Assembly (NCBI RefSeq): GCF_000350165.1
Contig: NZ_CAUI01000015.1
Location: forward strand, 62,001-126,000
From: Halanaerobium saccharolyticum subsp. saccharolyticum DSM 6643
GTDB taxonomy: Bacteria; Bacillota; Halanaerobiia; Halanaerobiales; Halanaerobiaceae
Direction of reading: 5' to 3'
Length of the DNA: 64,000 bases
Shown: in pieces, positions 1 through 64,000 of the stretch
Layout of the letters: the number at the start of each line of letters is the position of its first letter
Position numbering within the stretch: the stretch's first letter is position 1
The notes under the pieces: generated by a model
The model's database searches: none
Seen by the model: the letters and a program-made list of their open reading frames with translations, nothing else
Told to the model about the DNA's origin: nothing
Position numbers and translations under genes: made by a program

Positions 1-1402
1 AATTAATCTGCTGGCCCTAAATGATAAAAAGCCAGTAGTTATGGGACTTTTAGAGATTTTAGAACATTTTTTAGATTTCCGTAAAGAAGTTATCAGAAAT
101 CATACAAAATATAATTTAAATAAATCAGAAAATCGTTATCATATTTTAGAAGGTCTCAAAAGAGCAATTGATGAACTGGATATAGTAATTCAGGTTATAA
201 GAAATTCACAATCTAAACAAGAAGCTAGAGAAAAATTAATGGATGAGCTAAATATTTCAGAAAAACAGGCTCAGTCAATATTAGAAATGCAGCTGCAGCG
301 GCTGGTAGGAATGGAATTCGAAAAATTAGAGGCTGAACGAAAAGATTTAGAAGAAAAAATAAAATATTATAAAAATATCTTAAATAATGAAGAAGAACTA
401 AATTCAGTTCTCAGAGATGAGTTAAAAGATATTAAAAAACGTTTTTCAGATAAAAGAAGAACAGAAATTATTAGTGATGACAGTAAAGCCGAAATTACAA
501 AAGATGATCTAATTAAAGAAAAAAATGCTGTTTTATCACTTTCCTATCGTGGAATTATCAAAAGAAATGAGGAATATAAAAATTTACGTGAAGCTAAAAA
601 TGACTATTTAATTTCTACTGTTGAAGGTTCATCTTTAGATCAACTTCTCTTCTTTAGTAATCAGGGTGAAGTTTATAATTTACAGGTTCATGATATTGAT
701 GAGCATCACGGTCTAGCTACAGGGGATAACCTAAGTAAATATCTTCAGATACCTATTAAAGAAAATATAATTTCACTTAATATTTTAGCAAAAGAAGAAA
801 GTGACAGCAAAAATGAATATTATACTTTTGTCACAGAAAGCGGCTTAATTAAACGAAGTACTGCAGATGAATATAGAACTAATTATAGTCATATTAGAGC
901 TATTAAATTGGATAATGACCAGTTAATAAATGTTGAAAAAACTGATGCTGAACAGGATCTGTTTGTTGTTAGTAAAAATGGTTATATAATCCGTTTTAGT
1001 GGAAATAGCTTCTCTACTACTGGACGAAATACTCTTGGAAGTAAAGCAATTAATTTAAGTAAAAACGATAAAACAATTTATTTTAATACCTATTCACCAG
1101 ATGATTACTTAATTTCAATTTCTGAAGATGGTAGAGCAAATAAAATTAAACTCAGTAATTTTAAAGCTCAAAAAAGAAATGGTAAGGGGATTAGAATATT
1201 CTCAAATACAAATTATAAGTTAGCAGGCGCTGTTAAAGCTGCCAAAAATGATAAATTACTGATAGCTGCCAAAAATGGTGAGATTAATGAAATAAATGTT
1301 AATGATGTACCAGAGACATCTCCAGGAGGAAATATGTATAAAGTTACGCAAGAGCTTGAATTCGAAAAAATTGTAGCAGTAGAAAAAATAATTGAAGTTT
1401 AA
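1..1402 (+). CDS. parC: Type IIA topoisomerase subunit A, C-terminal part (ParC-like), cut by the window edge
   Basis: The reading frame is open from base 2, so the gene begins before the window; about 466 codons remain. What is left covers the end of the breakage-reunion domain (motif EILEHFLDFRKEVI), the coiled-coil tower (MQLQRLVGMEFEKLEAE) and a C-terminal beta-pinwheel with repeats of the form 'vt..G.ikr' (GIIKR, GLIKR, GYIIRF, GRANKI). The first blade has no GyrA box (QRRGGKG) where gyrase carries it. Only a degenerate QKRNGKG appears in a late blade. This favours topoisomerase IV subunit A, which decatenates and relaxes DNA, over gyrase A. The partner subunit gene is not in view. A strong hairpin terminator follows. 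The family is certain; ParC versus GyrA is an inference. Confidence 0.8.
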   Translation, partial: INLLALNDKKPVVMGLLEILEHFLDFRKEVIRNHTKYNLNKSENRYHILEGLKRAIDELDIVIQVIRNSQSKQEAREKLMDELNISEKQAQSILEMQLQRLVGMEFEKLEAERKDLEEKIKYYKNILNNEEELNSVLRDELKDIKKRFSDKRRTEIISDDSKAEITKDDLIKEKNAVLSLSYRGIIKRNEEYKNLREAKNDYLISTVEGSSLDQLLFFSNQGEVYNLQVHDIDEHHGLATGDNLSKYLQIPIKENIISLNILAKEESDSKNEYYTFVTESGLIKRSTADEYRTNYSHIRAIKLDNDQLINVEKTDAEQDLFVVSKNGYIIRFSGNSFSTTGRNTLGSKAINLSKNDKTIYFNTYSPDDYLISISEDGRANKIKLSNFKAQKRNGKGIRIFSNTNYKLAGAVKAAKNDKLLIAAKNGEINEINVNDVPETSPGGNMYKVTQELEFEKIVAVEKIIEV

Positions 1403-1420
1403 TAAATAAGCTAAAACAAG

Positions 1421-1466
1421 AAAACCCTTCCGAATAGTTATTAAAAACTAACCGGAAGGGTTTTTA
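1421..1466. terminator. Bidirectional rho-independent terminator
   Basis: An 11-bp stem (AAACCCTTCCG paired with CGGAAGGGTTT, 1422-1432 with 1453-1463) is flanked by A-rich and T-rich tracts. It sits between the convergent parC-like and SleB-type genes and can serve both strands. Confidence 0.9.
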
Positions 1467-1488
1467 TAATTATTTTAAACTATTTTTA

Positions 1489-2076
1489 TTATTTCAAAAA
1501 TACATGGTTACCAATTGTTACTACTTTGGTTCTGCCAGCGAAAAAATCCGGATTCCTTGATTTTACAGGATTATAAAAATAAAGACTACCCTGACTAGGA
1601 TCCATACCGCTAACGGCATCATAAGCAGCTTTAAAAGCATCATTATTTGGCGAAAGATTTATCATTCCATTTTCTACAGGTGTAAACTGTCCTGATTGGA
1701 ATACAACCCCTTTAATAGAATTAGGAAAAGAGGGATGATAGACTCTATTAATTATAACAGCCCCTACAGCAACTTTGCCCTCATAACTCTCTCCTCTTGC
1801 CTCTGCATTAATTATACTGGCCAATATTTCCATTTCCTCAGCATTAAAGTTTTTGTAATTATAAAAATTATCGGGTGCAGCTTCTTGATTTTTGTCACTT
1901 CCACTACCCAGAACTACCATTAAAAACATTAAGCCCAGACCAGTATAAATATCTTCTTTCTCAATTGAAGCAGCTTTTACTTCAGGCGCTGGCACCAGAA
2001 ATGGTATAAATACTGTATTTAATAATATAATCATAGTCAAAATAACTATAACTTTTTTAAAGTGAATCTTATCCAT
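1489..2076 (-). CDS. Exported SleB/CwlJ-type cell wall hydrolase
   Basis: The protein has an N-terminal hydrophobic export segment (IVILTMIILLNTVFIPFLV) and a C-terminal Hydrolase_2 (SleB-like) domain. Recognisable parts are the NAEARGESYEGKVAVGAVIINRV core with its likely catalytic Glu, SGQFTPV, and LYFYNP near the end. The family cleaves peptidoglycan glycan strands in spores or vegetative walls. The start is set at the second ATG (2076), which is 7 nt after AGGAG; the ATG at 2082 is too close to that site. A paralogue with LysM domains lies at 58325-59257. The gene is last in the minus-strand envelope block and ends at the bidirectional terminator. Whether it acts in sporulation or in general wall turnover cannot be decided. 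Confidence 0.88.
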   Translation of the reverse strand: MDKIHFKKVIVILTMIILLNTVFIPFLVPAPEVKAASIEKEDIYTGLGLMFLMVVLGSGSDKNQEAAPDNFYNYKNFNAEEMEILASIINAEARGESYEGKVAVGAVIINRVYHPSFPNSIKGVVFQSGQFTPVENGMINLSPNNDAFKAAYDAVSGMDPSQGSLYFYNPVKSRNPDFFAGRTKVVTIGNHVFLK

Positions 2077-2092
2077 AACCATTCTCCTTAAT

Positions 2093-2128
2093 CTTATTTA
2101 ATTCTTTATTTAATTCTTTATTTAATCC
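2093..2128. repeat. Three tandem copies of a 12-bp AT-rich unit
   Basis: The unit TTTATTTAATTC (first and last copies each differ slightly) repeats three times in the short gap between the SLH-protein stop and the SleB-type start. No function is evident; it may simply be slippage-prone leader DNA. Confidence 0.7.
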
Positions 2129-2149
2129 TTTAAAGATAATAATTTTACC

Positions 2150-2875
2150 TTAAAGTAATAGTGCCAGTAATGCAAGGCCACCAATTATATAACCAGTTCT
2201 AAGGGAATCTCCACCTTCGTCCTCTTCGGCTGTTTTTTCACCTTCTAAAACTTCTATTCTATTTTCTAATTCTTGTATTCTAGTCATGTTTACACTCTGA
2301 TTATCTTCAAGTTCCTGTAATTTTTGTCCAGAAACTCCTTCTTCCTTCAATGCTGCTAATTCATCTTCTAAAGCAGCAATTTGGCTATCTATTTGATTAA
2401 CACTTTCTTCTAGAGTTGATACTTTTTGAACATCTTCATTCATTTCTGCAATTTCTACATTAAGATTTGCAATGTCTTCATTTTGAATTTGATTAGTATC
2501 TTCTAAATTATTTAATCTTTCCTCAAAATCTTTCTGTCTTTGAGCAACTGTAACAAGTTCATCTCTAAATTCTAATGACAGCTCACGAATAACATCTACA
2601 TCTTCTTCACTTAAGTTTTGTGAACTTGTGCTACCAACTGTATTTTCTAAAACATTTGCAATTATTTCTGCCATTTCATATCTTGTCAATGGCTCTTCAC
2701 CATTAAAATCTTCTCCGGAATACAAGCTTAAATATCCCCTCTGAGCTAAGGTTTGAACACTGTCATAAGCCCAGTGATCACGTGGAACATCGTCAAATTG
2801 CTGTGCAAATGCACCCACACTAAAAATTAAAATTAATAACACTGTTAAAGAAATTACTTTTTTGTAGTTAAACAT
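2150..2875 (-). CDS. Exported SLH-domain / coiled-coil protein with C-terminal membrane anchor
   Basis: This 241-residue protein has a signal peptide (cleavage likely after AFA, residue 24), one SLH domain (about 26-80: FDDVPRDHWAYDSVQTLAQRG, then LTRYEMAEIIANVL), a coiled coil rich in Glu, Asn and Leu (about 95-215), and a C-terminal hydrophobic helix (TGYIIGGLALLALLL) running to the last residue. SLH domains bind secondary cell-wall polymer or peptidoglycan. The layout matches spacer proteins of other diderms, such as Thermotoga Omp-alpha, that tether the outer membrane to peptidoglycan. ATG directly follows the TAG of the upstream cohesin-like gene, with GGAGG 8 nt before the start inside that gene, so the two are probably translationally coupled. 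The tether role is inferred. Confidence 0.85.
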   Translation of the reverse strand: MFNYKKVISLTVLLILIFSVGAFAQQFDDVPRDHWAYDSVQTLAQRGYLSLYSGEDFNGEEPLTRYEMAEIIANVLENTVGSTSSQNLSEEDVDVIRELSLEFRDELVTVAQRQKDFEERLNNLEDTNQIQNEDIANLNVEIAEMNEDVQKVSTLEESVNQIDSQIAALEDELAALKEEGVSGQKLQELEDNQSVNMTRIQELENRIEVLEGEKTAEEDEGGDSLRTGYIIGGLALLALLL

Positions 2876-4870
2876 CTAATTTTCCTCCTCTAAAATATTT
2901 CTAAGTTCAATTTCAAATGGAGATCCAGCTCCATTGACTGCTTCTAAATCTTTAATATTAATACTCCCAGGACTATCCTTTTTAAGCTTAAAATGAATAG
3001 TTGCAATAACGCCATTAGCTTTGTTAAAAGGAAACTCCTGATTAAAAATAATTTTTCCTGGTTCAGACTTATCTGGTCTATTAAATGGTAATAAGTTATT
3101 ATCTCCTACGAAAAAATCACCTCTTGAAATATGAGTTAACAATAAATTATCATTATCATAGTTCAGTTCAAAAGCGATTTTTTCAGCTTCTGCTATATTT
3201 GCAGCTATAATATCAACTGCATAATAGTCTTCATCTCGCTGTCCTTCAGTTGCTTTAAGGAGAATCAAAGGCCTTAATTGCGGTAAGTTTATTTCTTCAA
3301 CTATAGTTTTTTGATAGTTGTTTATACCAGTAACTTTTAAGGCAAAAGGTAAAGTTCCATCCACTCTTAAAGCTTCGATTGCCCAGTTAATATTAATATT
3401 TTCTCCATCTCTTAACATGCCAAGATGTTTTTTGCTTTTTTCACTGCTGGCTGCAACTAAACCAGGGGGTAAAATCAATTCTGCCTGGACACCATATAAC
3501 GATGTTTCTCCAGAATTATTAATCTCAGCCTGTATCCTAAATGGATTAGGTTCTAATCTACCATCAACTGATTGAACATCTTCCATTAAAGTAATATTAG
3601 CATTTAATTCTGGTGGACCTAAAAATTTAACTCTTCGTTCAACTTCATTTGAATCGGTATTATCTGCATCTACTATTACTCGATAAGTCATAGCTTCTGG
3701 AATATTATCTCTATTTTTAGCACTAACATTCCAGGTTATTTGCTCTATATCTCCTGATGCCATATCACCAAGTTTTCTATTTGCTTGATCTGCCCGAAAG
3801 TTATCAGGAAGTTCAATATTTAAAGAAACATTACGAGCATTAATTTCTGATGTGTTTTCTAAATATGCAACTACAGGAAAACTCTGATTATTATCATCTA
3901 AAGTAACTTCTGCAGGTGAAGTTACACCTAAAGATAAAATACCGGGAACAATTGTAATTCCACCAAGCCCATATTTAGTAATATATGTTTTGCTTTCACC
4001 TGGTTCAATGATTTCTGGAACCCAGTACATAGCTACTGCGCTATCAATCTCGTATTCACCTTTACGAATGAATTCCTGCCCAGGATTAAAATCAAAATCC
4101 CAGACTCCATCTGCTAAGCTTCCCCAATCAGAAAAATAAACTCTATCTGGAGTACTGACATCAGGTCCAATAAATGAACCCTGAGAAGTTACCTGTGGAT
4201 TAGATACACTATCAAAGGCCTGCCAAAAATCATCAAGCTGTTTATCATAATATAATTTATCAGCTGCTATTGTATCTTCACCCAATCTAAATGGGGCTCC
4301 ATCATTTTCTCCTAACATTGTATCAAGCATTATTCTTAAACCAATTTTTTCCTGTTCATCACCTTCATTGATAATTCTATATTGAATTTGAACACTATCT
4401 GCAAGTCCAGTGGTTGAACTTTTTACTATTTTTAAAATTTGCTCAACAACAACATCATCAAAACGAGTTTTAGTTACTAATTGATTATCTTCAACAGTTG
4501 GTTCCTGAATAACTTCTCCATATTTTGCTTTATCTCCTGCACGTCTTTCAGTTGAACCTCCAAAAACATATTTTTGGTTATTAATCCAAAGTGATGTATA
4601 GGAAGTCCAGGGATTTGGTCTTCCATAAACTAAAGGTTTATTATCGTCATTTTCTCGGGCAGGAGCACCTCCAGTAGTTTCTACAGCAAATCTACCCTGT
4701 GAGTTCTCATTTTGATTAACCACAATCACTATATATTCATTCCCAAAACGAAGATTATTATGCTCATCTTCATTTTGAAAAAAATTATCCTGTGCTGCTG
4801 CATTAAAGCTTAAACTGAAAATTAACAGCAGAGTAATTAAAGTTATACTTTTATATTTATCCATTAACAA
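2876..4870 (-). CDS. Exported multidomain protein with Ig-like repeats and C-terminal cohesin-like domain
   Basis: The protein has a signal peptide (SITLITLLLIFSLSFNAAAQ), then a beta-rich N-terminal region of no recognised family (about 40-310). Two NEW3/DUF11-like Ig modules follow (about 310-415 and 420-530), marked by phrases such as 'lenTseinArNVslnieLP' and 'inNSGetslYgVqaeLiLP'. The C-terminal module (about 533-658) resembles a cohesin: it has 'FELNYDNDNLLLTH', then a 'GVIATIHFKLKKDSPGSI' strand. Translation probably starts at TTG 4870, abutting the TAA of tonB, because GGAGG lies 7 nt upstream; the ATG at 4864 is 13 nt away. It lies between tonB and the SLH protein in one transcription unit. 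It is probably periplasmic or outer-membrane associated. Function unknown. Confidence 0.7.
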   Translation of the reverse strand: MLMDKYKSITLITLLLIFSLSFNAAAQDNFFQNEDEHNNLRFGNEYIVIVVNQNENSQGRFAVETTGGAPARENDDNKPLVYGRPNPWTSYTSLWINNQKYVFGGSTERRAGDKAKYGEVIQEPTVEDNQLVTKTRFDDVVVEQILKIVKSSTTGLADSVQIQYRIINEGDEQEKIGLRIMLDTMLGENDGAPFRLGEDTIAADKLYYDKQLDDFWQAFDSVSNPQVTSQGSFIGPDVSTPDRVYFSDWGSLADGVWDFDFNPGQEFIRKGEYEIDSAVAMYWVPEIIEPGESKTYITKYGLGGITIVPGILSLGVTSPAEVTLDDNNQSFPVVAYLENTSEINARNVSLNIELPDNFRADQANRKLGDMASGDIEQITWNVSAKNRDNIPEAMTYRVIVDADNTDSNEVERRVKFLGPPELNANITLMEDVQSVDGRLEPNPFRIQAEINNSGETSLYGVQAELILPPGLVAASSEKSKKHLGMLRDGENININWAIEALRVDGTLPFALKVTGINNYQKTIVEEINLPQLRPLILLKATEGQRDEDYYAVDIIAANIAEAEKIAFELNYDNDNLLLTHISRGDFFVGDNNLLPFNRPDKSEPGKIIFNQEFPFNKANGVIATIHFKLKKDSPGSINIKDLEAVNGAGSPFEIELRNILEEEN

Positions 4871-5953
4871 TTACTCACCTCCAGAAATAAAATCAACTTG
4901 GCCTATATCTACTTCTACCTGACTGTTATCTGATTGATCTATATAATATCTTACTGAAACAGGAATTCTATATGCCTGCTGATATTCTTTAAACTCCCAG
5001 CCGTGTTCTAAGGTTAATTGGGCAACTCTATCCATAGAATCATAACCTGAAGACTCGATAATATCAATATTATTGACATTGCCTCCTGGTGAAATTTCGA
5101 CCATTAGACTAACTGTTCCTTCAGAACGACTACCGACTAGATCCTTAGGAAATGTTGGCGGCTCTATTAAACCAATTAAGTCACCTGAAGTCGGTGGTGG
5201 AGGTGGGGGTGGAGCAGTTTCCTCCTGAGTTGTATTATTATTTTCAACATTATCTTCTGATTCTATTGTTTCAGTATTATCGTTATCAACTTCTGTATTT
5301 TCTTCTGCAGCATCAGTTTCCTCATCTGCAGCTGAATCTACATTTTCTTCAACAACTTCATTTTGAGAAGATTCTTCTTCCTGAACTACCTCAACTTCAC
5401 TTTCACTATCCTCACTAGCCATAATTTCTTCCTCAGTTTCTTCAGCTTCTGGTTCTGGCTCTGGTTCAGCTTCTGGCTCTGGTTCAGCTTCCTGCACAAC
5501 TTCTGCTTCGGGTTCTGTTTCTTCAGCTGGCTCAGTGTTAGGCTCTGGTTCTGTTTCAGCTTCTTCTACAGGCTCTTCTTGAATTTCTGGTTCTGGTTCA
5601 GGCTCTGGTTCAGGCTCAGGTATTTCTTCCTCTGTAATTTCAGAAACCTGTTCCTCTTCTGGTTCATTTTGTTCTGGTTCAGGCTCTGGTTCCTCAATTT
5701 CTTCTTCTATTTCCTGCGGTTCTTCGGCTGCTGGATCCTCAGTTAATTCTGTATCCTCCTCTGCAGTTTCTTCTTCTATGGGTGCGGGTTGATAGTCAAC
5801 CAGCTGTACATAACCATAATCATTTAAATCGCTATCACTTTGAGCACTACCATGCAGAAATCCTATAGGAAGAAAATAAAGAATTAAAAGGTGTAAAATT
5901 ATTGATATACTTACATAAAGTAGTAATTTTCTGTTATCATTATTGTTAGGCAT
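4871..5953 (-). CDS. tonB: TonB-like energy transducer with acidic Pro/Glu linker
   Basis: Residues 9-33 form an N-terminal transmembrane helix (LLLYVSISIILHLLILYFL) containing the His expected in TonB-like signal anchors. A very long linker (about 45-255) follows, dominated by Glu-Pro dipeptides, then APPPPPPP, and a C-terminal TonB fold (about 265-345: PPTFPKDLVGSRSEGTVSLM, then 'IIESSGYDSMDRVAQLTLEHG' with VRYYI). TonB spans the periplasm and transmits ExbB/ExbD proton-motive energy to outer-membrane transporters. Its position straight after exbB-exbD supports the call. Unlike enterobacterial TonB, the linker shows no Lys-Pro block. No TonB-dependent receptor gene lies in the window, so the substrate is unknown. 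Confidence 0.85.
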   Translation of the reverse strand: MPNNNDNRKLLLYVSISIILHLLILYFLPIGFLHGSAQSDSDLNDYGYVQLVDYQPAPIEEETAEEDTELTEDPAAEEPQEIEEEIEEPEPEPEQNEPEEEQVSEITEEEIPEPEPEPEPEPEIQEEPVEEAETEPEPNTEPAEETEPEAEVVQEAEPEPEAEPEPEPEAEETEEEIMASEDSESEVEVVQEEESSQNEVVEENVDSAADEETDAAEENTEVDNDNTETIESEDNVENNNTTQEETAPPPPPPPTSGDLIGLIEPPTFPKDLVGSRSEGTVSLMVEISPGGNVNNIDIIESSGYDSMDRVAQLTLEHGWEFKEYQQAYRIPVSVRYYIDQSDNSQVEVDIGQVDFISGGE

Positions 5954-5968
5954 AAATTCACCATCCTA

Positions 5969-6373
5969 TTAACTATCTTCTTTATCTGCCGCTAATGCTA
6001 ATCTAGTTATGCCGACATTTCGCATCCCATCCATTAGTGAAACCACATTTTCATAACGGGTATTTTTATCAGCACTAATTACGATTGTTAAATTATTATT
6101 TTCATTATTTGCAAGTTCTGCCTCAGAAATTATTTGGTTTAATGCTAAAGATTGGTCTTCATAATAATAATTACCTTCTGAATCAATCTGAACAATAAAA
6201 TTTTGTGTATTCTGCTCTGTAGCAGTTACAGCTTTTGGAAGCTGCATTTCGATACCTTCCGGGGTAGTTCTAAATGTAGTAAAAAGCATGAAAAATACTA
6301 AAAGAAAAAATATAACATCAATCATTGGGATTATATTAATTGAACTTTTTTTCTTAAGAGTAGTTTTGAACAT
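5969..6373 (-). CDS. exbD: ExbD/TolR-type biopolymer transport protein
   Basis: The protein has a single transmembrane helix near the N-terminus (IPMIDVIFFLLVFFMLFTT) containing the conserved proton-path Asp, then a periplasmic ExbD/TolR domain. It forms the proton channel with ExbB that powers TonB. The start is placed at ATG 6373, preceded by GAGGTG at 6-nt spacing; the longer reading frame would begin inside that site. It overlaps the end of exbB by 20 nt, as expected for a coupled operon. Confidence 0.93.
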   Translation of the reverse strand: MFKTTLKKKSSINIIPMIDVIFFLLVFFMLFTTFRTTPEGIEMQLPKAVTATEQNTQNFIVQIDSEGNYYYEDQSLALNQIISEAELANNENNNLTIVISADKNTRYENVVSLMDGMRNVGITRLALAADKEDS

Positions 6374-7004
6374 CACTTTCACCTCTATTACTGCTTACCA
6401 CATCAACAATTTCTACCATATTTAAATTCATTTGATGAGCTCTTCTTTCAACTTTATGTGCAAAATAAGAGTAGAATATAGCAGTTGGAATAGCAATTAT
6501 TAAACCAAGGGCAGTACTAATTAATGCTGCTGCGATACCAGAACTAATCTGAGCTGGATTTGCAGCTCCAGCAGCTGTACCAAGTATATTAAAACTACTG
6601 ATAATTCCAATCACTGTTCCCAAAAGACCAAGTAAGGGTGAAATCATTGCGATAACATCTAAAATTGGTAAATGTCTTTCCATTTTCTTGATTTCATCTT
6701 CACCAACAGCCTGTAAAACTTCTCTTAAACGCGATGGGTTTTCACTATTATGAGCTAAAGCAGCTGACAATAGTTTAGCATTTGTTCCTTTTTTACCTTT
6801 TAACTCATTTAAAGCACTTAAAATATCGCCTTCTTCAACTAAAATTTCTATTCTTTTTATCAACCTTACATTGTTATCATTGTTTTTGTAAAAGAAAATT
6901 GTTTTTTCAATTATTACTGCTAGACTAAATACTGATGCAATTAAAAGTGGTATAGTCATCGGTCCACCAAGTGTAAATAAATTTAATATACGATTAAAAT
7001 CCAA
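6354..7004 (-). CDS. exbB: ExbB/TolQ/MotA-family proton channel subunit
   Basis: Three membrane spans are visible: MTIPLLIASVFSLAVIIEKT, then ILDVIAMISPLLGLLGTVIG, then SSGIAAALISTALGLIIAIP with the Thr/Ser-rich channel face. This is the MotA_TolQ_ExbB domain. ExbB anchors and drives ExbD and TonB in the cytoplasmic membrane. TTG at 7004 is the likely start, 8 nt after GGAG; the upstream GTG lies within that site. It is the first gene of the exbB-exbD-tonB unit, about 90 nt downstream of the histidine kinase gene. Confidence 0.93.
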   Translation of the reverse strand: MDFNRILNLFTLGGPMTIPLLIASVFSLAVIIEKTIFFYKNNDNNVRLIKRIEILVEEGDILSALNELKGKKGTNAKLLSAALAHNSENPSRLREVLQAVGEDEIKKMERHLPILDVIAMISPLLGLLGTVIGIISSFNILGTAAGAANPAQISSGIAAALISTALGLIIAIPTAIFYSYFAHKVERRAHQMNLNMVEIVDVVSSNRGESDVQNYS

Positions 7005-7095
7005 TCCAATCACTCCTCTTAAATCAATAATATAATAATTAATTCTGCACTAATTTCTAAATTCAATATCAATATTAATAATCCTTTAATATAAG

Positions 7096-8493
7096 CTATA
7101 TTTGTGGAAAAATCAGTTCAAATACAGTTCCGTTTTCTCCACTCTTAACCTTAATTTCGCCTTGATGAGCATCCATTAATTCTTTAACTACTGCTAAACC
7201 AATACCAGTACCTTGATTTTTAGAATTTCTAGATTTGTCAGCACGATAAAATCTTTCAAAAATATAAGGCAGATCTTCCTTGCTAATACCTACTCCACTA
7301 TCTTTAATATGAATAATTAAATTATCCTGTTTTTTAAAATTTCTAATTTCGATATTTCCATTAGCTGTATTATACTTTATTGCATTTTCAATAATATTAT
7401 TGAAAATTTGAAACAGACTATCTTTATCACCTTTAACATAAACTTTTGGCTCAAGTTCTAATTTTAAATCAATATTTTTTTTATTTATATAATTTTGCTG
7501 CTGCTTAATTATTTTTTTGATAATTGGTGTTAAATTTAATTTTTCTTCCTTTAAATTAAATATTTTATTTTGAGCATTAGCAAACTCATTTAATTTTTCA
7601 ATTAGAATAGCCATTCTCTGACTTTCTTCCTGCATTTCTTTGATAGTTTCTTGATCAACCTTCATTTTGCCATCTTCTATCGCTTCTAAATATCCTTTGA
7701 TCGTTGTCAAAGGTGTTCTTAATTCATGAGCTAAATCTGAAGTGGATTCTTTTCTAATCTTCTCTAACTTAAGCAGCTTTCTACTCATTAAGTTAAAAGC
7801 ATCGATTAACTCTGTTAATTCGTCATCTCCTTTACTCTTAATATTCTGCTGATAATTACCTTGTGCTACATCTAGAGCTGCATTTTTAATTTCGATTATG
7901 GGGCTGGTAATTTTTTTAGATATAATAAAGGAAAGTATTATTATTAAAAAAGTAACAAGCAAAGCACTTAAAACAATTGCTCGATAAATATTATTTTTAA
8001 AATAACTATATAGTTCTGAATCAATCTGATTTTCGCTAGTAAGCTGCTTCCAGTGTAAGCTCAGTATCTTTTCTCCGTTAGCAAAAATTTCTGTAACTTT
8101 ATTTTGACCTGGAAAATCACTCGGAAGCTGTCTCATCATATTCATATGATTCATTCCATTATTATGCATTCCCATTCGTCTCATCATATTAGCCATTTGA
8201 TTATTTTGAGCAGGAAAATATATGAATTCTCCACTACTATCCTCAACCCAAATCGGAATTCTATTGGTACGGCTAAAATTTTCAATCAAAGATCTAATAC
8301 TACTGAAGTCATTTTTCTCATAATTTTCACTAATCATCTCAGCAAGTTCACTAATATTTTCTTCACGCTGTAAATTGATAAAATTATCAAATCTTTCTCC
8401 TATCGAAAAATTTATGAAAACACCAACTAACAGTAAAGAAAAAATAACCAGAATTAAAAATATAATAAATAACTTTTTCCCAAGTTTAGACAT
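7096..8493 (-). CDS. Membrane sensor histidine kinase with Met-rich sensor loop
   Basis: Transmembrane helix 1 spans residues 8-30 and helix 2 spans 172-192. They enclose an extracytoplasmic sensor in which residues 100-120 hold nine Met and two His (QMANMM, MGMHNNGMNHMNMM). Next come HAMP (about 193-245), HisKA with phospho-acceptor His256 in SDLAHELRTPLTT, and a HATPase domain with N box (NIIENAIKYN), DSGVGI and GTGIGLAVV. Such a Met/His cluster suggests soft-metal (copper or silver) sensing, as in CusS-like kinases. No metal-export gene is nearby, so this is inference. Its ATG overlaps the TAA of the response regulator by 1 nt (TAATG), a sign of translational coupling. Confidence 0.93.
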   Translation of the reverse strand: MSKLGKKLFIIFLILVIFSLLLVGVFINFSIGERFDNFINLQREENISELAEMISENYEKNDFSSIRSLIENFSRTNRIPIWVEDSSGEFIYFPAQNNQMANMMRRMGMHNNGMNHMNMMRQLPSDFPGQNKVTEIFANGEKILSLHWKQLTSENQIDSELYSYFKNNIYRAIVLSALLVTFLIIILSFIISKKITSPIIEIKNAALDVAQGNYQQNIKSKGDDELTELIDAFNLMSRKLLKLEKIRKESTSDLAHELRTPLTTIKGYLEAIEDGKMKVDQETIKEMQEESQRMAILIEKLNEFANAQNKIFNLKEEKLNLTPIIKKIIKQQQNYINKKNIDLKLELEPKVYVKGDKDSLFQIFNNIIENAIKYNTANGNIEIRNFKKQDNLIIHIKDSGVGISKEDLPYIFERFYRADKSRNSKNQGTGIGLAVVKELMDAHQGEIKVKSGENGTVFELIFPQI

Positions 8494-9170
8494 TAAATAT
8501 CACCTAGAAACTTATATCCTGCTCCATAAACAGTAACAATATATTGATCTTTTTCTAGATCTAGTTTTTTTCTAATATTTTTTATATGGGCATCAATTGT
8601 TCTATCAAAACCACTAAATTCTAATCCCATAACTTTATCTGCTAATTGTTCCCGACTTAAAACCTGCTCAGAATTATTAATTAATGTCATTAATATTTTG
8701 AATTCAGTAGTTGTTAAATCACAATTCTTAGCATTTTTTTTGACAATCATTTCTTCAGGATATATTTTATATTGTCCATCATTTAAAGTGATGATGCTGG
8801 CCTTTTCCTTATCTTTACTTCGTCTTAAAATAGCTTTAACCCGCATCAACAATTCTCTAGGACTAAATGGTTTACTTAGGTAATCATCTGCGCCATAATT
8901 AAATCCATCGATTTTATCTTCTTCACCGCTTTTGGCAGTTAACATAATAATTGCTACATCCGAAATCTGTCTGATTTTCTGACAAACCTCTTCGCCACTT
9001 ATTTTGGGCAGCATCAAGTCTAAAATAATTAAATCAATCTCATTATTTTTAAAAATATCTAAGGCCTGCTCTCCATCTTCAGCTTCTAAAATAGAATAAT
9101 CTTCTTTTAAATAACTTTTTATAATTTTTCTGATCTTAGCTTCGTCTTCTACAATTAATATTTTTTCCAT
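8493..9170 (-). CDS. OmpR/PhoB-family response regulator
   Basis: The receiver domain (about 1-115) has acidic residues in VEDE, phospho-acceptor Asp51 in LIILDLMLP, TAKSG, and Lys in YLSKPF. A winged-helix Trans_reg_C domain follows (LTTTEFKILMTLI ... VLSREQLADKVMG ... VTVYGAGYKF). The start is ATG 9170, 6 nt after GGGGTG; a longer frame to 9188 lacks a better site. It is partnered with the overlapping histidine kinase downstream. A sigma-A-like promoter and a perfect inverted repeat precede it and could serve autoregulation. Confidence 0.93.
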   Translation of the reverse strand: MEKILIVEDEAKIRKIIKSYLKEDYSILEAEDGEQALDIFKNNEIDLIILDLMLPKISGEEVCQKIRQISDVAIIMLTAKSGEEDKIDGFNYGADDYLSKPFSPRELLMRVKAILRRSKDKEKASIITLNDGQYKIYPEEMIVKKNAKNCDLTTTEFKILMTLINNSEQVLSREQLADKVMGLEFSGFDRTIDAHIKNIRKKLDLEKDQYIVTVYGAGYKFLGDI

Positions 9171-9201
9171 CTTGACACCCCAAAACATCTTTGAAATTTT
9201 A

Positions 9202-9227
9202 TAATAGTTGAAAACCCCTAACTATTA
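9202..9227. promoter_or_regulatory. Perfect 8-bp inverted repeat in the leader of the two-component operon
   Basis: TAATAGTT (9202-9209) pairs with AACTATTA (9220-9227) across a 10-nt spacer. It lies between the proposed promoter and the response-regulator start. It could be an operator for autoregulation or an mRNA hairpin. Confidence 0.45.
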
Positions 9228-9230
9228 TCT

Positions 9231-9260
9231 ATTATATAACTTATACCCCGCATAACACAA
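9231..9260 (-). promoter_or_regulatory. Probable sigma-A promoter of the two-component system
   Basis: On the minus strand, TTGTGT (9255-9260) and TATAAT (9231-9236) are separated by 18 nt, upstream of the response regulator. Confidence 0.5.
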
Positions 9261-9274
9261 GTTAAAATAAGATT

Positions 9275-9309
9275 AAAAAAAATCTGTCTGCCAGAATGGC
9301 AAACAGACA
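9275..9309 (-). terminator. Rho-independent terminator after spoVS
   Basis: On the minus strand a hairpin (TCTGTTTGCCA / TGGCAGACAGA with one bulge) is followed by a run of T residues, just after the spoVS stop. Confidence 0.85.
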
Positions 9310-9315
9310 ATAAAT

Positions 9316-9576
9316 TTATCTCGGTTGTACAATTAATTTTATAGCTGTTCTTTCCTCACCATCAATTTCTATGTCTGTGAAAGCAGGAATACATATTAAA
9401 TCAATTCCACTCGGAGCTACGAATCCTCTTGCAATTGCTACTGCCTTTACTCCCTGATTAAGGGCCCCCGCACCAACAGCCTGAAGTTCAGCACTTCCTT
9501 CTTCTCTTAAAACACCAGCTAAAGCTCCAGCAACTTTGTTGGGGCTAGAATTAGATGATACTTTTAATAATTCCAT
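9316..9576 (-). CDS. spoVS: Stage V sporulation protein S (SpoVS)
   Basis: This 86-residue protein matches SpoVS along its whole length (LKVSSNSSPNKVAGALAGVL, VGAGALNQGVKAVAIARGF, IDGEERTAIKLIVQPR). SpoVS is an Alba-like small protein needed for spore coat assembly and septation control in Bacillus. It is also kept in many poorly sporulating or non-sporulating Firmicutes. AGGAGG precedes the ATG. It follows rny and ymdB, the usual Firmicute order, and ends at its own terminator. Confidence 0.96.
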   Translation of the reverse strand: MELLKVSSNSSPNKVAGALAGVLREEGSAELQAVGAGALNQGVKAVAIARGFVAPSGIDLICIPAFTDIEIDGEERTAIKLIVQPR

Positions 9577-9671
9577 CTTCGTCTATTACCTCCTTGATTG
9601 GATAAATATTATTTCCCTCTATATAATATATTAGCCATAAAAGAAATAAATTCCTGCTTTTTTATAAAAAA

Positions 9672-10448
9672 TTATAAATTATTTTTCTTTATTTCCATGA
9701 TTTGCTGGACAGAGTTGTTTTGATCATCTGTTTTTACTATAACTCCTTCAATTTTAACATTCCCAGTACCTACATCATAGCTAACAGGAAGGGATGTTTT
9801 CATTTTTTCAATCATTTTATCTGGCTTCATACCTAAAATAGAATCAATAGCTCCTGTTAAGCCAGCATCTGTAATATAAGCAGTCCCTTCTGGAAAAATT
9901 TGAGCATCATTTGTCTGGACATGGGTATGGGTTCCGATAACTGCTGTAACCATTCCATCAACTGCTCTGGCAAATGCCATTTTTTCTCCCGTAGCTTCGG
10001 CATGAAAATCAACTAAAATAATATCTGAATCTTTAATTTCAGGATATAATTCCATAAATTTATGATATGGCGAATCATTGTTCTGCATATATATCTGGCC
10101 GATCAAATTGACAATGGTAACATTTTTAGAATTAATTTTTAAAGTCTGCCAACCTCTACCTGGATTATTTTCCGGATAATTTAAAGGTCGAATCAAATTA
10201 GGATCATCATCAATAAAGTTGAAAATATCACGATTATCCCAGGTATGATTTCCCATTGTAAAAAAGTCTATACCATAATCATAAAGCTCTTCAGCTACTT
10301 TTTTAGTTATTCCAAAACCACCAGCAGAATTTTCTCCATTTGATATAACAAAATCAATATTATGTTCTTCTATTATCTCATCTAAAAATATTCTTACAGC
10401 ACGTCTCCCGGCTCTTCCAACTATATCTCCAATAAATAAAATATTCAT
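9672..10448 (-). CDS. ymdB: YmdB-family metallophosphoesterase
   Basis: The 258-residue protein carries the YmdB calcineurin-like signature: GDIVGRAGRRA at the N-terminus, NGENSAGGFGIT, MGNHTWDN (metal ligands), VDFHAEATGEK and GTHTHVQT. In Bacillus this family hydrolyses 2',3'-cyclic nucleotides and affects the choice between biofilm and motility. GAGGAG precedes the ATG. It lies between rny and spoVS; a hairpin between rny and ymdB may give it partly separate expression. Confidence 0.95.
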   Translation of the reverse strand: MNILFIGDIVGRAGRRAVRIFLDEIIEEHNIDFVISNGENSAGGFGITKKVAEELYDYGIDFFTMGNHTWDNRDIFNFIDDDPNLIRPLNYPENNPGRGWQTLKINSKNVTIVNLIGQIYMQNNDSPYHKFMELYPEIKDSDIILVDFHAEATGEKMAFARAVDGMVTAVIGTHTHVQTNDAQIFPEGTAYITDAGLTGAIDSILGMKPDKMIEKMKTSLPVSYDVGTGNVKIEGVIVKTDDQNNSVQQIMEIKKNNL

Positions 10449-10483
10449 CTAAATTCTCCTCGTATAATATACTTAAAGTTTAT

Positions 10484-10508
10484 AAAAGGCTCCTCAAAGA
10501 GGAGCCCA
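10484..10508 (-). terminator. Rho-independent terminator after rny
   Basis: On the minus strand GGCTCCTC pairs with GAGGAGCC around a 3-nt loop, followed by TTTTAT. Confidence 0.85.
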
Positions 10509-10530
10509 TTAATTTCATAATTAGTTATTT

Positions 10531-12075
10531 TTATTTAGCATAATCAACCACTCTAGTTTCACGAATTATAACAACTTTGATCTGTCCAGGGTAGTCGAGA
10601 TTCTTTTCGATTTTTTTAGTAATATCTCTAACCATTTTTGTGCTTGCAACATCATTAATTTTATCAGGCTCAACAATAACTCTAATTTCTCGTCCTGCCT
10701 GAATTGCATATGCTTTTTTAACACCTTCAAAGGACTCACCAATTTCTTCTAACTCTTCAAGTCTCTTAATATAAGACTCTAATGTTTCTTTTCTAGCTCC
10801 AGGTCTTGCTGCTGAAATTGCATCAGCTGCTGCAACTAAAACAGCTTCTACCGATTTAAATTCAACATCATTATGATGAGCTTCAATTGTATGAATTACC
10901 TTTTCACTTTCACCATATTTTCTTGCAGTCTCTACACCAAGTTCAACATGAGTTCCTTCCATATCATGATCTATTGCTTTACCAAGGTCATGGAGTAAAC
11001 CTCCACGTCTTGCAAGTGTAACATCTGCACCTAATTCAGCAGCCATAATACTTGCTAAATAGGATACTTCAATAGCGTGTTGCAATACATTTTGTCCATA
11101 ACTTGTTCTAAACTTCAATCTTCCTAATAACTTAACTAGTTCAGAATTTAAACCATGAACTCCTGTATCGAAGGTTGCTTGTTCACCAATTTCTTTAATA
11201 TGCTGATCTAATTCCTCCTCAGCTTTTTCAACCATTTCTTCGATTCGAGCTGGGTGAATTCGACCATCAACAATTAGTTTTTCCAAAGCAATTCTTGCAA
11301 TTTCGCGTCTGATTGGATCAAAACCAGAAATAACAACTGCTTCAGGAGTATCATCGATAATTAAATCAATCCCTGTTAAACTTTCTAATGTTCTGATGTT
11401 TCTTCCTTCACGACCTATAATTCTACCTTTCATATCATCATTTGGAAGATTAACAACAGATACAGTTGATTCTGTTACATGATCAGCCGCTGATCTCTGT
11501 ATTGCAAGAGATATTATTTCTCTAGCTTTTTTCTCAGATTCTTCTTTCGCTTCAGCTTCTTTTTCTTTAATAATCTTAGCATATTCGTGATCAAGTTCAG
11601 ATTCTACCTTATTTAAAAGATAATTTTTGGCTTCACTTTCTGAGAAACTCGAAATCATTTCTAACTTTTCTTTCTGTTCTTTCTTTATTTCTTCAACTTC
11701 CTCTTCAGCCTTTGTTAAATTCTTATCTCGATCTTTAATGCTTTGTTCTTTACGTTCTAAATTTTCAGATTTACGATCAAGTTTTTCTTCTTTATGCATC
11801 AGTCTATTTTCTAACTTCTGCAGCTCATCTCTACGTTTTTGACTCTCTTTATTCGCTTCTTCGCGAATTTGATGAGCATCTTCTTTAGCTTCTAAAGTAA
11901 TTTCTTTTTTCTTTGCCTTTGCATCTCTTTCTGCATCTTGGAGTATCTTCTCTGCTTCTTCTTCTGCAGACTGCATACGTGCTTTCGCAATGTATTTTCT
12001 AATTAAATACCCAATTACAATCCCGAGAGGTAGGGCTATTATAAAATAAAACACACCTCCAGTAATAATATTCAC
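10531..12075 (-). CDS. rny: Ribonuclease Y
   Basis: RNase Y is a membrane-anchored endoribonuclease that initiates mRNA decay in Firmicutes. The 514-residue protein has one N-terminal membrane helix ([15 protein letters not shown]), a long charged coiled coil (about 35-200), a KH domain ([21 protein letters not shown]), and an HD domain with the HD pair in [12 protein letters not shown] and IEAHH. Length and order are standard. The start is odd: the only in-frame GTG (12075) shares its first base with the SD-like run AGGGGGTGA, and an in-frame stop lies further upstream. An ATT codon at 12069 or 12066, 5 or 8 nt past AGGGGG, is a possible rare start. Confidence 0.96.
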
Positions 12076-12184
12076 CCCCTGTCTATATTCAGTTTTTTTA
12101 ATTTTTTATTTACATTTTCTAATAATATTTTAACTTTTTTGAAGGCTTATGTCAAGAAAATAGTGCAATCTGGTATAAAAAGGA

Positions 12185-12209
12185 AAAAGCCTGCAGATAC
12201 AGGCTTTTG
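12185..12209 (-). terminator. Rho-independent terminator after recA-recX
   Basis: On the minus strand AAGCCTG pairs with CAGGCTT around TATCTG, followed by T residues, just after the recX stop. Confidence 0.88.
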
Positions 12210-12217
12210 TTAAAAAT

Positions 12218-12679
12218 TTATTTATCTGTTACTTTATAAACTAAATCATAGCTAAAGCCTTTATTGGCAAGATAATTTTTTAGTTTATAACTGGAACTAT
12301 CTTCTTCAGTTCGTCTGCGTAACCATTTATCTTTTAGATACTCGGCCATCTCAAGTTCCTCTTGATTACTTAAGTATTCATTTAAGGCATTATTTATAAG
12401 CCGTTGATTAACTCCCTTATTTTTTAGTTCTTTATAAATAAGTTTTCTACCGCGTGGATGATGTTTTTTTCTTGATCTAATCCACATTTCAGCAAAACGT
12501 TCTTCATTTAGATAATCCTTCTCTAAAAGAAAATCAACTACTGCTTTTATAACATCTGCTTCAAAATCTTTTTTGCTTAATCTATCTTCTATTTCTTTAA
12601 TTGTTCTTTCTCTATAGCTTAAAAGTTTAAAAGCTTTATTTCGAGCTTTAGAAAATTCTTTCTTATCTACTTGATCCAT
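12218..12679 (-). CDS. recX: Regulatory protein RecX
   Basis: This 153-residue protein is rich in Lys, Arg and Glu and carries RecX three-helix repeats (KLLSYRERTIKEIEDRLSKKD, YLNEERFAEMWIRSRKKHHPRG, LIYKELKNKGV). RecX modulates RecA filaments. The gene starts 6 nt after the recA stop, with GAGG upstream of its ATG, so it is cotranscribed with recA and, by inference, shares its damage control. Confidence 0.93.
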   Translation of the reverse strand: MDQVDKKEFSKARNKAFKLLSYRERTIKEIEDRLSKKDFEADVIKAVVDFLLEKDYLNEERFAEMWIRSRKKHHPRGRKLIYKELKNKGVNQRLINNALNEYLSNQEELEMAEYLKDKWLRRRTEEDSSSYKLKNYLANKGFSYDLVYKVTDK

Positions 12680-12685
12680 TAGTAA

Positions 12686-13726
12686 TTAATCCTCTTTCTT
12701 TTCTTTCTTTTTTTCTTCTTCCTCATCTTCGCCTTCTATCAGACCTACTTTAACTCTAATTTTATTATCAATTTCTTCCATAACTTCTGGATTGTCGCGC
12801 AGAAATTCTTTAGAGTTTTCTCTACCCTGGCCAAGACGAACATCACCATAGGAATACCAGGAACCTGCTCGATCAACAATACCTGTTTCTTCTCCTAAAT
12901 CAAGAATACAACCGGGTTGTGAAATTCCTGTTCCATACATAATATCAAATTGACAATTTCTAAAAGGAGCTGCAACCTTATTTTTAACTACCTTAACTTT
13001 GGCTGTGCTACCAATTAATTTATCTCCGTCTTTAATAGTTTGTGATCTTCTCATTTCTATTCTGACTGAAGAATAGAATTTAAGTGCACGGCCACCAGGA
13101 GTTGTTTCTGGATTACCGAACATTACACCAATTTTTTCTCTAATCTGGTTAATGAATACAACTGCCGCTTTTGATTTACTAATCGCACCAGATAATTTAC
13201 GCATAGCCTGTGACATCAATCTTGCCTGCAGACCCATATGAGAATCTCCCATATCTCCTTCTAATTCTGCCTTTGGTACTAAGGCTGCAACAGAGTCAAT
13301 AACTACTAAATCAACAGCATTACTGCGGACAAGAGCTTCTCCAATCTCCAAAGCTTCTTCTCCACTGTCTGGCTGTGAAATTAAAAGGTTATCAATATTA
13401 ACTCCTAAATTTTTTGCATATTTAGGATCTAAGGCATGCTCAGCATCAATAAAAGCTGCTATTCCATCCAACTTTTGTGCTTCTGCAATAATATGCAGAG
13501 CCAAGGTTGTTTTACCAGATGATTCATTACCATATAATTCAATGATTCTACCCTTAGGAATACCACCAATACCTAAAGCTAAATCTAATGGTAAAGCCCC
13601 TGTAGGAATCGCCTCTACATTTAATTTTTGAGAGTCTCCTAATCGCATAATTGAACCTTTACCAAATTGTTTTTCTATTCTCTTAACCGCTTTATCAAGC
13701 GCTTTTTCTTTATCACTAGTTGCCAA
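12686..13726 (-). CDS. recA: RecA recombinase
   Basis: RecA is the strand-exchange ATPase for homologous repair and the SOS co-protease. Visible motifs are Walker [10 protein letters not shown], the Walker B region [20 protein letters not shown], loop L1 [19 protein letters not shown] and loop L2 [20 protein letters not shown]. The C-terminal tail is acidic then lysine-rich. The start is set at TTG 13726, 8 nt after GGGGAGG, giving 346 residues with the usual [13 protein letters not shown]-like N-terminus; a longer frame to 13744 would begin ahead of that site. A LexA-box-like sequence sits inside its promoter. Confidence 0.98.
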
Positions 13727-13778
13727 ATTTATCGTCCTCCCCAAATTTATTTTAACTGCAATTTTTGTCTTTAATTAT

Positions 13779-13807
13779 ATTATAGAACAAATGTTTAATT
13801 AATGCAA
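13779..13807 (-). promoter_or_regulatory. recA promoter with an embedded LexA (SOS) box
   Basis: On the minus strand, -35 TTGCAT (13802-13807) and -10 TATAAT (13779-13784) are 17 nt apart. The spacer holds GAACAAATGTTT on the plus strand (13785-13796), one mismatch from the GAACN4GTTC core of Gram-positive LexA boxes. A repressor bound here would block RNA polymerase. Confidence 0.75.
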
Positions 13808-13820
13808 GAAGCGTTTTCTA

Positions 13821-14363
13821 TTAAATGGAAAATAATTTAATATATTCTGGCCCTTCTTTTTTTAACTTACTTTGATAAAGAGTGATACTCTCAATTTTTG
13901 CATAAATGTTAACAAAGTTTTGGCTTTTAAACTTATCACTGATACTTGAATTTTTATTTTTGGCTCTTCCTAGAGTTAGGTGTGGAATATAATCCCGATT
14001 ATCCCTTTCAAAATCATATTTTGCTGTTTCCGTTTCTAATCTTTTATGAATTGTTTTCAGGATATTTTCACCTTTATTTAAAGCTAAGTACAGAACTTTA
14101 GCTCTTTTAAACTCTGGAAAAGCACCAAGTTTATCAAAGTTGATATATTGTCCTTTACTGTTAAATTCAATGTTTTTTAATGTCTCAATCAGATTTTTTT
14201 TATCAATTTCGGAAGCTTCGCCAATAAATTTTAAAGTTAAATGCCAGTTTTCTTTTTTAACCCACTTAAAATCAGCATTCAGTTCAGATTTTAATATTTT
14301 AAGCTTCTTTTTTATAAACTTTTTACTTCTATTATTAATATCTACTGCTATAAAAAGCCGCAT
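13821..14363 (-). CDS. thpR: RNA 2',3'-cyclic phosphodiesterase (2'-5' RNA ligase family)
   Basis: This 180-residue 2H-phosphoesterase begins MRLFIAVDINNRSKKF and carries the two catalytic HxT motifs, HLTLKFIGE and HLTLGRAK. The family opens 2',3'-cyclic phosphates on RNA ends and was first described as a 2'-5' RNA ligase; the cellular substrate is unclear. It follows the TPR gene by 13 nt, and the recA promoter begins close to its stop, so it is the last gene of the rimO/cinA side. Confidence 0.93.
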   Translation of the reverse strand: MRLFIAVDINNRSKKFIKKKLKILKSELNADFKWVKKENWHLTLKFIGEASEIDKKNLIETLKNIEFNSKGQYINFDKLGAFPEFKRAKVLYLALNKGENILKTIHKRLETETAKYDFERDNRDYIPHLTLGRAKNKNSSISDKFKSQNFVNIYAKIESITLYQSKLKKEGPEYIKLFSI

Positions 14364-14376
14364 TTTATTACACCCT

Positions 14377-15582
14377 TTAATTATTTATTCCTAATTCAGA
14401 TTCGACTCTGTCCAATAATTCTCTTGGCTCCTGATAATTATCATTAATATGCAGTGCTTTTCTTAATTCGGCTCTTGCAGCTTCCAGCATATCAGCTCTA
14501 TAATAAGCTAAACCTAAAAGATAACGACTTTCTGCATAATCTGGATTTTTTTCAACTGCAAGTGAAAATCGAGAAATAGCCCGATAATTTTCTTCTCTTT
14601 CCAAATGAATTTGTCCTTCTGCTAAATAAGCCTGAACATAATCTGGATTATATTTTAATGATTGTCCATAATAATTTAAAGCCTGATTATAATTATCTCT
14701 TTCTTTTTCAATCTGACCCATTAAATAATATCCGTAATAAGAGTTTGTATTAATTTCTACAGCTTTTTCCAGAGCAGATTTAGCCTCATTAAGGTTTTCT
14801 AGTTCAAGATAACTTTCTCCTAACCCAATATAATAAGGTGCAAAATCATTTCTAATCTTAATACCCTGATTATAGATAGACACCGCAGAATTATAATCAT
14901 TAACCTGCTGATATAAATTACCTAAATTCAAATAAAGGGAAGATTGAGACCCATTTAAGTCTAAAGCAGACTCATAATATTCTACAGCCTGATTTAAATT
15001 TCCTTTTACCTCTTTAATTCTAGCAAGATTCAAATAATCAGCTGCAGTCGGATCTATCTCAATTATTTCTTGATACAATTTTTCAGCATTATTAAAATTA
15101 TCATTTTCTAACTGGACATAAGCTAAATCACGTTTAAATTTTAGTTCAGTAACTCCTTCTGCTTCCGCAATTTTTAAATATTTTAAAGCTTCTTCAAAAT
15201 TTGCACTATCAAATTGATTATCTTTATTTAGATATAGCTCACCAATTTTCCAGTTCAATTTACCACTTTGATAACCGAGGTTATTCATTCTTTCCAAATA
15301 ATTGATAGCCTTTGCAGCCTGATTTCTATTAACTGCTGTCATTGTTGAATAATATAGAACACTAAACTCTAAGCCTTCGTCTAATTTATCATTTTCAATT
15401 AAAGTATTAAACTTTTCTTCAGCCAAAGCATAATTACCTTGGTTGTAGTCATTTAAAGCTTCAGTAAAAACTTCTGATGGGGACTTTTCTGATTCAACAG
15501 TTTCATTTTGTGCTAAAGCAAAACTTGTGATTGAAAACAATAATAAAAAAATCAATAGTAAATTAAAAAACTTTTTAAGCAT
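14377..15582 (-). CDS. Exported tetratricopeptide-repeat protein
   Basis: A signal peptide (FFNLLLIFLLLFSITSFALAQ) is followed by roughly ten TPR units spread over residues 30-395, for example YLNLARIKEVKGNLNQAVEY and YYIGLGESYLELENLNEAKS. These build a helical protein-binding scaffold, probably periplasmic. No enzymatic domain is seen. The gene overlaps the 3' end of cinA by 8 nt and is followed closely by thpR, but neither neighbour suggests a specific partner. Confidence 0.85.
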   Translation of the reverse strand: MLKKFFNLLLIFLLLFSITSFALAQNETVESEKSPSEVFTEALNDYNQGNYALAEEKFNTLIENDKLDEGLEFSVLYYSTMTAVNRNQAAKAINYLERMNNLGYQSGKLNWKIGELYLNKDNQFDSANFEEALKYLKIAEAEGVTELKFKRDLAYVQLENDNFNNAEKLYQEIIEIDPTAADYLNLARIKEVKGNLNQAVEYYESALDLNGSQSSLYLNLGNLYQQVNDYNSAVSIYNQGIKIRNDFAPYYIGLGESYLELENLNEAKSALEKAVEINTNSYYGYYLMGQIEKERDNYNQALNYYGQSLKYNPDYVQAYLAEGQIHLEREENYRAISRFSLAVEKNPDYAESRYLLGLAYYRADMLEAARAELRKALHINDNYQEPRELLDRVESELGINN

Positions 15583-16828
15583 TATTTTCCCCGCTTTCTT
15601 TTATCATTTTATAAATTTCGAAAAGTGCAATTTGAGAAGCATAAAACCGATTCATTTTTCTACCATAATTTTTAGAAAACTTAAAACAATTTATCTCACC
15701 CTTATAATTAAGAGCTAAATACATTGTGCCTGCAGTTTTACCATTATGTGCCGAAGGCCCAGCTGCTCCTGTAGTTGCAACAACAAGATCACTATTAAAA
15801 ATCTCAGCAGCATTTTCTGCCATTTTTGTTACACATTCCTCACTCACAACACTATGGTTTTTAAAAAAGTCGGAACCAATATTTAATAAATCTTCTTTTA
15901 TTTTTTGTTGATAAGCAACTATTGAGCCTAAAAAATATTGAGAGCTCCCTCCTTTTTCAGTTAATCGCTCAGCTATTAAACCACCCGTAAATGATTCTGC
16001 AGTCGCAATACTCAGCTTTTTAGAAATTAATAAACTGTGAACTTTATCTAAGATATCTTCTTGACCTTCTCCATATATCAAATTCTCAAATTGATTTTTT
16101 ATTTTAGCAGCAGCTTTGTTTATTAATTCGTTTTTTTGCTTTTGATCACTGATTTTACTGTCGTCAATTTTAAGCCTCAGTTTAACTTCTGCCCTTCCAG
16201 CCTGATAACTAATTTCTAGAGCAGAATGAAAGTTTAGCTCTTCAATTTTAGCAGCAAGAGTTGATTCACCAATCCCAATAAAATTAAATTCTTTAACTAA
16301 TATTTTATTTTTAGTCATGTTTAATAATTCTAACTCAATTTTCTTTTTAAATAAATACTTTAACTCTGATGGTACACCTGGTAATAAATAAAACCTTTTA
16401 TTTTTAGTTTCCACTTTTAAAGCTGGCGCTGTGCCTCTGTTATTATCAATTATTTCTGCTCCAGCAGGAAAATATGCCTGTGAAAGATTATTAGAAGTCA
16501 TATTTGACTGATGATTGCAAAAAATATTTTTTAGTTTATTTTCAATTTCTTTTGAATAAATTAATTCTAAATCCATTGCCTCAGCAAAAGCCTCTTTTGT
16601 TTGATCATCCTTAGTGGGACCAAGTCCACCTGTAATAAAAACTAAATCCGAATTTTCTGCTGCTTTTAAAATAGTATTTTTTATATTATCTTTTTCATCA
16701 CCACAGATGAAAATGTTTTCAAGTTGAAAACCTAAGTCATTTAAATTCTTTGCTAAAAATTTTGAATTGCTGTCCTGCACAAGTCCGCTAATTAATTCTG
16801 ATCCAGTTGCTACTATCGCTGCTTTCAA
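15575..16828 (-). CDS. cinA: CinA family protein (NMN amidohydrolase / ADP-ribose pyrophosphatase type)
   Basis: The N-terminal MoCF_biosynth-like domain has ATGSELISG, FITGGLGPTKDD and LLPGVPSELK. The C-terminal CinA amidohydrolase domain has IATAESFTGGLIAERLT and VATTGAAGPS. In the family these recycle pyridine nucleotides by deamidating NMN. TTG 16828 is chosen, 6 nt after GAGGTG, giving 417 residues; the GTG at 16837 is part of that SD site. The gene lies upstream of recA as in many Firmicutes, where it was first noted as competence/damage-inducible. Confidence 0.95.
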   Translation of the reverse strand: MKAAIVATGSELISGLVQDSNSKFLAKNLNDLGFQLENIFICGDEKDNIKNTILKAAENSDLVFITGGLGPTKDDQTKEAFAEAMDLELIYSKEIENKLKNIFCNHQSNMTSNNLSQAYFPAGAEIIDNNRGTAPALKVETKNKRFYLLPGVPSELKYLFKKKIELELLNMTKNKILVKEFNFIGIGESTLAAKIEELNFHSALEISYQAGRAEVKLRLKIDDSKISDQKQKNELINKAAAKIKNQFENLIYGEGQEDILDKVHSLLISKKLSIATAESFTGGLIAERLTEKGGSSQYFLGSIVAYQQKIKEDLLNIGSDFFKNHSVVSEECVTKMAENAAEIFNSDLVVATTGAAGPSAHNGKTAGTMYLALNYKGEINCFKFSKNYGRKMNRFYASQIALFEIYKMIKESGENNA

Positions 16829-16869
16829 TAATCCCACCTCTTATTAATTATAACATTTTAAATAAATAA

Positions 16870-16895
16870 AATCGACCCTATAAAGGTCGATTGAA
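16870..16895 (-). terminator. Rho-independent terminator after pgpA
   Basis: On the minus strand AATCGACC pairs with GGTCGATT and is followed by TTATTTATT. It separates rimO-pgsA-pgpA from cinA. Confidence 0.8.
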
Positions 16896-16915
16896 TTAAA
16901 ATCTGATTAAAATTA

Positions 16916-17356
16916 TCAAATTATAAAGATAATTATTTTTAAAATTATTAAAGTAGTTAATCCTGCTAAAATATCATCCAGCATTACTCCCCAACCCGAG
17001 GGTAAATCTTGAACTTTATCGATCAACCAGGGTTTAGTAATATCAAAAATTCTAAATAAAATGAAGCCTCCGATTAAAACTGGTATATTTAATGGTAAAG
17101 TATAATATGCTAATAACTGACCGGCCATCTCATCTATCACTATTTTACTATCATCTTTGATGCCTGTCTGCCTTTCTTCAAAATCAGCTATGGCAATTCC
17201 ACCTATAGAAAGAGCAGATATGAAATAGATGTTATTTAATAACGGAAAGGTAAAAACAAGTAAGACCATTAATAATGAACCCCAGGTTCCAGGTGCATAG
17301 GGAAGATGTCCACTATAAAAACCTGTTGCCAAAAAATGATTTATTTTTTTAAGCAT
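16916..17356 (-). CDS. pgpA: Phosphatidylglycerophosphatase A
   Basis: This 146-residue membrane protein has the PgpA pattern: FLATGFYSGHLPYAPGTWGSL at the N-terminus, KIVIDEMAGQLLAYY, FRIFDITKPWLIDKVQ, and a final LDDILAGL. It dephosphorylates phosphatidylglycerol phosphate. It lies directly after pgsA, 12 nt apart, so two consecutive steps of phosphatidylglycerol synthesis are coupled in one operon. Confidence 0.95.
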   Translation of the reverse strand: MLKKINHFLATGFYSGHLPYAPGTWGSLLMVLLVFTFPLLNNIYFISALSIGGIAIADFEERQTGIKDDSKIVIDEMAGQLLAYYTLPLNIPVLIGGFILFRIFDITKPWLIDKVQDLPSGWGVMLDDILAGLTTLIILKIIIFII

Positions 17357-17368
17357 AACTTCCTCCCC

Positions 17369-17899
17369 TTAAGAATAATCAACCTCTGCCCCAGCAAAAT
17401 AGGTATAACCTGAATAAATAGTTATTAATACAGTCAGCCAGACTAATCCTTCAGTTAGAATAAAAGGTAGCTCGAAAATTTTAGGGTCAATAATTAAGGC
17501 AATAGCGGTTATCATCTGAATAGTAGTTTTAGTTTTACCCCAGATATTAGCTGGAATTACTGAACCCTGATCAGCTGCAACCACTCGTAATCCAGTTACT
17601 GCAAGTTCTCTTGCCACAATAATTAGCAGCGGCCAGGTAGATAAAACTCCAATTTGCACAAAAGCAGTAAAAACACCAATAATTAAGAGTTTATCTGCCA
17701 GTGGATCAAGAATTTTACCCAAAGTCGTTATCAAATCATGCTTTCTGGCATAATAACCATCATATTTATCAGTTAAAGCAGCCAGAGCAAAGACTACTAA
17801 AGCAGCAATACTAGAACTTAAAGTGTTAATAAAAAGCAAATAAATAATTATTGGAACCAGCAAAATTCTTAATGTAGATAATTTATTAGGTACGTTCAT
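17369..17899 (-). CDS. pgsA: CDP-diacylglycerol-glycerol-3-phosphate 3-phosphatidyltransferase
   Basis: The CDP-alcohol phosphatidyltransferase signature is complete: TDKYDGYYARKHD followed by GKILDPLADK, fitting D-x2-DG-x2-AR-x8-G-x3-D-x3-D. About five membrane spans are visible. The enzyme makes phosphatidylglycerol phosphate. The gene overlaps the 3' end of rimO by 14 nt and precedes pgpA. Confidence 0.97.
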   Translation of the reverse strand: MNVPNKLSTLRILLVPIIIYLLFINTLSSSIAALVVFALAALTDKYDGYYARKHDLITTLGKILDPLADKLLIIGVFTAFVQIGVLSTWPLLIIVARELAVTGLRVVAADQGSVIPANIWGKTKTTIQMITAIALIIDPKIFELPFILTEGLVWLTVLITIYSGYTYFAGAEVDYS

Positions 17900-19220
17900 T
17901 CTCGATCTCTCCTATTAAATCATAATGGAAGGCCTCTTTTATTACAGCCTCATAAATCTCTCCAATCTGAAGCTCATGATTTTCAATTGGAATGTAAATT
18001 TGATTATCTATCTCAGGCGAATCATAACGTGAGCGAGCTAAATAGTTTTCTTGGTCTTGATCCTCGATAATGATTTCTAATTTTTTATTTACAAATTTCT
18101 GGTTCTTACTAAGTGAAATTTCCTGCTGCAACTGCATAATTTCTTCTTTACGTTCTGCTTTAATTTCTGCGGGCACTCGATGCTCAAAGTTATATGCTGC
18201 AGTTCCTTCTTCTCTAGAAAATTCAAAAACACCCAGTCTATCAAATTTGTATTTTTTAACAAACTCTTTTAACTGCTCAAAATCTTTTTCATCTTCTCCA
18301 GGAAAACCAGTAATTAAAGAAGTTCTAAGTTTAGCATCAGGAATTTTATTTCTAATCTTATTTATTATATTAGCGATATCTGCTTCAGTTCCTTTACGAT
18401 TCATTAATTTTCTTATTTTTTCTGAAGAATGCTGAATTGGAAGATCAAAATAATTACAGATTTTTTCTTCTTCAGCAAAAACATCTATAATTTCATCTGT
18501 TATAAATTCAGGGTAGCTGTATAAAACACGAATCCATTTGATGCCTTCTACTTCTGCTAATTTTTTTAAAAGCGGAGCTAAAGCAGAACGACCATAAATA
18601 TCAATTCCATATTGAGTTGTATCCTGAGCAATAATAATTATTTCTTTTATTCCCGATTCTGCGATTCTTTTTGCCTCAGCTACAATGTCAGCAATTGATC
18701 TACTTTTAACCGTTCCCCTAATCTGAGGTATGCTGCAGTAGGTACAATTGTTATTACAGCCTTCAGCTATCTTCAGATAAGCATAAACGTTATTATCTAA
18801 TTCGCGCGGTAAGGAAGAACTATAATCAAAACCTGCCTCTTCTATACCTCCAGTTTCTTTGCCTTCTAAACTTTCTCTAATAACTTCTGCTATTTCATCA
18901 AAGTTTGAAGTCCCCAGGATAGCATCAATTTCTGGAATATCCTTTTTTAACTCCTCACTATATCTTTGAGTTAAGCAGCCGGTAACAATAACGGACTTAC
19001 AGTTATATTTATTTTTATATTCTAATGCTGTTAAAATTGTTTCAATTGATTCTTCTTTAGCATCCTGTATAAAACCACAGGTATTGATTACTATTACTTC
19101 TGCTTTTTTAAAGTCATTAGTATATTTAAAATCTTTTTCTCCTCTTAAAAATCCATTCATATGCTGACTGTCAACCTCATTTTTGGGACAGCCTAAGGTC
19201 ATTAAAGAATATTTTATCAT
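17886..19220 (-). CDS. rimO: Ribosomal protein S12 methylthiotransferase RimO
   Basis: The protein has an N-terminal UPF0004 domain (LMTLGCPKNEVDSQHMNGFL, with further Cys in NTCGF and VTGCLTQRY). The radical-SAM motif CNNNCTYCSIPQIRG follows, then a C-terminal TRAM domain (SLSKNQKFVNKKLEIIIEDQ onward). RimO adds a methylthio group to an aspartate of ribosomal protein S12. NCTYCSIP and the 444-residue length favour RimO over MiaB. AAAGGAG precedes the ATG. It is the first gene of rimO-pgsA-pgpA. Confidence 0.95.
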   Translation of the reverse strand: MIKYSLMTLGCPKNEVDSQHMNGFLRGEKDFKYTNDFKKAEVIVINTCGFIQDAKEESIETILTALEYKNKYNCKSVIVTGCLTQRYSEELKKDIPEIDAILGTSNFDEIAEVIRESLEGKETGGIEEAGFDYSSSLPRELDNNVYAYLKIAEGCNNNCTYCSIPQIRGTVKSRSIADIVAEAKRIAESGIKEIIIIAQDTTQYGIDIYGRSALAPLLKKLAEVEGIKWIRVLYSYPEFITDEIIDVFAEEEKICNYFDLPIQHSSEKIRKLMNRKGTEADIANIINKIRNKIPDAKLRTSLITGFPGEDEKDFEQLKEFVKKYKFDRLGVFEFSREEGTAAYNFEHRVPAEIKAERKEEIMQLQQEISLSKNQKFVNKKLEIIIEDQDQENYLARSRYDSPEIDNQIYIPIENHELQIGEIYEAVIKEAFHYDLIGEIENERT

Positions 19221-19291
19221 TTTTACTCCTTTATAATGTCATAATTTAAAAACAAATTCATATTATTCCAAATTATAAGCTCTATAACTAC

Positions 19292-19314
19292 AAAAAAGCC
19301 CTTAAAGGGCTTTA
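19292..19314 (-). terminator. Rho-independent terminator after tRNA-Pro
   Basis: On the minus strand AAAGCCC pairs with GGGCTTT around TTTAA, followed by TTTTG, about 10 nt past the tRNA 3' end. Confidence 0.85.
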
Positions 19315-19323
19315 TTTCTGAAA

Positions 19324-19400
19324 TGGTCGGGCTATCCGGATTTGAACCGGAGACCTCTACACCCCCAGTGTAGCGCGCTACCAAGCTGCGCCATAGCCCG
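19324..19400 (-). tRNA. tRNA-Pro (anticodon GGG)
   Basis: A 77-nt cloverleaf with acceptor stem CGGGCTA/TAGCCCG, anticodon loop CTGGGGG within a CTACA/TGTAG stem, T-loop GGTTCAAATCC and encoded CCA. The anticodon GGG reads CCC codons. Confidence 0.96.
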
Positions 19401-19460
19401 TTATCGACAAAAAATATTATATACAAATTAAGTCTTTTTGTCAAATATTTAACAGCTATT

Positions 19461-19754
19461 TTATTTTATATAATCTAGTTTTTTTAAGTATTCCATTGTT
19501 TTATCTGGATAATCAGTCACTACAAAAATTTCCTGCAGTGAAGAACTATTTTTAGCTATCAATTTAATACCACTTTGGGTATTATATTTTAATTGAATAT
19601 AAGCAGGAGTTCCACTTCCTTTTCTCCTATTAATTCGGCCCGGAATTATACTCTTAATTAATTTAGAAAGAGCTATATCTTCTAACAAAGGTAGTATATC
19701 CTCGATTATTGTATGTTCTTGCTTAACTTTATTATGCCTGTACTTATTAGCCAT
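19461..19754 (-). CDS. Small conserved protein, possibly DUF2103 family
   Basis: This 97-residue basic protein begins MANKYRHNKVKQEHTIIEDI and contains KSIIPGRINRRKGSG, IQLKYNTQSGIKLIAKN and a C-terminal VTDYPDKTMEYLKKLDY. The conserved His near the N-terminus and the IIPGRI phrase recall DUF2103, described as putative metal-binding, but this rests on memory of the family and no function is known. A good SD (GAGGATG) and a sigma-A-like promoter just upstream support it as a real, probably single-gene unit between tRNA clusters. Confidence 0.7.
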   Translation of the reverse strand: MANKYRHNKVKQEHTIIEDILPLLEDIALSKLIKSIIPGRINRRKGSGTPAYIQLKYNTQSGIKLIAKNSSSLQEIFVVTDYPDKTMEYLKKLDYIK

Positions 19755-19774
19755 TTAGATCACATCCTCAGTTA

Positions 19775-19803
19775 ATTATAACATCGATAGATTAATGCCG
19801 CAA
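19775..19803 (-). promoter_or_regulatory. Probable sigma-A promoter of the small 97-residue gene
   Basis: On the minus strand TTGCGG (19798-19803) and TATAAT (19775-19780) are 17 nt apart, giving a very short leader. An inverted repeat (AAATACAA...TTGTATTT, roughly 19803-19825) lies immediately upstream and could be an operator. Confidence 0.55.
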
Positions 19804-19865
19804 ATACAAGCAAACTTTGTATTTTTCTATTTTATCATATAAATCAAATTTAATTATTATTAAAT

Positions 19866-19893
19866 AAAAAAAAGAAAGCCAAAATTGACTTCC
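19866..19893 (-). terminator. Rho-independent terminator after the Trp/Thr tRNA cluster
   Basis: On the minus strand GGAAGTCAA pairs, with two G-T wobbles, to TTGGCTTTC, followed by eight T residues. Confidence 0.65.
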
Positions 19894-19904
19894 TTAAAAT
19901 TCAA

Positions 19905-19980
19905 TGGAGCTGATGACCAGACTTGAACTGGTAACCTGCTCATTACAAGTGAGCTGCTCTACCAATTGAGCTACATCAGC
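19905..19980 (-). tRNA. tRNA-Thr (anticodon TGT), copy 2 in transcript order
   Basis: A 76-nt cloverleaf with acceptor GCTGATG/CATCAGC, anticodon loop CTTGTAA, T-arm CCAGTTCAAGTCTGG and encoded CCA. It is identical to the copy at 20103-20178. Confidence 0.97.
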
Positions 19981-19998
19981 ACAGTATAAAATTTAAAA

Positions 19999-20074
19999 TG
20001 GCAGGGGAGACAGGAATTGAACCTGCAACCAATGGATTTGGAGTCCACTACTCTGCCAGTTGAGCTACTCCCCT
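19999..20074 (-). tRNA. tRNA-Trp (anticodon CCA), copy 2 in transcript order
   Basis: A 76-nt cloverleaf with acceptor AGGGGAG/CTCCCCT, anticodon loop CTCCAAA, T-arm CAGGTTCAATTCCTG and encoded CCA. It is identical to the copy at 20197-20272. Confidence 0.97.
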
Positions 20075-20102
20075 ACATTATACAATATGTTATTTTAAAA
20101 AA

Positions 20103-20178
20103 TGGAGCTGATGACCAGACTTGAACTGGTAACCTGCTCATTACAAGTGAGCTGCTCTACCAATTGAGCTACATCAGC
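20103..20178 (-). tRNA. tRNA-Thr (anticodon TGT), copy 1 in transcript order
   Basis: A 76-nt cloverleaf, identical to 19905-19980, including the downstream and upstream spacer bases. Confidence 0.97.
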
Positions 20179-20196
20179 ACAGTATAAAATTTAAAA

Positions 20197-20272
20197 TGGC
20201 AGGGGAGACAGGAATTGAACCTGCAACCAATGGATTTGGAGTCCACTACTCTGCCAGTTGAGCTACTCCCCT
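20197..20272 (-). tRNA. tRNA-Trp (anticodon CCA), copy 1 in transcript order
   Basis: A 76-nt cloverleaf, identical to 19999-20074. It is the first gene of the four-tRNA transcript, about 25 nt after the inferred start site. Confidence 0.97.
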
Positions 20273-20304
20273 ATGAAGAGGCGTTTTTCAATCAAGCAAT
20301 AATT

Positions 20305-20333
20305 ATTATAATAAAGTTATGGTGATAGGTCAA
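20305..20333 (-). promoter_or_regulatory. Near-consensus sigma-A promoter of the four-tRNA operon
   Basis: On the minus strand TTGACC (20328-20333) and TATAAT (20305-20310) are separated by exactly 17 nt, about 30 nt before the first tRNA. Confidence 0.85.
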
Positions 20334-20536
20334 GTACTATTTCTTTAATTATCTAATATTAGCTTAGTTTAATCCTGTTTTTCTTTAAAATACTTAATTT
20401 TACCCCTGATTTCATTATATTTTATTTGTTTTATTATCAAAAAATTCTTACAAAGACAATTATCTCCTTTATATATTTTTTTAAATGTAAAGCCGAATAC
20501 ATTTCGTGTTTTTATACACTAAATATTATAAATAAC
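20334..20536. other. AT-rich intergenic DNA without a visible gene
   Basis: Part of the longest gene-free gap in the window (20273-20610). Apart from the tRNA promoter at one end and the reductase promoter at the other, it holds an inverted repeat AAATGTA (20483-20489) / TACATTT (20498-20504). That repeat lies about 35 nt upstream of the reductase promoter and is a possible regulator site. No open frame, RNA gene or mobile remnant was recognised. Confidence 0.6.
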
Positions 20537-20565
20537 TTGATATTTTTTTAATTATATATTATGAT
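20537..20565 (+). promoter_or_regulatory. Probable sigma-A promoter of the flavin disulfide reductase gene
   Basis: TTGATA (20537-20542) and TATGAT (20560-20565) are 17 nt apart, about 45 nt before the start codon. Confidence 0.6.
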
Positions 20566-20610
20566 TATATCGTAAATGTTAAATATATTGTTAATATGAG
20601 GTGGTTTAAA

Positions 20611-22014
20611 ATGGAAAAACATGATTTGATAGTTATTGGAATGGGTCCTGCAGGAATGGCAGTAACTGCTATGGCAGCAAATATGGATCTAGATGTTCTC
20701 TCAATTGAGAAACATAAAGTTGGGGGAGAATGTTTAAATTACGGCTGTGTTCCTAGTAAGGCTTTATTAAAAGCAGGAGAAGTTAATGAAGTAACTGAAA
20801 ATTTAAAGAAATTTGGAATTAATTTCTCAGGAAAAACTGAAATTGAAAACCCTTTAGAAATAGTAAGAGAAAAAGTTGGAGAAATTAGCGGCAGTAAAAC
20901 AATGAAAGCCTTTGAGAGAGCAGAATTAATTATTAATCAAGGGGAAGCAAAATTTGTAGATAAAAAAGTTATTGAAGTTGATGGGAAGCAGTATACAGCT
21001 GATAAAATATTTATTGCTACTGGTACTGAACCATTAATTCCACCTATCCCTGGTTTAAAGGATGTACACCGTTTAACTAATTTAAATATTTTTGAGCAGG
21101 AAGATATCCCAGAAAAACTAACTATTATTGGTGGTGGAGCAATTGGTTCTGAAATGGCTCAAGCTTTTTCTAGATTGGGCGCAGAAATCAATATGTTCCA
21201 GATAGATGATCACCTGGTTCCAACTGGTGATGAAGAAGCGGGTCGAGTTCTAGAAGAAAAATTTAAAAAAGAAGGTATTGGTGTTTATAACAGTACTGGA
21301 ATTAATAAAGTTGAAGAAAAAGATGGCAAAATTATTACTCATACAGATGCTGGTGTATTTGAATCAGATGAAATTCTTGTAGCTACAGGAAGAAAAGCTG
21401 TTTTAGAACCACTACAACTTGATAATGCGGGTATAGACTATGATAAAAATGGTATAAAAATAAATAAACGATTAGAAACAAATGTTAAAGGAGTTTATGC
21501 TGTTGGAGATTGTAATGGTAAGGCACTTCTGTCCCATGCTGCAATGCATCAGGGAATGTTAGCTTTAATGAATGCTATTAATCCGACTCCCATTAAACAG
21601 TTCAAATATGATGATTTCCTTGTTCCCTGGTCTGTTTTCACAAAACCAGAAATTGCTCAAGCTGGTTTGACAGAAAAAGAAGCAAAAGAAAAAAATATAA
21701 ATTATCAGGTAGTCAAAGAAAAGTATGAAAATTATGGACGGGCAATTGCTGATGGTAAACCAGAAGGTTTTGTAAAAGTAATAACTAACAGTAAAGGTAA
21801 AATCTATGGTGCTACTATTGTTGGAGAACAGGCAAGTGAATTAATCCATGAATGGATTTTAGCAATTCAGCATAATATTTCAATGTTTGATTTAATGATG
21901 ACTCAGCACTCTTTTCCAACAATTTCGTTAATGAATAAAAGAATAGCTGAAAAATGGATGATGGGAAAAACTAATACAGGAATGGTTCCTAAATTAGCTA
22001 AAAAGTTTATTTAA
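20611..22014 (+). CDS. Pyridine nucleotide-disulfide oxidoreductase (dihydrolipoyl dehydrogenase-like), atypical active site
   Basis: The FAD site (IVIGMGPAGMAV), redox pair Cys41/Cys46 (GGECLNYGCVPSK), NAD(P) site (TIIGGGAIGSEMA) and second FAD motif (GVYAVGDCNG) are all present. The C-terminal dimerisation domain is present, but the segment that should read HxHPTxSE is H433-S-F-P-T-I-S-L440. The catalytic His and Glu of lipoamide and glutathione reductases are therefore replaced by Phe and Leu. This resembles MerA-like members, yet there is no heavy-metal domain or C-terminal Cys pair. The substrate is unknown. The start is ATG 20611 after GAGGTGG. It is monocistronic, with its own promoter and terminator. 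Confidence 0.88.
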   Translation: MEKHDLIVIGMGPAGMAVTAMAANMDLDVLSIEKHKVGGECLNYGCVPSKALLKAGEVNEVTENLKKFGINFSGKTEIENPLEIVREKVGEISGSKTMKAFERAELIINQGEAKFVDKKVIEVDGKQYTADKIFIATGTEPLIPPIPGLKDVHRLTNLNIFEQEDIPEKLTIIGGGAIGSEMAQAFSRLGAEINMFQIDDHLVPTGDEEAGRVLEEKFKKEGIGVYNSTGINKVEEKDGKIITHTDAGVFESDEILVATGRKAVLEPLQLDNAGIDYDKNGIKINKRLETNVKGVYAVGDCNGKALLSHAAMHQGMLALMNAINPTPIKQFKYDDFLVPWSVFTKPEIAQAGLTEKEAKEKNINYQVVKEKYENYGRAIADGKPEGFVKVITNSKGKIYGATIVGEQASELIHEWILAIQHNISMFDLMMTQHSFPTISLMNKRIAEKWMMGKTNTGMVPKLAKKFI

Positions 22015-22036
22015 AAAAATATGTACTACTACAATT

Positions 22037-22064
22037 AAAGCAGGCAAAATGCCTGCTTTTTTTG
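22037..22064. terminator. Bidirectional terminator between the reductase and mnmM
   Basis: AAAGCAGGC pairs with GCCTGCTTT around AAAAT, with T residues on the plus side. The hairpin lies 4 nt from the position (22068) where mnmM would end if its frameshift were repaired. Confidence 0.9.
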
Positions 22065-22067
22065 TTT

Positions 22068-22636
22068 TTATTTTCTTTTTTTAATGGCGATGATTTCTGG
22101 TGGTGGCCCTGGTTGATTAAGAAATTTATAATTTAAAACATTATATTTTTATAATCTAAATTTGAACTATAATTTAAGATTGATTCTTTTTCTTTTTCTC
22201 CACCCTGATGTCCACTATAAATAACAAGAATAACTAAACCTGTTTCTTTTAATAGTTTTAAAGATTTTTTAAGAGCAGTTATTGTACTCTCGCTTTTAGT
22301 TATAATTTCCTTATTTCCTCCTGGTAAATAACCAAGATTGAAAATAACAGTATCTAAGTCTTCTTCAACATATTTATCTATTTCAGCATGATCTGACTTG
22401 ATTAGCTTACACTGTTTTGCTAAAGAATTAGTTTCTAATAAATCAGCAGTATTATCTAATGCTTCCTGCTGAATATCAAAAGCATAAACCTTTCCCTCTT
22501 CTCCTACTAATTCAGCTAAAAATTTAGTATCATGGCCATTTCCAGCTGTAGCATCAAGTACAACATCTCCTATTTCAACTTCTTTTTCTAATAAATAATG
22601 AGAAAATTCTACCGCATTTAAAAAATCATTTTGCAT
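22068..22636 (-). pseudogene. mnmM: tRNA (mnm5s2U34) methyltransferase MnmM/YtqB, frameshifted near the C-terminus
   Basis: The intact frame (22133-22636, 167 codons) is a Rossmann methyltransferase with SAM motif VVLDATAGNGHDTKFLAELVG, VYAFDIQ, and the family phrase VIFNLGYLPGGNK, followed by LKETGLVILVIYSGHQGG. It stops early at ...NIMF. Directly downstream, shifted by one base, the DNA encodes NYKFLNQPGPPPEIIAIKKR and ends at TAA 22068, next to the terminator. That peptide looks like the normal family tail. One extra T in the TTTTAAA run would join the two parts. It could be a true recent frameshift, a sequence error or recoding. The family methylates the wobble uridine of certain tRNAs. 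Confidence 0.8.
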
Positions 22637-22753
22637 CTAAATCACCCTTTTTCAATTAATTTGTCTATTAATTTAAGATTAAGATATAGCTAAAAAATTA
22701 AAGTATTATTAACTTAATCTACTCAAATAATCTATAATTAGAAATAAATTCAA

Positions 22754-22782
22754 TTGACGATGAACTAAAGTTAATATATACT
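22754..22782 (+). promoter_or_regulatory. Near-consensus sigma-A promoter of the tRNA-Glu/tRNA-Tyr unit
   Basis: TTGACG (22754-22759) and TATACT (22777-22782) are 17 nt apart, about 28 nt before tRNA-Glu. Confidence 0.85.
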
Positions 22783-22810
22783 ATTAATTGTGCTTGCGAA
22801 AAAGATATCT

Positions 22811-22886
22811 GCCCTCATCGTCTAGGGGTCTAGGACACCAGGTTTTCATCCTGGCGGCAGGGGTTCGAATCCCCTTGAGGGTACCA
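22811..22886 (+). tRNA. tRNA-Glu (anticodon TTC)
   Basis: A 76-nt cloverleaf with acceptor GCCCTCA/TGAGGGT, anticodon stem CCAGG/CCTGG around loop TTTTCAT, T-arm GGGGTTCGAATCCCC and encoded CCA. Confidence 0.96.
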
Positions 22887-22910
22887 ATTTTATATTTATT
22901 TAAATTATAT

Positions 22911-22995
22911 GGAGGGATGCCCGAGTGGTTAAAGGGAGCAGACTGTAAATCTGCCGGCGATGCCTACAAAGGTTCAAATCCTTTTCCCTCCACCA
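22911..22995 (+). tRNA. tRNA-Tyr (anticodon GTA)
   Basis: An 85-nt class II tRNA with acceptor GGAGGGA/TCCCTCC, anticodon stem CAGA/TCTG around CTGTAAA, a long variable arm, and encoded CCA. It is cotranscribed with tRNA-Glu. Confidence 0.96.
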
Positions 22996-23015
22996 TTTTT
23001 TTTATTATGATATTA

Positions 23016-23044
23016 AAACACCCGTATTAACGGGTGTTTTTTTG
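23016..23044. terminator. Bidirectional terminator between tRNA-Tyr and the RodZ-like gene
   Basis: AACACCCG pairs with CGGGTGTT around TATTAA, followed by seven T residues on the plus strand and flanked by A residues on the other side. Confidence 0.9.
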
Positions 23045-23053
23045 TTTTTAAAT

Positions 23054-24229
23054 TTAGTTGTCTTCTCTTAAATTATTTATATTTATTTTATCATCTTCAA
23101 CTTTAAATTCTACTTCTGCAATTCCGGCTGGTCCACTCCAGGGGCCGCGTTCTTCTCCATTAACTACAGCTGTTATAGCTCCTGCATTACCAATTTTAAT
23201 GTAGAGTTCATTATTAAGTTCAAAATCTCTGCTGTCTCCAGCTTCTAAAATACCACTAAAAGCGGTTTCTCCATCAAGCCTTATATTAACCCAAACAGTG
23301 TCAGATGCCATAAAATTAATGGTTTTATCCATTTCACTGCTTTGAGCCTCTGTTTCGTTATTTTCAGCAATTTCAGATGAGTTTTCAGGCTTTGTATCGG
23401 CATCATTCATTGTTAAAGTTTCATTAATTTCAATATTCTCATCAACATCAATTTGCTGATTATTATCTTCATTAATATTAGTTAAAGTATCCTCGACTAT
23501 ATTCTGTTCTTCCATTAGATTATTGGAAACAATAATTTCAGTTATTTTATCACTTTCAGCTGAATTAATCCCTTCCATATCATTAAAATTATTTGGATTT
23601 ATAATTTCAGTATTCTGATCAGATAATATTTCTGGATCTATAGAATCTAAAATATCATTTTCATTATTTATATCTGCTAATTCTGCTTCCATTTCTGCTT
23701 CAGTTTTATTATTTTCATTATTTTGCTGATTACTATCTTCTGTATTCTCTAAAATTAAGGCATTCTCCTCAATGTTTTGTTCATCATTAACATTTTGATT
23801 TAATAATCTTATTTCTGAACTCGCAAAATACTGAAATGTATAAACTCCAGCAGCAATTAAAAATAAAGAAATAAGTACAATAAAAATAATTTTAAAAATA
23901 CTTTTTTTGCGACCCTTATTCCCTTTCACTTTATGAGTTACCTTTGTTCCATCAAGATAATCTTGATGGATAGGGCTTTTACTTTCCTCTTTAATATTTA
24001 GAACTGGATAGTAATTTAAAAGTTCTTTATAATTTATATCAACCTCTCTAGCATAGCCTTTGATAAAAACTTTTAAATAAACCTTGCCTGGAAGAACATC
24101 AAAATTATTCGCTTCTATAGCTTCTAAATATTTTTTTCTAATTTTTGTTAGTTCTTGAATATCGTTAAGAGTTAATCCTTTTTCTTGTCTTGCCTTTTTC
24201 AATAATGTTCCTAACTCTATATCTTCCAA
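23054..24229 (-). CDS. RodZ-like helix-turn-helix membrane protein
   Basis: An N-terminal HTH_25 domain (about 1-75: LGTLLKKARQEKGLTLNDIQ ... YLKVFIKGYAREV) is followed by a basic stretch and one membrane span (SIFKIIFIVLISLFLIAAGV). A long Asn/Glu/Asp-rich low-complexity linker leads to a C-terminal DUF4115 domain (ASDTVWVNIRLDGE ... GIAEVEFKV). RodZ links MreB to the elongation machinery in rod-shaped cells. Translation begins at TTG 24229, 8 nt after AAAGGAGG. It stands alone here rather than beside rimO or pgsA, where Firmicutes often carry it. Confidence 0.88.
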   Translation of the reverse strand: MEDIELGTLLKKARQEKGLTLNDIQELTKIRKKYLEAIEANNFDVLPGKVYLKVFIKGYAREVDINYKELLNYYPVLNIKEESKSPIHQDYLDGTKVTHKVKGNKGRKKSIFKIIFIVLISLFLIAAGVYTFQYFASSEIRLLNQNVNDEQNIEENALILENTEDSNQQNNENNKTEAEMEAELADINNENDILDSIDPEILSDQNTEIINPNNFNDMEGINSAESDKITEIIVSNNLMEEQNIVEDTLTNINEDNNQQIDVDENIEINETLTMNDADTKPENSSEIAENNETEAQSSEMDKTINFMASDTVWVNIRLDGETAFSGILEAGDSRDFELNNELYIKIGNAGAITAVVNGEERGPWSGPAGIAEVEFKVEDDKININNLREDN

Positions 24230-24365
24230 TGAAATATCCTCCTTTTACAATAACAATCTATATTAATAATTAAATTTTGCTGATCTTAAATAAAAACTCT
24301 ATTATATTATAACATACTTTAATGATTTATTTAATTGTTTTGTTAGATTATTTTTTATAAGGTTA

Positions 24366-24380
24366 ATTGCAAGTTGCAAT
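24366..24380. promoter_or_regulatory. 15-bp palindrome upstream of the RodZ-like gene
   Basis: ATTGCAA-G-TTGCAAT is a perfect 7+1+7 palindrome in the gap between the ABC importer terminator and the RodZ-like gene. It has the look of a repressor site; the binding protein is unknown. Confidence 0.35.
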
Positions 24381-24435
24381 GCACGGTTTTTGAGATTGTT
24401 TGGATTAGATATTTAATAAAAGTTTGCTTCAAAAC

Positions 24436-24465
24436 AAAAAGAGCAGCTTAAAGCTGCTCTTTAAT
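24436..24465 (-). terminator. Rho-independent terminator of the BMP-type ABC importer operon
   Basis: On the minus strand AAAGAGCAGC pairs with GCTGCTCTTT around TTTAA, followed by TTGTTTT. Confidence 0.9.
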
Positions 24466-24501
24466 AATGTATCTATATTTATATTTATTTTTTATTTTTA
24501 A

Positions 24502-25401
24502 TTATTTCTCGCCTTTATAATATGGCTCACCTGAGGCTGCAGGCGGAGTTGATTTACCAAAAAATCCAGCTAGTACAACTAGAGTAAGTACATAAGGTAT
24601 TGCACTAATTAGTTCTGAAGGTATAAACGGAAAATCTACTCGAACTGCAACAGCTTCTGCAAAACCAAATAACATTGCAGCACCAAAGGCACCAAAAGGA
24701 TGCCATTTACCAAAAATCATAGCCGCTAGAGCAATAAAACCACGGCCGGCAGACATTTCTCTAACAAAAGCACTACCATCACCTATCGATAAGTGTGCTC
24801 CTGCTAAACCTGCTAAAACACCACTTATTAAAACACTGATAAATCTCCATCTATTAACATTGATACCTAGTGTATCAGCTGCTGCTGGATGTTCACCAAT
24901 GGATCTAATTCTAAGACCCCAGTGGGTTTTAAAGAAAATAAACCAAACAACTGGAACTAAGATCAAAGCAATATAGGTAATCGGGTTATATCTAACTCCT
25001 AAGACTCTAAAAGCAGGTAATCTAGTTACGATTGGAGAAGTACCTTTTACTCCAAATAATACCTGCAGTAAGAAAATTGTAATTCCAGAGGCAAAAATAT
25101 TAATACCGGTAGCAACTACAATTTGATTTGCCTTAAAGGTTACACAAACAAGGGCTAAAATCGCCGCAAAAGACAAACCAGCAATCATTGAATACAAAAC
25201 ACCAATCCAGGGACTTCCAGTACTTGCACTACCATAAACTGCTGCAAAAGCGCCAATAAGCATCATACCTTCTAAAGCAATATTAACAACACCGGATCTC
25301 TCAGAAAAAATACCTCCTAATGCTGCTAATATTAAAGGAGTAGCAAAACGAAAACTTGCAAGAATTAATGATAAAGAAAATATTTGTTTTAATGTATCCA
25401 T
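24502..25401 (-). CDS. BMP-type (nucleoside-like) ABC transporter permease 2
   Basis: A BPD_transp_2-type permease of 299 residues with about eight membrane spans, including FATPLILAALGGIFSERSGV, NIALEGMMLIGAFAAVYGS and GLAGAHLSIGDGSAFVREMS. It corresponds to YufQ/NupQ of Bacillus and pairs with the neighbouring permease. Its ATG overlaps the stop of that gene by one base (TAATG), so the two are coupled. It is last in the operon, before a strong terminator. Confidence 0.92.
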   Translation of the reverse strand: MDTLKQIFSLSLILASFRFATPLILAALGGIFSERSGVVNIALEGMMLIGAFAAVYGSASTGSPWIGVLYSMIAGLSFAAILALVCVTFKANQIVVATGINIFASGITIFLLQVLFGVKGTSPIVTRLPAFRVLGVRYNPITYIALILVPVVWFIFFKTHWGLRIRSIGEHPAAADTLGINVNRWRFISVLISGVLAGLAGAHLSIGDGSAFVREMSAGRGFIALAAMIFGKWHPFGAFGAAMLFGFAEAVAVRVDFPFIPSELISAIPYVLTLVVLAGFFGKSTPPAASGEPYYKGEK

Positions 25402-26513
25402 TATTCAACCCCTCCTTTAGCTTTTTTCTTAGCAAGATATACTTTAAAGACCTGGAGGGCTGCAACAAAGAAGATGACTAAAGCCTGAATTAACATTACA
25501 ATTTCAGACGGAATACCTGAAAATTGCATTTCCAGACCACCCTGTGCTAATGCTCCAAATAAAAGACCACCTAAAATAACTCCAATTGGATGTGTCTGAC
25601 CAATTAAAGCAACAGCGATTCCAGTGAAACCATAACCCGCGTCCATACCATTTATAAAACTTAAATGGGTTCCTAATACTTCACCGACTCCAGCTAATCC
25701 GGCAACAGCACCACTAATAAACATAGCAGTTATAATACCTTTGCTGGCATTAATACCACCATATTCGGCACCATCTGGATTAAAACCAACTGCTCTCATT
25801 TCATAACCAAGTGTAGTTTTAAATAATAAATACCATAAAACAACGGCTGCTATAAGAGCAAGAAAAAAGTTGATATGAAGTCTAATTGCAGGACTTGCAA
25901 ACAATTCAGCAAAAGGAAGATTGGATAATAGCGGATAATCCATAATATTTTTAAAGTTAAACATTGAAGCAGATTCCATTATTCTAGGAGTAGCTGGTCG
26001 ACCTGTATTTCTAAAGATATTAATACCATAATTAATAGTCAAAGCAATAGCAATATGATTTAACATGATAGTCGCTATAACTTCGTGTACATCCATTTTA
26101 GCTTTTAATAAACCAGGTAAACCTCCCCAGAGACCACCGACAAACATTCCGGCTATAATAGCAAAAGGAAGATGAATAAATGCAGGTAAAGAAGTAAAAT
26201 AAAAACCAACAACTCCTGCAGTAAATCCTCCCATTAGAAGCTGTCCTTCTGCCCCAATATTAAATAAACCAGCTCTAAATGGTAGAGCTACAGCTAGTCC
26301 AGTTAAAATCAAGGGGGTCGAGCGCCACAAAGTATTTGCGATTGCTCTAAAACTACCAAAAGCACCTATGTATAAAGCAGAATATGCATCTACAGGTGAT
26401 TTATCGGTTAAATATATAAATAATGTACCAACGATTAGTGCAACAATTATTGAGAATAAAGACAAAGCTAAATCTGTTAAAATAGATTTTATTTTATCTG
26501 AATATTTATTCAC
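25401..26513 (-). CDS. BMP-type (nucleoside-like) ABC transporter permease 1
   Basis: A BPD_transp_2 permease with about ten membrane spans and the family phrases LTGLAVALPFRAGLFNIGAE, GQLLMGGF and GAVAGLAGVGEVLGTHLSF. It corresponds to YufP/NupP. The start is placed at GTG 26513, 8 nt after GGAGG, rather than the GTG at 26522 that overlaps the SD site. It slightly overlaps the ATPase gene upstream, indicating one transcript. Confidence 0.92.
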   Translation of the reverse strand: MNKYSDKIKSILTDLALSLFSIIVALIVGTLFIYLTDKSPVDAYSALYIGAFGSFRAIANTLWRSTPLILTGLAVALPFRAGLFNIGAEGQLLMGGFTAGVVGFYFTSLPAFIHLPFAIIAGMFVGGLWGGLPGLLKAKMDVHEVIATIMLNHIAIALTINYGINIFRNTGRPATPRIMESASMFNFKNIMDYPLLSNLPFAELFASPAIRLHINFFLALIAAVVLWYLLFKTTLGYEMRAVGFNPDGAEYGGINASKGIITAMFISGAVAGLAGVGEVLGTHLSFINGMDAGYGFTGIAVALIGQTHPIGVILGGLLFGALAQGGLEMQFSGIPSEIVMLIQALVIFFVAALQVFKVYLAKKKAKGGVE

Positions 26514-28050
26514 TACTCTCACCTCCTGCTTCAGTTTTAGAACCAGTCATCAATTTACCAAGTTCTCTTTCATCTGTTTCTGAAGCTTTTAAAACATCAA
26601 CAATTTCTCCTTCAAAAATTACCGCAATTCTATCACTTAAAGATAATACCTCGCTTAATTCTGCAGAAACCAATAATACTCCTGCACCTGCATCTCTGCG
26701 ATCAACAATCTGTTTGTGAATAAATTCTATTGAGCCAACATCTACACCACGGGTTGGTTGAGAGGCAATTAAAAATTCAGGGTCATGGGAAAACTCTCTA
26801 GCAACAATAAGTTTTTGTTGATTACCACCAGATAAATTTTTAGCCTTCGCTTCCATTCCGCCGCCACGTATATCGTATTTTTTAATTAAATCTGCTGTAT
26901 ATTGAGCTATATTATCATACTGCATAACTCCATTTTTAGAAAACGGATTTAAATCATGGTACCCTAAAATAATATTTTCTTTGAGATCAAAATCCATAAT
27001 AAGACCACGTTTTTGTCTATCTTCTGGTATATGTGCTACTTTTTCTCTTTTTATCTCTCGTGCATTATATTTACTTATATCTTTGTCCCGGAGTTTTATT
27101 TTTCCACTTTCGATATCGCGAAGCCCGGTTATGGCTTCAATTAATTCTGACTGACCATTACCTTCTACACCTGCAATACCAAGAATTTCTCCTTTTTTAA
27201 CTGATAATGATATATCTTTTACTGCAGGAATACCTCTATTATCTTTTATATTTAAGTTTTCAACATTAAATATTTCTGCACCAGGTTTAGCTTCAGTTTT
27301 TTCAACCTCTAATAAAACCTGTCTTCCAACCATTAACTCAGCCACATCTTCTTCACTAACATCTTCGGTATTGACAGTATCAACACTTTTACCTGAACGT
27401 AAAACAGTAATTCTATCAGAAATTTCTTTAACTTCTTTAAGTTTGTGGGTAATAAAAATAATGGTTTTACCCTGTTCTTTTAAAGATTTAAAAATATCAA
27501 ATAATTCATCAATTTCCTGTGGAGTTAAAACCGCAGTTGGTTCATCAAAAATTAAAAGTTCTGCACCTCTATATAAAGTTTTAATGATTTCTACTCGCTG
27601 CTGCATTCCAACAGAAATATCCTCTATTTTAGCTTCAGGATCTACAAATAGACCATATTTTTCAGAAATCTCTTTAACTTCTCTTTTTGCAGTTTTCTGA
27701 TCTAACATCAGGCCGCTGCGAGGTTCATTACCAAGCACGATGTTTTCGGTTACAGTTAGTGGATCAACCAACATAAAGTGCTGATGAACCATTCCTATCC
27801 CTAATTTAATAGCATCCTGGGGTCCGTCTAAATTAATTTTATTTCCTTCATAAAAAACCTGGCCACCATCAGGATCATAAAGGCCATATAAAACATTCAT
27901 TAAAGTTGTTTTACCAGCACCATTTTCTCCAACAAGGGCATGGATCTCCCCTTCTTTAATTGATAAATTAACATTATCATTTGCTTTTACACCTGGAAAT
28001 ATTTTAGTTATATTCTGCATATCTAAAATATAATTATCTTCCCTGGGCAT
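26506..28050 (-). CDS. BMP-type (nucleoside-like) ABC transporter ATPase (tandem nucleotide-binding domains)
   Basis: There are two ATPase halves. The first has Walker A GENGAGKTT, a degenerate signature (ISVGMQQRVEIIKTLYRGA) and Walker B LLIFDEPTAVLT. The second has a GVEGNGQSE P-loop, signature LSGGNQQKLIVARE and FLIASQPTRGVDVG. The second P-loop lacks the usual GKT, and the second Walker B lacks the usual DEP triplet. Both are common in the sugar/nucleoside (RbsA/YufO-like) family. It energises import through the two permeases. GGGAGG precedes the ATG. A stable hairpin lies between it and the binding-protein gene. Confidence 0.95.
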   Translation of the reverse strand: MPREDNYILDMQNITKIFPGVKANDNVNLSIKEGEIHALVGENGAGKTTLMNVLYGLYDPDGGQVFYEGNKINLDGPQDAIKLGIGMVHQHFMLVDPLTVTENIVLGNEPRSGLMLDQKTAKREVKEISEKYGLFVDPEAKIEDISVGMQQRVEIIKTLYRGAELLIFDEPTAVLTPQEIDELFDIFKSLKEQGKTIIFITHKLKEVKEISDRITVLRSGKSVDTVNTEDVSEEDVAELMVGRQVLLEVEKTEAKPGAEIFNVENLNIKDNRGIPAVKDISLSVKKGEILGIAGVEGNGQSELIEAITGLRDIESGKIKLRDKDISKYNAREIKREKVAHIPEDRQKRGLIMDFDLKENIILGYHDLNPFSKNGVMQYDNIAQYTADLIKKYDIRGGGMEAKAKNLSGGNQQKLIVAREFSHDPEFLIASQPTRGVDVGSIEFIHKQIVDRRDAGAGVLLVSAELSEVLSLSDRIAVIFEGEIVDVLKASETDERELGKLMTGSKTEAGGESSE

Positions 28051-28084
28051 GATTATTCCTCCCTAAAATATACTAGAAATTAAT

Positions 28085-28110
28085 TGGGCTCTGCTAAAAA
28101 AGCAGAGCCC
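28085..28110 (-). terminator. Intra-operon hairpin between binding protein and ATPase genes
   Basis: On the minus strand GGGCTCTGCT pairs with AGCAGAGCCC around TTTTT, but only a weak T tract follows (AATTAATTT). It is more likely a partial terminator or mRNA stabiliser than a full stop. Confidence 0.7.
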
Positions 28111-28139
28111 TTTAAGTTAAATATAATTTGTACTAATTA

Positions 28140-29222
28140 TTAAAGGTTATCAGGTCTGCCTGTTTCTCCCCAATTTTCTACATCAATTTCACCATTGATG
28201 ATCATTTCTTTAATTTCAGCTATCCGATCAGCATGAGGAGAAGTAACTGTTTCCTTCATTTCTTCAATAGTTTGCAATTCAGCTTCAGTAATTGTTCCAT
28301 TGTTTAAAGCATCCATTACTGGCTGTCCAACTTCAGTTAAGCTAGTTAGATCAACACCACCATCTTCTAGAGTAAAGTATAAGTTTTCTCCGCCCTGATA
28401 ATTACCTTCTACAACAGATTTAACTGTATCAAATACAGCGTTATCTACTTTTTTAAGCATACTTGCAATAACATAACCTGGTGCTACATAATTTTGATTG
28501 GAATCTACACCAATTGCATAAATGTCTTCTTCTTCAGCTGCCTGGAAAACTCCAGAACCTGTACCACCAGCTGCATGATAAATTACATCTGCACCATCAT
28601 CAATCATACCAAGTGCAATTTCACGACCTCTAGCAGGATCTCCGAAGTCATCAGCGTATCTTGTCTGAAATTCAATATCAGGATCGATGTATTTTGCGCC
28701 CTGATAAAATCCGCCTTCGAAACGGTGGATTAATGAAAAATCTACTCCACCAACAAATCCTACATTACCGTTTTCACTAGTTAAAGCTGCTAAAGCTCCT
28801 GCAAGGAAGGATCCTTCCCACTCAGCAAAGTTTAATGTTACAATATTATCTGGAACATCCTGAAAAGCCTGATCTACATGAGCAAATCTAGTTTCTGGAT
28901 ATTCAGCTGCAACAGTCTGTAAACTATCTGCCATCTGAAAACCTACACCAATAACTAGATCGAAACCTCTAGATGCAAAACGACGTAGTGCTGTTTGATC
29001 TTCAGATGGATCAGCTGGCTCGATATATTGGAAACTAATTCCTAATTCTTCTTCGGCTCTCTGTAAGCCGCGATATGCTGCATCATTAAAAGATAAATCT
29101 CCAAGACCACCTGTAGATAGAACAATACCTACTCTAGTGTCCTGTGCAGCTGCTGGAACTGCTGCAAAAACAACCATCATAACAAAAGCAAAAACAATAG
29201 CTAAACTTAAAACTTTTTTCAA
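28140..29222 (-). CDS. BMP/PnrA-family substrate-binding protein, exported without a lipobox
   Basis: The mature domain is a periplasmic-binding fold of the BMP (PnrA/YufN) type: VGIVLSTGGLGDLSFNDAAY, DLVIGVGFQM, GNVGFVGGVDFSLIHRFEGG, DVIYHAAGGTGSGVF and AIGVDSNQ. These proteins bind nucleosides for the adjacent importer. The N-terminus is a signal peptidase I type (FVMMVVFAAVPAAAQ) with no Cys, whereas monoderm relatives are lipoproteins. TTG 29222 is the likely start, 8 nt after GGGGG; a longer frame to 29291 would run through the promoter. The intra-operon hairpin after it could favour higher expression than the membrane genes. Confidence 0.93.
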   Translation of the reverse strand: MKKVLSLAIVFAFVMMVVFAAVPAAAQDTRVGIVLSTGGLGDLSFNDAAYRGLQRAEEELGISFQYIEPADPSEDQTALRRFASRGFDLVIGVGFQMADSLQTVAAEYPETRFAHVDQAFQDVPDNIVTLNFAEWEGSFLAGALAALTSENGNVGFVGGVDFSLIHRFEGGFYQGAKYIDPDIEFQTRYADDFGDPARGREIALGMIDDGADVIYHAAGGTGSGVFQAAEEEDIYAIGVDSNQNYVAPGYVIASMLKKVDNAVFDTVKSVVEGNYQGGENLYFTLEDGGVDLTSLTEVGQPVMDALNNGTITEAELQTIEEMKETVTSPHADRIAEIKEMIINGEIDVENWGETGRPDNL

Positions 29223-29281
29223 AATAATGACCCCCTCATATATTTTTTTGAATGGTACCAAATTTTGTGAATTACAAATAT

Positions 29282-29310
29282 AATATAACATTTTTATGTT
29301 GAATTTGCAA
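29282..29310 (-). promoter_or_regulatory. Probable promoter of the ABC importer operon with overlapping inverted repeat
   Basis: On the minus strand TTGCAA (29305-29310) and TATATT (29282-29287) are 17 nt apart. TGTTG...CAACA (29298-29313) brackets the -35 element, a plausible operator position. Confidence 0.55.
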
Positions 29311-29371
29311 CATATAAGAACTCAACAAAAGCAAGTTGTGCAAAAATTAAATACATTAAAAAAAATAAATT

Positions 29372-30103
29372 TTATCTGCTTCTTAATACTTTGAATTGAA
29401 ATTGATCACTTCTAAAATAATTTTTTGAATAAAGAAATAATCGTTCCTGTTCATCATAATGCATCTGCTCTAAAAGTAAGATAGGCGTATCTTTTTTTAC
29501 ATCTAATTTTTGCATTAATTTTTCTTTTGCTGTAACAGGTATTATTTCTGTAACAGCATATTTTATTTTTAACTTATATTTATTTTCCAACAAATCAAAG
29601 AGTGAATGATTAAAATCATCATCAACAGCGATTGGAAAAAGATTTGTATTTAAATAATCAATGCAAAAAACTACCGGCTTATCATCGGCCGTTCTTACTC
29701 GCTGCAGTTTTAAAATTTCTTGATCTTCTTTAATATTCATTTTAAGAGCAAGTTTTTTATCTACTTTTTCTTTTTTAACTTCTAAAGCCTTTGTTCCTGG
29801 GGTAAATCCTTCATTCTTAATTGTATCACTAACACTAAATAATTCTTCAATACCTCTTTTGAAGCGAGGAATTGGTTTAGAAACAAAAGTTCCTACTCCC
29901 TGACTTTTAATAATTTTACCTTCTTTTTCTAAAACTCGAAGTGCCTCTCTCAAACTAGCTCTGCTGACATCAAGTTCTTTAGCAAATGCTGTTTCAGAGG
30001 GGAGTTTATCACCTGCTTCATAAATTTCTTGATCAATTAAGTTTTCAATATGTTCCTTGATTTTTAAATAAAGCGGTCTTTTATCTTGTTTCAAAATTTC
30101 CAA
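29372..30103 (-). CDS. GntR-family transcriptional regulator (HutC/UTRA type)
   Basis: The N-terminal winged helix (PLYLKIKEHIENLIDQEIYE, KLPSETAFAKELDVSRASLR, VLEKEGKIIKSQGVGTFV) is followed by a UTRA ligand domain (about 90-235). UTRA regulators sense small metabolites, often sugars or nucleosides. The gene sits directly upstream of the ABC importer on the same strand and is its obvious candidate regulator. Translation starts at TTG 30103 after AGGAGGGGTGA. An inverted repeat just upstream may be its own operator. Confidence 0.92.
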   Translation of the reverse strand: MEILKQDKRPLYLKIKEHIENLIDQEIYEAGDKLPSETAFAKELDVSRASLREALRVLEKEGKIIKSQGVGTFVSKPIPRFKRGIEELFSVSDTIKNEGFTPGTKALEVKKEKVDKKLALKMNIKEDQEILKLQRVRTADDKPVVFCIDYLNTNLFPIAVDDDFNHSLFDLLENKYKLKIKYAVTEIIPVTAKEKLMQKLDVKKDTPILLLEQMHYDEQERLFLYSKNYFRSDQFQFKVLRSR

Positions 30104-30119
30104 TCTTTATCACCCCTCC

Positions 30120-30147
30120 TTGCTCAGACGTCTTACCTGTCTGACAA
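30120..30147. promoter_or_regulatory. Inverted repeat upstream of the GntR regulator
   Basis: TTGCTCAGAC (30120-30129) and GTCTGACAA (30139-30147) form an imperfect inverted repeat, with the smaller palindrome AGACGTCT inside (30126-30133). It is a likely autoregulatory operator. Confidence 0.5.
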
Positions 30148-30187
30148 CTAACTAAATAGTATCACAATTCAATTTTTTTGTCAAGAA

Positions 30188-32521
30188 TTAGCTGTTTTTA
30201 CTAGCGTCTGCTTCCTCTTTTTCAAAATCACCGTTGAGTATGGTTTCTAAATCAGATTCTTCAACTAAAACTTCGCGCGGTTTACTGCCCGCATAAGGTC
30301 CTACAATACCATCTTCTTCCATAGTATCAATAAGTCTTGCAGCGCGTGAATGGCCAATATGAAGTCTTCGCTGCAGCATTGAAATTGAGGCTCTATATTT
30401 AACAACTAATTTTACTGCTTCTTCATATAATTCATCTTGTTCATCATCTATAGATAATTCTACTTCTTTAATGTCATCTTTTTCTATCTTATATTCTGCT
30501 GTTGCCTGGTCTTTAACAAAGGAAGTAATGTCAGATATTTCTTCATCTGTTAGAAAAGCGCCTTGTATTCGCTGTGGTTTCTGCATTCCAACAGGTGCAA
30601 AAAGCATATCTCCTTTTCCTAATAATTTTTCAGCTCCACCCATATCTAAAATTGTGCGTGAGTCTGTTGCAGATGAAACCGCAAAAGAAATTCTGCTTGG
30701 AATGTTTGCTTTAATAAGTCCTGTTATTACATCTACTGAAGGTCTTTGAGTTGCAATAATCAGATGAATCCCTGCAGCTCTTGACATTTGAGCCAATCTA
30801 CAAATATTATCCTCTACTTCATTTGCAGCTACCATCATCAAATCTGATAACTCATCAATGATCACAACTATATATGGCATTTTATCCTCTGAATCATCAA
30901 GTTGTTTATTATATGAATCTATACCTCGGCTTCCTGTCTCTGAAAAAAGGTCATAACGATTTTCCATTTCCTCCACTACCAGTTTCAATACATTAGCAGC
31001 TTTTTTAGGATCAGTAACTACAGGTGTAATTAAATGGGGTAGTCCCTGATAAATATTCAATTCTACCTTTTTAGGGTCGACTAAAAGTAGTTTTACTTCC
31101 TCAGGAGTAGCTTGATATAAAATACTGCTGATTAAAGTGTTAATACAGACACTTTTACCAGAACCAGTTGCTCCTGCGACCAATAAATGAGGCATTTTAG
31201 CCAGGTTAAAGACTGCTGTATCACCATCAATACCCTTACCTAAAGCAAGTGTTAATTTATCTTCCGCCTTCTGAAATTCTTCTGAAACAACAACATCTCT
31301 AAAAGAAACAGTAATATCATTACCATGTGGAACTTCAATCCCAACAGCTGCTTTACCGGGTATTGGTGCTTCAATCCTCACATCACGAGCTGCCAGGGCA
31401 AGAGCAATATCATCAGATAAGTTTACAATTTTACTGACTTTTACACCGGTTGCTGGCTGAATCTCATAACGAGTAATTGTGGGACCATGGTTAACATTAA
31501 TCACCTTAGCTTCTACCCCAAAACTATTAAGTGTATCCTCTAATAGTTCGCTTTTATTTGCTAATTTTGCTCTCTTTTTGCCTGAATCATTTAATAAAGA
31601 AATACCCGGCAATGTATAGTCTCCGTGTTTTTCTCCCTGATCATTAATATTTTTAGATTGATCTTTGCTGATATCAAAATCCTCAGTTATCTCTTTATTT
31701 TTATTCGCTTCGTCCGCAGATTTGTTTTTACTCTTTTTGTCTTTTCTATCTTTTTCTTTCTTTTTTTCATTATCTTTATAGTTTTTCTTTTTATCAATTT
31801 TAGTTTGCTTATCTTCTACTTGCTTATTTTTTACTTGCTTCGCTTCTGCAGGGTTATCGGCTGCATAATTTTTATCTGAATTTATTTCATTTTTATTCTT
31901 AGATTCCTTGCTTTCTCTTTTTTCGTTAAACTTAGCAAATATATTAAATCTTCCCAAAGATAAATTGCTGAAAAATGAAATTATTTTTTCTTTTGATTTT
32001 TTTATTGCATTATTAATTGAAATTAAACCTGCTTTAGTTTTCTGAAAAATATTATGTAAAAATAAATCAAAAAGCAGCAAAATACCAACTAATAATAAAA
32101 CTGAAAGAATGATATAAGCACCATTAATAGCAAATAACTCTACTAAAAAGTAAGTAATTGCGCCACCAATTATACCGCCAGCTGCGTTTTCTGGTGTATT
32201 TAGAAAAAAACGTCCACCTTCATTTAAATTTAAAATAGAGATAATTGCTATAAAAGAAATTATAAGTCCTAAAAACTTAGTCGAAAATTTAATTTTTTTG
32301 GACCGAATTAATTGAATCCCCCAATAGATAAATAAAAGGGGCAAAATATAGCTGCCGCTCCCAACTAAAAAATAATAGCCTTTACTCATATAATTGCCTA
32401 ATAAACCTGCAGATTTATTAAAGATTGCAAAATAACTGATTGCAGCAAAGGTAATTAAAAATAGACCCAAAATCTCATTTTTTCTTTTTTCAATTTTAGG
32501 ATCATTTTTTTGATCGCTCAT
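30188..32521 (-). CDS. ftsK: FtsK/SpoIIIE-family DNA translocase
   Basis: Four to five N-terminal membrane spans (about 15-165) are followed by a long Lys/Asn/Asp/Glu-rich linker (about 190-300). The motor domain has Walker [12 protein letters not shown] and Walker [16 protein letters not shown], and the C-terminal gamma domain has [21 protein letters not shown]. It pumps chromosomal DNA through the division or sporulation septum; FtsK and SpoIIIE cannot be separated from sequence alone. AGGAGGGG precedes the ATG. It lies after uppP, 38 nt away. Confidence 0.96.
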
Positions 32522-32559
32522 CTCTGCCCCTCCTTAAGAATTATCAAAACTTTAATTTA

Positions 32560-33336
32560 TCATATCAAATTTATAAAAATAACCACTGCAGCTACCAGCC
32601 AGCAGTAATAACTAAAGTAATTCAATTTTTTCTCAGCTAAAACTTTAAGTAAAATTTTAATTGCTAGATAGCCTGAAATTACAGCTGAAAAAAAACCAAG
32701 AATAATTATCTTTAATTCTAGATTAAATGTACCACTTTCAATTACATTTAAAAATTGTAAAAATCCAGCTCCTCCAATTACAGGTATGGACATTAAAAAA
32801 GAAAATCTAGCTGCGGCTTCTCTATTTAAACCCTGAAATAAAGAGGCTGCAATTGTAGAACCCGAGCGTGAAATACCAGGAATAATAGCAAAACTTTGAG
32901 CTAAACCAACTAATATAGGCTGCCAAAATTTTAATTCTTCTACTTCTTTTTCTCCACCGTCAATTTTTTCTGTAATATATAAAATGAGTCCTGTCACAAT
33001 CAGCATTAATGCTGTTAAATAGGCATTTGCAAAAAGATTTTCAAAAAAATCTTCAAATAAAACACCAATAATTCCAGTTGGTATAATTGCAAGTAAAATA
33101 TAAAATGTCTCTTTTCTTTTTTCTTTTTTAAATAAAATCATATCTTTAATATCCTGCCAAAAAATAATAAAAATCGGAATTAAAGTCCCAATATGTAAAA
33201 TTACATTAAATAATATCTGATCTTCTCTAATATCTAAAAAGCTTTGAGCAATAACTAAGTGGCCAGAACTGCTGACCGGAATAAATTCAGTCAAACCTTG
33301 AATTAATCCTAAAAATATAGCCTGAAAACTATTCAA
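32560..33336 (-). CDS. uppP: Undecaprenyl-diphosphatase
   Basis: This integral membrane protein of 258 residues carries both UppP/BacA motifs, GLTEFIPVSSSGHLVIAQ and PGISRSGSTIAASLFQG, with about eight spans. It recycles the undecaprenyl carrier for peptidoglycan synthesis; higher dosage confers bacitracin resistance in other species. Translation starts at TTG 33336 after AAGGAGG. It follows the rnj terminator and probably heads an uppP-ftsK unit. Confidence 0.97.
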   Translation of the reverse strand: MNSFQAIFLGLIQGLTEFIPVSSSGHLVIAQSFLDIREDQILFNVILHIGTLIPIFIIFWQDIKDMILFKKEKRKETFYILLAIIPTGIIGVLFEDFFENLFANAYLTALMLIVTGLILYITEKIDGGEKEVEELKFWQPILVGLAQSFAIIPGISRSGSTIAASLFQGLNREAAARFSFLMSIPVIGGAGFLQFLNVIESGTFNLELKIIILGFFSAVISGYLAIKILLKVLAEKKLNYFSYYCWLVAAVVIFINLI

Positions 33337-33393
33337 TTTTTGTTCCTCCTTCTAATCATTATAACACACTCAGAAACATATGTTCAAATTTAA

Positions 33394-33420
33394 AACCAGC
33401 TGCTTTTACACAGCTGGTTA
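33394..33420 (-). terminator. Rho-independent terminator after rnj
   Basis: On the minus strand AACCAGCTG pairs with CAGCTGGTT around an 8-nt loop, followed by TTAAATTT. Confidence 0.8.
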
Positions 33421-33435
33421 ATTTAATCTTAGTTT

Positions 33436-35112
33436 CTATACTTCCATAATCACAGGTAAAATCATTGGATTTCTTTTTATTTTTTGATAAATATAATTAT
33501 TAAGCGAATTTTTAATAGTGTTTTTGAGCACTGACCATTCTGTAACATTGTTTTCTTCACAGTCTTTTAGTGCATCTTCAACACGTTGAGTAGCAGCTTC
33601 AATTAATTCTTCAGATTCTCTAATGTATACAAATCCTCTGGTAATAATATCTGGACCAACCAGTATATTACCATGTTTATCAATTGTAACTACAACTATA
33701 ATTATGCCATCTTCAGATAATAATTTTCTATCTCGTAGTACAATGTTTCCAACATCACCAACACCTAGACCGTCAATTAGTACATCACCGGATTGAACAT
33801 TATAATCCTTACTAACTTTTTCATCAGAGAAATTAATCTTATCTCCAACATCAGCAATATAAATGTTCTCACTTGGAATACCATTCTTTTCAGCCAGATC
33901 AGCGTGTTTATATAAATGTCTATATTCTCCATGCACCGGTACAAAGTACTTTGGCTTAACGAGATTTAACATTAATTTTAATTCTTCCTGACTTGCATGT
34001 CCAGAAACATGGACACCAGAAACATCTTCGTAAATTACATTGGCTCCTCGGCGGTAGAGTTTATTGATAGTTTCTCCAACTAGTTTTTCATTACCAGGAA
34101 TAGCAGAAGCAGATATCATAACTGTATCTCCTTCTTTAATATTAATATGATAATGATCTCCTCGGGCCATCCTTGTTAGAGCAGCATAAGGCTCTCCCTG
34201 ACTTCCTGTAGTCAGTAAAGTAACTTTACTATCAGGTAGATCAGAACAATCTCTAATATCAACAATCATATCATCAGGAACCTGCAAATAACCAAGTCTC
34301 CGAGCAATATCTACATTGTTGAGCATGCTGCGTCCAGTAAATGCAATCTTACGATTATATTTAAAAGCCGCATCTACAATCTGCTGAACTCGATGAATGT
34401 TAGAGGCAAAGGTTGCAATGATAATTCTTTCTCTTTCATCTCTAAATATCTCATCCACAGTTTCTCCTACTACTTTTTCGGAAAGAGTATAGCCTTCACG
34501 TTCAACATTTGTACTATCAGAAAATAGGGCCAGCACTCCTTCTTCACTATCTCCTAGTTCAGCCAACTTATGAAAATCTGCAACTTCTCCATCAATTGGA
34601 GTCTGGTCAAACTTAAAGTCACTGGCATAAACTATTTTACCTAATGGAGTATCAATAGCAAGAGCACAGGTATCAGCGATACTGTGATTTACACGTACAA
34701 ATTCTACTCCAAAATTCCCAATCTGATATTTCTTGCCTGAGTTCACTACTTTTAATCTGGTATCTTTTAATAAACGGTGTTCCTTTAGATTACCTTCTAG
34801 TAGACCCAGTGTTAATTTAGTTCCATAGATAGGAGCATTAATTTCTTTTAACAGATACGGTAAACCTCCAATATGATCTAAGTGTCCATGTGTTAGAACA
34901 ATTCCGTTTATTTTATCCTTGTTCTTAATCACATAATCATAATCAGGGATTACCAGATCTATTCCGAGTAAATCATTTTCTGGAAATTTAACTCCCGAAT
35001 CAATTATCAACATTTCATCATCAATTTCCAGAACCCACATATTCTTTCCAATTTCTCCTACTCCACCAAGTGTAGTCATCGAAACATTTTTTATTTTATT
35101 GTTATCATTCAT
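33436..35112 (-). CDS. rnj: Ribonuclease J
   Basis: A metallo-beta-lactamase/beta-CASP nuclease of 558 residues with LTHGHLDHIGGLPYLLKE, VNHSIADTCALAIDTPLGKI, YASDFKFDQTP, SGHASQEELK and PVHGEYRH. RNase J has 5'-to-3' exo- and endonuclease activity and matures and degrades RNA in Firmicutes. ATG 35112 follows GGAGGTG at a long spacing of about 13 nt. It has its own terminator downstream. Together with RNase Y, PNPase and the YlbF protein in this window, it represents the Firmicute RNA decay set. Confidence 0.97.
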   Translation of the reverse strand: MNDNNKIKNVSMTTLGGVGEIGKNMWVLEIDDEMLIIDSGVKFPENDLLGIDLVIPDYDYVIKNKDKINGIVLTHGHLDHIGGLPYLLKEINAPIYGTKLTLGLLEGNLKEHRLLKDTRLKVVNSGKKYQIGNFGVEFVRVNHSIADTCALAIDTPLGKIVYASDFKFDQTPIDGEVADFHKLAELGDSEEGVLALFSDSTNVEREGYTLSEKVVGETVDEIFRDERERIIIATFASNIHRVQQIVDAAFKYNRKIAFTGRSMLNNVDIARRLGYLQVPDDMIVDIRDCSDLPDSKVTLLTTGSQGEPYAALTRMARGDHYHINIKEGDTVMISASAIPGNEKLVGETINKLYRRGANVIYEDVSGVHVSGHASQEELKLMLNLVKPKYFVPVHGEYRHLYKHADLAEKNGIPSENIYIADVGDKINFSDEKVSKDYNVQSGDVLIDGLGVGDVGNIVLRDRKLLSEDGIIIVVVTIDKHGNILVGPDIITRGFVYIRESEELIEAATQRVEDALKDCEENNVTEWSVLKNTIKNSLNNYIYQKIKRNPMILPVIMEV

Positions 35113-35366
35113 TTAAAAAACAAAACACCTCCATAGTATTTTAAAACAAAACTTAATTCATCACTTTTCATATTCTTTGATTATCATTTGTCTTATTAGA
35201 CTTACTTAAAACTAATTTAATCTATCAATTTAACTAAAATTTTGACATAAAAAAATTGCTTAATTCTACCTGTAAAATTAAAAAATTAAGAAACCCGTCC
35301 AAATCGTTAATACTATTATACATAGTATTGAAATAAAAAACAAGCAGAATTAAGCTTTTATAATTT

Positions 35367-36380
35367 TTAGACTAAATCATTTTCTATTAAATATTCTGCA
35401 ATCTGGACTGCATTTAAAGCAGCACCCTTACGTAAGTTATTAGCAGTCAGCCAGAGATTAATACCACTTTCTACAGAATTATCTCTTCTTATTCTACCTA
35501 CTAATACATCATCATTATTTTCAGTATCAATCTGCAGCGGATATTTTTCTGCAGCTGGATCATCTATCACTGATACATTTTCAGTCTGCGCAAATAGTTC
35601 CTTAATATCTTCTATCTTAAAATTACTGTTTAATTCAATATTTAAAGATTCACCATGACCAAAAATTACTGGTATCCGAACACAGGTTGCTGTAACCGGC
35701 AGTTCAGGATTATGTAGTATTTTATGAGTCTCATTGATCATTTTCATTTCTTCTTTAGTGTAATCATTATCTAAAAAGATATCAATCTGTGGAATCGCAT
35801 TAAAGGCAATCTGATGATTGAAATTATCATTTTTTATTTCTTCCTTATTTAAATAAGACTTTGTCTGTTCTATTAATTCGTCAACTGCCTTTTTCCCTGC
35901 TCCTGATACAGCCTGATAAGTATTAATTACCAATCTTTTTAAACCATATTTAACAGCAAGGGGTTTTAATAGCATTACCATTTGAATAGTTGAACAGTTA
36001 GGATTAGCTATAATCTGTTTGTGATTTTTTAAATCCTCTCCATTTACCTCGGGTACTACTAAAGGGGCATCAGAATCCATTCTAAAAGCATTACTGTTAT
36101 CAATTACTATTCCCCCAGCGCTTTTAACCTGAGGCGCTATTTTTTTAGAAACTCCACTACCTGCAGAAAAAAGTGCAATATCTATGCCCTCAAAAGTACC
36201 TTCTTTTACAGTTTCAACAGTTAACTCTCTATCTTCAAATTGAATTTTCTTGCCTTCTGAACGTTCAGAGGCAATCACCTTTAGTTCATTAATTGGAAAA
36301 TCCCTCTGGCTTAAAGTTTTTAACATCTCTCTACCTACTAAACCTGTTGCACCTACCACTGCTACATTATACTTTTTCAT
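35367..36380 (-). CDS. asd: Aspartate-semialdehyde dehydrogenase
   Basis: The NADP site (VAVVGATGLVGREMLKTL), the catalytic Cys in IANPNCSTIQMVMLLKPL, YQAVSGAGKKAVDEL, and the His motif RIPVIFGHGESLNIEL are all present. It reduces aspartyl phosphate for lysine, threonine and methionine synthesis. The start is ATG 36380, 9 nt after GGAG; the longer frame to 36401 has no SD. The 5' end overlaps the transporter gene by 14 nt. It is far from lysC-hom-thrB (53582-57044). Confidence 0.97.
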   Translation of the reverse strand: MKKYNVAVVGATGLVGREMLKTLSQRDFPINELKVIASERSEGKKIQFEDRELTVETVKEGTFEGIDIALFSAGSGVSKKIAPQVKSAGGIVIDNSNAFRMDSDAPLVVPEVNGEDLKNHKQIIANPNCSTIQMVMLLKPLAVKYGLKRLVINTYQAVSGAGKKAVDELIEQTKSYLNKEEIKNDNFNHQIAFNAIPQIDIFLDNDYTKEEMKMINETHKILHNPELPVTATCVRIPVIFGHGESLNIELNSNFKIEDIKELFAQTENVSVIDDPAAEKYPLQIDTENNDDVLVGRIRRDNSVESGINLWLTANNLRKGAALNAVQIAEYLIENDLV

Positions 36381-37302
36381 AAATTTCTTCTCCTTTCTCA
36401 ACTACAGGGCGTCCAAAGTAATTTGTTCCCCAGACACCAATGATTATTAAGACTGCTCCAACTACTTGAAATTTAAAAAATGGTTCATTTCTTAAAACTA
36501 CTCCAGCTACTATGGAAACAACTGTAGTTAAATTTGCAAATACAGCTGATTCTGCTGCTGTAATTTTAGACAGGGTATAATTCATCATAAAAAAAGCTAC
36601 TACCGATGATAAAACTCCTAAATAAATTACAGATATCATAACATCTTTGTTTGATAACAAACTAAAATAACTTGTTAAATTAAAGTTTTTTTCATAAATT
36701 GCGATTAAATTAAATAAGAAAGCACCAAAGCCCATCATCACATATGTAATTTCTACTGGGCTAAACTCTAAAGAAAGCTGTCTTGAAATTATGTTATAAA
36801 ACCCAGCTGCAATTACTGCGCCTCCTAATAAAAGCAGACCTAAATAATTACCTTCAATCGGGGATGCACCTCTATTAAAAATAATAAAAAAGACTCCTCC
36901 AACTGATAGAGCAACAAAAACACTCTGCAAAAAGGTTGGCCTTTCATTTAAAATTATCGCTGCAAGTATTGTAACAGCTACAGGTATTAATGCTATCATC
37001 ATCCCCGCTTCTGAAGATGTTGTATATAACATGCCTGTAGTCTCACAAATAAAATAAATTCCCGGTTGAAATAATGCTAAAAGAAAGAGCTTTTTTAAAT
37101 TTTTCCCTTTTAAATTGATATTTATTATACCAATAATTCTTAAGATACTCAAGGAAAGAAATGCAATTGCAAAACGAAAACCAAGTAAGTGGAAAGGAGT
37201 CATTAACTCCAATCCCTCCTTGGTAAGTAAAAATGAAAAACCAAATATTGAGCTAAATACTAATCCAGCCAGATAAGGAAAATACTTTTTATATTTAAGC
37301 AT
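36367..37302 (-). CDS. EamA/DMT-family transporter
   Basis: Ten predicted membrane spans form two EamA repeats, with typical phrases GFSFLLTKEGLELMTPFHLL and YTTSSEAGMMIALIPVAVTI in the first half and YLGVLSSVVAFFMMNYTLSK in the second. DMT proteins export amino acids or other metabolites. The overlap with asd makes an amino-acid role tempting but unproven. ATG 37302 is preferred, although the SD (GAGTGAGG) is weak. Confidence 0.9.
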   Translation of the reverse strand: MLKYKKYFPYLAGLVFSSIFGFSFLLTKEGLELMTPFHLLGFRFAIAFLSLSILRIIGIININLKGKNLKKLFLLALFQPGIYFICETTGMLYTTSSEAGMMIALIPVAVTILAAIILNERPTFLQSVFVALSVGGVFFIIFNRGASPIEGNYLGLLLLGGAVIAAGFYNIISRQLSLEFSPVEITYVMMGFGAFLFNLIAIYEKNFNLTSYFSLLSNKDVMISVIYLGVLSSVVAFFMMNYTLSKITAAESAVFANLTTVVSIVAGVVLRNEPFFKFQVVGAVLIIIGVWGTNYFGRPVVEKGEEIYEKV

Positions 37303-37312
37303 CCTCACTCAC

Positions 37313-38452
37313 TCAATTCTTTGGAGGCCAGGGACCATAATACTGATAGTATTGAGTCTCTACCCCACCATTATATAATTTTCTTCTTTTACTTGCCTCT
37401 TTCCCAAATATTTTTTCAAATTTGGAATGAGATGTAATTATATAGTAAGACCAGGTTTCAAGCTCTAAAAACTTTTCTCCCATCAATTTATATAATTCTT
37501 CTACTTCTTCTTTTTCGCCCATTCTTTCACCATAAGGTGGGTTAGTTATAATATAACCGTATTTACGATTAGTTGAAAAATCTTTAAACTCTTGTTCCTG
37601 AAAATGAATTATATCATCAACTCCGGCCTGCTGAGCGTGATAGCGAGCAATACTAATTACTTCCGGATCATAATCATATCCCATTATTAAACGGGGCTCC
37701 ACATTTATCTTTTTAGCTTTTTTAGCTTCAACCCTAGCCCGGGGCCATTCAAAATCATCAAATATAGGCCATTTTTCGGAATTAAATTTCCTCTTTAAAC
37801 CTGGAGCCTGATTTTTTGCCATCATAGCAGCTTCAATTAAAATAGTACCTGAGCCACAGAAGGGATCAATTAAGATTCTATCCTGATCCCAGCGGCTTAA
37901 ATAAACCATCCCTGCGGCAATAGTTTCTTGAATAGGCGCAGTAACAGATAATTCTCTATAACCTCTTTTGTGAAGGCCGGTTCCAGAACTGTCAATTGTT
38001 AAAATAGCCCGATCCTTATATAAGGCAAGTTCGATTGGGTAAAGTGGGCCATCTTCATCAAACCAATCTGTTCCATAGTCTTCTTTCATAGAGTCAACTA
38101 TAGCTTTTTTTGTAACTGACTGACAGGTAGGAACACTGTTTAATTTAGAGCTGATTGATTTAGCACTAACAGGAAACTCTGCATTTTCTGGCAGCCACTG
38201 AGACCAGTTTAAATCTTTAACTCCATCATAAAGTTGGTCAAAGTCTCTAGCTTCAAAATCTCCTATTTTAACTAAAACTCTCTCAGCTGTTCGGAGCCAG
38301 AGATTAGCTCTAGCAATTGCCTGCAGATCACCGATAAAAGTAATTCTTCCATTTTTTACCTCAGTGATTTCATACCCCAAATCGTTTATTTCTTTTTTAA
38401 CTAATGCTTCCATCCCAAAGGTGCTGGTTGCCATCAATTCTATTTTATCCAA
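37313..38452 (-). CDS. THUMP-domain class I RNA methyltransferase (RlmL/YpsC-like)
   Basis: An N-terminal THUMP region (about 1-155) is followed by the UPF0020 methyltransferase domain with LIDPFCGSGTILIEAAM, a YDYDPEVISIARYHAQQAG acidic loop and the catalytic ITNPPYGERM. The family makes m2G in 23S rRNA; the exact target base cannot be read from sequence. Translation starts at TTG 38452 after AAAGGAG. Confidence 0.93.
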   Translation of the reverse strand: MDKIELMATSTFGMEALVKKEINDLGYEITEVKNGRITFIGDLQAIARANLWLRTAERVLVKIGDFEARDFDQLYDGVKDLNWSQWLPENAEFPVSAKSISSKLNSVPTCQSVTKKAIVDSMKEDYGTDWFDEDGPLYPIELALYKDRAILTIDSSGTGLHKRGYRELSVTAPIQETIAAGMVYLSRWDQDRILIDPFCGSGTILIEAAMMAKNQAPGLKRKFNSEKWPIFDDFEWPRARVEAKKAKKINVEPRLIMGYDYDPEVISIARYHAQQAGVDDIIHFQEQEFKDFSTNRKYGYIITNPPYGERMGEKEEVEELYKLMGEKFLELETWSYYIITSHSKFEKIFGKEASKRRKLYNGGVETQYYQYYGPWPPKN

Positions 38453-38513
38453 AAAAATTCTCTCCTTTTATTTACTACTTCTATTTATCTTTTATTTAGC
38501 TTTTATTCAGCTT

Positions 38514-39110
38514 TTATTTAAATTTAACTCCCACATCTTTTAAGTCTGCCTTTATCTGGTCAACCTGATCTGGGTTAACTGCATTTGTACCAGCCAGGAT
38601 AACATTAGTTTCAAATCCGTTTTTAGCACTATCTAAGGCAGTATATTTAACACAGTAATCAAAGGCAAGGCCTACTATATCAACTTCTTCAATTTCCAGA
38701 GATCTTAGCAAACCTGCTAATCCTAAATCAGTACCATCATTATCCTGAAAAGCTGAATAACTATCTACTGCTTCAGCTTTACCCTTGCGCAGTATATAAT
38801 CAAAGTGTTTTGTCTTTATTTCTGAATTAAATTCTGCTCCTTCAGTTAGTTCAACACAGTGGTCTGGCCATAAAACAGGCCCTAAACCCTGGTCATCGCT
38901 GTAAGGAGTGAAGGGTTCTTGATTATGATTAGAGGCAAAACTTAAATGTGAGGCAGGATGCCAATCCTGTGAAGCAACAATTACCTTATATTTATCAGAT
39001 TCTAACAGTTCATTAACTTTTTCATTAATTTCGGATGCATTTGGAACAGCTAAAGCACCTTCTTCATAAAAATCATTCTGTAAATCTACAGCAATTAAGG
39101 CTTTAGCCAT
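38514..39110 (-). CDS. pncA: Nicotinamidase (PncA-like isochorismatase-fold hydrolase)
   Basis: Features visible are the catalytic Asp in ALIAVDLQNDF, metal-binding DWHPASHLSF, WPDHCVELTEGAEF, Lys in LRKGK, and the nucleophile Cys in VGLAFDYCVKYTALDS. It hydrolyses nicotinamide to nicotinate for NAD salvage. The start is ATG 39110, 6 nt after GAGGTG; a longer frame to 39143 has no SD. It follows the acylphosphatase gene closely. Confidence 0.94.
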   Translation of the reverse strand: MAKALIAVDLQNDFYEEGALAVPNASEINEKVNELLESDKYKVIVASQDWHPASHLSFASNHNQEPFTPYSDDQGLGPVLWPDHCVELTEGAEFNSEIKTKHFDYILRKGKAEAVDSYSAFQDNDGTDLGLAGLLRSLEIEEVDIVGLAFDYCVKYTALDSAKNGFETNVILAGTNAVNPDQVDQIKADLKDVGVKFK

Positions 39111-39147
39111 AATTATCACCTCTTTATATAAGATTAATATCAAACAA

Positions 39148-39429
39148 TTAAAATTTTATTTTAAAATCACTATAATCTCCTAGTTCTTCTTCATTAACCT
39201 TTAAATTATCAACCCTGGCATAAGAAGGCCCTTCTTTAAGTTTTTCTAACATTTGAGCTATTTTATTTTTTTCCCCCTGAAGTACCACTTCAACTCTACC
39301 ATCAACTAAATTCTTAGCCCAGCCTTTTAAATTTAAAACAGCTGCCTCTCTTCGAATAAAAGCTCTAAAACCTACTCCCTGCACTTTTCCGGATATAAAG
39401 ATGTGCTTCTGTACTTCTTCTGCAGCCAT
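39148..39429 (-). CDS. acyP: Acylphosphatase
   Basis: This 93-residue protein carries both family motifs: ISGKVQGVGFRAFIRREA, with the phosphate-binding loop and Arg, and LKGWAKNLVDGRVEVVLQG, with the catalytic Asn. It hydrolyses acyl phosphates such as carbamoyl phosphate. GAGGTG precedes the ATG. It lies between the glutaredoxin-reductase fusion and pncA. Confidence 0.96.
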   Translation of the reverse strand: MAAEEVQKHIFISGKVQGVGFRAFIRREAAVLNLKGWAKNLVDGRVEVVLQGEKNKIAQMLEKLKEGPSYARVDNLKVNEEELGDYSDFKIKF

Positions 39430-39487
39430 CTTATTTACACCTCCATTTGATTACATTATACATAGGATTATAATCTGTGGCAAATTA

Positions 39488-40678
39488 TTAGTCTAAATAT
39501 TGATTTACCCTTAGTGCTGCTTTAGCTCCCTCAGCAGCTGAAATAATAATCTGCTTATCAATAATATCTGTAACATCACCGGCAGCCCAAATTCCTTCGA
39601 CTCCAGTTTCATTTTTTTCATTGATTAAAATTTCTTTTTGTTTATTTGTCTTTAGTATATTTTGAGCAAAATCACTATTTGCAATCAAACCAATTTCGAT
39701 GAATAAACCATTAATATCTAGTTCCTCAGATTTATCATCAATTACATCTTTAATTATAATTGACTCCAGTTTGTCCTCACCAATTATTTGATCAACAGTA
39801 GTTGAAGTATGAACAGTTATACTTTCATTTTTCTTTATTCTTTCCTGTAGATATTCGTCTCCCATTAACTTATCCTGAATCTCTAATAAATCAACTTCAC
39901 AGCCAATATTAGCTAGATCTAAAGCAGCTTCTAGACCAGAATTTCCTCCACCAACTACAGCCACTGGCTGACCTTTATATAGGAAAGCATCACAACTGGC
40001 ACAGTAATGAACTCCTTTACCAGTTAAAACATATTCCTGTTTCATACCGAGATGACGTTTTTGAGCTCCAGTTGCTATAATTACTGATTCAGTTAAATAT
40101 TCTTTGCCGTTGTCGGTCTTTATTACCTTTTTCTGACCTTGATCCTCAATTCCTACTGCCTCTTCCCCGATAACTGTTTCTACATCATATTTAGCTATAT
40201 GATCCCAAAAATCATAAATTAGATTAGCTCCAGTAGTATCAGCCTTGCCAAGATAATTATCAATTTCGTTAGTAGTAATTACCTGACCTCCTATATCTTT
40301 AGTTAATAAAAGCAGATCGATTCCTTTACGAGCAGCATAAAGAGCAGCATTTAAAGCAGCAGGACCTGCACCTAAGATTACAAGTTCCCATTCTTTAATA
40401 GATAAATCTTTTGCTTCTCTACCAATTAATTTGTTGAATTCACCATTTTTTTCCAGGTCTATAAGATCATCATATCCCCCAAGACTCTGATCATTAATAA
40501 TTATTTGAGGTACTGTTTTTCCATTAGTTCTTTCTTTCATTACCTCATAATTATCTCCTTCTTCAATATTGATTTCTTCAAATTTTAAACCCTTACTCTT
40601 TAAAAAAGCTTTAGCCTTTTTACAATATGGACACCATTCTTTAGAATATACTTCAATTTTTAGTTCTTTAGACATCAT
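39488..40678 (-). CDS. Glutaredoxin-thioredoxin reductase fusion flavoprotein
   Basis: Residues 1-85 are a glutaredoxin (redox motif C16-P-Y-C19, cis-Pro in KTVPQI). Residues 97-396 are a low-Mr thioredoxin-reductase-like flavoprotein: FAD site ILGAGPAALNAALYAARKG, redox pair C226-A-S-C229, pyridine-nucleotide site VAVVGGGNSGLEAALDLA, C-terminal GIWAAGDVTD. The fusion would let one chain pass electrons from NAD(P)H through the reductase cysteines to an attached glutaredoxin. The third Gly of the first FAD loop is Ala. It is transcribed divergently from ylbF. The final acceptor is unknown. Confidence 0.92.
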   Translation of the reverse strand: MMSKELKIEVYSKEWCPYCKKAKAFLKSKGLKFEEINIEEGDNYEVMKERTNGKTVPQIIINDQSLGGYDDLIDLEKNGEFNKLIGREAKDLSIKEWELVILGAGPAALNAALYAARKGIDLLLLTKDIGGQVITTNEIDNYLGKADTTGANLIYDFWDHIAKYDVETVIGEEAVGIEDQGQKKVIKTDNGKEYLTESVIIATGAQKRHLGMKQEYVLTGKGVHYCASCDAFLYKGQPVAVVGGGNSGLEAALDLANIGCEVDLLEIQDKLMGDEYLQERIKKNESITVHTSTTVDQIIGEDKLESIIIKDVIDDKSEELDINGLFIEIGLIANSDFAQNILKTNKQKEILINEKNETGVEGIWAAGDVTDIIDKQIIISAAEGAKAALRVNQYLD

Positions 40679-40707
40679 AAATTCCCCCTATAATTTTATA
40701 TTCTTAT

Positions 40708-40736
40708 TTGACATAAGTACTAGTGAATGTTAATAT
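40708..40736 (+). promoter_or_regulatory. Consensus sigma-A promoter of ylbF
   Basis: TTGACA (40708-40713) and TAATAT (40731-40736) are 17 nt apart, about 58 nt before the ylbF start. Confidence 0.75.
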
Positions 40737-40793
40737 AAATATGGTTATTAGAAAACAAAATAAATTCAAATACTTTAATTGAGGTGAAATTAA

Positions 40794-41147
40794 ATGGCAA
40801 CAGTTATGGAATATGCGGAAGACCTTGCAGAAGCAATTGTTGAATCACAAGAATTTCAAGAACTAAAAGAAAAAGAAGAAACAATGGTTGAAGATGAAGA
40901 TGCAAAAACAATGCTGGATGAACTTAATGCTAAGTATCAGCAGGCACAAATGATGCAGAAGAATGGTCAGCAAATGAGTGATGAGCAAAAGCAGGAATTA
41001 CAGGTAATGGAACAAAAAATGAAGAAAAATGATAAGATTTCTGAATTCTATGAAGCTCAGAATCATTTTAATCAGTTAATGAATTCTGTAAACCAGGTAA
41101 TCACACAGAAACTTCAGGGTGAAGAACAAGCTGAAGACGCTGAGTAA
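40794..41147 (+). CDS. YlbF/YmcA-family protein
   Basis: An all-helical acidic protein of 117 residues matching the YlbF/YmcA (formerly DUF964) family: AEDLAEAIVESQEFQELKEK, LDELNAKYQQAQMMQKNGQ and FYEAQNHFNQLMNSVNQVI. In Bacillus, YlbF, YmcA and YaaT form the Y-complex that helps RNase Y cleave operon mRNAs and supports competence and sporulation. GAGGTGA precedes the ATG. It has its own promoter and terminator. Confidence 0.88.
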   Translation: MATVMEYAEDLAEAIVESQEFQELKEKEETMVEDEDAKTMLDELNAKYQQAQMMQKNGQQMSDEQKQELQVMEQKMKKNDKISEFYEAQNHFNQLMNSVNQVITQKLQGEEQAEDAE

Positions 41148-41171
41148 TTAATAATATAATTGAATTTGAAC

Positions 41172-41207
41172 AGAACCGCAGTCAGCTGGCTGCGGTTCTT
41201 TGCTTTT
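41172..41207 (+). terminator. Rho-independent terminator after ylbF
   Basis: AGAACCGCAG pairs with CTGCGGTTCT around an 8-nt loop, followed by TTGCTTTTT. Confidence 0.9.
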
Positions 41208-42427
41208 TAATTTACATTATTCCCGGCTTTATAGCCCGTGGAAAAAGCAATCTGTAAATTATAGCCCCCTGTCATTGCTGCTAAATCTATTACTTCTCCT
41301 GCAAAATATAAATCTTCCACTAGTTTTGATTCCAAAGTCTTAGGATTAATTTCTTCTGTATTAACTCCACCTCTGGTAACGATTGCTCTTTCAAAACCTT
41401 TTTTAGCTCTTATATTCAATTTCAAACCCTTTAATAAGTGTATCAACTCTTCCCTTTCAGCTGCAGTAATCTGGTTTACTGTTTTTTGGTAATCTATAGA
41501 CGATAATTCTAAAATGATTGGAATCATCTTTTGGGGTAACAAGTCATCCAAACTATTACCAAAATATTTATTGCTGTACTTCTCAAAATCTCTTAAAATT
41601 CTTCTATCTAAACTCTGATAGTCAAGAGCAGGCTTTAAGTCAATCTCTATTTGATAAGCTTTAGGATCTGAATCTATAAACATTGATGCAGAAATTATCA
41701 AAGGTCCATCTAAATAATTATTTCTGATTTCTAAATCTCCAAATTCACTGTAAACCTCTTTTTCCTCTTTTAATAATTTTAAATCTACATATTTTAATTT
41801 TAAGCCTTCTGCCTGATATATCCAATCTTCTTTGGTTTCTAATCCACATAGTCCCGGTTCCGGTTCTATAATTTGATGACCTAAATTTTGAGCAAGTTGA
41901 AAACCACTGCCATCAGAACCGGTTTGAGGATAAGCACTGCCTCCAGCTGCTAATATTATTTTAGCCGCTTTGAGCTGACCCTGATATTTTAATTTAACTC
42001 CTACAGCTTTATTCTTCTCAGTCAAAATTTCTACTACTTGATCCTGAATTATTTCAACATTATGTTTGAATAATTCTTTTTGTAGTACTTTTAATACATC
42101 TTGTGATCGATTTGATTTTGGAAAAACCCGATCTCCTCTTTCGATTTTTAGTGGTAAGCCAAGTCCTTCAAAAAAATAATAAAGTCGATAAGCATCAAAT
42201 TCACCTAAAGAACTGTACATAAATTCTGGGTTATCAATAATATTATTTAGGTGTTGATTTAAATCAGAATAATTTGTTAAATTGCAGCGCCCCTTACCGG
42301 TAATTAATAATTTTTTACCCAGATTTTTATTTTTATCAATTAAAATCACTTTATTTCCATTTTTAGCAGCCTGCAGAGATGCCATCATCCCTGCTGGTCC
42401 ACCACCAATAACAACTACTTTAGTCAA
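41207..42427 (-). CDS. HI0933/BaiN-family NAD(P)/FAD-dependent oxidoreductase
   Basis: The FAD loop (VVIGGGPAGMMASLQAAKNG) is followed by KNLGKKLLITGKGRCNLTN, DRVFPKSNRSQDVL, ILAAGGSAYPQTGSDGSGF, and the C-terminal ARAIVTRGGV-like segment (AIVTRGGVNTEEINPKTLES) with GEVIDLAAMTGGYNLQIAFS. These identify the HI0933 (YhiN/BaiN) flavoprotein family, whose physiological substrate is generally unknown. Translation starts at a TTG. The gene is convergent with ylbF. Confidence 0.93.
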   Translation of the reverse strand: MTKVVVIGGGPAGMMASLQAAKNGNKVILIDKNKNLGKKLLITGKGRCNLTNYSDLNQHLNNIIDNPEFMYSSLGEFDAYRLYYFFEGLGLPLKIERGDRVFPKSNRSQDVLKVLQKELFKHNVEIIQDQVVEILTEKNKAVGVKLKYQGQLKAAKIILAAGGSAYPQTGSDGSGFQLAQNLGHQIIEPEPGLCGLETKEDWIYQAEGLKLKYVDLKLLKEEKEVYSEFGDLEIRNNYLDGPLIISASMFIDSDPKAYQIEIDLKPALDYQSLDRRILRDFEKYSNKYFGNSLDDLLPQKMIPIILELSSIDYQKTVNQITAAEREELIHLLKGLKLNIRAKKGFERAIVTRGGVNTEEINPKTLESKLVEDLYFAGEVIDLAAMTGGYNLQIAFSTGYKAGNNVN

Positions 42428-42467
42428 AATAGAACTTCCTTTCCTCTAAAGCCTAAACTATAATATA

Positions 42468-43682
42468 TTATAATTCTTTTTTAACAGCATTCTTTATTCT
42501 TGTTAAACCCTCTTTTAATCTTTTACGAGGACAGGCTAAATTTAAACGCATATACATTGAGCCAGCATCTCCAAACCAGCGTCCTGGATTAAGACCAACT
42601 TCAGCCTTTTGATTCATAAATTCTATCAGCTGCTCATCACTTCCAAAACCCAGCTGACTGAAGTCCAACCAGACTAAATATGTACCCTCTGCTTGTGTTA
42701 GTTTAATTTGAGGAATTTCAGCTGCAAGATATTCTCTTAAATAATTGTAATTTCCCTCTAAATATTCAAGCTGTTTTTGAAGCCATTCTTCTCCATTATT
42801 ATAAGCACTTTTTAATGCTAAAAGACCAAAGGGGCTGTTTCCGGTACCAAAGCCTTCTTTTGCCTGGTTATAAGCAGCGCGAAGCTCTTTTGATTCAATA
42901 ATGGTGTATGAAGTATGTAAGCCTGCTATATTGAAAGTTTTACTGGCAGCCATAAAAGTAATTAGCTTTTTTCGATAATCACTAAATTCATCTCTTTTAA
43001 AAAGTAATTTTAAGATCGGATGATGTTCATATCCAGGATAAACTAAATCAGAATGTATTTCATCACTCAAAAGAAAAATATCTTCTTTTTTTAATAGACG
43101 CAGCAGTTCCAGTAGTTCAGCTTGGTCCCAAACTCTGCCAACTGGATTGTGAGGACTGCAAAAAATCATCGCCTTAACTGGGTTACCCTGTTTTTGAGAT
43201 TCTTTTATCTGACTTTCTAATCCTGCTAAATCCATTTTATAATGCCCATCTTTATTTATTAATTCATTTTCTATTAACTTGCAGTCATTATTTTTGACAG
43301 CCGTAAAAAATGGTTTATAAACCGGGGGCTGAATAATAACTGCATCATTTTCTTCAGTTATTGCCTTGAGCGTAAAGTTAATTGCCGGTACCACACCTGT
43401 ATCAAAAATCAACCAATCTTTTTCTATTTTTAAATCAAATCTTTTTTTGAGCCAATTTTCCACTGCCTGCTTAACACTTTGATCAGCAAAACTATAGCCA
43501 AAAATACCGGCTTCAGCTCTTTTTAAAAGGCTTTCTTTAACAGCAGGAGCTGTTTGCCAATCAGAATCCGCCACCCACATTGGTAATATATTTTCATTAT
43601 TAAAAATTTCTTTTCTTTTATCCCATTTGGCAGACATTGTGTTGACTCTATTTTCTAAATTTGAAAATTTTAATTTTGACAT
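42468..43682 (-). CDS. MalY/PatB-type aminotransferase (cystathionine beta-lyase)
   Basis: A PLP fold-type I enzyme of 404 residues beginning with the MalY/PatB pattern (NLENRVNTMSAKWDKRKEIF, ILPMWVADSDWQTAPAV). It has CSPHNPVGRVW, SDEIHSDLVYPGYEH, the PLP Lys in FMAASKTFNIAGLH, and a C-terminal MYMRLNLACPRKRL with the carboxylate Arg. The family cleaves cystathionine to homocysteine. GGGAGG precedes the ATG. It lies downstream of two peptidase genes. Confidence 0.93.
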   Translation of the reverse strand: MSKLKFSNLENRVNTMSAKWDKRKEIFNNENILPMWVADSDWQTAPAVKESLLKRAEAGIFGYSFADQSVKQAVENWLKKRFDLKIEKDWLIFDTGVVPAINFTLKAITEENDAVIIQPPVYKPFFTAVKNNDCKLIENELINKDGHYKMDLAGLESQIKESQKQGNPVKAMIFCSPHNPVGRVWDQAELLELLRLLKKEDIFLLSDEIHSDLVYPGYEHHPILKLLFKRDEFSDYRKKLITFMAASKTFNIAGLHTSYTIIESKELRAAYNQAKEGFGTGNSPFGLLALKSAYNNGEEWLQKQLEYLEGNYNYLREYLAAEIPQIKLTQAEGTYLVWLDFSQLGFGSDEQLIEFMNQKAEVGLNPGRWFGDAGSMYMRLNLACPRKRLKEGLTRIKNAVKKEL

Positions 43683-43707
43683 TTTACTTCCTCCCTGACA
43701 AAAAATA

Positions 43708-45063
43708 CTAGTTTTCTTGATAAAATAAAGACATTACTTTAATCATTTCAGCGTGGTCTGAACTGCCACCTAATTCTCTAGTCGAATGCATAGCCAGCAG
43801 TGGACTGCCTAAATCCATACTCTTAATTCCAAGCTGGGTAGCTGCAATAGGTCCAATAGTAGAGCCACCTTTTTTATCACTTCGATTAGTATAATATTGA
43901 TACGAAATATTATTTTTTTCCATTAAATCAATTAAAACTGCTGCAGTTGAAGCATTAGTAGTATATTTTAAATTAGCATTATATTTAATAACCGGCCCCT
44001 TATTTAAGACAGGTCTATTTTTTTTATCATATTCTTCACTGAAATTTGGATGCAGAGCATGAGCCATATCAGCAGATAATAGAAATGATTTTTCAATAAT
44101 ACTATAATAATCTTCTTTTTGTGCATTTAAATTATAAATTATTCTCTTTATTATGTTTCCTGCAAAGGGAGAATCTGCGCCCTGAGGTGTAGTGCTGCCT
44201 ATTTCTTCGTTATCATAGAAAACAGCCATCTGAGTCCATGGTTTAGCCTCTGAAGCAAGCAGAGCTTTTAAGGTTGAATGTACCATTGATAAATTATCCT
44301 GACATCCTGCTGCAACAAATTCTTTCTTTTGGCCTGTAAATTCTGCTTTTTCGGTTGGGTAAAGATATAATTCAGCTTCTAAAATATCTTCTTTTTTGTG
44401 GTCAGTAAACTGCGCAATTAAGTCTTTAAACAATAAAGATTCATTTTCTTGACCTGAATTTTGAGTATCAGTTTCGTTTTTATTATCTTGAGCTTTATTA
44501 TCTTTAGCAGTTTCCAGATTTAATGTCTGGCTGATTAAAGCTCTTAAACCCTTTTTCTTATCAATCTTTCCCGTTTTATTGATATCTTTTTTTAAATGAA
44601 TAGCCAGATTTGGTATAACAGCTAAATTTTCTTCAAAATCAATTAATTTTTCGTTCAGGCTAAAAGAAGTATCATCTTTTAAAACTACTTTTCCTGCTAA
44701 AGATAAATCTTTATCATACCAGGTATTTAAAATAGGACTACCATAAATCTCAGTATTTAATAAATAATAACCGTCTTTTTTGATTATAGGGTCTGGTTTA
44801 ATTTTTAAAGCAGGGCTATCTGTATGTGAAGAAATTATTCTAAAACCCTGATTTAAAAAATCATCGCCTGTAATAAAGGCAACAACTGCTGATTTATTAC
44901 GACTAAGAAAGTATTTCTCCCCCTCTTTTAAATCCCATTTTTCGCTTGGGTCAAGCTCTTTAAATCCCTCCTGCTGCAGCTCTTTTTTTAATTCAGCCGC
45001 AGCATGAAAAGCAGTTGGAGAACTATTGAGAAATTGCACAAGTTCTTCCGCTTGATTATTCAT
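43708..45063 (-). CDS. M18-family aminopeptidase
   Basis: Zinc-ligand motifs are in order: ISSHTDSPALKIKP, AGCQDNLSMVHS, FYDNEEIGSTTPQGADSPF, SADMAHALHPNFSE and MHSTRELGGSSDHAEM. The domain order is that of M18 aminopeptidases (aspartyl aminopeptidase group). An Asn/Asp/Gln-rich low-complexity insert (about residues 195-215) sits mid-protein. The gene overlaps the end of pepV by 8 nt, so both peptidases share a transcript. It acts on N-terminal residues of cytoplasmic peptides. Confidence 0.95.
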   Translation of the reverse strand: MNNQAEELVQFLNSSPTAFHAAAELKKELQQEGFKELDPSEKWDLKEGEKYFLSRNKSAVVAFITGDDFLNQGFRIISSHTDSPALKIKPDPIIKKDGYYLLNTEIYGSPILNTWYDKDLSLAGKVVLKDDTSFSLNEKLIDFEENLAVIPNLAIHLKKDINKTGKIDKKKGLRALISQTLNLETAKDNKAQDNKNETDTQNSGQENESLLFKDLIAQFTDHKKEDILEAELYLYPTEKAEFTGQKKEFVAAGCQDNLSMVHSTLKALLASEAKPWTQMAVFYDNEEIGSTTPQGADSPFAGNIIKRIIYNLNAQKEDYYSIIEKSFLLSADMAHALHPNFSEEYDKKNRPVLNKGPVIKYNANLKYTTNASTAAVLIDLMEKNNISYQYYTNRSDKKGGSTIGPIAATQLGIKSMDLGSPLLAMHSTRELGGSSDHAEMIKVMSLFYQEN

Positions 45064-46465
45064 TTTCTTTCACCCCAGCAATATCAATTATTGCCTTAGC
45101 ATATATGGCTGCACTTTTAACCAGGTTATCAATTTCAATAAACTCATCTTTTTGATGTGCTATTTCAGCCTGGCCCGGAAAAAGCAAACCAAAGGCAACA
45201 CCTTTATCAACTAAACGAGCGTAAGTTCCGCCTCCAATTGCTATCGGTTCACTTTTATCACCTGTAAATTCCTGATATGCAGCCATCAATTTTTGGATAA
45301 AAGGATCATCTTTTGCAACATATAAAGGCTTGGCATCACTTAAAATTTCTAAATTAACTAACTTAGTTTCAAGATTAGCTTTAATATCAGAAACAACTTT
45401 ATCAGCCGTTGATTTAACAGGATAGCGAATATTAACTATAAATTCTACTTTATTTTGATCAGCTTTAATTACTCCGGTGTTGAAAGTTAAAGCTGTTGGA
45501 ACATCATCTTGATCTTTGCAACCAATTGAAGCACCATCATATTCAATTCCTATTTTCTTTTGATAAAAATTTAAAAATTCTTTTACTTTAGCATTTGAAA
45601 ACGGGAGTTCAGCTAAAATATTAATCAAATAAGAAATTGCATTTTTCCCATCTTCAGGCATACTGCCGTGTGCTGAAATTCCTGAATATGATAATTTGAT
45701 TTTATTATTATCTGCTTCTAAATTTAGATCAGCAGCCTCATAATTAATCTCAGTCAGAAGTTTTTCTAATTCTTCTTTTTCAATTCCACTTATAACTGCC
45801 TCTGCAAAATCTGGAACCATATTGGCAGCATTTCCACCTTTTATTTTTTCTAATTTTAAACCGTTTTTATCTGTTTCCTTTAAATCAGCAGTAAACTTAA
45901 GATCTAAAATCCCTTTTTCTGCATGAATTGCAGGGAAAGTTGCATCAGGGCTAAAGGCAAGTTCTGGCATTTTTTCTTTTTCAAAATAATATTTTAGAGA
46001 TGCCATACCGGATTCTTCATTTGTACCCAGTATTAATCTGACTCTTTTATTTAATTTGATATCTAAATCTTTTACAATTTTCATAGCGTATAAGGCAGCT
46101 GCTGCTGGCCCTTTATCATCTATTGTTCCTCGACCAAAAATCTTCCCATCATGAACCTCAGCTGCATAAGGAGGATAAGTCCAATTACTCCCCTCAGGCA
46201 CTACATCAACATGACAGAGTAGAGCCAAAATTTCCTCTCCTGCTCCCATTTCTACATGAGCAGCCTGATTATCTATATTTTTTGTTTTAAAACCCATAGC
46301 TTCAGAAATTTCTATTGCTTTAGCCAGAGCTTTATATACTTCTTTACCATAAGGGTAATCACCCTCGGCTTCTGCCTCAACACTTGGAATTTTAACTAAT
46401 TCCTGAGTGCTTAAAATCATATCATCTCTTAAACTTTCTGCTGCTTTAATTATTTTTTCTTTCAT
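45056..46465 (-). CDS. pepV: PepV-type dipeptidase (M20 family)
   Basis: Co-catalytic metal motifs LALLCHVDVVPEG, GRGTIDDKGPAAAALYAMKI, LGTNEESGM and SPDATFPAIHAEKG are present. The lid domain ends with SYSGISAHGSMPEDGKNA, and the C-terminal metal region has IGGGTYARLVDKG. PepV removes N-terminal residues from dipeptides. ATG 46465 is the only plausible start: an in-frame TAA lies just upstream and the family N-terminus fits. The perfect SD, however, is about 35 nt away, separated by a hairpin. Confidence 0.95.
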   Translation of the reverse strand: MKEKIIKAAESLRDDMILSTQELVKIPSVEAEAEGDYPYGKEVYKALAKAIEISEAMGFKTKNIDNQAAHVEMGAGEEILALLCHVDVVPEGSNWTYPPYAAEVHDGKIFGRGTIDDKGPAAAALYAMKIVKDLDIKLNKRVRLILGTNEESGMASLKYYFEKEKMPELAFSPDATFPAIHAEKGILDLKFTADLKETDKNGLKLEKIKGGNAANMVPDFAEAVISGIEKEELEKLLTEINYEAADLNLEADNNKIKLSYSGISAHGSMPEDGKNAISYLINILAELPFSNAKVKEFLNFYQKKIGIEYDGASIGCKDQDDVPTALTFNTGVIKADQNKVEFIVNIRYPVKSTADKVVSDIKANLETKLVNLEILSDAKPLYVAKDDPFIQKLMAAYQEFTGDKSEPIAIGGGTYARLVDKGVAFGLLFPGQAEIAHQKDEFIEIDNLVKSAAIYAKAIIDIAGVKENE

Positions 46466-46472
46466 ATTTTAG

Positions 46473-46507
46473 TTTAATAGCAAAAAACTATTAAACCATC
46501 ACCTCCT
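46473..46507 (-). promoter_or_regulatory. pepV leader: perfect Shine-Dalgarno followed by a hairpin
   Basis: On the minus strand AGGAGGTGATGG (46507-46496) is followed at once by an 8-bp perfect hairpin (TTTAATAG / CTATTAAA, 46495-46473) and then 7 nt to the pepV ATG. If folded, the hairpin brings the SD to about normal distance. A two-codon frame (ATG GTT TAA) overlaps the SD. Confidence 0.75.
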
Positions 46508-46624
46508 ATTATTTTTTTATTTGTTTTTTTATCAATTATCTAGCTATTATTCTATCACTTTTACTTCTAAATTTAAAATATAATACAATTTCTTTGCCAA
46601 ACATCTGAGATTATCATATCTTTT

Positions 46625-46653
46625 TTGAATTAAAAGAAAAGTTGTAGTAAAAT
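46625..46653 (+). promoter_or_regulatory. Probable sigma-A promoter of the esterase gene
   Basis: TTGAAT (46625-46630) and TAAAAT (46648-46653) are 17 nt apart, about 26 nt before the start codon. Confidence 0.55.
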
Positions 46654-46679
46654 TAGATAAAAGATAAGGGTGATCAATA

Positions 46680-47474
46680 ATGGATTTAAATAAAATAGAT
46701 GCTTCAACTAAAATTAATCCTCTAGCCAAAGAAATTAAATTAGGATTCGACTCTAAGCGGCAGCAAAAAGCAGTTCTGCTGCTGCACGGTTTTGGTGGTA
46801 AAAGTAGTAACTGGAGCTATACAGCTAAAAAAATTAATAAAACATTAAGTCTTCCAGTCTATGTTCCTCGTCTTCCTGGGCATGGAACTAATATTAATGA
46901 TTTTTTAAATAGTAACGCAGATCAGTGGCTGCGAAAAGCTGTAGATAGTTATCTTTATTTAAAAAATGATTTTCAAGAAATTTATCTAGCTGGAATTTCA
47001 ATGGGAGGACTGCTTGCTGCTTTAATTGCTTCTAAATTTGAGATAAAAAAATTATCATTAGTTGCTCCGGCTTTTTTTACAAAGGATAAAAATATAGTTT
47101 TTACTCCTTATATCAAACATTTCATAAAAAAAATAGATAATAATTTTAAGCTAGATCAAGAAAATCTAAGTGATGCTGAAATTGATTTTCATAAAAACTA
47201 CAGCTTTAATTATTATACTGAAGCACTGGCAGAATTATATAAACTGATCAAAAAAGCACGTCAGGCAGTAGATAATATAAAAACGGAGACTCAACTTATT
47301 TTATCAACTAATGATCAACAGGTAGCAACTAATAAAATCAAAACATTTTTAAATGAAAATATGGGACAATTTTTAACAGATCAAAAGATCTATCAAAAAT
47401 CATCCCATGTAATAATCAATGATCTTGAGAAAAAAAGATGTGCTCAAGATATAATTAATTTTTTTAATAAATAA
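46680..47474 (+). CDS. Alpha/beta hydrolase, carboxylesterase-like
   Basis: The 264-residue protein has an oxyanion segment VLLLHGFGGKSSNWSY, then VPRLPGHGTNINDF, the nucleophile elbow GISMGGLLAALIAS, and a late His in KSSHVIINDLEKKR. The layout is close to thermophilic carboxylesterase/monoacylglycerol lipase-type enzymes of Firmicutes. Substrate unknown. GGGTGA lies 6 nt before the ATG. It is transcribed on the plus strand between two minus-strand peptidase genes. The 34-nt gap to pepF holds only an AT-rich potential stem. Confidence 0.87.
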   Translation: MDLNKIDASTKINPLAKEIKLGFDSKRQQKAVLLLHGFGGKSSNWSYTAKKINKTLSLPVYVPRLPGHGTNINDFLNSNADQWLRKAVDSYLYLKNDFQEIYLAGISMGGLLAALIASKFEIKKLSLVAPAFFTKDKNIVFTPYIKHFIKKIDNNFKLDQENLSDAEIDFHKNYSFNYYTEALAELYKLIKKARQAVDNIKTETQLILSTNDQQVATNKIKTFLNENMGQFLTDQKIYQKSSHVIINDLEKKRCAQDIINFFNK

Positions 47475-47508
47475 TTATAATTTATACTTAAATTTTTATA
47501 ATTAAGCT

Positions 47509-49305
47509 TTAGACTAATTCCTGCAGCTGTTTTAAGTAGTTTTTAAACTTAGCAGCTGCATTTACTATAGGTTGAGATTTTTCCATATCAACACCAGCAT
47601 TTTTTAAAATATTAAGTGGGTAATCACTGCCCCCAGCCTTTAAGAACTCTAAATATTTTGCTGCTGCAGCTGGACCTTCATTCTTAATTTTTTCTGCAAG
47701 TGCTGCTGCCGCCGAATAACCAGTAGCATATTTATAGACATAGAAATTATAATAAAAATGCGGAATTCTGGCCCACTCATAATCCAACTTCTCATCAATT
47801 ATTAAAGTATTACCAAGATATTTTTTGTTTAACTTTCTATACATGCTTTTCATTGCCTGAGAAGTTAAGCTCTCTCCTGCTTCAACACTCTCGTGAATCA
47901 TTTTCTCAAATTCAGCAAACATTGTCTGCCTATAAACTGTACCTCTAAATCCTTCTAGATAATAATTTAAAAGATAAAGTTTTTCTTCTCTGCTTTGAGC
48001 ATTTTCCAACATGTAGTCAATTAACAAATTTTCATTTAAAGTTGAAGCAACTTCTGCTACAAATATCTTGTAATCAGCATATAAATAAGGCTGATTTTTA
48101 TTGGAATAATAGCTGTGCATTGCATGACCCATTTCATGAATTAAAGTAAATAAATTACCGATATCTTGAGTGTAATTCATTAAAATATAAGGATGCACAC
48201 CATAACAACCGCTGGAATAAGCTCCAGATCGCTTTCCTTTATTTTCGTAAACATCTATCCAGCCTGAGTTGAATCCTTTCTCTACTGTTTCGATATAGTT
48301 TTGACCTAAAGGCTTTACAGCATTTTTAATTATTTCTTTTGTTTCTTCATATTTGAATTTAAGCTCAATATCCTCAATCAAAGGTTTATAAACATCATAA
48401 ATATGAAGCTCGTCTAAATTAAGCAGTTCTTTTTTGAGCTCCATGTATTGATGTAAGGGTTCTAAATTATCAGAAACAGTATCAATTAAATTATTATAAA
48501 CATCTGTTGAAATATTATCATTATCCAGAGCAGATTCTAAGGCACTATCATATTTTCTAGCCCTGGCATAAAATACATCACCTTTAACTGAACTATCAAG
48601 TACCGCTGCAAATGTGTTTTCTAGCTTTTCATATTCACCATGCATGCCCTCAAAGGCATCTTCTCTAACTCGACGGTCTTCATTTTTTAATAAATCAATA
48701 TATCTACCATGAGTTAAACGTAATTCCTCATTGTTTTCATCTTTAATCAATGGGAATTCTAAATCTGCATTATTTAACATACTGAAGATATTTTCAGAGC
48801 TCTGTGTGACCTCACCAGCCAGTGCTAATATCTTTTCTTCAGCTGCAGAAAGATAATGTTCTTTTTGCCTTAAAATATTATCAAAAAAATGATTATAAAA
48901 TTCAAGTTCTTCATTATCTGATTTAAACTTTTCTAACCGTTCTTCTCCCAACTGAATAATTGCTGGCACCATAAAGGAAGTAGAATTTGAAAGCTTATTA
49001 TAACACATCATCGCTTTATTTTTATAATTTTGATATTTATCATTTTGAGTGTTTTGATCATATTTCATATGAGCATAAGTATATAATTTTGCAGTTTTTT
49101 TCTCAATTTCCATAATTTCATTTAGAGCTTCCAGCAGCTTAGCTGCATTCTCTGTAAAATTTTCCTTAAATTGCTTAATGTTTTTAACCTCTTCTAAGAC
49201 AGTTTCAAGTTCTGATTCAAAACTTGAATCATCAGCATAAATGTCATTTAAATTCCATTTATATTTTTCATCAATTTCTTCTCTTTTTTTCAATTCTTTA
49301 GACAA
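47509..49305 (-). CDS. pepF: Oligoendopeptidase F (M3B metallopeptidase)
   Basis: A 598-residue protein with the zinc motif LIHEMGHAMHSYYS and the downstream Glu helix (YADYKIFVAEVASTLNENLL), as well as the M3 C-terminal region RIPHFYYNFYVYKYATGYSA. PepF degrades oligopeptides in the cytoplasm. Translation starts at a TTG (9 nt after GGA). The 5' end overlaps the ogt gene by 8 nt, so the two are cotranscribed. Confidence 0.96.
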   Translation of the reverse strand: MSKELKKREEIDEKYKWNLNDIYADDSSFESELETVLEEVKNIKQFKENFTENAAKLLEALNEIMEIEKKTAKLYTYAHMKYDQNTQNDKYQNYKNKAMMCYNKLSNSTSFMVPAIIQLGEERLEKFKSDNEELEFYNHFFDNILRQKEHYLSAAEEKILALAGEVTQSSENIFSMLNNADLEFPLIKDENNEELRLTHGRYIDLLKNEDRRVREDAFEGMHGEYEKLENTFAAVLDSSVKGDVFYARARKYDSALESALDNDNISTDVYNNLIDTVSDNLEPLHQYMELKKELLNLDELHIYDVYKPLIEDIELKFKYEETKEIIKNAVKPLGQNYIETVEKGFNSGWIDVYENKGKRSGAYSSGCYGVHPYILMNYTQDIGNLFTLIHEMGHAMHSYYSNKNQPYLYADYKIFVAEVASTLNENLLIDYMLENAQSREEKLYLLNYYLEGFRGTVYRQTMFAEFEKMIHESVEAGESLTSQAMKSMYRKLNKKYLGNTLIIDEKLDYEWARIPHFYYNFYVYKYATGYSAAAALAEKIKNEGPAAAAKYLEFLKAGGSDYPLNILKNAGVDMEKSQPIVNAAAKFKNYLKQLQELV

Positions 49306-49831
49306 AAGAAATCTTCCTTTCTATATTTTTGCTTTTGTTATTCTCATGATTTAAAAGCCATTTTTTTCTCCAAACACCACCGGCATAACCGTTGATACTA
49401 CCATCAGCTGATATTACTCTGTGGCAGGGAATTATTATTGATATTGGATTGCGAGAATTAGCCTGACCAACGGCTCTTGCAGCACCTGAATGTCCAATAT
49501 CAGCAGCTACTTCAGAGTAAGAAAATGTTTTGCCATAAGGAATTTTTTTTAAATAATTCCAGACCTTTAGTTCAAAATCGCTGCCTTCTAATTCGAGAGG
49601 AATTTCAAACGAGGCTCTATTACCTAAAAAATACTGATTAAGCTGGTCAAAAATCAGATTATAAATCCGTAAAATTTTGGGATCATCATAAAAATTCTTT
49701 TGACAATTGTTTTTTACTTCCCGTAGATGATCATCAAACTCAATACTTAATAAAGAATGCTTATTAAATTTAATTTTTAAAATACCAATTGGAGAGGGAT
49801 AATATGTATGATAGCTGCTTTCATTAGTCAA
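49298..49831 (-). CDS. ogt: Methylated-DNA-[protein]-cysteine S-methyltransferase
   Basis: The suicide Cys motif ISIIIPCHRVISADGSINGY follows the helix-turn-helix DNA-binding segment (TFSYSEVAADIGHSGAARAV). The protein directly removes alkyl groups from O6-guanine. TTG 49831 is the preferred start, 5 nt after AGGGGTGA; the GTG at 49840 falls within that site. The gene lies between the exported flavoprotein (slight overlap) and pepF. Confidence 0.94.
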   Translation of the reverse strand: MTNESSYHTYYPSPIGILKIKFNKHSLLSIEFDDHLREVKNNCQKNFYDDPKILRIYNLIFDQLNQYFLGNRASFEIPLELEGSDFELKVWNYLKKIPYGKTFSYSEVAADIGHSGAARAVGQANSRNPISIIIPCHRVISADGSINGYAGGVWRKKWLLNHENNKSKNIERKISFV

Positions 49832-51674
49832 AATACTCACCCCTAATATCTTTCAAGTCAGATGGAGTTTCAAAACGCTCTAAATAATGTGCTGCTAAAA
49901 TAATCATTTCTTTACGACTCATTATTCTATCCTTTGTTAAAACAACAATTAATTTATCAGGTATCAATTCCATTTCCAGTGCTTTTTTAAAATAATCTGT
50001 TTCTTCTATTTCCAATACACGCTGACTTTCTGCTGCCAGCAGTAATTTGAGGGCATTAGTAGTAGTTAGCTTTTTATTTGAACTAAGAGTCTCAAGACTA
50101 CCAGGAACCCACTCATAAAGGTTTTCAGCCTCTTTTTTCTGCATGATTTTTAAAATAATTGCTATAAATTCTTTTTCAGTTGGTGGTATCTCTAATTTAA
50201 AATTATTATTATAGCCTCCAATTGTAATACCCCAAGAAAGCAGTTTTTCTAAACTTCCTAAAAGTTGTGAATCATCTATTATTGGAGATTCTGTTGGATA
50301 TTTTTCAAGGTCAATATTTAAACTTGAACGAATTTTATTTAAACTAGCCTCAGATTCTGCAATTTGAGACAGAGATTTTTCTTTATCAATAGCCTCCGAA
50401 ACCGCAATAGCTGCAGCTTCAGCAGTATTCATTGCCGGCGGTAAAACTCTTGCACTAGCTGCTACCAGCGAACTATAACCACTACTTCGTCCAACAATCA
50501 TTAAATTATTATTCTTTTTGGCAATTAAGGTTCTGAGAGGAATCGAATAATACTCTGGATTAAATAAAACAAAGCCAGGATAATCTTCAGCTGATGCTTG
50601 ATAATCTAGAGGATAAGAAGCAATTGTAATAGCATCTTTAAATATTTTTTGTCTAAATATATCTTGAATTTTTAATTGATATTCAGTTATAAAATGTCTA
50701 CTCTCTCTTCGATAAAGTTCTTCAGGTAAATCATTTAATTTAGCATTTTTAAAACCTTCTAAATTATTTTTTAAATATTCTAATATTAATTTCGCTTCTG
50801 CAGCTGCTTCTTTTTTAGCTTTAGCAATAGATTTTTCAGAAAGAGGATCCACATTGAATAACAAAAGAGCATTAATATAAGCATCATAAGCACCATTATT
50901 ATTAATAAATACAATATTTAAACCTCTTAAGCGTAAATTTTTATTTTGAGACTGGTAACTTTTGCCGAAACTAGAAAATCCCCAGGCATGATCATTTTTG
51001 AAATAACTATTTTGGTATTTATTATTTCTAACTGCTTTTTTTAGCTTCAACGGCTCAACATTAGAAAATTTTAATATCTGAGTTGAAGCCATCCAACTAT
51101 TTTTTAGATTTATATCAGCTGTACCGATAAAATAATCTTCGCCAGCTGCTGCAGCAAGATCTCCATCCTGAGACGCATCAATAAAATAATCAGCACTTAA
51201 ATTATAAATTTCATCATTCTTTTCGATTCTTAAGTAATCAATTGACTTATCTTTGAGTTTTACTGACTGAAGTTTAACTGAATTAATAATTCTAATATTC
51301 TCTTCTGCAGCCAGCATTTCTTCGAATGCAGATTCTGCTTTTTGAGGGGAAAAAGAAATAGAGGAGCCAAGCTTTTGATGCCATTCTGAAAAAATTCCAT
51401 GATTAATATTTCTGGAGCTGCTGTCATAATTTAAATCTAAAAAATTTAAGGCAGCATAGGTCATTAATCCACCTGGTTTTTCTCTGCTCATCAGCAGGGT
51501 AACATCCTTACCCTCTCGAGCTGCAGCTACAGCAGCTGTAACTCCTTCAGGTTCAGCAGAAAACACTATTAAATCACTATTTATTTTTTCAGCAGCTAAA
51601 ACATTTAAATTCAAAAATAAAAGCAAGACTAATAATAAAGAAATATTCAAAATTAAGCTCTCTCTATTTATCAT
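49824..51674 (-). CDS. Exported FAD-dependent oxidoreductase-like protein with SLH-like C-terminal repeats
   Basis: A signal peptide (NISLLLVLLLFLNLNVLAAE) is followed by a flavoprotein domain of the PF12831 type: EGVTAAVAAAREGKDVTLLM, REKPGGLMTY, YFIDASQDGDLAAAAGEDYF and NNLMIVGRSSGYSSLVAASA. The first FAD loop reads FSAEPEG, so the usual first two Gly of GxGxxG are missing. After about residue 465 come stretches resembling SLH repeats: LEKLLSWGITIGGYNNNF with an IPPTEKEFIAIILKIM tail, and KKALEMELIPDK with RIMSRKEMIILAAHYLE. Wall attachment is inferred. GAGGAG precedes the ATG. Substrate unknown. Confidence 0.8.
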   Translation of the reverse strand: MINRESLILNISLLLVLLLFLNLNVLAAEKINSDLIVFSAEPEGVTAAVAAAREGKDVTLLMSREKPGGLMTYAALNFLDLNYDSSSRNINHGIFSEWHQKLGSSISFSPQKAESAFEEMLAAEENIRIINSVKLQSVKLKDKSIDYLRIEKNDEIYNLSADYFIDASQDGDLAAAAGEDYFIGTADINLKNSWMASTQILKFSNVEPLKLKKAVRNNKYQNSYFKNDHAWGFSSFGKSYQSQNKNLRLRGLNIVFINNNGAYDAYINALLLFNVDPLSEKSIAKAKKEAAAEAKLILEYLKNNLEGFKNAKLNDLPEELYRRESRHFITEYQLKIQDIFRQKIFKDAITIASYPLDYQASAEDYPGFVLFNPEYYSIPLRTLIAKKNNNLMIVGRSSGYSSLVAASARVLPPAMNTAEAAAIAVSEAIDKEKSLSQIAESEASLNKIRSSLNIDLEKYPTESPIIDDSQLLGSLEKLLSWGITIGGYNNNFKLEIPPTEKEFIAIILKIMQKKEAENLYEWVPGSLETLSSNKKLTTTNALKLLLAAESQRVLEIEETDYFKKALEMELIPDKLIVVLTKDRIMSRKEMIILAAHYLERFETPSDLKDIRGEYFD

Positions 51675-51706
51675 TTAATTTCTCCTCATCAATAAATTAT
51701 TTTCTA

Positions 51707-53098
51707 TTAAAATTTAGCACTACCAGGAGTACGAGGGAAAGAAATAACATCTCTTATATTCTGCATACCTGATAAATACATTAATAATCTTTCAAAACCT
51801 AGTCCAAAACCGGAATGAGGTACTGAACCATATTTTCTAATATCTAAAAACCACTCATATTTTTCCAGATCCATATTTAATTCTTCCATTCGGCTCTTTA
51901 ATTTATCATATCTTTCTTCACGCTGACTTCCTCCGATGATTTCGCCAACACCGGGGACTAAACAGTCAACAGCTGCAACTGTTTTTCCATCTTCATTTTG
52001 ACGCATGTAAAATGCTTTTATATCTTTAGGGTAATTATAAACCATTATTGGCTTTTTAAAATGCTTTTCGGTTAAATATCTTTCATGTTCAGACTGCAAA
52101 TCAATTCCCCAACTTACCGGAAATTCGAAGTCCTCATCACTATTTTCTAAAATTTCTATTGCTGCAGTATAAGTTACTCTACCAAAATCTGAACCAATAA
52201 TTTCTTCTATCATTTCTCTCCGGCCTTCATCAATTCGTTGATTAAAAAAGTCCATCTCTTCTTCGGCTTCTTCCAGCGCAAATTTAAATAGATTTTTAAT
52301 GAAATCTTCCATTAGAGACATCATCTCATCTAGATTACAAAATGCCATTTCCGGCTCAATCATCCAAAATTCTGAAGCATGACGAGAAGTGTTAGAATTT
52401 TCAGCTCTAAAAGTTGGACCAAAAGTATATACATCTCCAAGAGCTGTGGCCATCAATTCTGCTTCTAACTGTCCACTCACTGTTAAACCAGTTTCTTCAG
52501 CAAAGAAGTCCTGACTGTAATCTATTTCGCCAGATTCTGTTTTGGGAAGCTTGTCAAAATCAAGTGTAGTAACTTTAAATACTTCTCCAGCTCCCTCAGC
52601 ATCACCTGAAGTAATAATTGGAGTATGGACGTATTTGAAGTCTTTATTATAAAAATAATTATGTACTGCATAAGACATCTTACTGCGGAAACGATTTACT
52701 ACTCCAAAAGTATTTGTTCTAGCTCTTAGATGAGCAATTTCTCTTAAAAATTCAAAACTGTGTCTTTTTTTCTGGAGAATAAAATCTTCAGGTGCTTCAC
52801 CAATAATTTCAATTTCTTCAGCCTTCATTTCTACATCCTGTTCTCGACCTTCGACTTTATCAATATATCCTTTGACCTTAATGCTGGCTCCTGTATTAAT
52901 ATCAGCCAGTGGATGTTGATCAGGATTTAAAATAACAAGCTGTAAATTTTTAAGTGCACTTCCATCATTGATCTCTATAAAGGCAATATTTTTTGAGACT
53001 CTTTTTGTTCTAACCCATCCCATAACAATAACATCTTTATAATTATCAATTTTATCTTCTAAAACATCTTTAATCTTTTTCTTTTCGAAATAATTCAT
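51707..53098 (-). CDS. asnS: Asparaginyl-tRNA synthetase
   Basis: An N-terminal OB-fold anticodon-binding domain (VIVMGWVRTKRVSKNIAFIE) is followed by the class II core with motif 2 (FGPTFRAENSNTSRHASEFW) and motif 3 (GFGLGFERLLMYLSGMQNIR). The residues around IEPEMAF favour Asn over Asp specificity. GGGAGG precedes the ATG. No T-box leader was seen upstream; instead there is a triple 15-bp repeat. Confidence 0.96.
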   Translation of the reverse strand: MNYFEKKKIKDVLEDKIDNYKDVIVMGWVRTKRVSKNIAFIEINDGSALKNLQLVILNPDQHPLADINTGASIKVKGYIDKVEGREQDVEMKAEEIEIIGEAPEDFILQKKRHSFEFLREIAHLRARTNTFGVVNRFRSKMSYAVHNYFYNKDFKYVHTPIITSGDAEGAGEVFKVTTLDFDKLPKTESGEIDYSQDFFAEETGLTVSGQLEAELMATALGDVYTFGPTFRAENSNTSRHASEFWMIEPEMAFCNLDEMMSLMEDFIKNLFKFALEEAEEEMDFFNQRIDEGRREMIEEIIGSDFGRVTYTAAIEILENSDEDFEFPVSWGIDLQSEHERYLTEKHFKKPIMVYNYPKDIKAFYMRQNEDGKTVAAVDCLVPGVGEIIGGSQREERYDKLKSRMEELNMDLEKYEWFLDIRKYGSVPHSGFGLGFERLLMYLSGMQNIRDVISFPRTPGSAKF

Positions 53099-53180
53099 TT
53101 TATAAATTTCCTCCCTGAATATTCAATTTATCTAATTTTATAGAGTATTAAAAATATAATTATAAATTTTTATAATAATT

Positions 53181-53225
53181 TCACTTATAATATTCTCACT
53201 TATAATATTCTCACATATAATATTT
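53181..53225. repeat. Three tandem copies of a 15-bp unit upstream of asnS
   Basis: TCACTTATAATATTC repeats at 53181, 53196 and 53211 (last copy TCACATATAATATTT). It lies 80-130 nt before asnS. Each unit contains a -10-like core, but on the plus strand, opposite to asnS. Function unknown. Confidence 0.8.
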
Positions 53226-53311
53226 TCTATTGTATTTACTTCTCGTAAACGGAGCAAAATCCTTTAAGAAATAAATAAAAATCACTAAATTTTTGTAGTT
53301 TAAGCATTTAA

Positions 53312-53336
53312 AAGCCCGGAGAATAAACCCCGGGCC
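53312..53336 (-). terminator. Rho-independent terminator after the desulforedoxin gene
   Basis: On the minus strand a GC-rich hairpin (GCCCGG / CCGGGC) is followed by TTTTAAA, about 20 nt past the stop. Confidence 0.8.
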
Positions 53337-53355
53337 CTAATAAAATTTTTTATAA

Positions 53356-53478
53356 TTATTCTTCTAGCTTCATTGGTTCGCCACAGCAAATCAGCTCTCC
53401 ACCGCCAGCTTCCTTTACCTCAACAACATTACCGCAAATCTCACAGCGATATACTTCTCCTTTTTTCTTTACATTCAT
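53356..53478 (-). CDS. Desulforedoxin-like 40-residue iron protein
   Basis: A short frame reads [16 protein letters not shown], then [16 protein letters not shown] and GEPMKLEE. Four cysteines in the pattern C-x2-C...CC match desulforedoxin or the N-terminal Fe(SCys)4 domain of desulfoferrodoxin (superoxide reductase). It has AGGAGG upstream of the ATG and its own terminator, so it is a genuine stand-alone gene. No superoxide-reductase catalytic domain follows. A role as a small electron carrier in oxygen or superoxide defence of an anaerobe is inferred. Confidence 0.9.
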
Positions 53479-53581
53479 ATTTTAGCCTCCTTTTATTATA
53501 ATTTAAAATATAAAAGTAGTCAATTGAAATGTTAAATTTATCTAAATTAATTATATGTTAAAAATAAAGATTTTGCAATAT

Positions 53582-54805
53582 TTAATTATTAATTTCATCT
53601 AATTTAAATTCCTGATGTAAAACATTAATTGCATTATTAGCATCTTCTTTTTTAATTAAACAAGAAATTTTGATTTCAGAGGTTGTAATCATTCCAATGT
53701 TGATACTATTTTCTCCTAATGATGTAAACATTCTGGCGGCAACACCTGGTGTAGACTGCATTCCAGCTCCTACTATAGAAATTTTGGCTACATCTCGATC
53801 AATACTATAGTTGTTAAATCTTAATTCACGTTTAATTTTTTCCAGCACCTTTACTGCCAATTTTTCCTGCTCCTGATTAATCGTAAATGTTATATCATTA
53901 AGCTCATCCCGCTGTAAGTTCTGAATAATCATATCAACATTTACTCCAAAGTCAGCCAATGATCTAAACATCTTACCAGCTATACCAGGCTCATCAGGTA
54001 CTCTTTCTACAGTAATCTTAATTTCTCCTAAATCACTCGCTACTCCTACTACATTTTTTTTACCTTCCATTTTTTCATCCCCTCTAACAATTGTTCCTTT
54101 AGTCTTATTAAAACTTGATGCTATATATAATTTTAAATTATAATTATTTGCTAACTCTACTGCTCTTGGGTGTAAGACATTTGCTCCTAAATTTGCTAAC
54201 TCAAGCATTTCTTCATATGAAATATAATCTAATTTACTTGCATTTTTTACAAGCCTTGGATCTGCTGTATAAACACCATCTACATCAGAATAGATTTCAC
54301 AGCGATCTGCCTTGATAGCAGCTGCTACTGCGACGGTTGTTGTATCAGAACCACCTCTACCTAAAGTTGTAAAATCCTGATTCTCATTTACCCCTTGAAA
54401 ACCAGCGACTATAACAATTTTGTTTTCAGATAACTCCCTTTTTAAACGGGTTGTGTCAATATCGGTTATCATTGCCTGATTATGTTTTTCGTTTGTTTTT
54501 ATTTTCATTTGGCTTCCTGTTAAAGATATTGCTGGATAACCTAAAGAATGAATTGCCATAGTTAAAAGTGCAATTGAAACCTGCTCACCTGTAGTTAACA
54601 GCATGTCTACTTCTCTTGGGTCTGGATCATCAGTTATATCACCCATTAATTCAATTAAATGATCAGTTGTGTCACCCATTGCAGATACAACAACAATCAT
54701 TTGATTGCCTGCCTCATATCCCTCAATTACTCGTTTGGCAACATTTTTAATTAACTCTGCATTCGCTACTGAACTTCCTCCATACTTTTGTACAATTAAT
54801 GACAA
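53582..54805 (-). CDS. lysC: Aspartate kinase
   Basis: The kinase domain begins IVQKYGGSSVANAELIKNVA and has GRGGSDTTTVAVAAAIKADR and EIYSDVDGVYTADPRLV. The C-terminus holds two ACT domains (EPGIAGKMFRSLADFGVNVD; GVAARMFTSLGENSINIGMI), the usual site of feedback control by lysine and/or threonine. TTG 54805 is the likely start, 6 nt after AAGGTG; a longer frame to 54814 overlaps that site. It follows hom and thrB in one operon. Confidence 0.97.
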   Translation of the reverse strand: MSLIVQKYGGSSVANAELIKNVAKRVIEGYEAGNQMIVVVSAMGDTTDHLIELMGDITDDPDPREVDMLLTTGEQVSIALLTMAIHSLGYPAISLTGSQMKIKTNEKHNQAMITDIDTTRLKRELSENKIVIVAGFQGVNENQDFTTLGRGGSDTTTVAVAAAIKADRCEIYSDVDGVYTADPRLVKNASKLDYISYEEMLELANLGANVLHPRAVELANNYNLKLYIASSFNKTKGTIVRGDEKMEGKKNVVGVASDLGEIKITVERVPDEPGIAGKMFRSLADFGVNVDMIIQNLQRDELNDITFTINQEQEKLAVKVLEKIKRELRFNNYSIDRDVAKISIVGAGMQSTPGVAARMFTSLGENSINIGMITTSEIKISCLIKKEDANNAINVLHQEFKLDEINN

Positions 54806-54835
54806 TTGTTTCACCTTCCTATTGTTATAAAATTA

Positions 54836-56122
54836 TTATTCTGCTTTAACTGGTATAATATTATTAACAGTTAATACTCCTTTTAGCTCCTCGACTTCTT
54901 GCAGTATTATTTCTAGGTCTTTTTCCTTGATTTCCTTTGTTATGATTATCACTGGCAGCAGTGGGGTTTCAGTTAAATTGTCATGTAAAATTAAGTCTGC
55001 TAGATTTTTTTCTGAAAATATATTTTTTATATTCTCTATAATTTCTTCATCTTTTTCAAGCTGCAGTCTGATATAAAATGATCTCTTTTGATTATGGTAT
55101 AAATCAAAGCTGTTTTCTGGATTTTTTTCTAAACCAATATCCATTTTATTGTTATTATTATGGTTAACTGCGTTAATCAAATCTAAACTCAGCAGATTAT
55201 ATAGTGCTGAATCATTATTTTCTGCTTTAAAAGTTATTTTTGAGTTGTATTTAGATACTAATTCAACAGCATTGCTGTTTTCATTAACTGAAGCCAAATA
55301 ACTATTTTTACTAATTAAATTTGGTCTGACTCCAATATATAGTTTTTGCTTTTCTTTTTTTACTGAACTTATCAATTTTATTTTATAACCTAGTTCTTCT
55401 GCATAAATTAAATCATAACTTGTAATACCTTTGATCCCTTTGACCTTTACTAATTCGGGGTCTACAGCAGTATTATAAAATAAATTAGATAATAAAATAA
55501 TCTTATATAAACTATCTAAGCCAGTCAAATCTATATCAGGATTTTCTTCAGTATAACTAGCTTTTTCAGCTTGTTCAATTGTCTCTTTCATCGAAATTGT
55601 ATTTTTGGCCATCTCAGTTAAAATATAATTTGTAGTCGCATTTAAAATAGCATCCATTCCCGTGATTTCATCCATTGCAAAAAAATTATCAATCAGTGTT
55701 TTTAGAGGCAGTGGAGAAAAAGCTGCAGAAAAATAGACTCTGCTTCGATATTTCTTTTCTAAATTTTTAATTTCCTTAAAATTTTCAGCAACTACTTTTT
55801 TATTAAAAGTAATTATATTTTTATTACTTTTTAAAATCTTAAATATATAATCTTTAGATTCTTCAGTTGGATTTAATTCAATAATACTTTTTGCTTTAGA
55901 ATTTTGCAGTAGATCATTAAAATTTTCTGCTTTTTTAATAGATTTATAATTAGTAAAGTTTTCCTGATCAACTTTGATCTCTGTCTCTAAAGAAGTATTA
56001 AATATGTAATCTATTTTTATTTTTTGTGATATTAATTTTTCTATTTTATTTTTATTTTCTTCAAAAAAACTTATAAATGAATTAAAAGATTTTTGATTAG
56101 CTATTAAAGCTATTTTATACAT
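54836..56122 (-). CDS. hom: Divergent homoserine dehydrogenase-like protein with C-terminal ACT region
   Basis: The catalytic half is recognisable: NKKVVAENFKEI (usual ANK motif, Lys108), ILNATTNYILTEM, and NPDIDLTGLDSLYKIILLSN with Asp203 and Lys207. An ACT-like tail follows. The N-terminus, however, reads MYKIALIANQKSFNSFISFF, with no GxGxxG nucleotide loop, and the overall match is weak. The enzyme would reduce aspartate semialdehyde to homoserine. Its place between thrB and lysC supports the call; loss of the glycine loop raises the question of altered cofactor use or loss of activity. AGGAG precedes the ATG. Confidence 0.8.
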   Translation of the reverse strand: MYKIALIANQKSFNSFISFFEENKNKIEKLISQKIKIDYIFNTSLETEIKVDQENFTNYKSIKKAENFNDLLQNSKAKSIIELNPTEESKDYIFKILKSNKNIITFNKKVVAENFKEIKNLEKKYRSRVYFSAAFSPLPLKTLIDNFFAMDEITGMDAILNATTNYILTEMAKNTISMKETIEQAEKASYTEENPDIDLTGLDSLYKIILLSNLFYNTAVDPELVKVKGIKGITSYDLIYAEELGYKIKLISSVKKEKQKLYIGVRPNLISKNSYLASVNENSNAVELVSKYNSKITFKAENNDSALYNLLSLDLINAVNHNNNNKMDIGLEKNPENSFDLYHNQKRSFYIRLQLEKDEEIIENIKNIFSEKNLADLILHDNLTETPLLPVIIITKEIKEKDLEIILQEVEELKGVLTVNNIIPVKAE

Positions 56123-57044
56123 CTTTAGATATCTCCTCTTTTAGACTTTGATATAAACTGCTGTTGCTAACTTTAACTATATAAGATGTTGAATCTATTG
56201 CCAGTGAATTATATACTTCTTCCATTTTTTCAGCAATCAGCTTCTCATTTTCAACTGCTAGAGCTAAGATTGTTGGCCCAGCACCACTTAAAGCAGCTCC
56301 TTTAGCACCATTATTATAAGCTTCACTTATGATTTGGTCAAATCCCTTAATTAATTTTTTTCTATAAGGCTGATGCAGCTGATCATCCATTGCAGTTTTT
56401 AATAAATTATAATCTTTATTTATAAAGGCTGCAGTTAAAAGGCTAATCCTACTTAAATTTGAAATAGCTTGCGAATAATTTATCTCATTAGGTAAAACAC
56501 TGCGCAGTTTTTCAGTTTTTAGTTCATAATCAGGTACTAATAAAATACAATTAATATTCTGGTCCACATCTATTTTATAATAATCAAAGTTGTTATTGCA
56601 ATTAAAATTAATCGTTAAACCTCCAACAAGAGCTGGAACAACATTATCTGGATGTTTTTCCAGTTGAACAGCAAGCTGAATAAAATCATTTTCTGATATT
56701 AATTGATTAGATATTACTGCAGCTGCTGCTAGGCCACCAATTATTGCAGAAGCACTGCTGCCTAATCCCCGGGCTAAAGGACTGTTCATTTCCTCTATTA
56801 TCTCTGCTCCAATTAAATCTTCTTCTAAAAAATTGAAATATTTTTTGTAAGCCTGAGCGATCAAATTATCTGAATCAGCAATCTCTATCTGCTTATTCCG
56901 ATTTTTATCAATAACTTTTATCTTCAGCTGCTGATCATTTCTTTTTTTTATTCTGAAATTGTTAAATAAAGTTAAAGCAAGTCCCAAAGTATCATAACCA
57001 GGACCAAGATTTGCCGATGTTGCAGGAACTTTAATTTCTGTCAT
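56115..57044 (-). CDS. thrB: Homoserine kinase
   Basis: A GHMP kinase: N-terminal IKVPATSANLGPGYDTLGLA, ATP loop SPLARGLGSSASAIIGGLAA, and C-terminal GAKGAALSGAGPTILAL. It phosphorylates homoserine towards threonine. ATG 57044 is chosen, 7 nt after GGAAGGG; the GTG at 57062 has no SD. It overlaps hom by 8 nt. thrC is not in the window. Confidence 0.96.
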   Translation of the reverse strand: MTEIKVPATSANLGPGYDTLGLALTLFNNFRIKKRNDQQLKIKVIDKNRNKQIEIADSDNLIAQAYKKYFNFLEEDLIGAEIIEEMNSPLARGLGSSASAIIGGLAAAAVISNQLISENDFIQLAVQLEKHPDNVVPALVGGLTINFNCNNNFDYYKIDVDQNINCILLVPDYELKTEKLRSVLPNEINYSQAISNLSRISLLTAAFINKDYNLLKTAMDDQLHQPYRKKLIKGFDQIISEAYNNGAKGAALSGAGPTILALAVENEKLIAEKMEEVYNSLAIDSTSYIVKVSNSSLYQSLKEEISKDV

Positions 57045-57058
57045 ATTATTTCCCTTCC

Positions 57059-57499
57059 TCACTTCTTTTTTACTCCAGTATGGCCAAAGCCGCCATCCCC
57101 ACGCTGACTTTCACTTAAATTATCGACTTCATTCCATTCAATTATATTTACTTTTTGAATTATTAACTGGGCGATACGGTCATTTAAGTTTATTTCAAAA
57201 TCTTCTGGACCGTGATTAATTAAAATAACCCCAACCTCACCTCTATAACCTGAATCAATAACTCCATCTGCATTTAAGACAGTTACACCCTTTTTTAGCG
57301 CTAACCCACTCCGGGGATAAACAAAAGCTGCATAACCTTTTGGCACAGCAATTTTTAAGCCAGTTTTTATTAGTTTATATTCTCCGCTTTTAATTGTCAA
57401 TGCTTCTGCTGCATGGAGATCAAGTCCTGCATCCTCTCCATAATGTTGATATTGAGGTAATTCTACTTCTTTATTTAGTCTTTCTACCATAATTTCCAT
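57059..57499 (-). CDS. dut: Deoxyuridine 5'-triphosphate nucleotidohydrolase
   Basis: All trimeric dUTPase motifs are present: HYGEDAGLDLHAAEA, YPRSGLALKKG, NADGVIDSGYRGEVGVI, DRIAQLIIQKV and the C-terminal arm RGDGGFGHTG. It hydrolyses dUTP to keep uracil out of DNA. The start is one of several close ATGs; 57499 is preferred for spacing to AAAGG. The 5' end overlaps the deacetylase gene, so they are cotranscribed. Confidence 0.96.
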   Translation of the reverse strand: MEIMVERLNKEVELPQYQHYGEDAGLDLHAAEALTIKSGEYKLIKTGLKIAVPKGYAAFVYPRSGLALKKGVTVLNADGVIDSGYRGEVGVILINHGPEDFEINLNDRIAQLIIQKVNIIEWNEVDNLSESQRGDGGFGHTGVKKK

Positions 57500-58313
57500 T
57501 ATCATCATCCTTTATTTTAGATTGTAAACCAGTCAAAGAATTAATCTGATAGTTATTATTATAAATTAGATCTTTAATTTTGACAAATTGATATTCTTTT
57601 TTAAGCATTGGAATGATTTCTGAAAGTATTTCAACAATATTATTAGAATTATTGTGAAAAAGAATTATATCTCCAGAACTTATATTTTTATTTATTCTAT
57701 TTATAATATATTCCTTGCCAGGATCCATCCAGTCGTGAGAATCAAGACTCCACTGAACTACTTGATAATTAAGTTCTCTTGCTGTTTTAATTACAAGTTC
57801 ATTATATTCTCCATATGGGGGTCTAAAAAACTTGGGGTTTGCATTTTTTTTCTGATATTTATTTATTATTTCTTCTGTCTTAAGTAATTCTTTTTCTATC
57901 TCTTTTTGATTTAAATAATTAAAATGAGGATGGCTGTAAGAGTGGTTATAAATTTGATGTCCTGCTTCAATAATTTTATTAACTAAATTCGGATTGTTTT
58001 CTAACCAGATCCCAGCAAAGAAAAATGAAACCGGAATCGACTCAGCTTTAAATAACTTTAGCAGGGCTTCCGTTTTATTGCTGCCCCAAGCGCCATCAAT
58101 TGTCAGGCTTATTTTCTTATCATGCCTTTCTACTTTATAAATTGGTGTTAACCTTGAACCACTATATTCGCTTAAATAATATATATTTTCGGCTGCTGAA
58201 ACTGTTGGTGAAACTGCTGCTGAAAACATTAAGATGATTATAAATGTTATTATAAAAAAATAAGCCAGCTTCATTTTAAAAAGCTGGACGGTTTTATTAA
58301 TATGATAAAACAA
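57471..58313 (-). CDS. Exported polysaccharide deacetylase (PdaB-like)
   Basis: A hydrophobic export segment (AYFFIITFIIILMFSAAVSP) is followed by a NodB domain: motif 1 SLTIDGAWGSNKT, motif 2 HSYSHPHF, motif 3 RPPYGEYN, motif 4 WSLDSHDW and motif 5 ILFHNN. Motif 1 has a single Asp (classic form TFDDGP), as in PdaB-type sporulation deacetylases. The family removes acetyl groups from peptidoglycan sugars. TTG 58313 is the likely start, 6 nt after GAGGTG. The neighbouring LysM-SleB gene also acts on the cell wall. Confidence 0.88.
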   Translation of the reverse strand: MFYHINKTVQLFKMKLAYFFIITFIIILMFSAAVSPTVSAAENIYYLSEYSGSRLTPIYKVERHDKKISLTIDGAWGSNKTEALLKLFKAESIPVSFFFAGIWLENNPNLVNKIIEAGHQIYNHSYSHPHFNYLNQKEIEKELLKTEEIINKYQKKNANPKFFRPPYGEYNELVIKTARELNYQVVQWSLDSHDWMDPGKEYIINRINKNISSGDIILFHNNSNNIVEILSEIIPMLKKEYQFVKIKDLIYNNNYQINSLTGLQSKIKDDDNGNYGRKTK

Positions 58314-58324
58314 GAAATACACCT

Positions 58325-59257
58325 CTATTCTATAAACAAATGATCCCCAATTTTAGTTATAACTCTTCTACCTTTAAAAAAACTAACTCTAGTTGCTGTT
58401 TTAGGATTGTAAAAATAGAGAGCTCCATTAGTAGGGTCACTACCTCTTAAAGCATCTCTGGCTGCTCTATAAGCGCTCTGATTTGGAGTCAGGTTGATTT
58501 GACCATCACTAACAGCTGAGAACTGTCCTCCCTGATAAATAACTTGAGCAAAATTATTAGGAAACTGACGACTGAGAACTCTATTGATAATTACTGCAGC
58601 TACAGCTACCTGACCTAAATAAGGTTCTCCCCGAGATTCTCCATGAATAGCTCTTGCTAAAAGATTAAGTTCCTGCTTACTGACTCTTTTATTTAAAATC
58701 TGATGTGAAGTTAAATTATGAACTGGTAAGCGAATTTTCTCACCACTTCGCAAAAAGCTATCTTTTTTATTGTTTAAAGCTAAAATAGTACCAATTGTAG
58801 TGCTAAAATCGCGAGCAAGATCATAAAGGGTATCTCCTGGCCCTACATAATAATTAATAATTTTATCTTTTGGTATTTTATCAATATTAGGTGCCTGGTG
58901 ACCTGGATTAATTCTGGCGGCATAATGAGTATTAATAGTAAATGAAAGTTCTTTTTTCTGAGAACTATACTCCTCAAAAAGCGCCTCATTTTTCAAATTA
59001 GACTTATTTTTTTTAATATTTTTTTGTGGAATAACTAACTCATCGCCCATTTTAATACTGGCTGTATTAGTAATTCCATTTTCTGCTTTTAATTTGTTGA
59101 GATCTACATTATATTCTGCTGCTATTTCCGAAAGCGTATCCCCCTGTTGAATTACATAAATCAAGCTTAAATTGGGAGCAGCATAAGCAGCTGCAGAAAA
59201 GAAGCTAATTATTAAGATTACAAAAAACATCTGGTTAAATAAACTTTTATTTTTCAT
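58325..59257 (-). CDS. LysM-containing SleB-type cell wall hydrolase
   Basis: The protein has a signal peptide (MFFVILIISFFSAAAYAAP), two LysM domains (YVIQQGDTLSEIAAEYNVDL; YYVGPGDTLYDLARDFST), and a C-terminal SleB-type Hydrolase_2 domain (RAIHGESRGEPYLGQVAVAA, GGQFSAVSDG, ALYFYNPK). LysM domains hold the enzyme on peptidoglycan. It is related to the LysM-free hydrolase at 1489-2076 over the whole catalytic domain. It lies between the JAMM-DinG fusion gene and the deacetylase gene. In spore formers such enzymes degrade cortex; a vegetative role is equally possible here. Confidence 0.93.
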   Translation of the reverse strand: MKNKSLFNQMFFVILIISFFSAAAYAAPNLSLIYVIQQGDTLSEIAAEYNVDLNKLKAENGITNTASIKMGDELVIPQKNIKKNKSNLKNEALFEEYSSQKKELSFTINTHYAARINPGHQAPNIDKIPKDKIINYYVGPGDTLYDLARDFSTTIGTILALNNKKDSFLRSGEKIRLPVHNLTSHQILNKRVSKQELNLLARAIHGESRGEPYLGQVAVAAVIINRVLSRQFPNNFAQVIYQGGQFSAVSDGQINLTPNQSAYRAARDALRGSDPTNGALYFYNPKTATRVSFFKGRRVITKIGDHLFIE

Positions 59258-59259
59258 AT

Positions 59260-61710
59260 TTAAACTCCATTATAATTTATTTTTTCAAGCAGCTCATTAC
59301 AATTTATTTCTGAAACAGGACATCCTTCAGGTAAGGAATCTAAAAACTTCTGTCCATATGATCTACTCTTAACTCTTCTATCAAATAAAATAATTAAACC
59401 TTTATCCTTTTTGGAACGAATTAGACGACCAAATCCCTGCCTAAATTTAATAACTGCCTGAGGTAAGGCAAGATTGTAAAATGGATTTAAGCCTTTTTCT
59501 TTTAATAAATCTTCTTTTGCCTGATACAAGGGCTCTCCCGGCACAGGAAAAGGCAGTTTAACCATAATTAAATATTTCAAAATATCCCCGGGCAAATCTA
59601 CGCCCTCCCAAAAACTTGAAGTCCCAAAGATAACTGTATTATATTCTGCTCTAAACTCCTGCATAATATAATTACGGGATAATTTAGACTGAGATAAAAT
59701 TCTAATTCCCTGTTCTTCCAGTTCATCTTTTAAGTTGTTGAAACAGTAACTCAACATCCTGTAAGAAGTAAATAATACCATAGTTGAACCCCTGCTTTTA
59801 GAAATTATCTTTTTAAGGTTAATCACCAATTCTTTCAAAAATTTATTATTGCTTGGATCAGGAAAATTAAGTGGAATTAGTAATTCAGCCTGTTTTGAAT
59901 AGTCAAAAGGTGACTCTACTTTTAATTCTTCTGCTGTTTTAATTCCAGTTTCTCTATAAAAGTAATCAAAAGAATTAGCAGCAGTTATAGTAGCCGAGGT
60001 AAAAATTACATTTGTTAGTTTTGACCAAAGCATGTCAGGCAAAAATTTACCTGCGTCAATCGGAGCAGATTTCTGCACAATTTGTTCAGTGCCCCGATAA
60101 TAGCTCGACTCCAACCAGAAAACGTAATCATCATCTGCTGCCTCTAAATTAAATTCTATACGTTTTATAAGATCATGACAGCGGTTAATACTTGATTTAA
60201 TTTTCATTTCGTTTTCGTCTGTTTCAGCTTCTAAACCTAGATATAAGTTTTCATATATCATCTGCAAATACGAAAAATTATTTTTTAAATAAGCAGCAAG
60301 ATCCTGAGCAGTTTTATAAAATTCCTCCCACTTTGGATTTGACTGCAAATTTTTATTAACTGTAATTTTTTTATCTTTATAATCTGCAATTAAATCTTTT
60401 AATTCATTAAAATATTGAGGAATTAAATCCCTTATTTTTTGGGTTGTAGGAATTAAACGTTTATCAAGTAAATCCCTCAGCCGCTTTTGATCACTATCAA
60501 CTGTAAATGCTATATCCTCTCTAATTTCCGATAAAAGAGAGTTTTTATCACCACTCAACCTCTTAAGCCAATTATCGAGCAGAGGCTGATATAAAGGATG
60601 ACCAAGATGATCTGTTGCAATCTCACCAATATTATGGGCCTCATCTATAATTAAATGATTAAAATTAGGTAAAATGCCTCTATCTACTGAACCAGTATCG
60701 TCTTTAACTCTGGCATCAGACAATAAAAGGTGATGATTAACTATCAAAATATCAGCTTTATATATTGCTTTTCTAGCCTGCATAAAATGACAATTAGAAT
60801 AAAAAGGACAGGATGTTTTTAAACAGAGATCGCTTTCTGCTGCAATTTGATTCCAAACAGATTTTTTTAACTGAAAATTTATCTCTGATTTTTCGCCACT
60901 TTCGGTATGTTTTTTCCAGTCATTTAACTCATTAAAAAGAGTTTTATCTATCTCTAATTCATTATTATCAAAGTTTTTCTTGAAATTTTTAAACTTACGT
61001 AAACAAAGATAATTATTCCTACCTTTGACTAAAACAGCATTAAAATCAAAGTCTAAAACTCTCTGTAAAGTTACAAGATCTTTATTTATCAGCTGTTCCT
61101 GTAAATTAATTGTATTTGTTGAAATAACTATTCTAGCCTGATTTAAATTATTATAAAAAAGAGCTGGTATTAAATAGGCAAAAGATTTACCGGTTCCTGT
61201 TCCAGCCTCAATAAAATCAAATTGATGCTTATTAAAAGAATCAATAATTTTTTCAGCAGTAACAAGCTGCTCTTTTCTTTCCGAAAAGCGCTCTAACTCC
61301 TGAGCCAATTTTCCCTCTTTTTTAAAATAATTTAAAATTTCTTTTTTATCTAATTTCTGTTTCTCTTTTTTGGTACCAGCTTCAACCACTACATAAATTT
61401 GATCAGCCTGATTATTAATAATAGCAAAACCGACTTCTCTTGCTGCCATTTTAGCAGCCAGCCTGATATCTGCAGCAGATGGTGTTAGATCACCTGATGG
61501 ATGATTGTGAATTATCATTTCTCCAGCCATTATGTTATTAATTACAGCAGGTGCAGAATTACTGTTACCTCTAGCCAGTACTTCAATTTCTTTAATTATA
61601 TTCTTATTATTTAATTGAGCTCTAATAAATATTTCATTACCAGAAGCAGTTTCAATCTCTTTTTTTATTGTACTTCCAACTTCTAATAACATTTCGGCAC
61701 TAGCAGACAA
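59260..61710 (-). CDS. JAMM (RadC-like) domain fused to DinG-type XPD-family helicase
   Basis: Residues about 25-110 form a RadC-type JAB/MPN domain with a complete metal motif, H68-N-H70-P-S-G ... S78-x2-D81, preceded by EIEVLARGNSNSAPA. From about 148 comes a DinG-like superfamily 2 helicase: Walker A AGTGTGKS (169-176), four Fe-S Cys (236, 296, 301, 307), DEAH (356-359), then FGTSSFWEGVDLPGD and FRQGFGRLIRSKKD. Firmicute DinG normally carries an exonuclease domain at the N-terminus; here a JAMM domain takes that place. TTG 61710 follows GGAGG by 7 nt. It probably acts in DNA repair, with nfo immediately upstream. Confidence 0.93.
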   Translation of the reverse strand: MSASAEMLLEVGSTIKKEIETASGNEIFIRAQLNNKNIIKEIEVLARGNSNSAPAVINNIMAGEMIIHNHPSGDLTPSAADIRLAAKMAAREVGFAIINNQADQIYVVVEAGTKKEKQKLDKKEILNYFKKEGKLAQELERFSERKEQLVTAEKIIDSFNKHQFDFIEAGTGTGKSFAYLIPALFYNNLNQARIVISTNTINLQEQLINKDLVTLQRVLDFDFNAVLVKGRNNYLCLRKFKNFKKNFDNNELEIDKTLFNELNDWKKHTESGEKSEINFQLKKSVWNQIAAESDLCLKTSCPFYSNCHFMQARKAIYKADILIVNHHLLLSDARVKDDTGSVDRGILPNFNHLIIDEAHNIGEIATDHLGHPLYQPLLDNWLKRLSGDKNSLLSEIREDIAFTVDSDQKRLRDLLDKRLIPTTQKIRDLIPQYFNELKDLIADYKDKKITVNKNLQSNPKWEEFYKTAQDLAAYLKNNFSYLQMIYENLYLGLEAETDENEMKIKSSINRCHDLIKRIEFNLEAADDDYVFWLESSYYRGTEQIVQKSAPIDAGKFLPDMLWSKLTNVIFTSATITAANSFDYFYRETGIKTAEELKVESPFDYSKQAELLIPLNFPDPSNNKFLKELVINLKKIISKSRGSTMVLFTSYRMLSYCFNNLKDELEEQGIRILSQSKLSRNYIMQEFRAEYNTVIFGTSSFWEGVDLPGDILKYLIMVKLPFPVPGEPLYQAKEDLLKEKGLNPFYNLALPQAVIKFRQGFGRLIRSKKDKGLIILFDRRVKSRSYGQKFLDSLPEGCPVSEINCNELLEKINYNGV

Positions 61711-61712
61711 GG

Positions 61713-62555
61713 TTAGTCCTCCCTTAATTGCTTTAATAATATAACATCATCATCTTCTTTTTTTTCATCAAATTGGGGTGTTTCTAAAATAAAAACTTTA
61801 TCTTTCAATTTCGGATGATTAATTAATCTTTTAAAAGCTTGATCTCCAATTTTTCCTTTACCAATATGAGCATGCTCATCTTTATTTGTACAGCAGTCAT
61901 GTTTAGAATCATTGAGGTGAACAACTTTTAAATGTTTAAGACCAATTATATTTTCAAAATCGTTGATTAATTCCTCTAAACCTTCCTCTATTGCCAGATT
62001 ATATTTGGCAGTGAAAGCATGACAACTATCTATGCAAACACCTAGTCTCTCAGAATGATCTACAGCTTCTAAAATAGCCTTTAAATGTGAAAATTCTTCA
62101 CCGATACTTGTACCTGCACCAGCAGTGTTTTCTAAAAGAATCATAGTTTCATTTTTAACCTCAGCTAAAATTTGATTTAAAGCCTCAGCAATTCTTTGGA
62201 TACCCGTTTCTAAACCAGAACCTGTGTGGCTGCCTGGATGGAAAATCAGGTATTCAGCTCCGAGCCTGTCACAGCGTTGGTATTCAGACTTAAGAGCTGA
62301 AATTGATTTTTCCCATAATTCATCTTTTGGAGATGCTAAATTAATCAAATAAGCTGCATGAACTACAACTGGATCTATCTTATATTTTTTTCTAGCTGCC
62401 TTGAATTTTTCTACTTCTTCTGCCATAACCTCGCGCATTTTCCAGCCGCGTGGATTTTTGACAAAAATCTGCAGTGAATTACAGCCAATGTTAGCTGCTC
62501 TTTTAAAAGCTTTGTCAAGACCGCCAGCTATAGAAACATGTTTGCCTAAAATCAT
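61713..62555 (-). CDS. nfo: Endonuclease IV
   Basis: An AP endonuclease 2 TIM barrel of 280 residues: LGKHVSIAGGLDKAFKRAAN, GCNSLQIFVKNPRGWK, VVHAAYLINLASP, LIFHPGSHTGSG, ILLENTAGAGTSIG, GVCIDSCHAFTAKY, HLNDSKHDCCTNKDEHAHIG and FILETPQ. The three-zinc ligands (His, Glu, Asp) are in place. It cleaves abasic sites in base excision repair. It sits upstream of the JAMM-DinG gene with only 2 nt between them. Confidence 0.97.
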   Translation of the reverse strand: MILGKHVSIAGGLDKAFKRAANIGCNSLQIFVKNPRGWKMREVMAEEVEKFKAARKKYKIDPVVVHAAYLINLASPKDELWEKSISALKSEYQRCDRLGAEYLIFHPGSHTGSGLETGIQRIAEALNQILAEVKNETMILLENTAGAGTSIGEEFSHLKAILEAVDHSERLGVCIDSCHAFTAKYNLAIEEGLEELINDFENIIGLKHLKVVHLNDSKHDCCTNKDEHAHIGKGKIGDQAFKRLINHPKLKDKVFILETPQFDEKKEDDDVILLKQLRED

Positions 62556-62596
62556 TAAATTCTCAACTCCAAGTACTATTCTTTATATTATAATAT

Positions 62597-64000
62597 TTAC
62601 TCTTTTTCTTCTAGTTCTTTTTTTGCATCTTTAAGGGATAAATTAATTCTATCCTGATTATCTATTTCAATAACTTTTACAGGAATTTCATCTCCTATAG
62701 AAACAACATCGCCAACTTCTTTAACATGGCGATCGGCTAATTCAGAAATGTGGACAAGCCCATCTTTATTTGGTAGAATTTCAACAAAGGCACCAAAGTT
62801 CATGATTTTTTTAACTGTACCCTGATATATTTTACCAACTTCTACTTCTTCAGTTAGACGTTCTATCATTTCCTTAGCTTTTTGTCCGCCTTCCTGATCA
62901 GTAGTCATAATCTTAACTAATCCATCATCTTCAATATCGATGTCGGCACCAGTTTCATCAATAATCTTATTGATCATTTTACCACCAGGACCAATAACAA
63001 ATCTAATTTTTTCTGGATTAATATTCATAGTAATAATTGCAGGTGCATTCGGAGATAATTCTGGACGAGCTTCTGGGATAACATCCAGCATTTTATCCAT
63101 AATATGCATTCTACCTTTTTTAGCTTTGGCTAAAGCTTCTTTTAAGACTTCAGAAGATAGACCTTTTAATTTCATATCCATCTGTAAAGCTGTAATACCA
63201 TCTTTAGTTCCAGCAACTTTAAAGTCCATGTCTCCATGAAAATCTTCAAAGCCCTGAATATCTGATAGAACTACAATCTCATCATCTTTTTTCATTAATC
63301 CCATTGCAATACCTGCCACAGGTGCTTTAATTGGTACTCCAGCAGCCATTAAAGCTAAACTACTACCACAGATACTTGCCTGAGATGAAGATCCATTTGA
63401 TTCTAATACTTCAGATACAATTCTGATTGTATATGGAAAATCTTCTTCAGACGGAATAACCGGCAGCAATGCTTTTTCACCTAAAGTACCATGTCCGATT
63501 TCTCTTCTTCCTGGAGAGCGCATTGGAGATGTTTCACCAACACAGAAAGATGGGAAATTGTAGTGATGCATATAACGTTTGGTCTCATTTTCACCGAGTC
63601 CAAATATGGTCTGTTCATCTCTAGCTGATCCTAGAGTTAAAACACTTAAAGCCTGAGTTTCACCTCTGGTAAAGACTCCAGATCCATGTGCTCTTGGTAC
63701 AAAGTCAACTTCTGCCCAGATAGGTCTGATTTCATCATAATCTCTACCATCAGGACGAACTCCATCATCAATAATTAAGCCCTTAACAGACTTTTTAATC
63801 ATTTTTTCAAATGCTAATTCAAGCTGTTTATTGATTGCTTCGTCTTCTTCAGGATTAATTGTAGTTTTTAGCTCTTCTTTAAGCTCATCAAGCCTATCAC
63901 TTCTTGACTTTTTTTCCTGAATTTGAATTGCTTCTTTCATCTTATCACCAAGAATTTGATCAACTTGAGTCTGAATCTCATCATCTACAGTTGGAGATTC
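62597..64000 (-). CDS. pnp: Polynucleotide phosphorylase, C-terminal two-thirds (cut by the window edge)
   Basis: The frame is open to the last base, so the 5' part lies beyond the window. Present are the helical linker, the second RNase PH-like core ([54 protein letters not shown]), a KH domain ([20 protein letters not shown]) and an S1 domain ([20 protein letters not shown]). PNPase degrades RNA 3'-to-5' by phosphorolysis and is a degradosome partner of RNase Y and RNase J, both also encoded in this window. Confidence 0.98.

Follow-up and report, generated by a model that had tools for sequence, protein, structure and literature searches.

In Proteobacteria such as Escherichia coli, the links that join the outer membrane to the cell wall are handled by the Tol-Pal system. 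Tol-Pal has been reported in Gracilicutes only, and the same study states that Negativicutes are the only diderm Firmicutes in which Ton systems were detected (PMC12204202). The OmpA1 protein of Thermotoga consists of an SLH domain followed by a coiled coil and ends in a hydrophobic C terminus (PMC3387000), and weakened SLH tethers have been put forward as a cause of the diderm-to-monoderm transition (PMC10628300). The operon described below provides a concrete and testable candidate for the upkeep and constriction of an outer membrane without Tol-Pal. No description of this operon was found in the open-access literature searched, and the words TonB, ExbB and Pal are absent from PMC5007114.

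The window (i.e., the whole stretch of 64,000 nucleotides from Halanaerobium saccharolyticum subsp. saccharolyticum DSM 6643 that was analysed) carries the following genes.

1489-7013, minus strand: whole gene set, ExbB-ExbD-TonB-P664-P241-hydrolase
6354..7013, minus strand: ExbB, MotA/TolQ/ExbB proton channel (Pfam PF01618 MotA_ExbB, E 6e-33)
5969..6382, minus strand: ExbD/TolR (Pfam PF02472, E 8e-31)
4871..5953, minus strand: TonB of 360 aa, its linker long and rich in Glu and Pro (PF03544 TonB_C, E 2e-10)
2876..4870, minus strand: P664, candidate exported adaptor, 664 aa with signal peptide
2150..2875, minus strand: P241, exported SLH/coiled-coil protein of 241 residues with a hydrophobic C-terminal tail
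1489..2082, minus strand: SleB-like cell-wall hydrolase (PF07486, E 1e-33; NCBIfam SleB under its cut-off)

The first five genes had been placed on the minus strand at these positions by the original prediction, and Pfam matches for ExbB, ExbD, TonB and the SLH domain bear it out; the sixth, the hydrolase gene, had been overlooked. ExbB itself had been correctly recognized but was begun at 7004, which is an in-frame TTG with better Shine-Dalgarno spacing than the called start, a GTG at 7013. The abutment of stop and start codons that had been noted at two junctions was also seen (TonB stop against the TTG start of P664, P664 stop against the ATG start of P241), and the ExbD and ExbB genes overlap by 29 nt.

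The order ExbB-ExbD-TonB-P664-P241 was the same, wherever the contig permits, at 72 loci, 20 from the order Halanaerobiales, 18 more from the class Halanaerobiia and 34 from elsewhere in the phylum, where they represent 27 additional families. The arrangement exceeds chance: the four junctions of the block were all tight and same-stranded at 61 of the 72 loci, the remaining 11 reflecting contig ends, TonB genes that are split or divergent, or artefacts of start-codon choice, and P241 lay directly 3' of P664 at all 72. The exported pair, the absence of which next to exbBD-tonB in close relatives had been named beforehand as grounds for abandoning the prediction, was present at all 72 loci. Of 59 genomes from the class, 57 encoded P664, each of them once. 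Linkage of the SleB-like hydrolase, noted at every locus read in the order, was confined to the class, so that the hydrolase cannot be the core output of the block. The two-component genes upstream (7096-9188) showed linkage in no family but that of the window and are therefore placed outside the unit. No transporter, secretion or gliding genes were linked at the loci read.

Possession of the block coincided with possession of an outer membrane. Thus, among 398 genomes of the phylum, 88 encoded full-length P664 and 87 of these also encoded the outer-membrane marker Omp85. The plug domain of TonB-dependent receptors was absent from 57 of the 88 carriers, and such a receptor was found in 31. The earlier statement that no receptor is encoded at the locus held, the sole plug domain of this genome lying 95 kb off, beside a second ExbBD-TonB; with most carriers lacking a plug domain and none linked, an ordinary TonB-receptor locus was rejected as the general role of the block. 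Two Omp85-positive families, which are probably Negativicutes, lacked the P664 operon, which counts against the machine proposed below.

The motor genes resemble those of a canonical Ton system in family membership (PF01618, PF02472 and PF03544, all above cut-off) and in conserved residues of the TonB helix, and differ from it in that no receptor is linked, most carriers encode none and the linkage to two exported proteins is fixed. Two segments of TonB are pertinent.

5855..5920, minus strand: membrane helix with Ser17 and His21 (from alignment)
4946..5161, minus strand: C-terminal domain (PF03544, residues 265-336)

Ser17 and His21 were nearly invariant in 25 sequences from the phylum and the membrane residue Asp22 of ExbD was invariant, which together suggest active proton use. 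The best NCBIfam models for ExbB and ExbD were TolQ and TolR, respectively, each under its cut-off; these scores were dropped as evidence of a Tol origin because the receptor-linked ExbB/ExbD pair of the same genome also gave TolQ/TolR as best models. For the arm, the match to TonB_C was above cut-off, and tolA_full scored far under its own.

Three regions were distinguished in P664.

3944..4795, minus strand: N-domain, a galactose-mutarotase-like supersandwich (fold of the N-domain alone)
3278..3940, minus strand: two Ig/NEW3-like domains
2885..3277, minus strand: cohesin-fold domain

The N-domain, the best-conserved part of the protein, matched no Pfam family. Its predicted structure (pLDDT 90.5) matched the fold of galactose mutarotase and the GH94 N-domain (4bze, Z 16.9, 2.8 A over 214 residues). 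Catalysis by galactose mutarotase needs a His, with a Glu, in the supersandwich. In contrast, no His occupied any invariant or 90%-conserved column among 57 P664 sequences, and P664 further differs from the enzyme in the fusion of this domain to Ig-like and cohesin-fold domains. The Ig/NEW3-like domains gave Z of about 12-13 with Ig-like domains, and PF10633 was found in 46 of the 57 members. That P664 is a cohesin-like exported protein had been read correctly as regards the cohesin fold, although the main conserved domain, with its mutarotase fold, had gone unrecognized: PF00963 was matched in 25 of 57 relatives (best E 6e-13), with the window's own P664 below threshold (0.0033), and model residues 532-662 superposed on cohesins (1anu, Z 14.2, 2.5 A). 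Integrin-like matches of the full-length protein in Foldseek were rejected as low in TM-score and merely strings of beta domains, and the fold was settled with VIA-align and separate folding of the N-domain. A cohesin domain here does not imply a dockerin or cellulosome system; dockerins (PF00404) were found in only 4 of the 38 genomes searched from the order and not in this one, so that dockerin-bearing partners are mostly absent and cellulosome-like, dockerin-based display was rejected. No conserved TonB-box was recognized in P664, nor any anchor or export signal besides the signal peptide. In Bacillota that lack Omp85, P664-like N-domains are also found, as parts of giant RHS-repeat proteins, SLH-bearing proteins and lipase/RCC1 proteins.

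The features of P241 are as follows.

2669..2797, minus strand: single SLH domain (PF00395, E 7e-8)
2216..2578, minus strand: coiled coil (coiled-coil family matches)
2153..2197, minus strand: hydrophobic C-terminal tail, TGYIIGGLALLALLL

The SLH tether of the original prediction was right as to the SLH domain and wrong as to a mere surface tether, the protein consisting of one SLH domain, a coil and a hydrophobic tail in the manner of Omp-alpha. In architecture alone it resembles Thermotoga OmpA1/Omp-alpha (N-terminal SLH domain, coiled coil and about 15-20 hydrophobic C-terminal residues), from which it differs in being encoded with a TonB motor and in coil length. The SLH domain and coil also gave profile matches to OmpM/SlpA stalks (8bys, E 1e-19; 7zgx, E 1e-22), which likewise have an N-terminal SLH domain followed by a stalk helix. 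In contrast with OmpM, however, P241 has no beta-barrel and ends in a short hydrophobic tail, present in 72 of 72 homologs, and its identification as an OmpM porin was rejected. The shortness of the tail and the few Lys/Arg residues that follow it are only suggestive of a seat in the outer membrane, and the tail could alternatively lie in the inner membrane. Coil length varied fourfold between families (homologs of 214-907 aa) and was not correlated with TonB length (rho 0.08), and a coiled-coil ruler matched to TonB was rejected.

The block resembles Tol-Pal in combining, within one operon, a proton-channel pair, a TonB/TolA-type arm, a soluble exported protein and a wall-binding envelope protein, and in being likewise tied to possession of an outer membrane. 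It differs in three components. The arm carries TonB_C instead of TolA; the place of the beta-propeller TolB is taken by P664, of another predicted fold (TolB_N, PF04052, in 0 of 59 class genomes); and P241 has an SLH domain and hydrophobic tail, with neither OmpA domain nor lipobox, as opposed to the OmpA-like domain and lipid of Pal. OmpA-domain proteins are present elsewhere, none linked to the block. Membership in Tol-Pal was rejected on these three components, and the best reading is that the block would function like Tol-Pal without being Tol-Pal.

Favored here with a probability of roughly 0.58 is a proton-powered trans-envelope machine for outer-membrane upkeep, as opposed to nutrient import. 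Conserved order, coincidence with Omp85 and receptor independence support the original suggestion of a Tol-Pal-like machine in a diderm Firmicute, for which the following mechanism may be proposed. By family homology, ExbB and ExbD would form an inner-membrane motor with TonB as its arm. The TonB C-terminal domain would bind P664 in place of a receptor, as we infer from the invariant adjacency of the two genes and from the fact that most carriers have no receptor. As judged from architecture, P664 would in turn handle P241, whose single SLH domain would hold the cell wall while the outer membrane would take up its short, hydrophobic helix at the C terminus, an arrangement already suggested for Thermotoga Omp-alpha. 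Pulling by TonB could then load, release or redistribute P241 ties, keeping the outer membrane attached and in step with the wall through growth and division. The putative counterparts are ExbBD-TonB for TolQRA, P664 for TolB and P241 for Pal, and in Halanaerobiia the co-encoded hydrolase may allow wall opening to be coordinated. Besides the two families without the operon, several points count against this machine. No conserved TonB-box was recognized in P664, the P241 tail could lie in the inner membrane, and the coil of P241 varies in length independently of TonB. The mutarotase fold of P664 hints at the binding of a sugar, for which an adaptor of the Tol-Pal kind has no use, and passive anchoring may already be provided by tethers of the OmpM type.

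An uptake system in which a carbohydrate or another ligand enters by way of some outer-membrane protein encoded elsewhere, energized by ExbBD-TonB with P664 as a sugar-binding accessory in the periplasm or on the surface and P241 as an anchor, would accommodate the TonB_C arm, the galactose-mutarotase/GH94 fold and the receptors of 31 of 88 carriers. Such a role is unlikely, however, as the other 57 have no plug domain, the receptor, where read, adjoins another TonB, no transporter gene is linked, and a single-copy block that is near-universal across very different lifestyles fits housekeeping better than substrate-specific uptake. Still less probable is a static scaffold of P664 and P241 between peptidoglycan and envelope, with ExbBD-TonB sensing or signaling tension or regulating the hydrolase; the multi-domain beta build of P664 and the linkage of the hydrolase throughout the class agree with it, whereas the conserved motor residues suggest active proton use and the hydrolase, being unlinked outside the class, is not the core output. 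Least probable is the powering by TonB of surface display, secretion or motility via P664, for although surface proteins might dock on the cohesin fold and the presence of P664-like N-domains in the giant and SLH-bearing proteins listed above, as well as in the lipase/RCC1 ones, is a sign of exposure, secretion and gliding components are not linked, this genome and 34 of 38 in the order have no dockerins, and P664 carries nothing beyond its signal peptide for anchoring or export.

The statement that Ton systems of diderm Firmicutes were detected in Negativicutes alone (PMC12204202) needs qualification, since Halanaerobiia and lineages of the Limnochordia type have an ExbBD-TonB operon with an SLH tether that is near-universal and independent of receptors. 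Extension of the upkeep machine to most diderm Firmicutes outside Negativicutes, as a shared, undescribed proton-driven tethering machine that does the work of Tol-Pal with ExbBD-TonB and an Omp-alpha-like SLH tether, is tentative, its chances being somewhat short of even. If true, energized control of tethers either arose independently of Tol-Pal or predates it, and losing the operon would have been one element in the change from a double to a single membrane. The operon also bears on the diderm-to-monoderm transition in view of the proposed weakening of SLH tethers (PMC10628300).

Two further segments were noted in TonB.

5789..5818, minus strand: strand YGYVQLVDYQ, D-box-like, following the membrane helix of TonB (hydrophobic strand, aligned position)
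5387..5425, minus strand: short conserved motif in the linker, IMASEDSESEVEV

The former bears a resemblance only to the D-box described in PMC10907165, and a relaxed form of the latter was found in 31 of 62 TonBs, as compared with 5% in shuffles.

Six genes of the window, running from exbB to a hydrolase gene, are arranged head to tail on the minus strand, with stop-to-start abutment at the TonB/P664 and P664/P241 junctions.

7096-9188, minus strand, histidine kinase and response regulator pair, directly upstream of exbB and on the same strand
6354-7013, minus strand, exbB (family search)
5969-6382, minus strand, exbD (family search)
4871-5953, minus strand, tonB (family search)
2876-4870, minus strand, gene for the 664-residue exported protein, P664
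2150-2875, minus strand, gene for the 241-residue exported protein, P241
1489-2082, minus strand, gene for a SleB-like cell-wall hydrolase (family search)

The sole minus-strand terminator-like site within 1300-9700 (9282-9308) lies upstream of the two-component pair and of all operon genes, and the gene downstream of the hydrolase, which faces the operon, was read by eye as gyrA-like. The two-component pair was kept only in the window's own family; elsewhere, spore-maturation-like, PHP-domain or other genes take its place upstream of exbB.

By profile search, 57 of 59 class genomes, covering all 30 genera, carry P664 once each; within the order, 36 of 38 genomes have the protein as a single copy. 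Throughout the order, TonB_C matches were located immediately upstream of P664, and the order ExbB-ExbD-TonB-P664-P241-hydrolase was constant in 20 loci, as far as contigs extended. Among the best 80 of 275 candidate stretches with P664 relatives from a separate scan were members from Halanaerobium, Halanaerobacter, Orenia, Natroniella, Halonatronum and Limnochordia MAGs. A 135-158 aa gene, judged from its sequence to encode a probable nucleoside-diphosphate kinase, separates P241 from the hydrolase in several of the class's families (loci L086-L096). The order ExbB-ExbD-TonB-P664-P241 was also seen in loci from 27 families outside the class, whereas linkage to the hydrolase was seen in the class only. 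P241 was immediately 3' of P664 in 72 of 72 loci and all four junctions were tight and same-stranded in 61 of these, the other 11 being explained by ends of contigs, by TonB genes that are split or highly divergent, or by start-codon artefacts. As expected of a co-inherited unit, pairwise distances of P664 rose jointly with those of ExbB (r 0.81), ExbD (r 0.82) and the P241 SLH region (r 0.67), an effect to which shared species history adds.

The search for P664 within the phylum Bacillota, performed on 398 genomes drawn evenly from it, identified the full-length protein in 88 genomes and partial matches in 20. Omp85, the outer-membrane assembly barrel, was present in 102 of the 398 genomes, including 87 of the 88 with full-length P664 and 0 of the 20 with partial matches. 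The Omp85-positive genomes without P664 were ten of one family (f40), three of another (f70), both probably Negativicutes, one incomplete genome and one with a marginal match. Co-occurrence of P664 and Omp85 was associated with a Fisher p of ~1e-70, which ignores shared ancestry, and the pattern covers more than 30 families.

Identification of the operon as a TonB-receptor locus was rejected because 57 of the 88 P664-carrying genomes had no plug domain, the marker of such receptors, and because the only plug domain of the window's genome (C14:164131) sits next to a second set of ExbB, ExbD and TonB, 95 kb away from the operon. Within the order, 16 of 38 genomes (7 of 17 genera) had plug domains, and nearly all had the P664-linked TonB. 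The motor of the operon is likely live, since the Ser/His pair of the TonB membrane helix and the membrane Asp of ExbD are both retained. In the window's genome, the receptor-linked TonB (L003, G000:C14:159482-162832) is without the membrane-helix Ser/His pair kept in window-type TonB. The TonB helix is directly followed by a hydrophobic strand similar to the D-box, which binds ExbD (PMC10907165). The TonB linker is otherwise disordered and carries, in 31 of 62 TonBs versus 5% in shuffles, a motif of approximate form [VIL][LIMVFT][TAS][SAG][ED] (window 5387-5425, ~165 residues from the C terminus) that may be a binding site.

P664 consists of an N-terminal domain, two Ig-like domains and a cohesin-fold domain, in that order, and most of the 32 invariant columns of a 57-sequence alignment fall in the first of these, for which no Pfam family was matched. 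Structures were predicted as single chains. Folded alone from the 57 sequences (pLDDT 90.5, pTM 0.91), the N-domain superposed on galactose mutarotases (4bze: Z 16.9, 2.8 A over 214 residues) and on the corresponding domains of GH94 phosphorylases. Mutarotase catalysis is unlikely because no conserved histidine was found among these sequences; binding is more plausible. Relatives of the N-domain open giant proteins of 1200-2600 aa in Omp85-negative Bacillota (L132-L136, L143), which carry RHS repeats, SLH domains or lipase/RCC1 domains, and the domain is thus taken as a wider envelope module. The cohesin-fold domain superposed on 1anu with Z 14.2 and matched PF00963 in 25 of 57 members; dockerins were found neither in the window's genome nor in most related genomes, and a cellulosome was rejected.

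P241 starts with a signal peptide, followed by a single SLH domain and a coiled coil whose length varies widely; 72 of 72 homologs carry a hydrophobic tail at the very C terminus. Between families, the size of P241 varied from 214 to 907 residues with this plan unchanged (e.g., L119, L122 and L139) and bore no relation to TonB length among these homologs. The tail has a shorter uncharged run than the TonB helix (medians 18 and 28), and in just 1 of 72 cases do at least two Lys/Arg follow the tail; these features suggest that its seat may be the outer membrane. The P241 profile matched the stalks of SlpA (7zgx, 1e-22) and of SLH proteins that are probably the OmpM entries already published (8bys, 1e-19), but P241 is without a barrel. 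In architecture alone, P241 resembles an Omp-alpha-type tether such as Thermotoga OmpA1, which has an SLH domain, a 316-residue coil and ~20 hydrophobic C-terminal residues by which it may be held in the toga (PMC3387000).

The most likely reading of the operon is a force-transducing machine, every contact of which we infer. The strongest points in its favour are that the genes never change order, that they co-occur with an outer membrane, that most carriers have no receptors and that TolB was found in 0 of 59 class genomes; all support for this role is comparative. In this reading, proton flow via ExbBD would move TonB, which would pull on P664, and P664 would in turn alter the state of the P241 tethers. 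The same logic applies to Tol-Pal, where proton-motive force splits TolB from Pal, which is then free to bind the wall (PMC8928145). Membership of the operon in Tol-Pal was rejected for want of TolA, TolB and Pal; the operon would be functionally Tol-Pal-like if the mechanism we infer is right.

In a published survey, Tol-Pal was reported in Gracilicutes only and Ton systems, among diderm Firmicutes, in Negativicutes only (PMC12204202). Both pal and tolB are reported missing from diderm Firmicutes (PMC8871954), and SLH proteins of Halanaerobiales have been named as likely OmpM homologs and experimental targets (PMC5007114). No description of the operon was found in the open-access papers searched; the kind of motor is already known, and the adaptor P664, the combination of folds it contains and the way it is paired with an SLH tether appear to be new.

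Elsewhere in the same genome, beyond the window, a MotA/ExbB protein of 654 aa (L004:1117-3081; G000:C5 ~785-787 kb) matched ZorA models (E 8e-29), and its gene adjoins an OmpA-domain gene, the two together being a probable Zorya-type anti-phage system.
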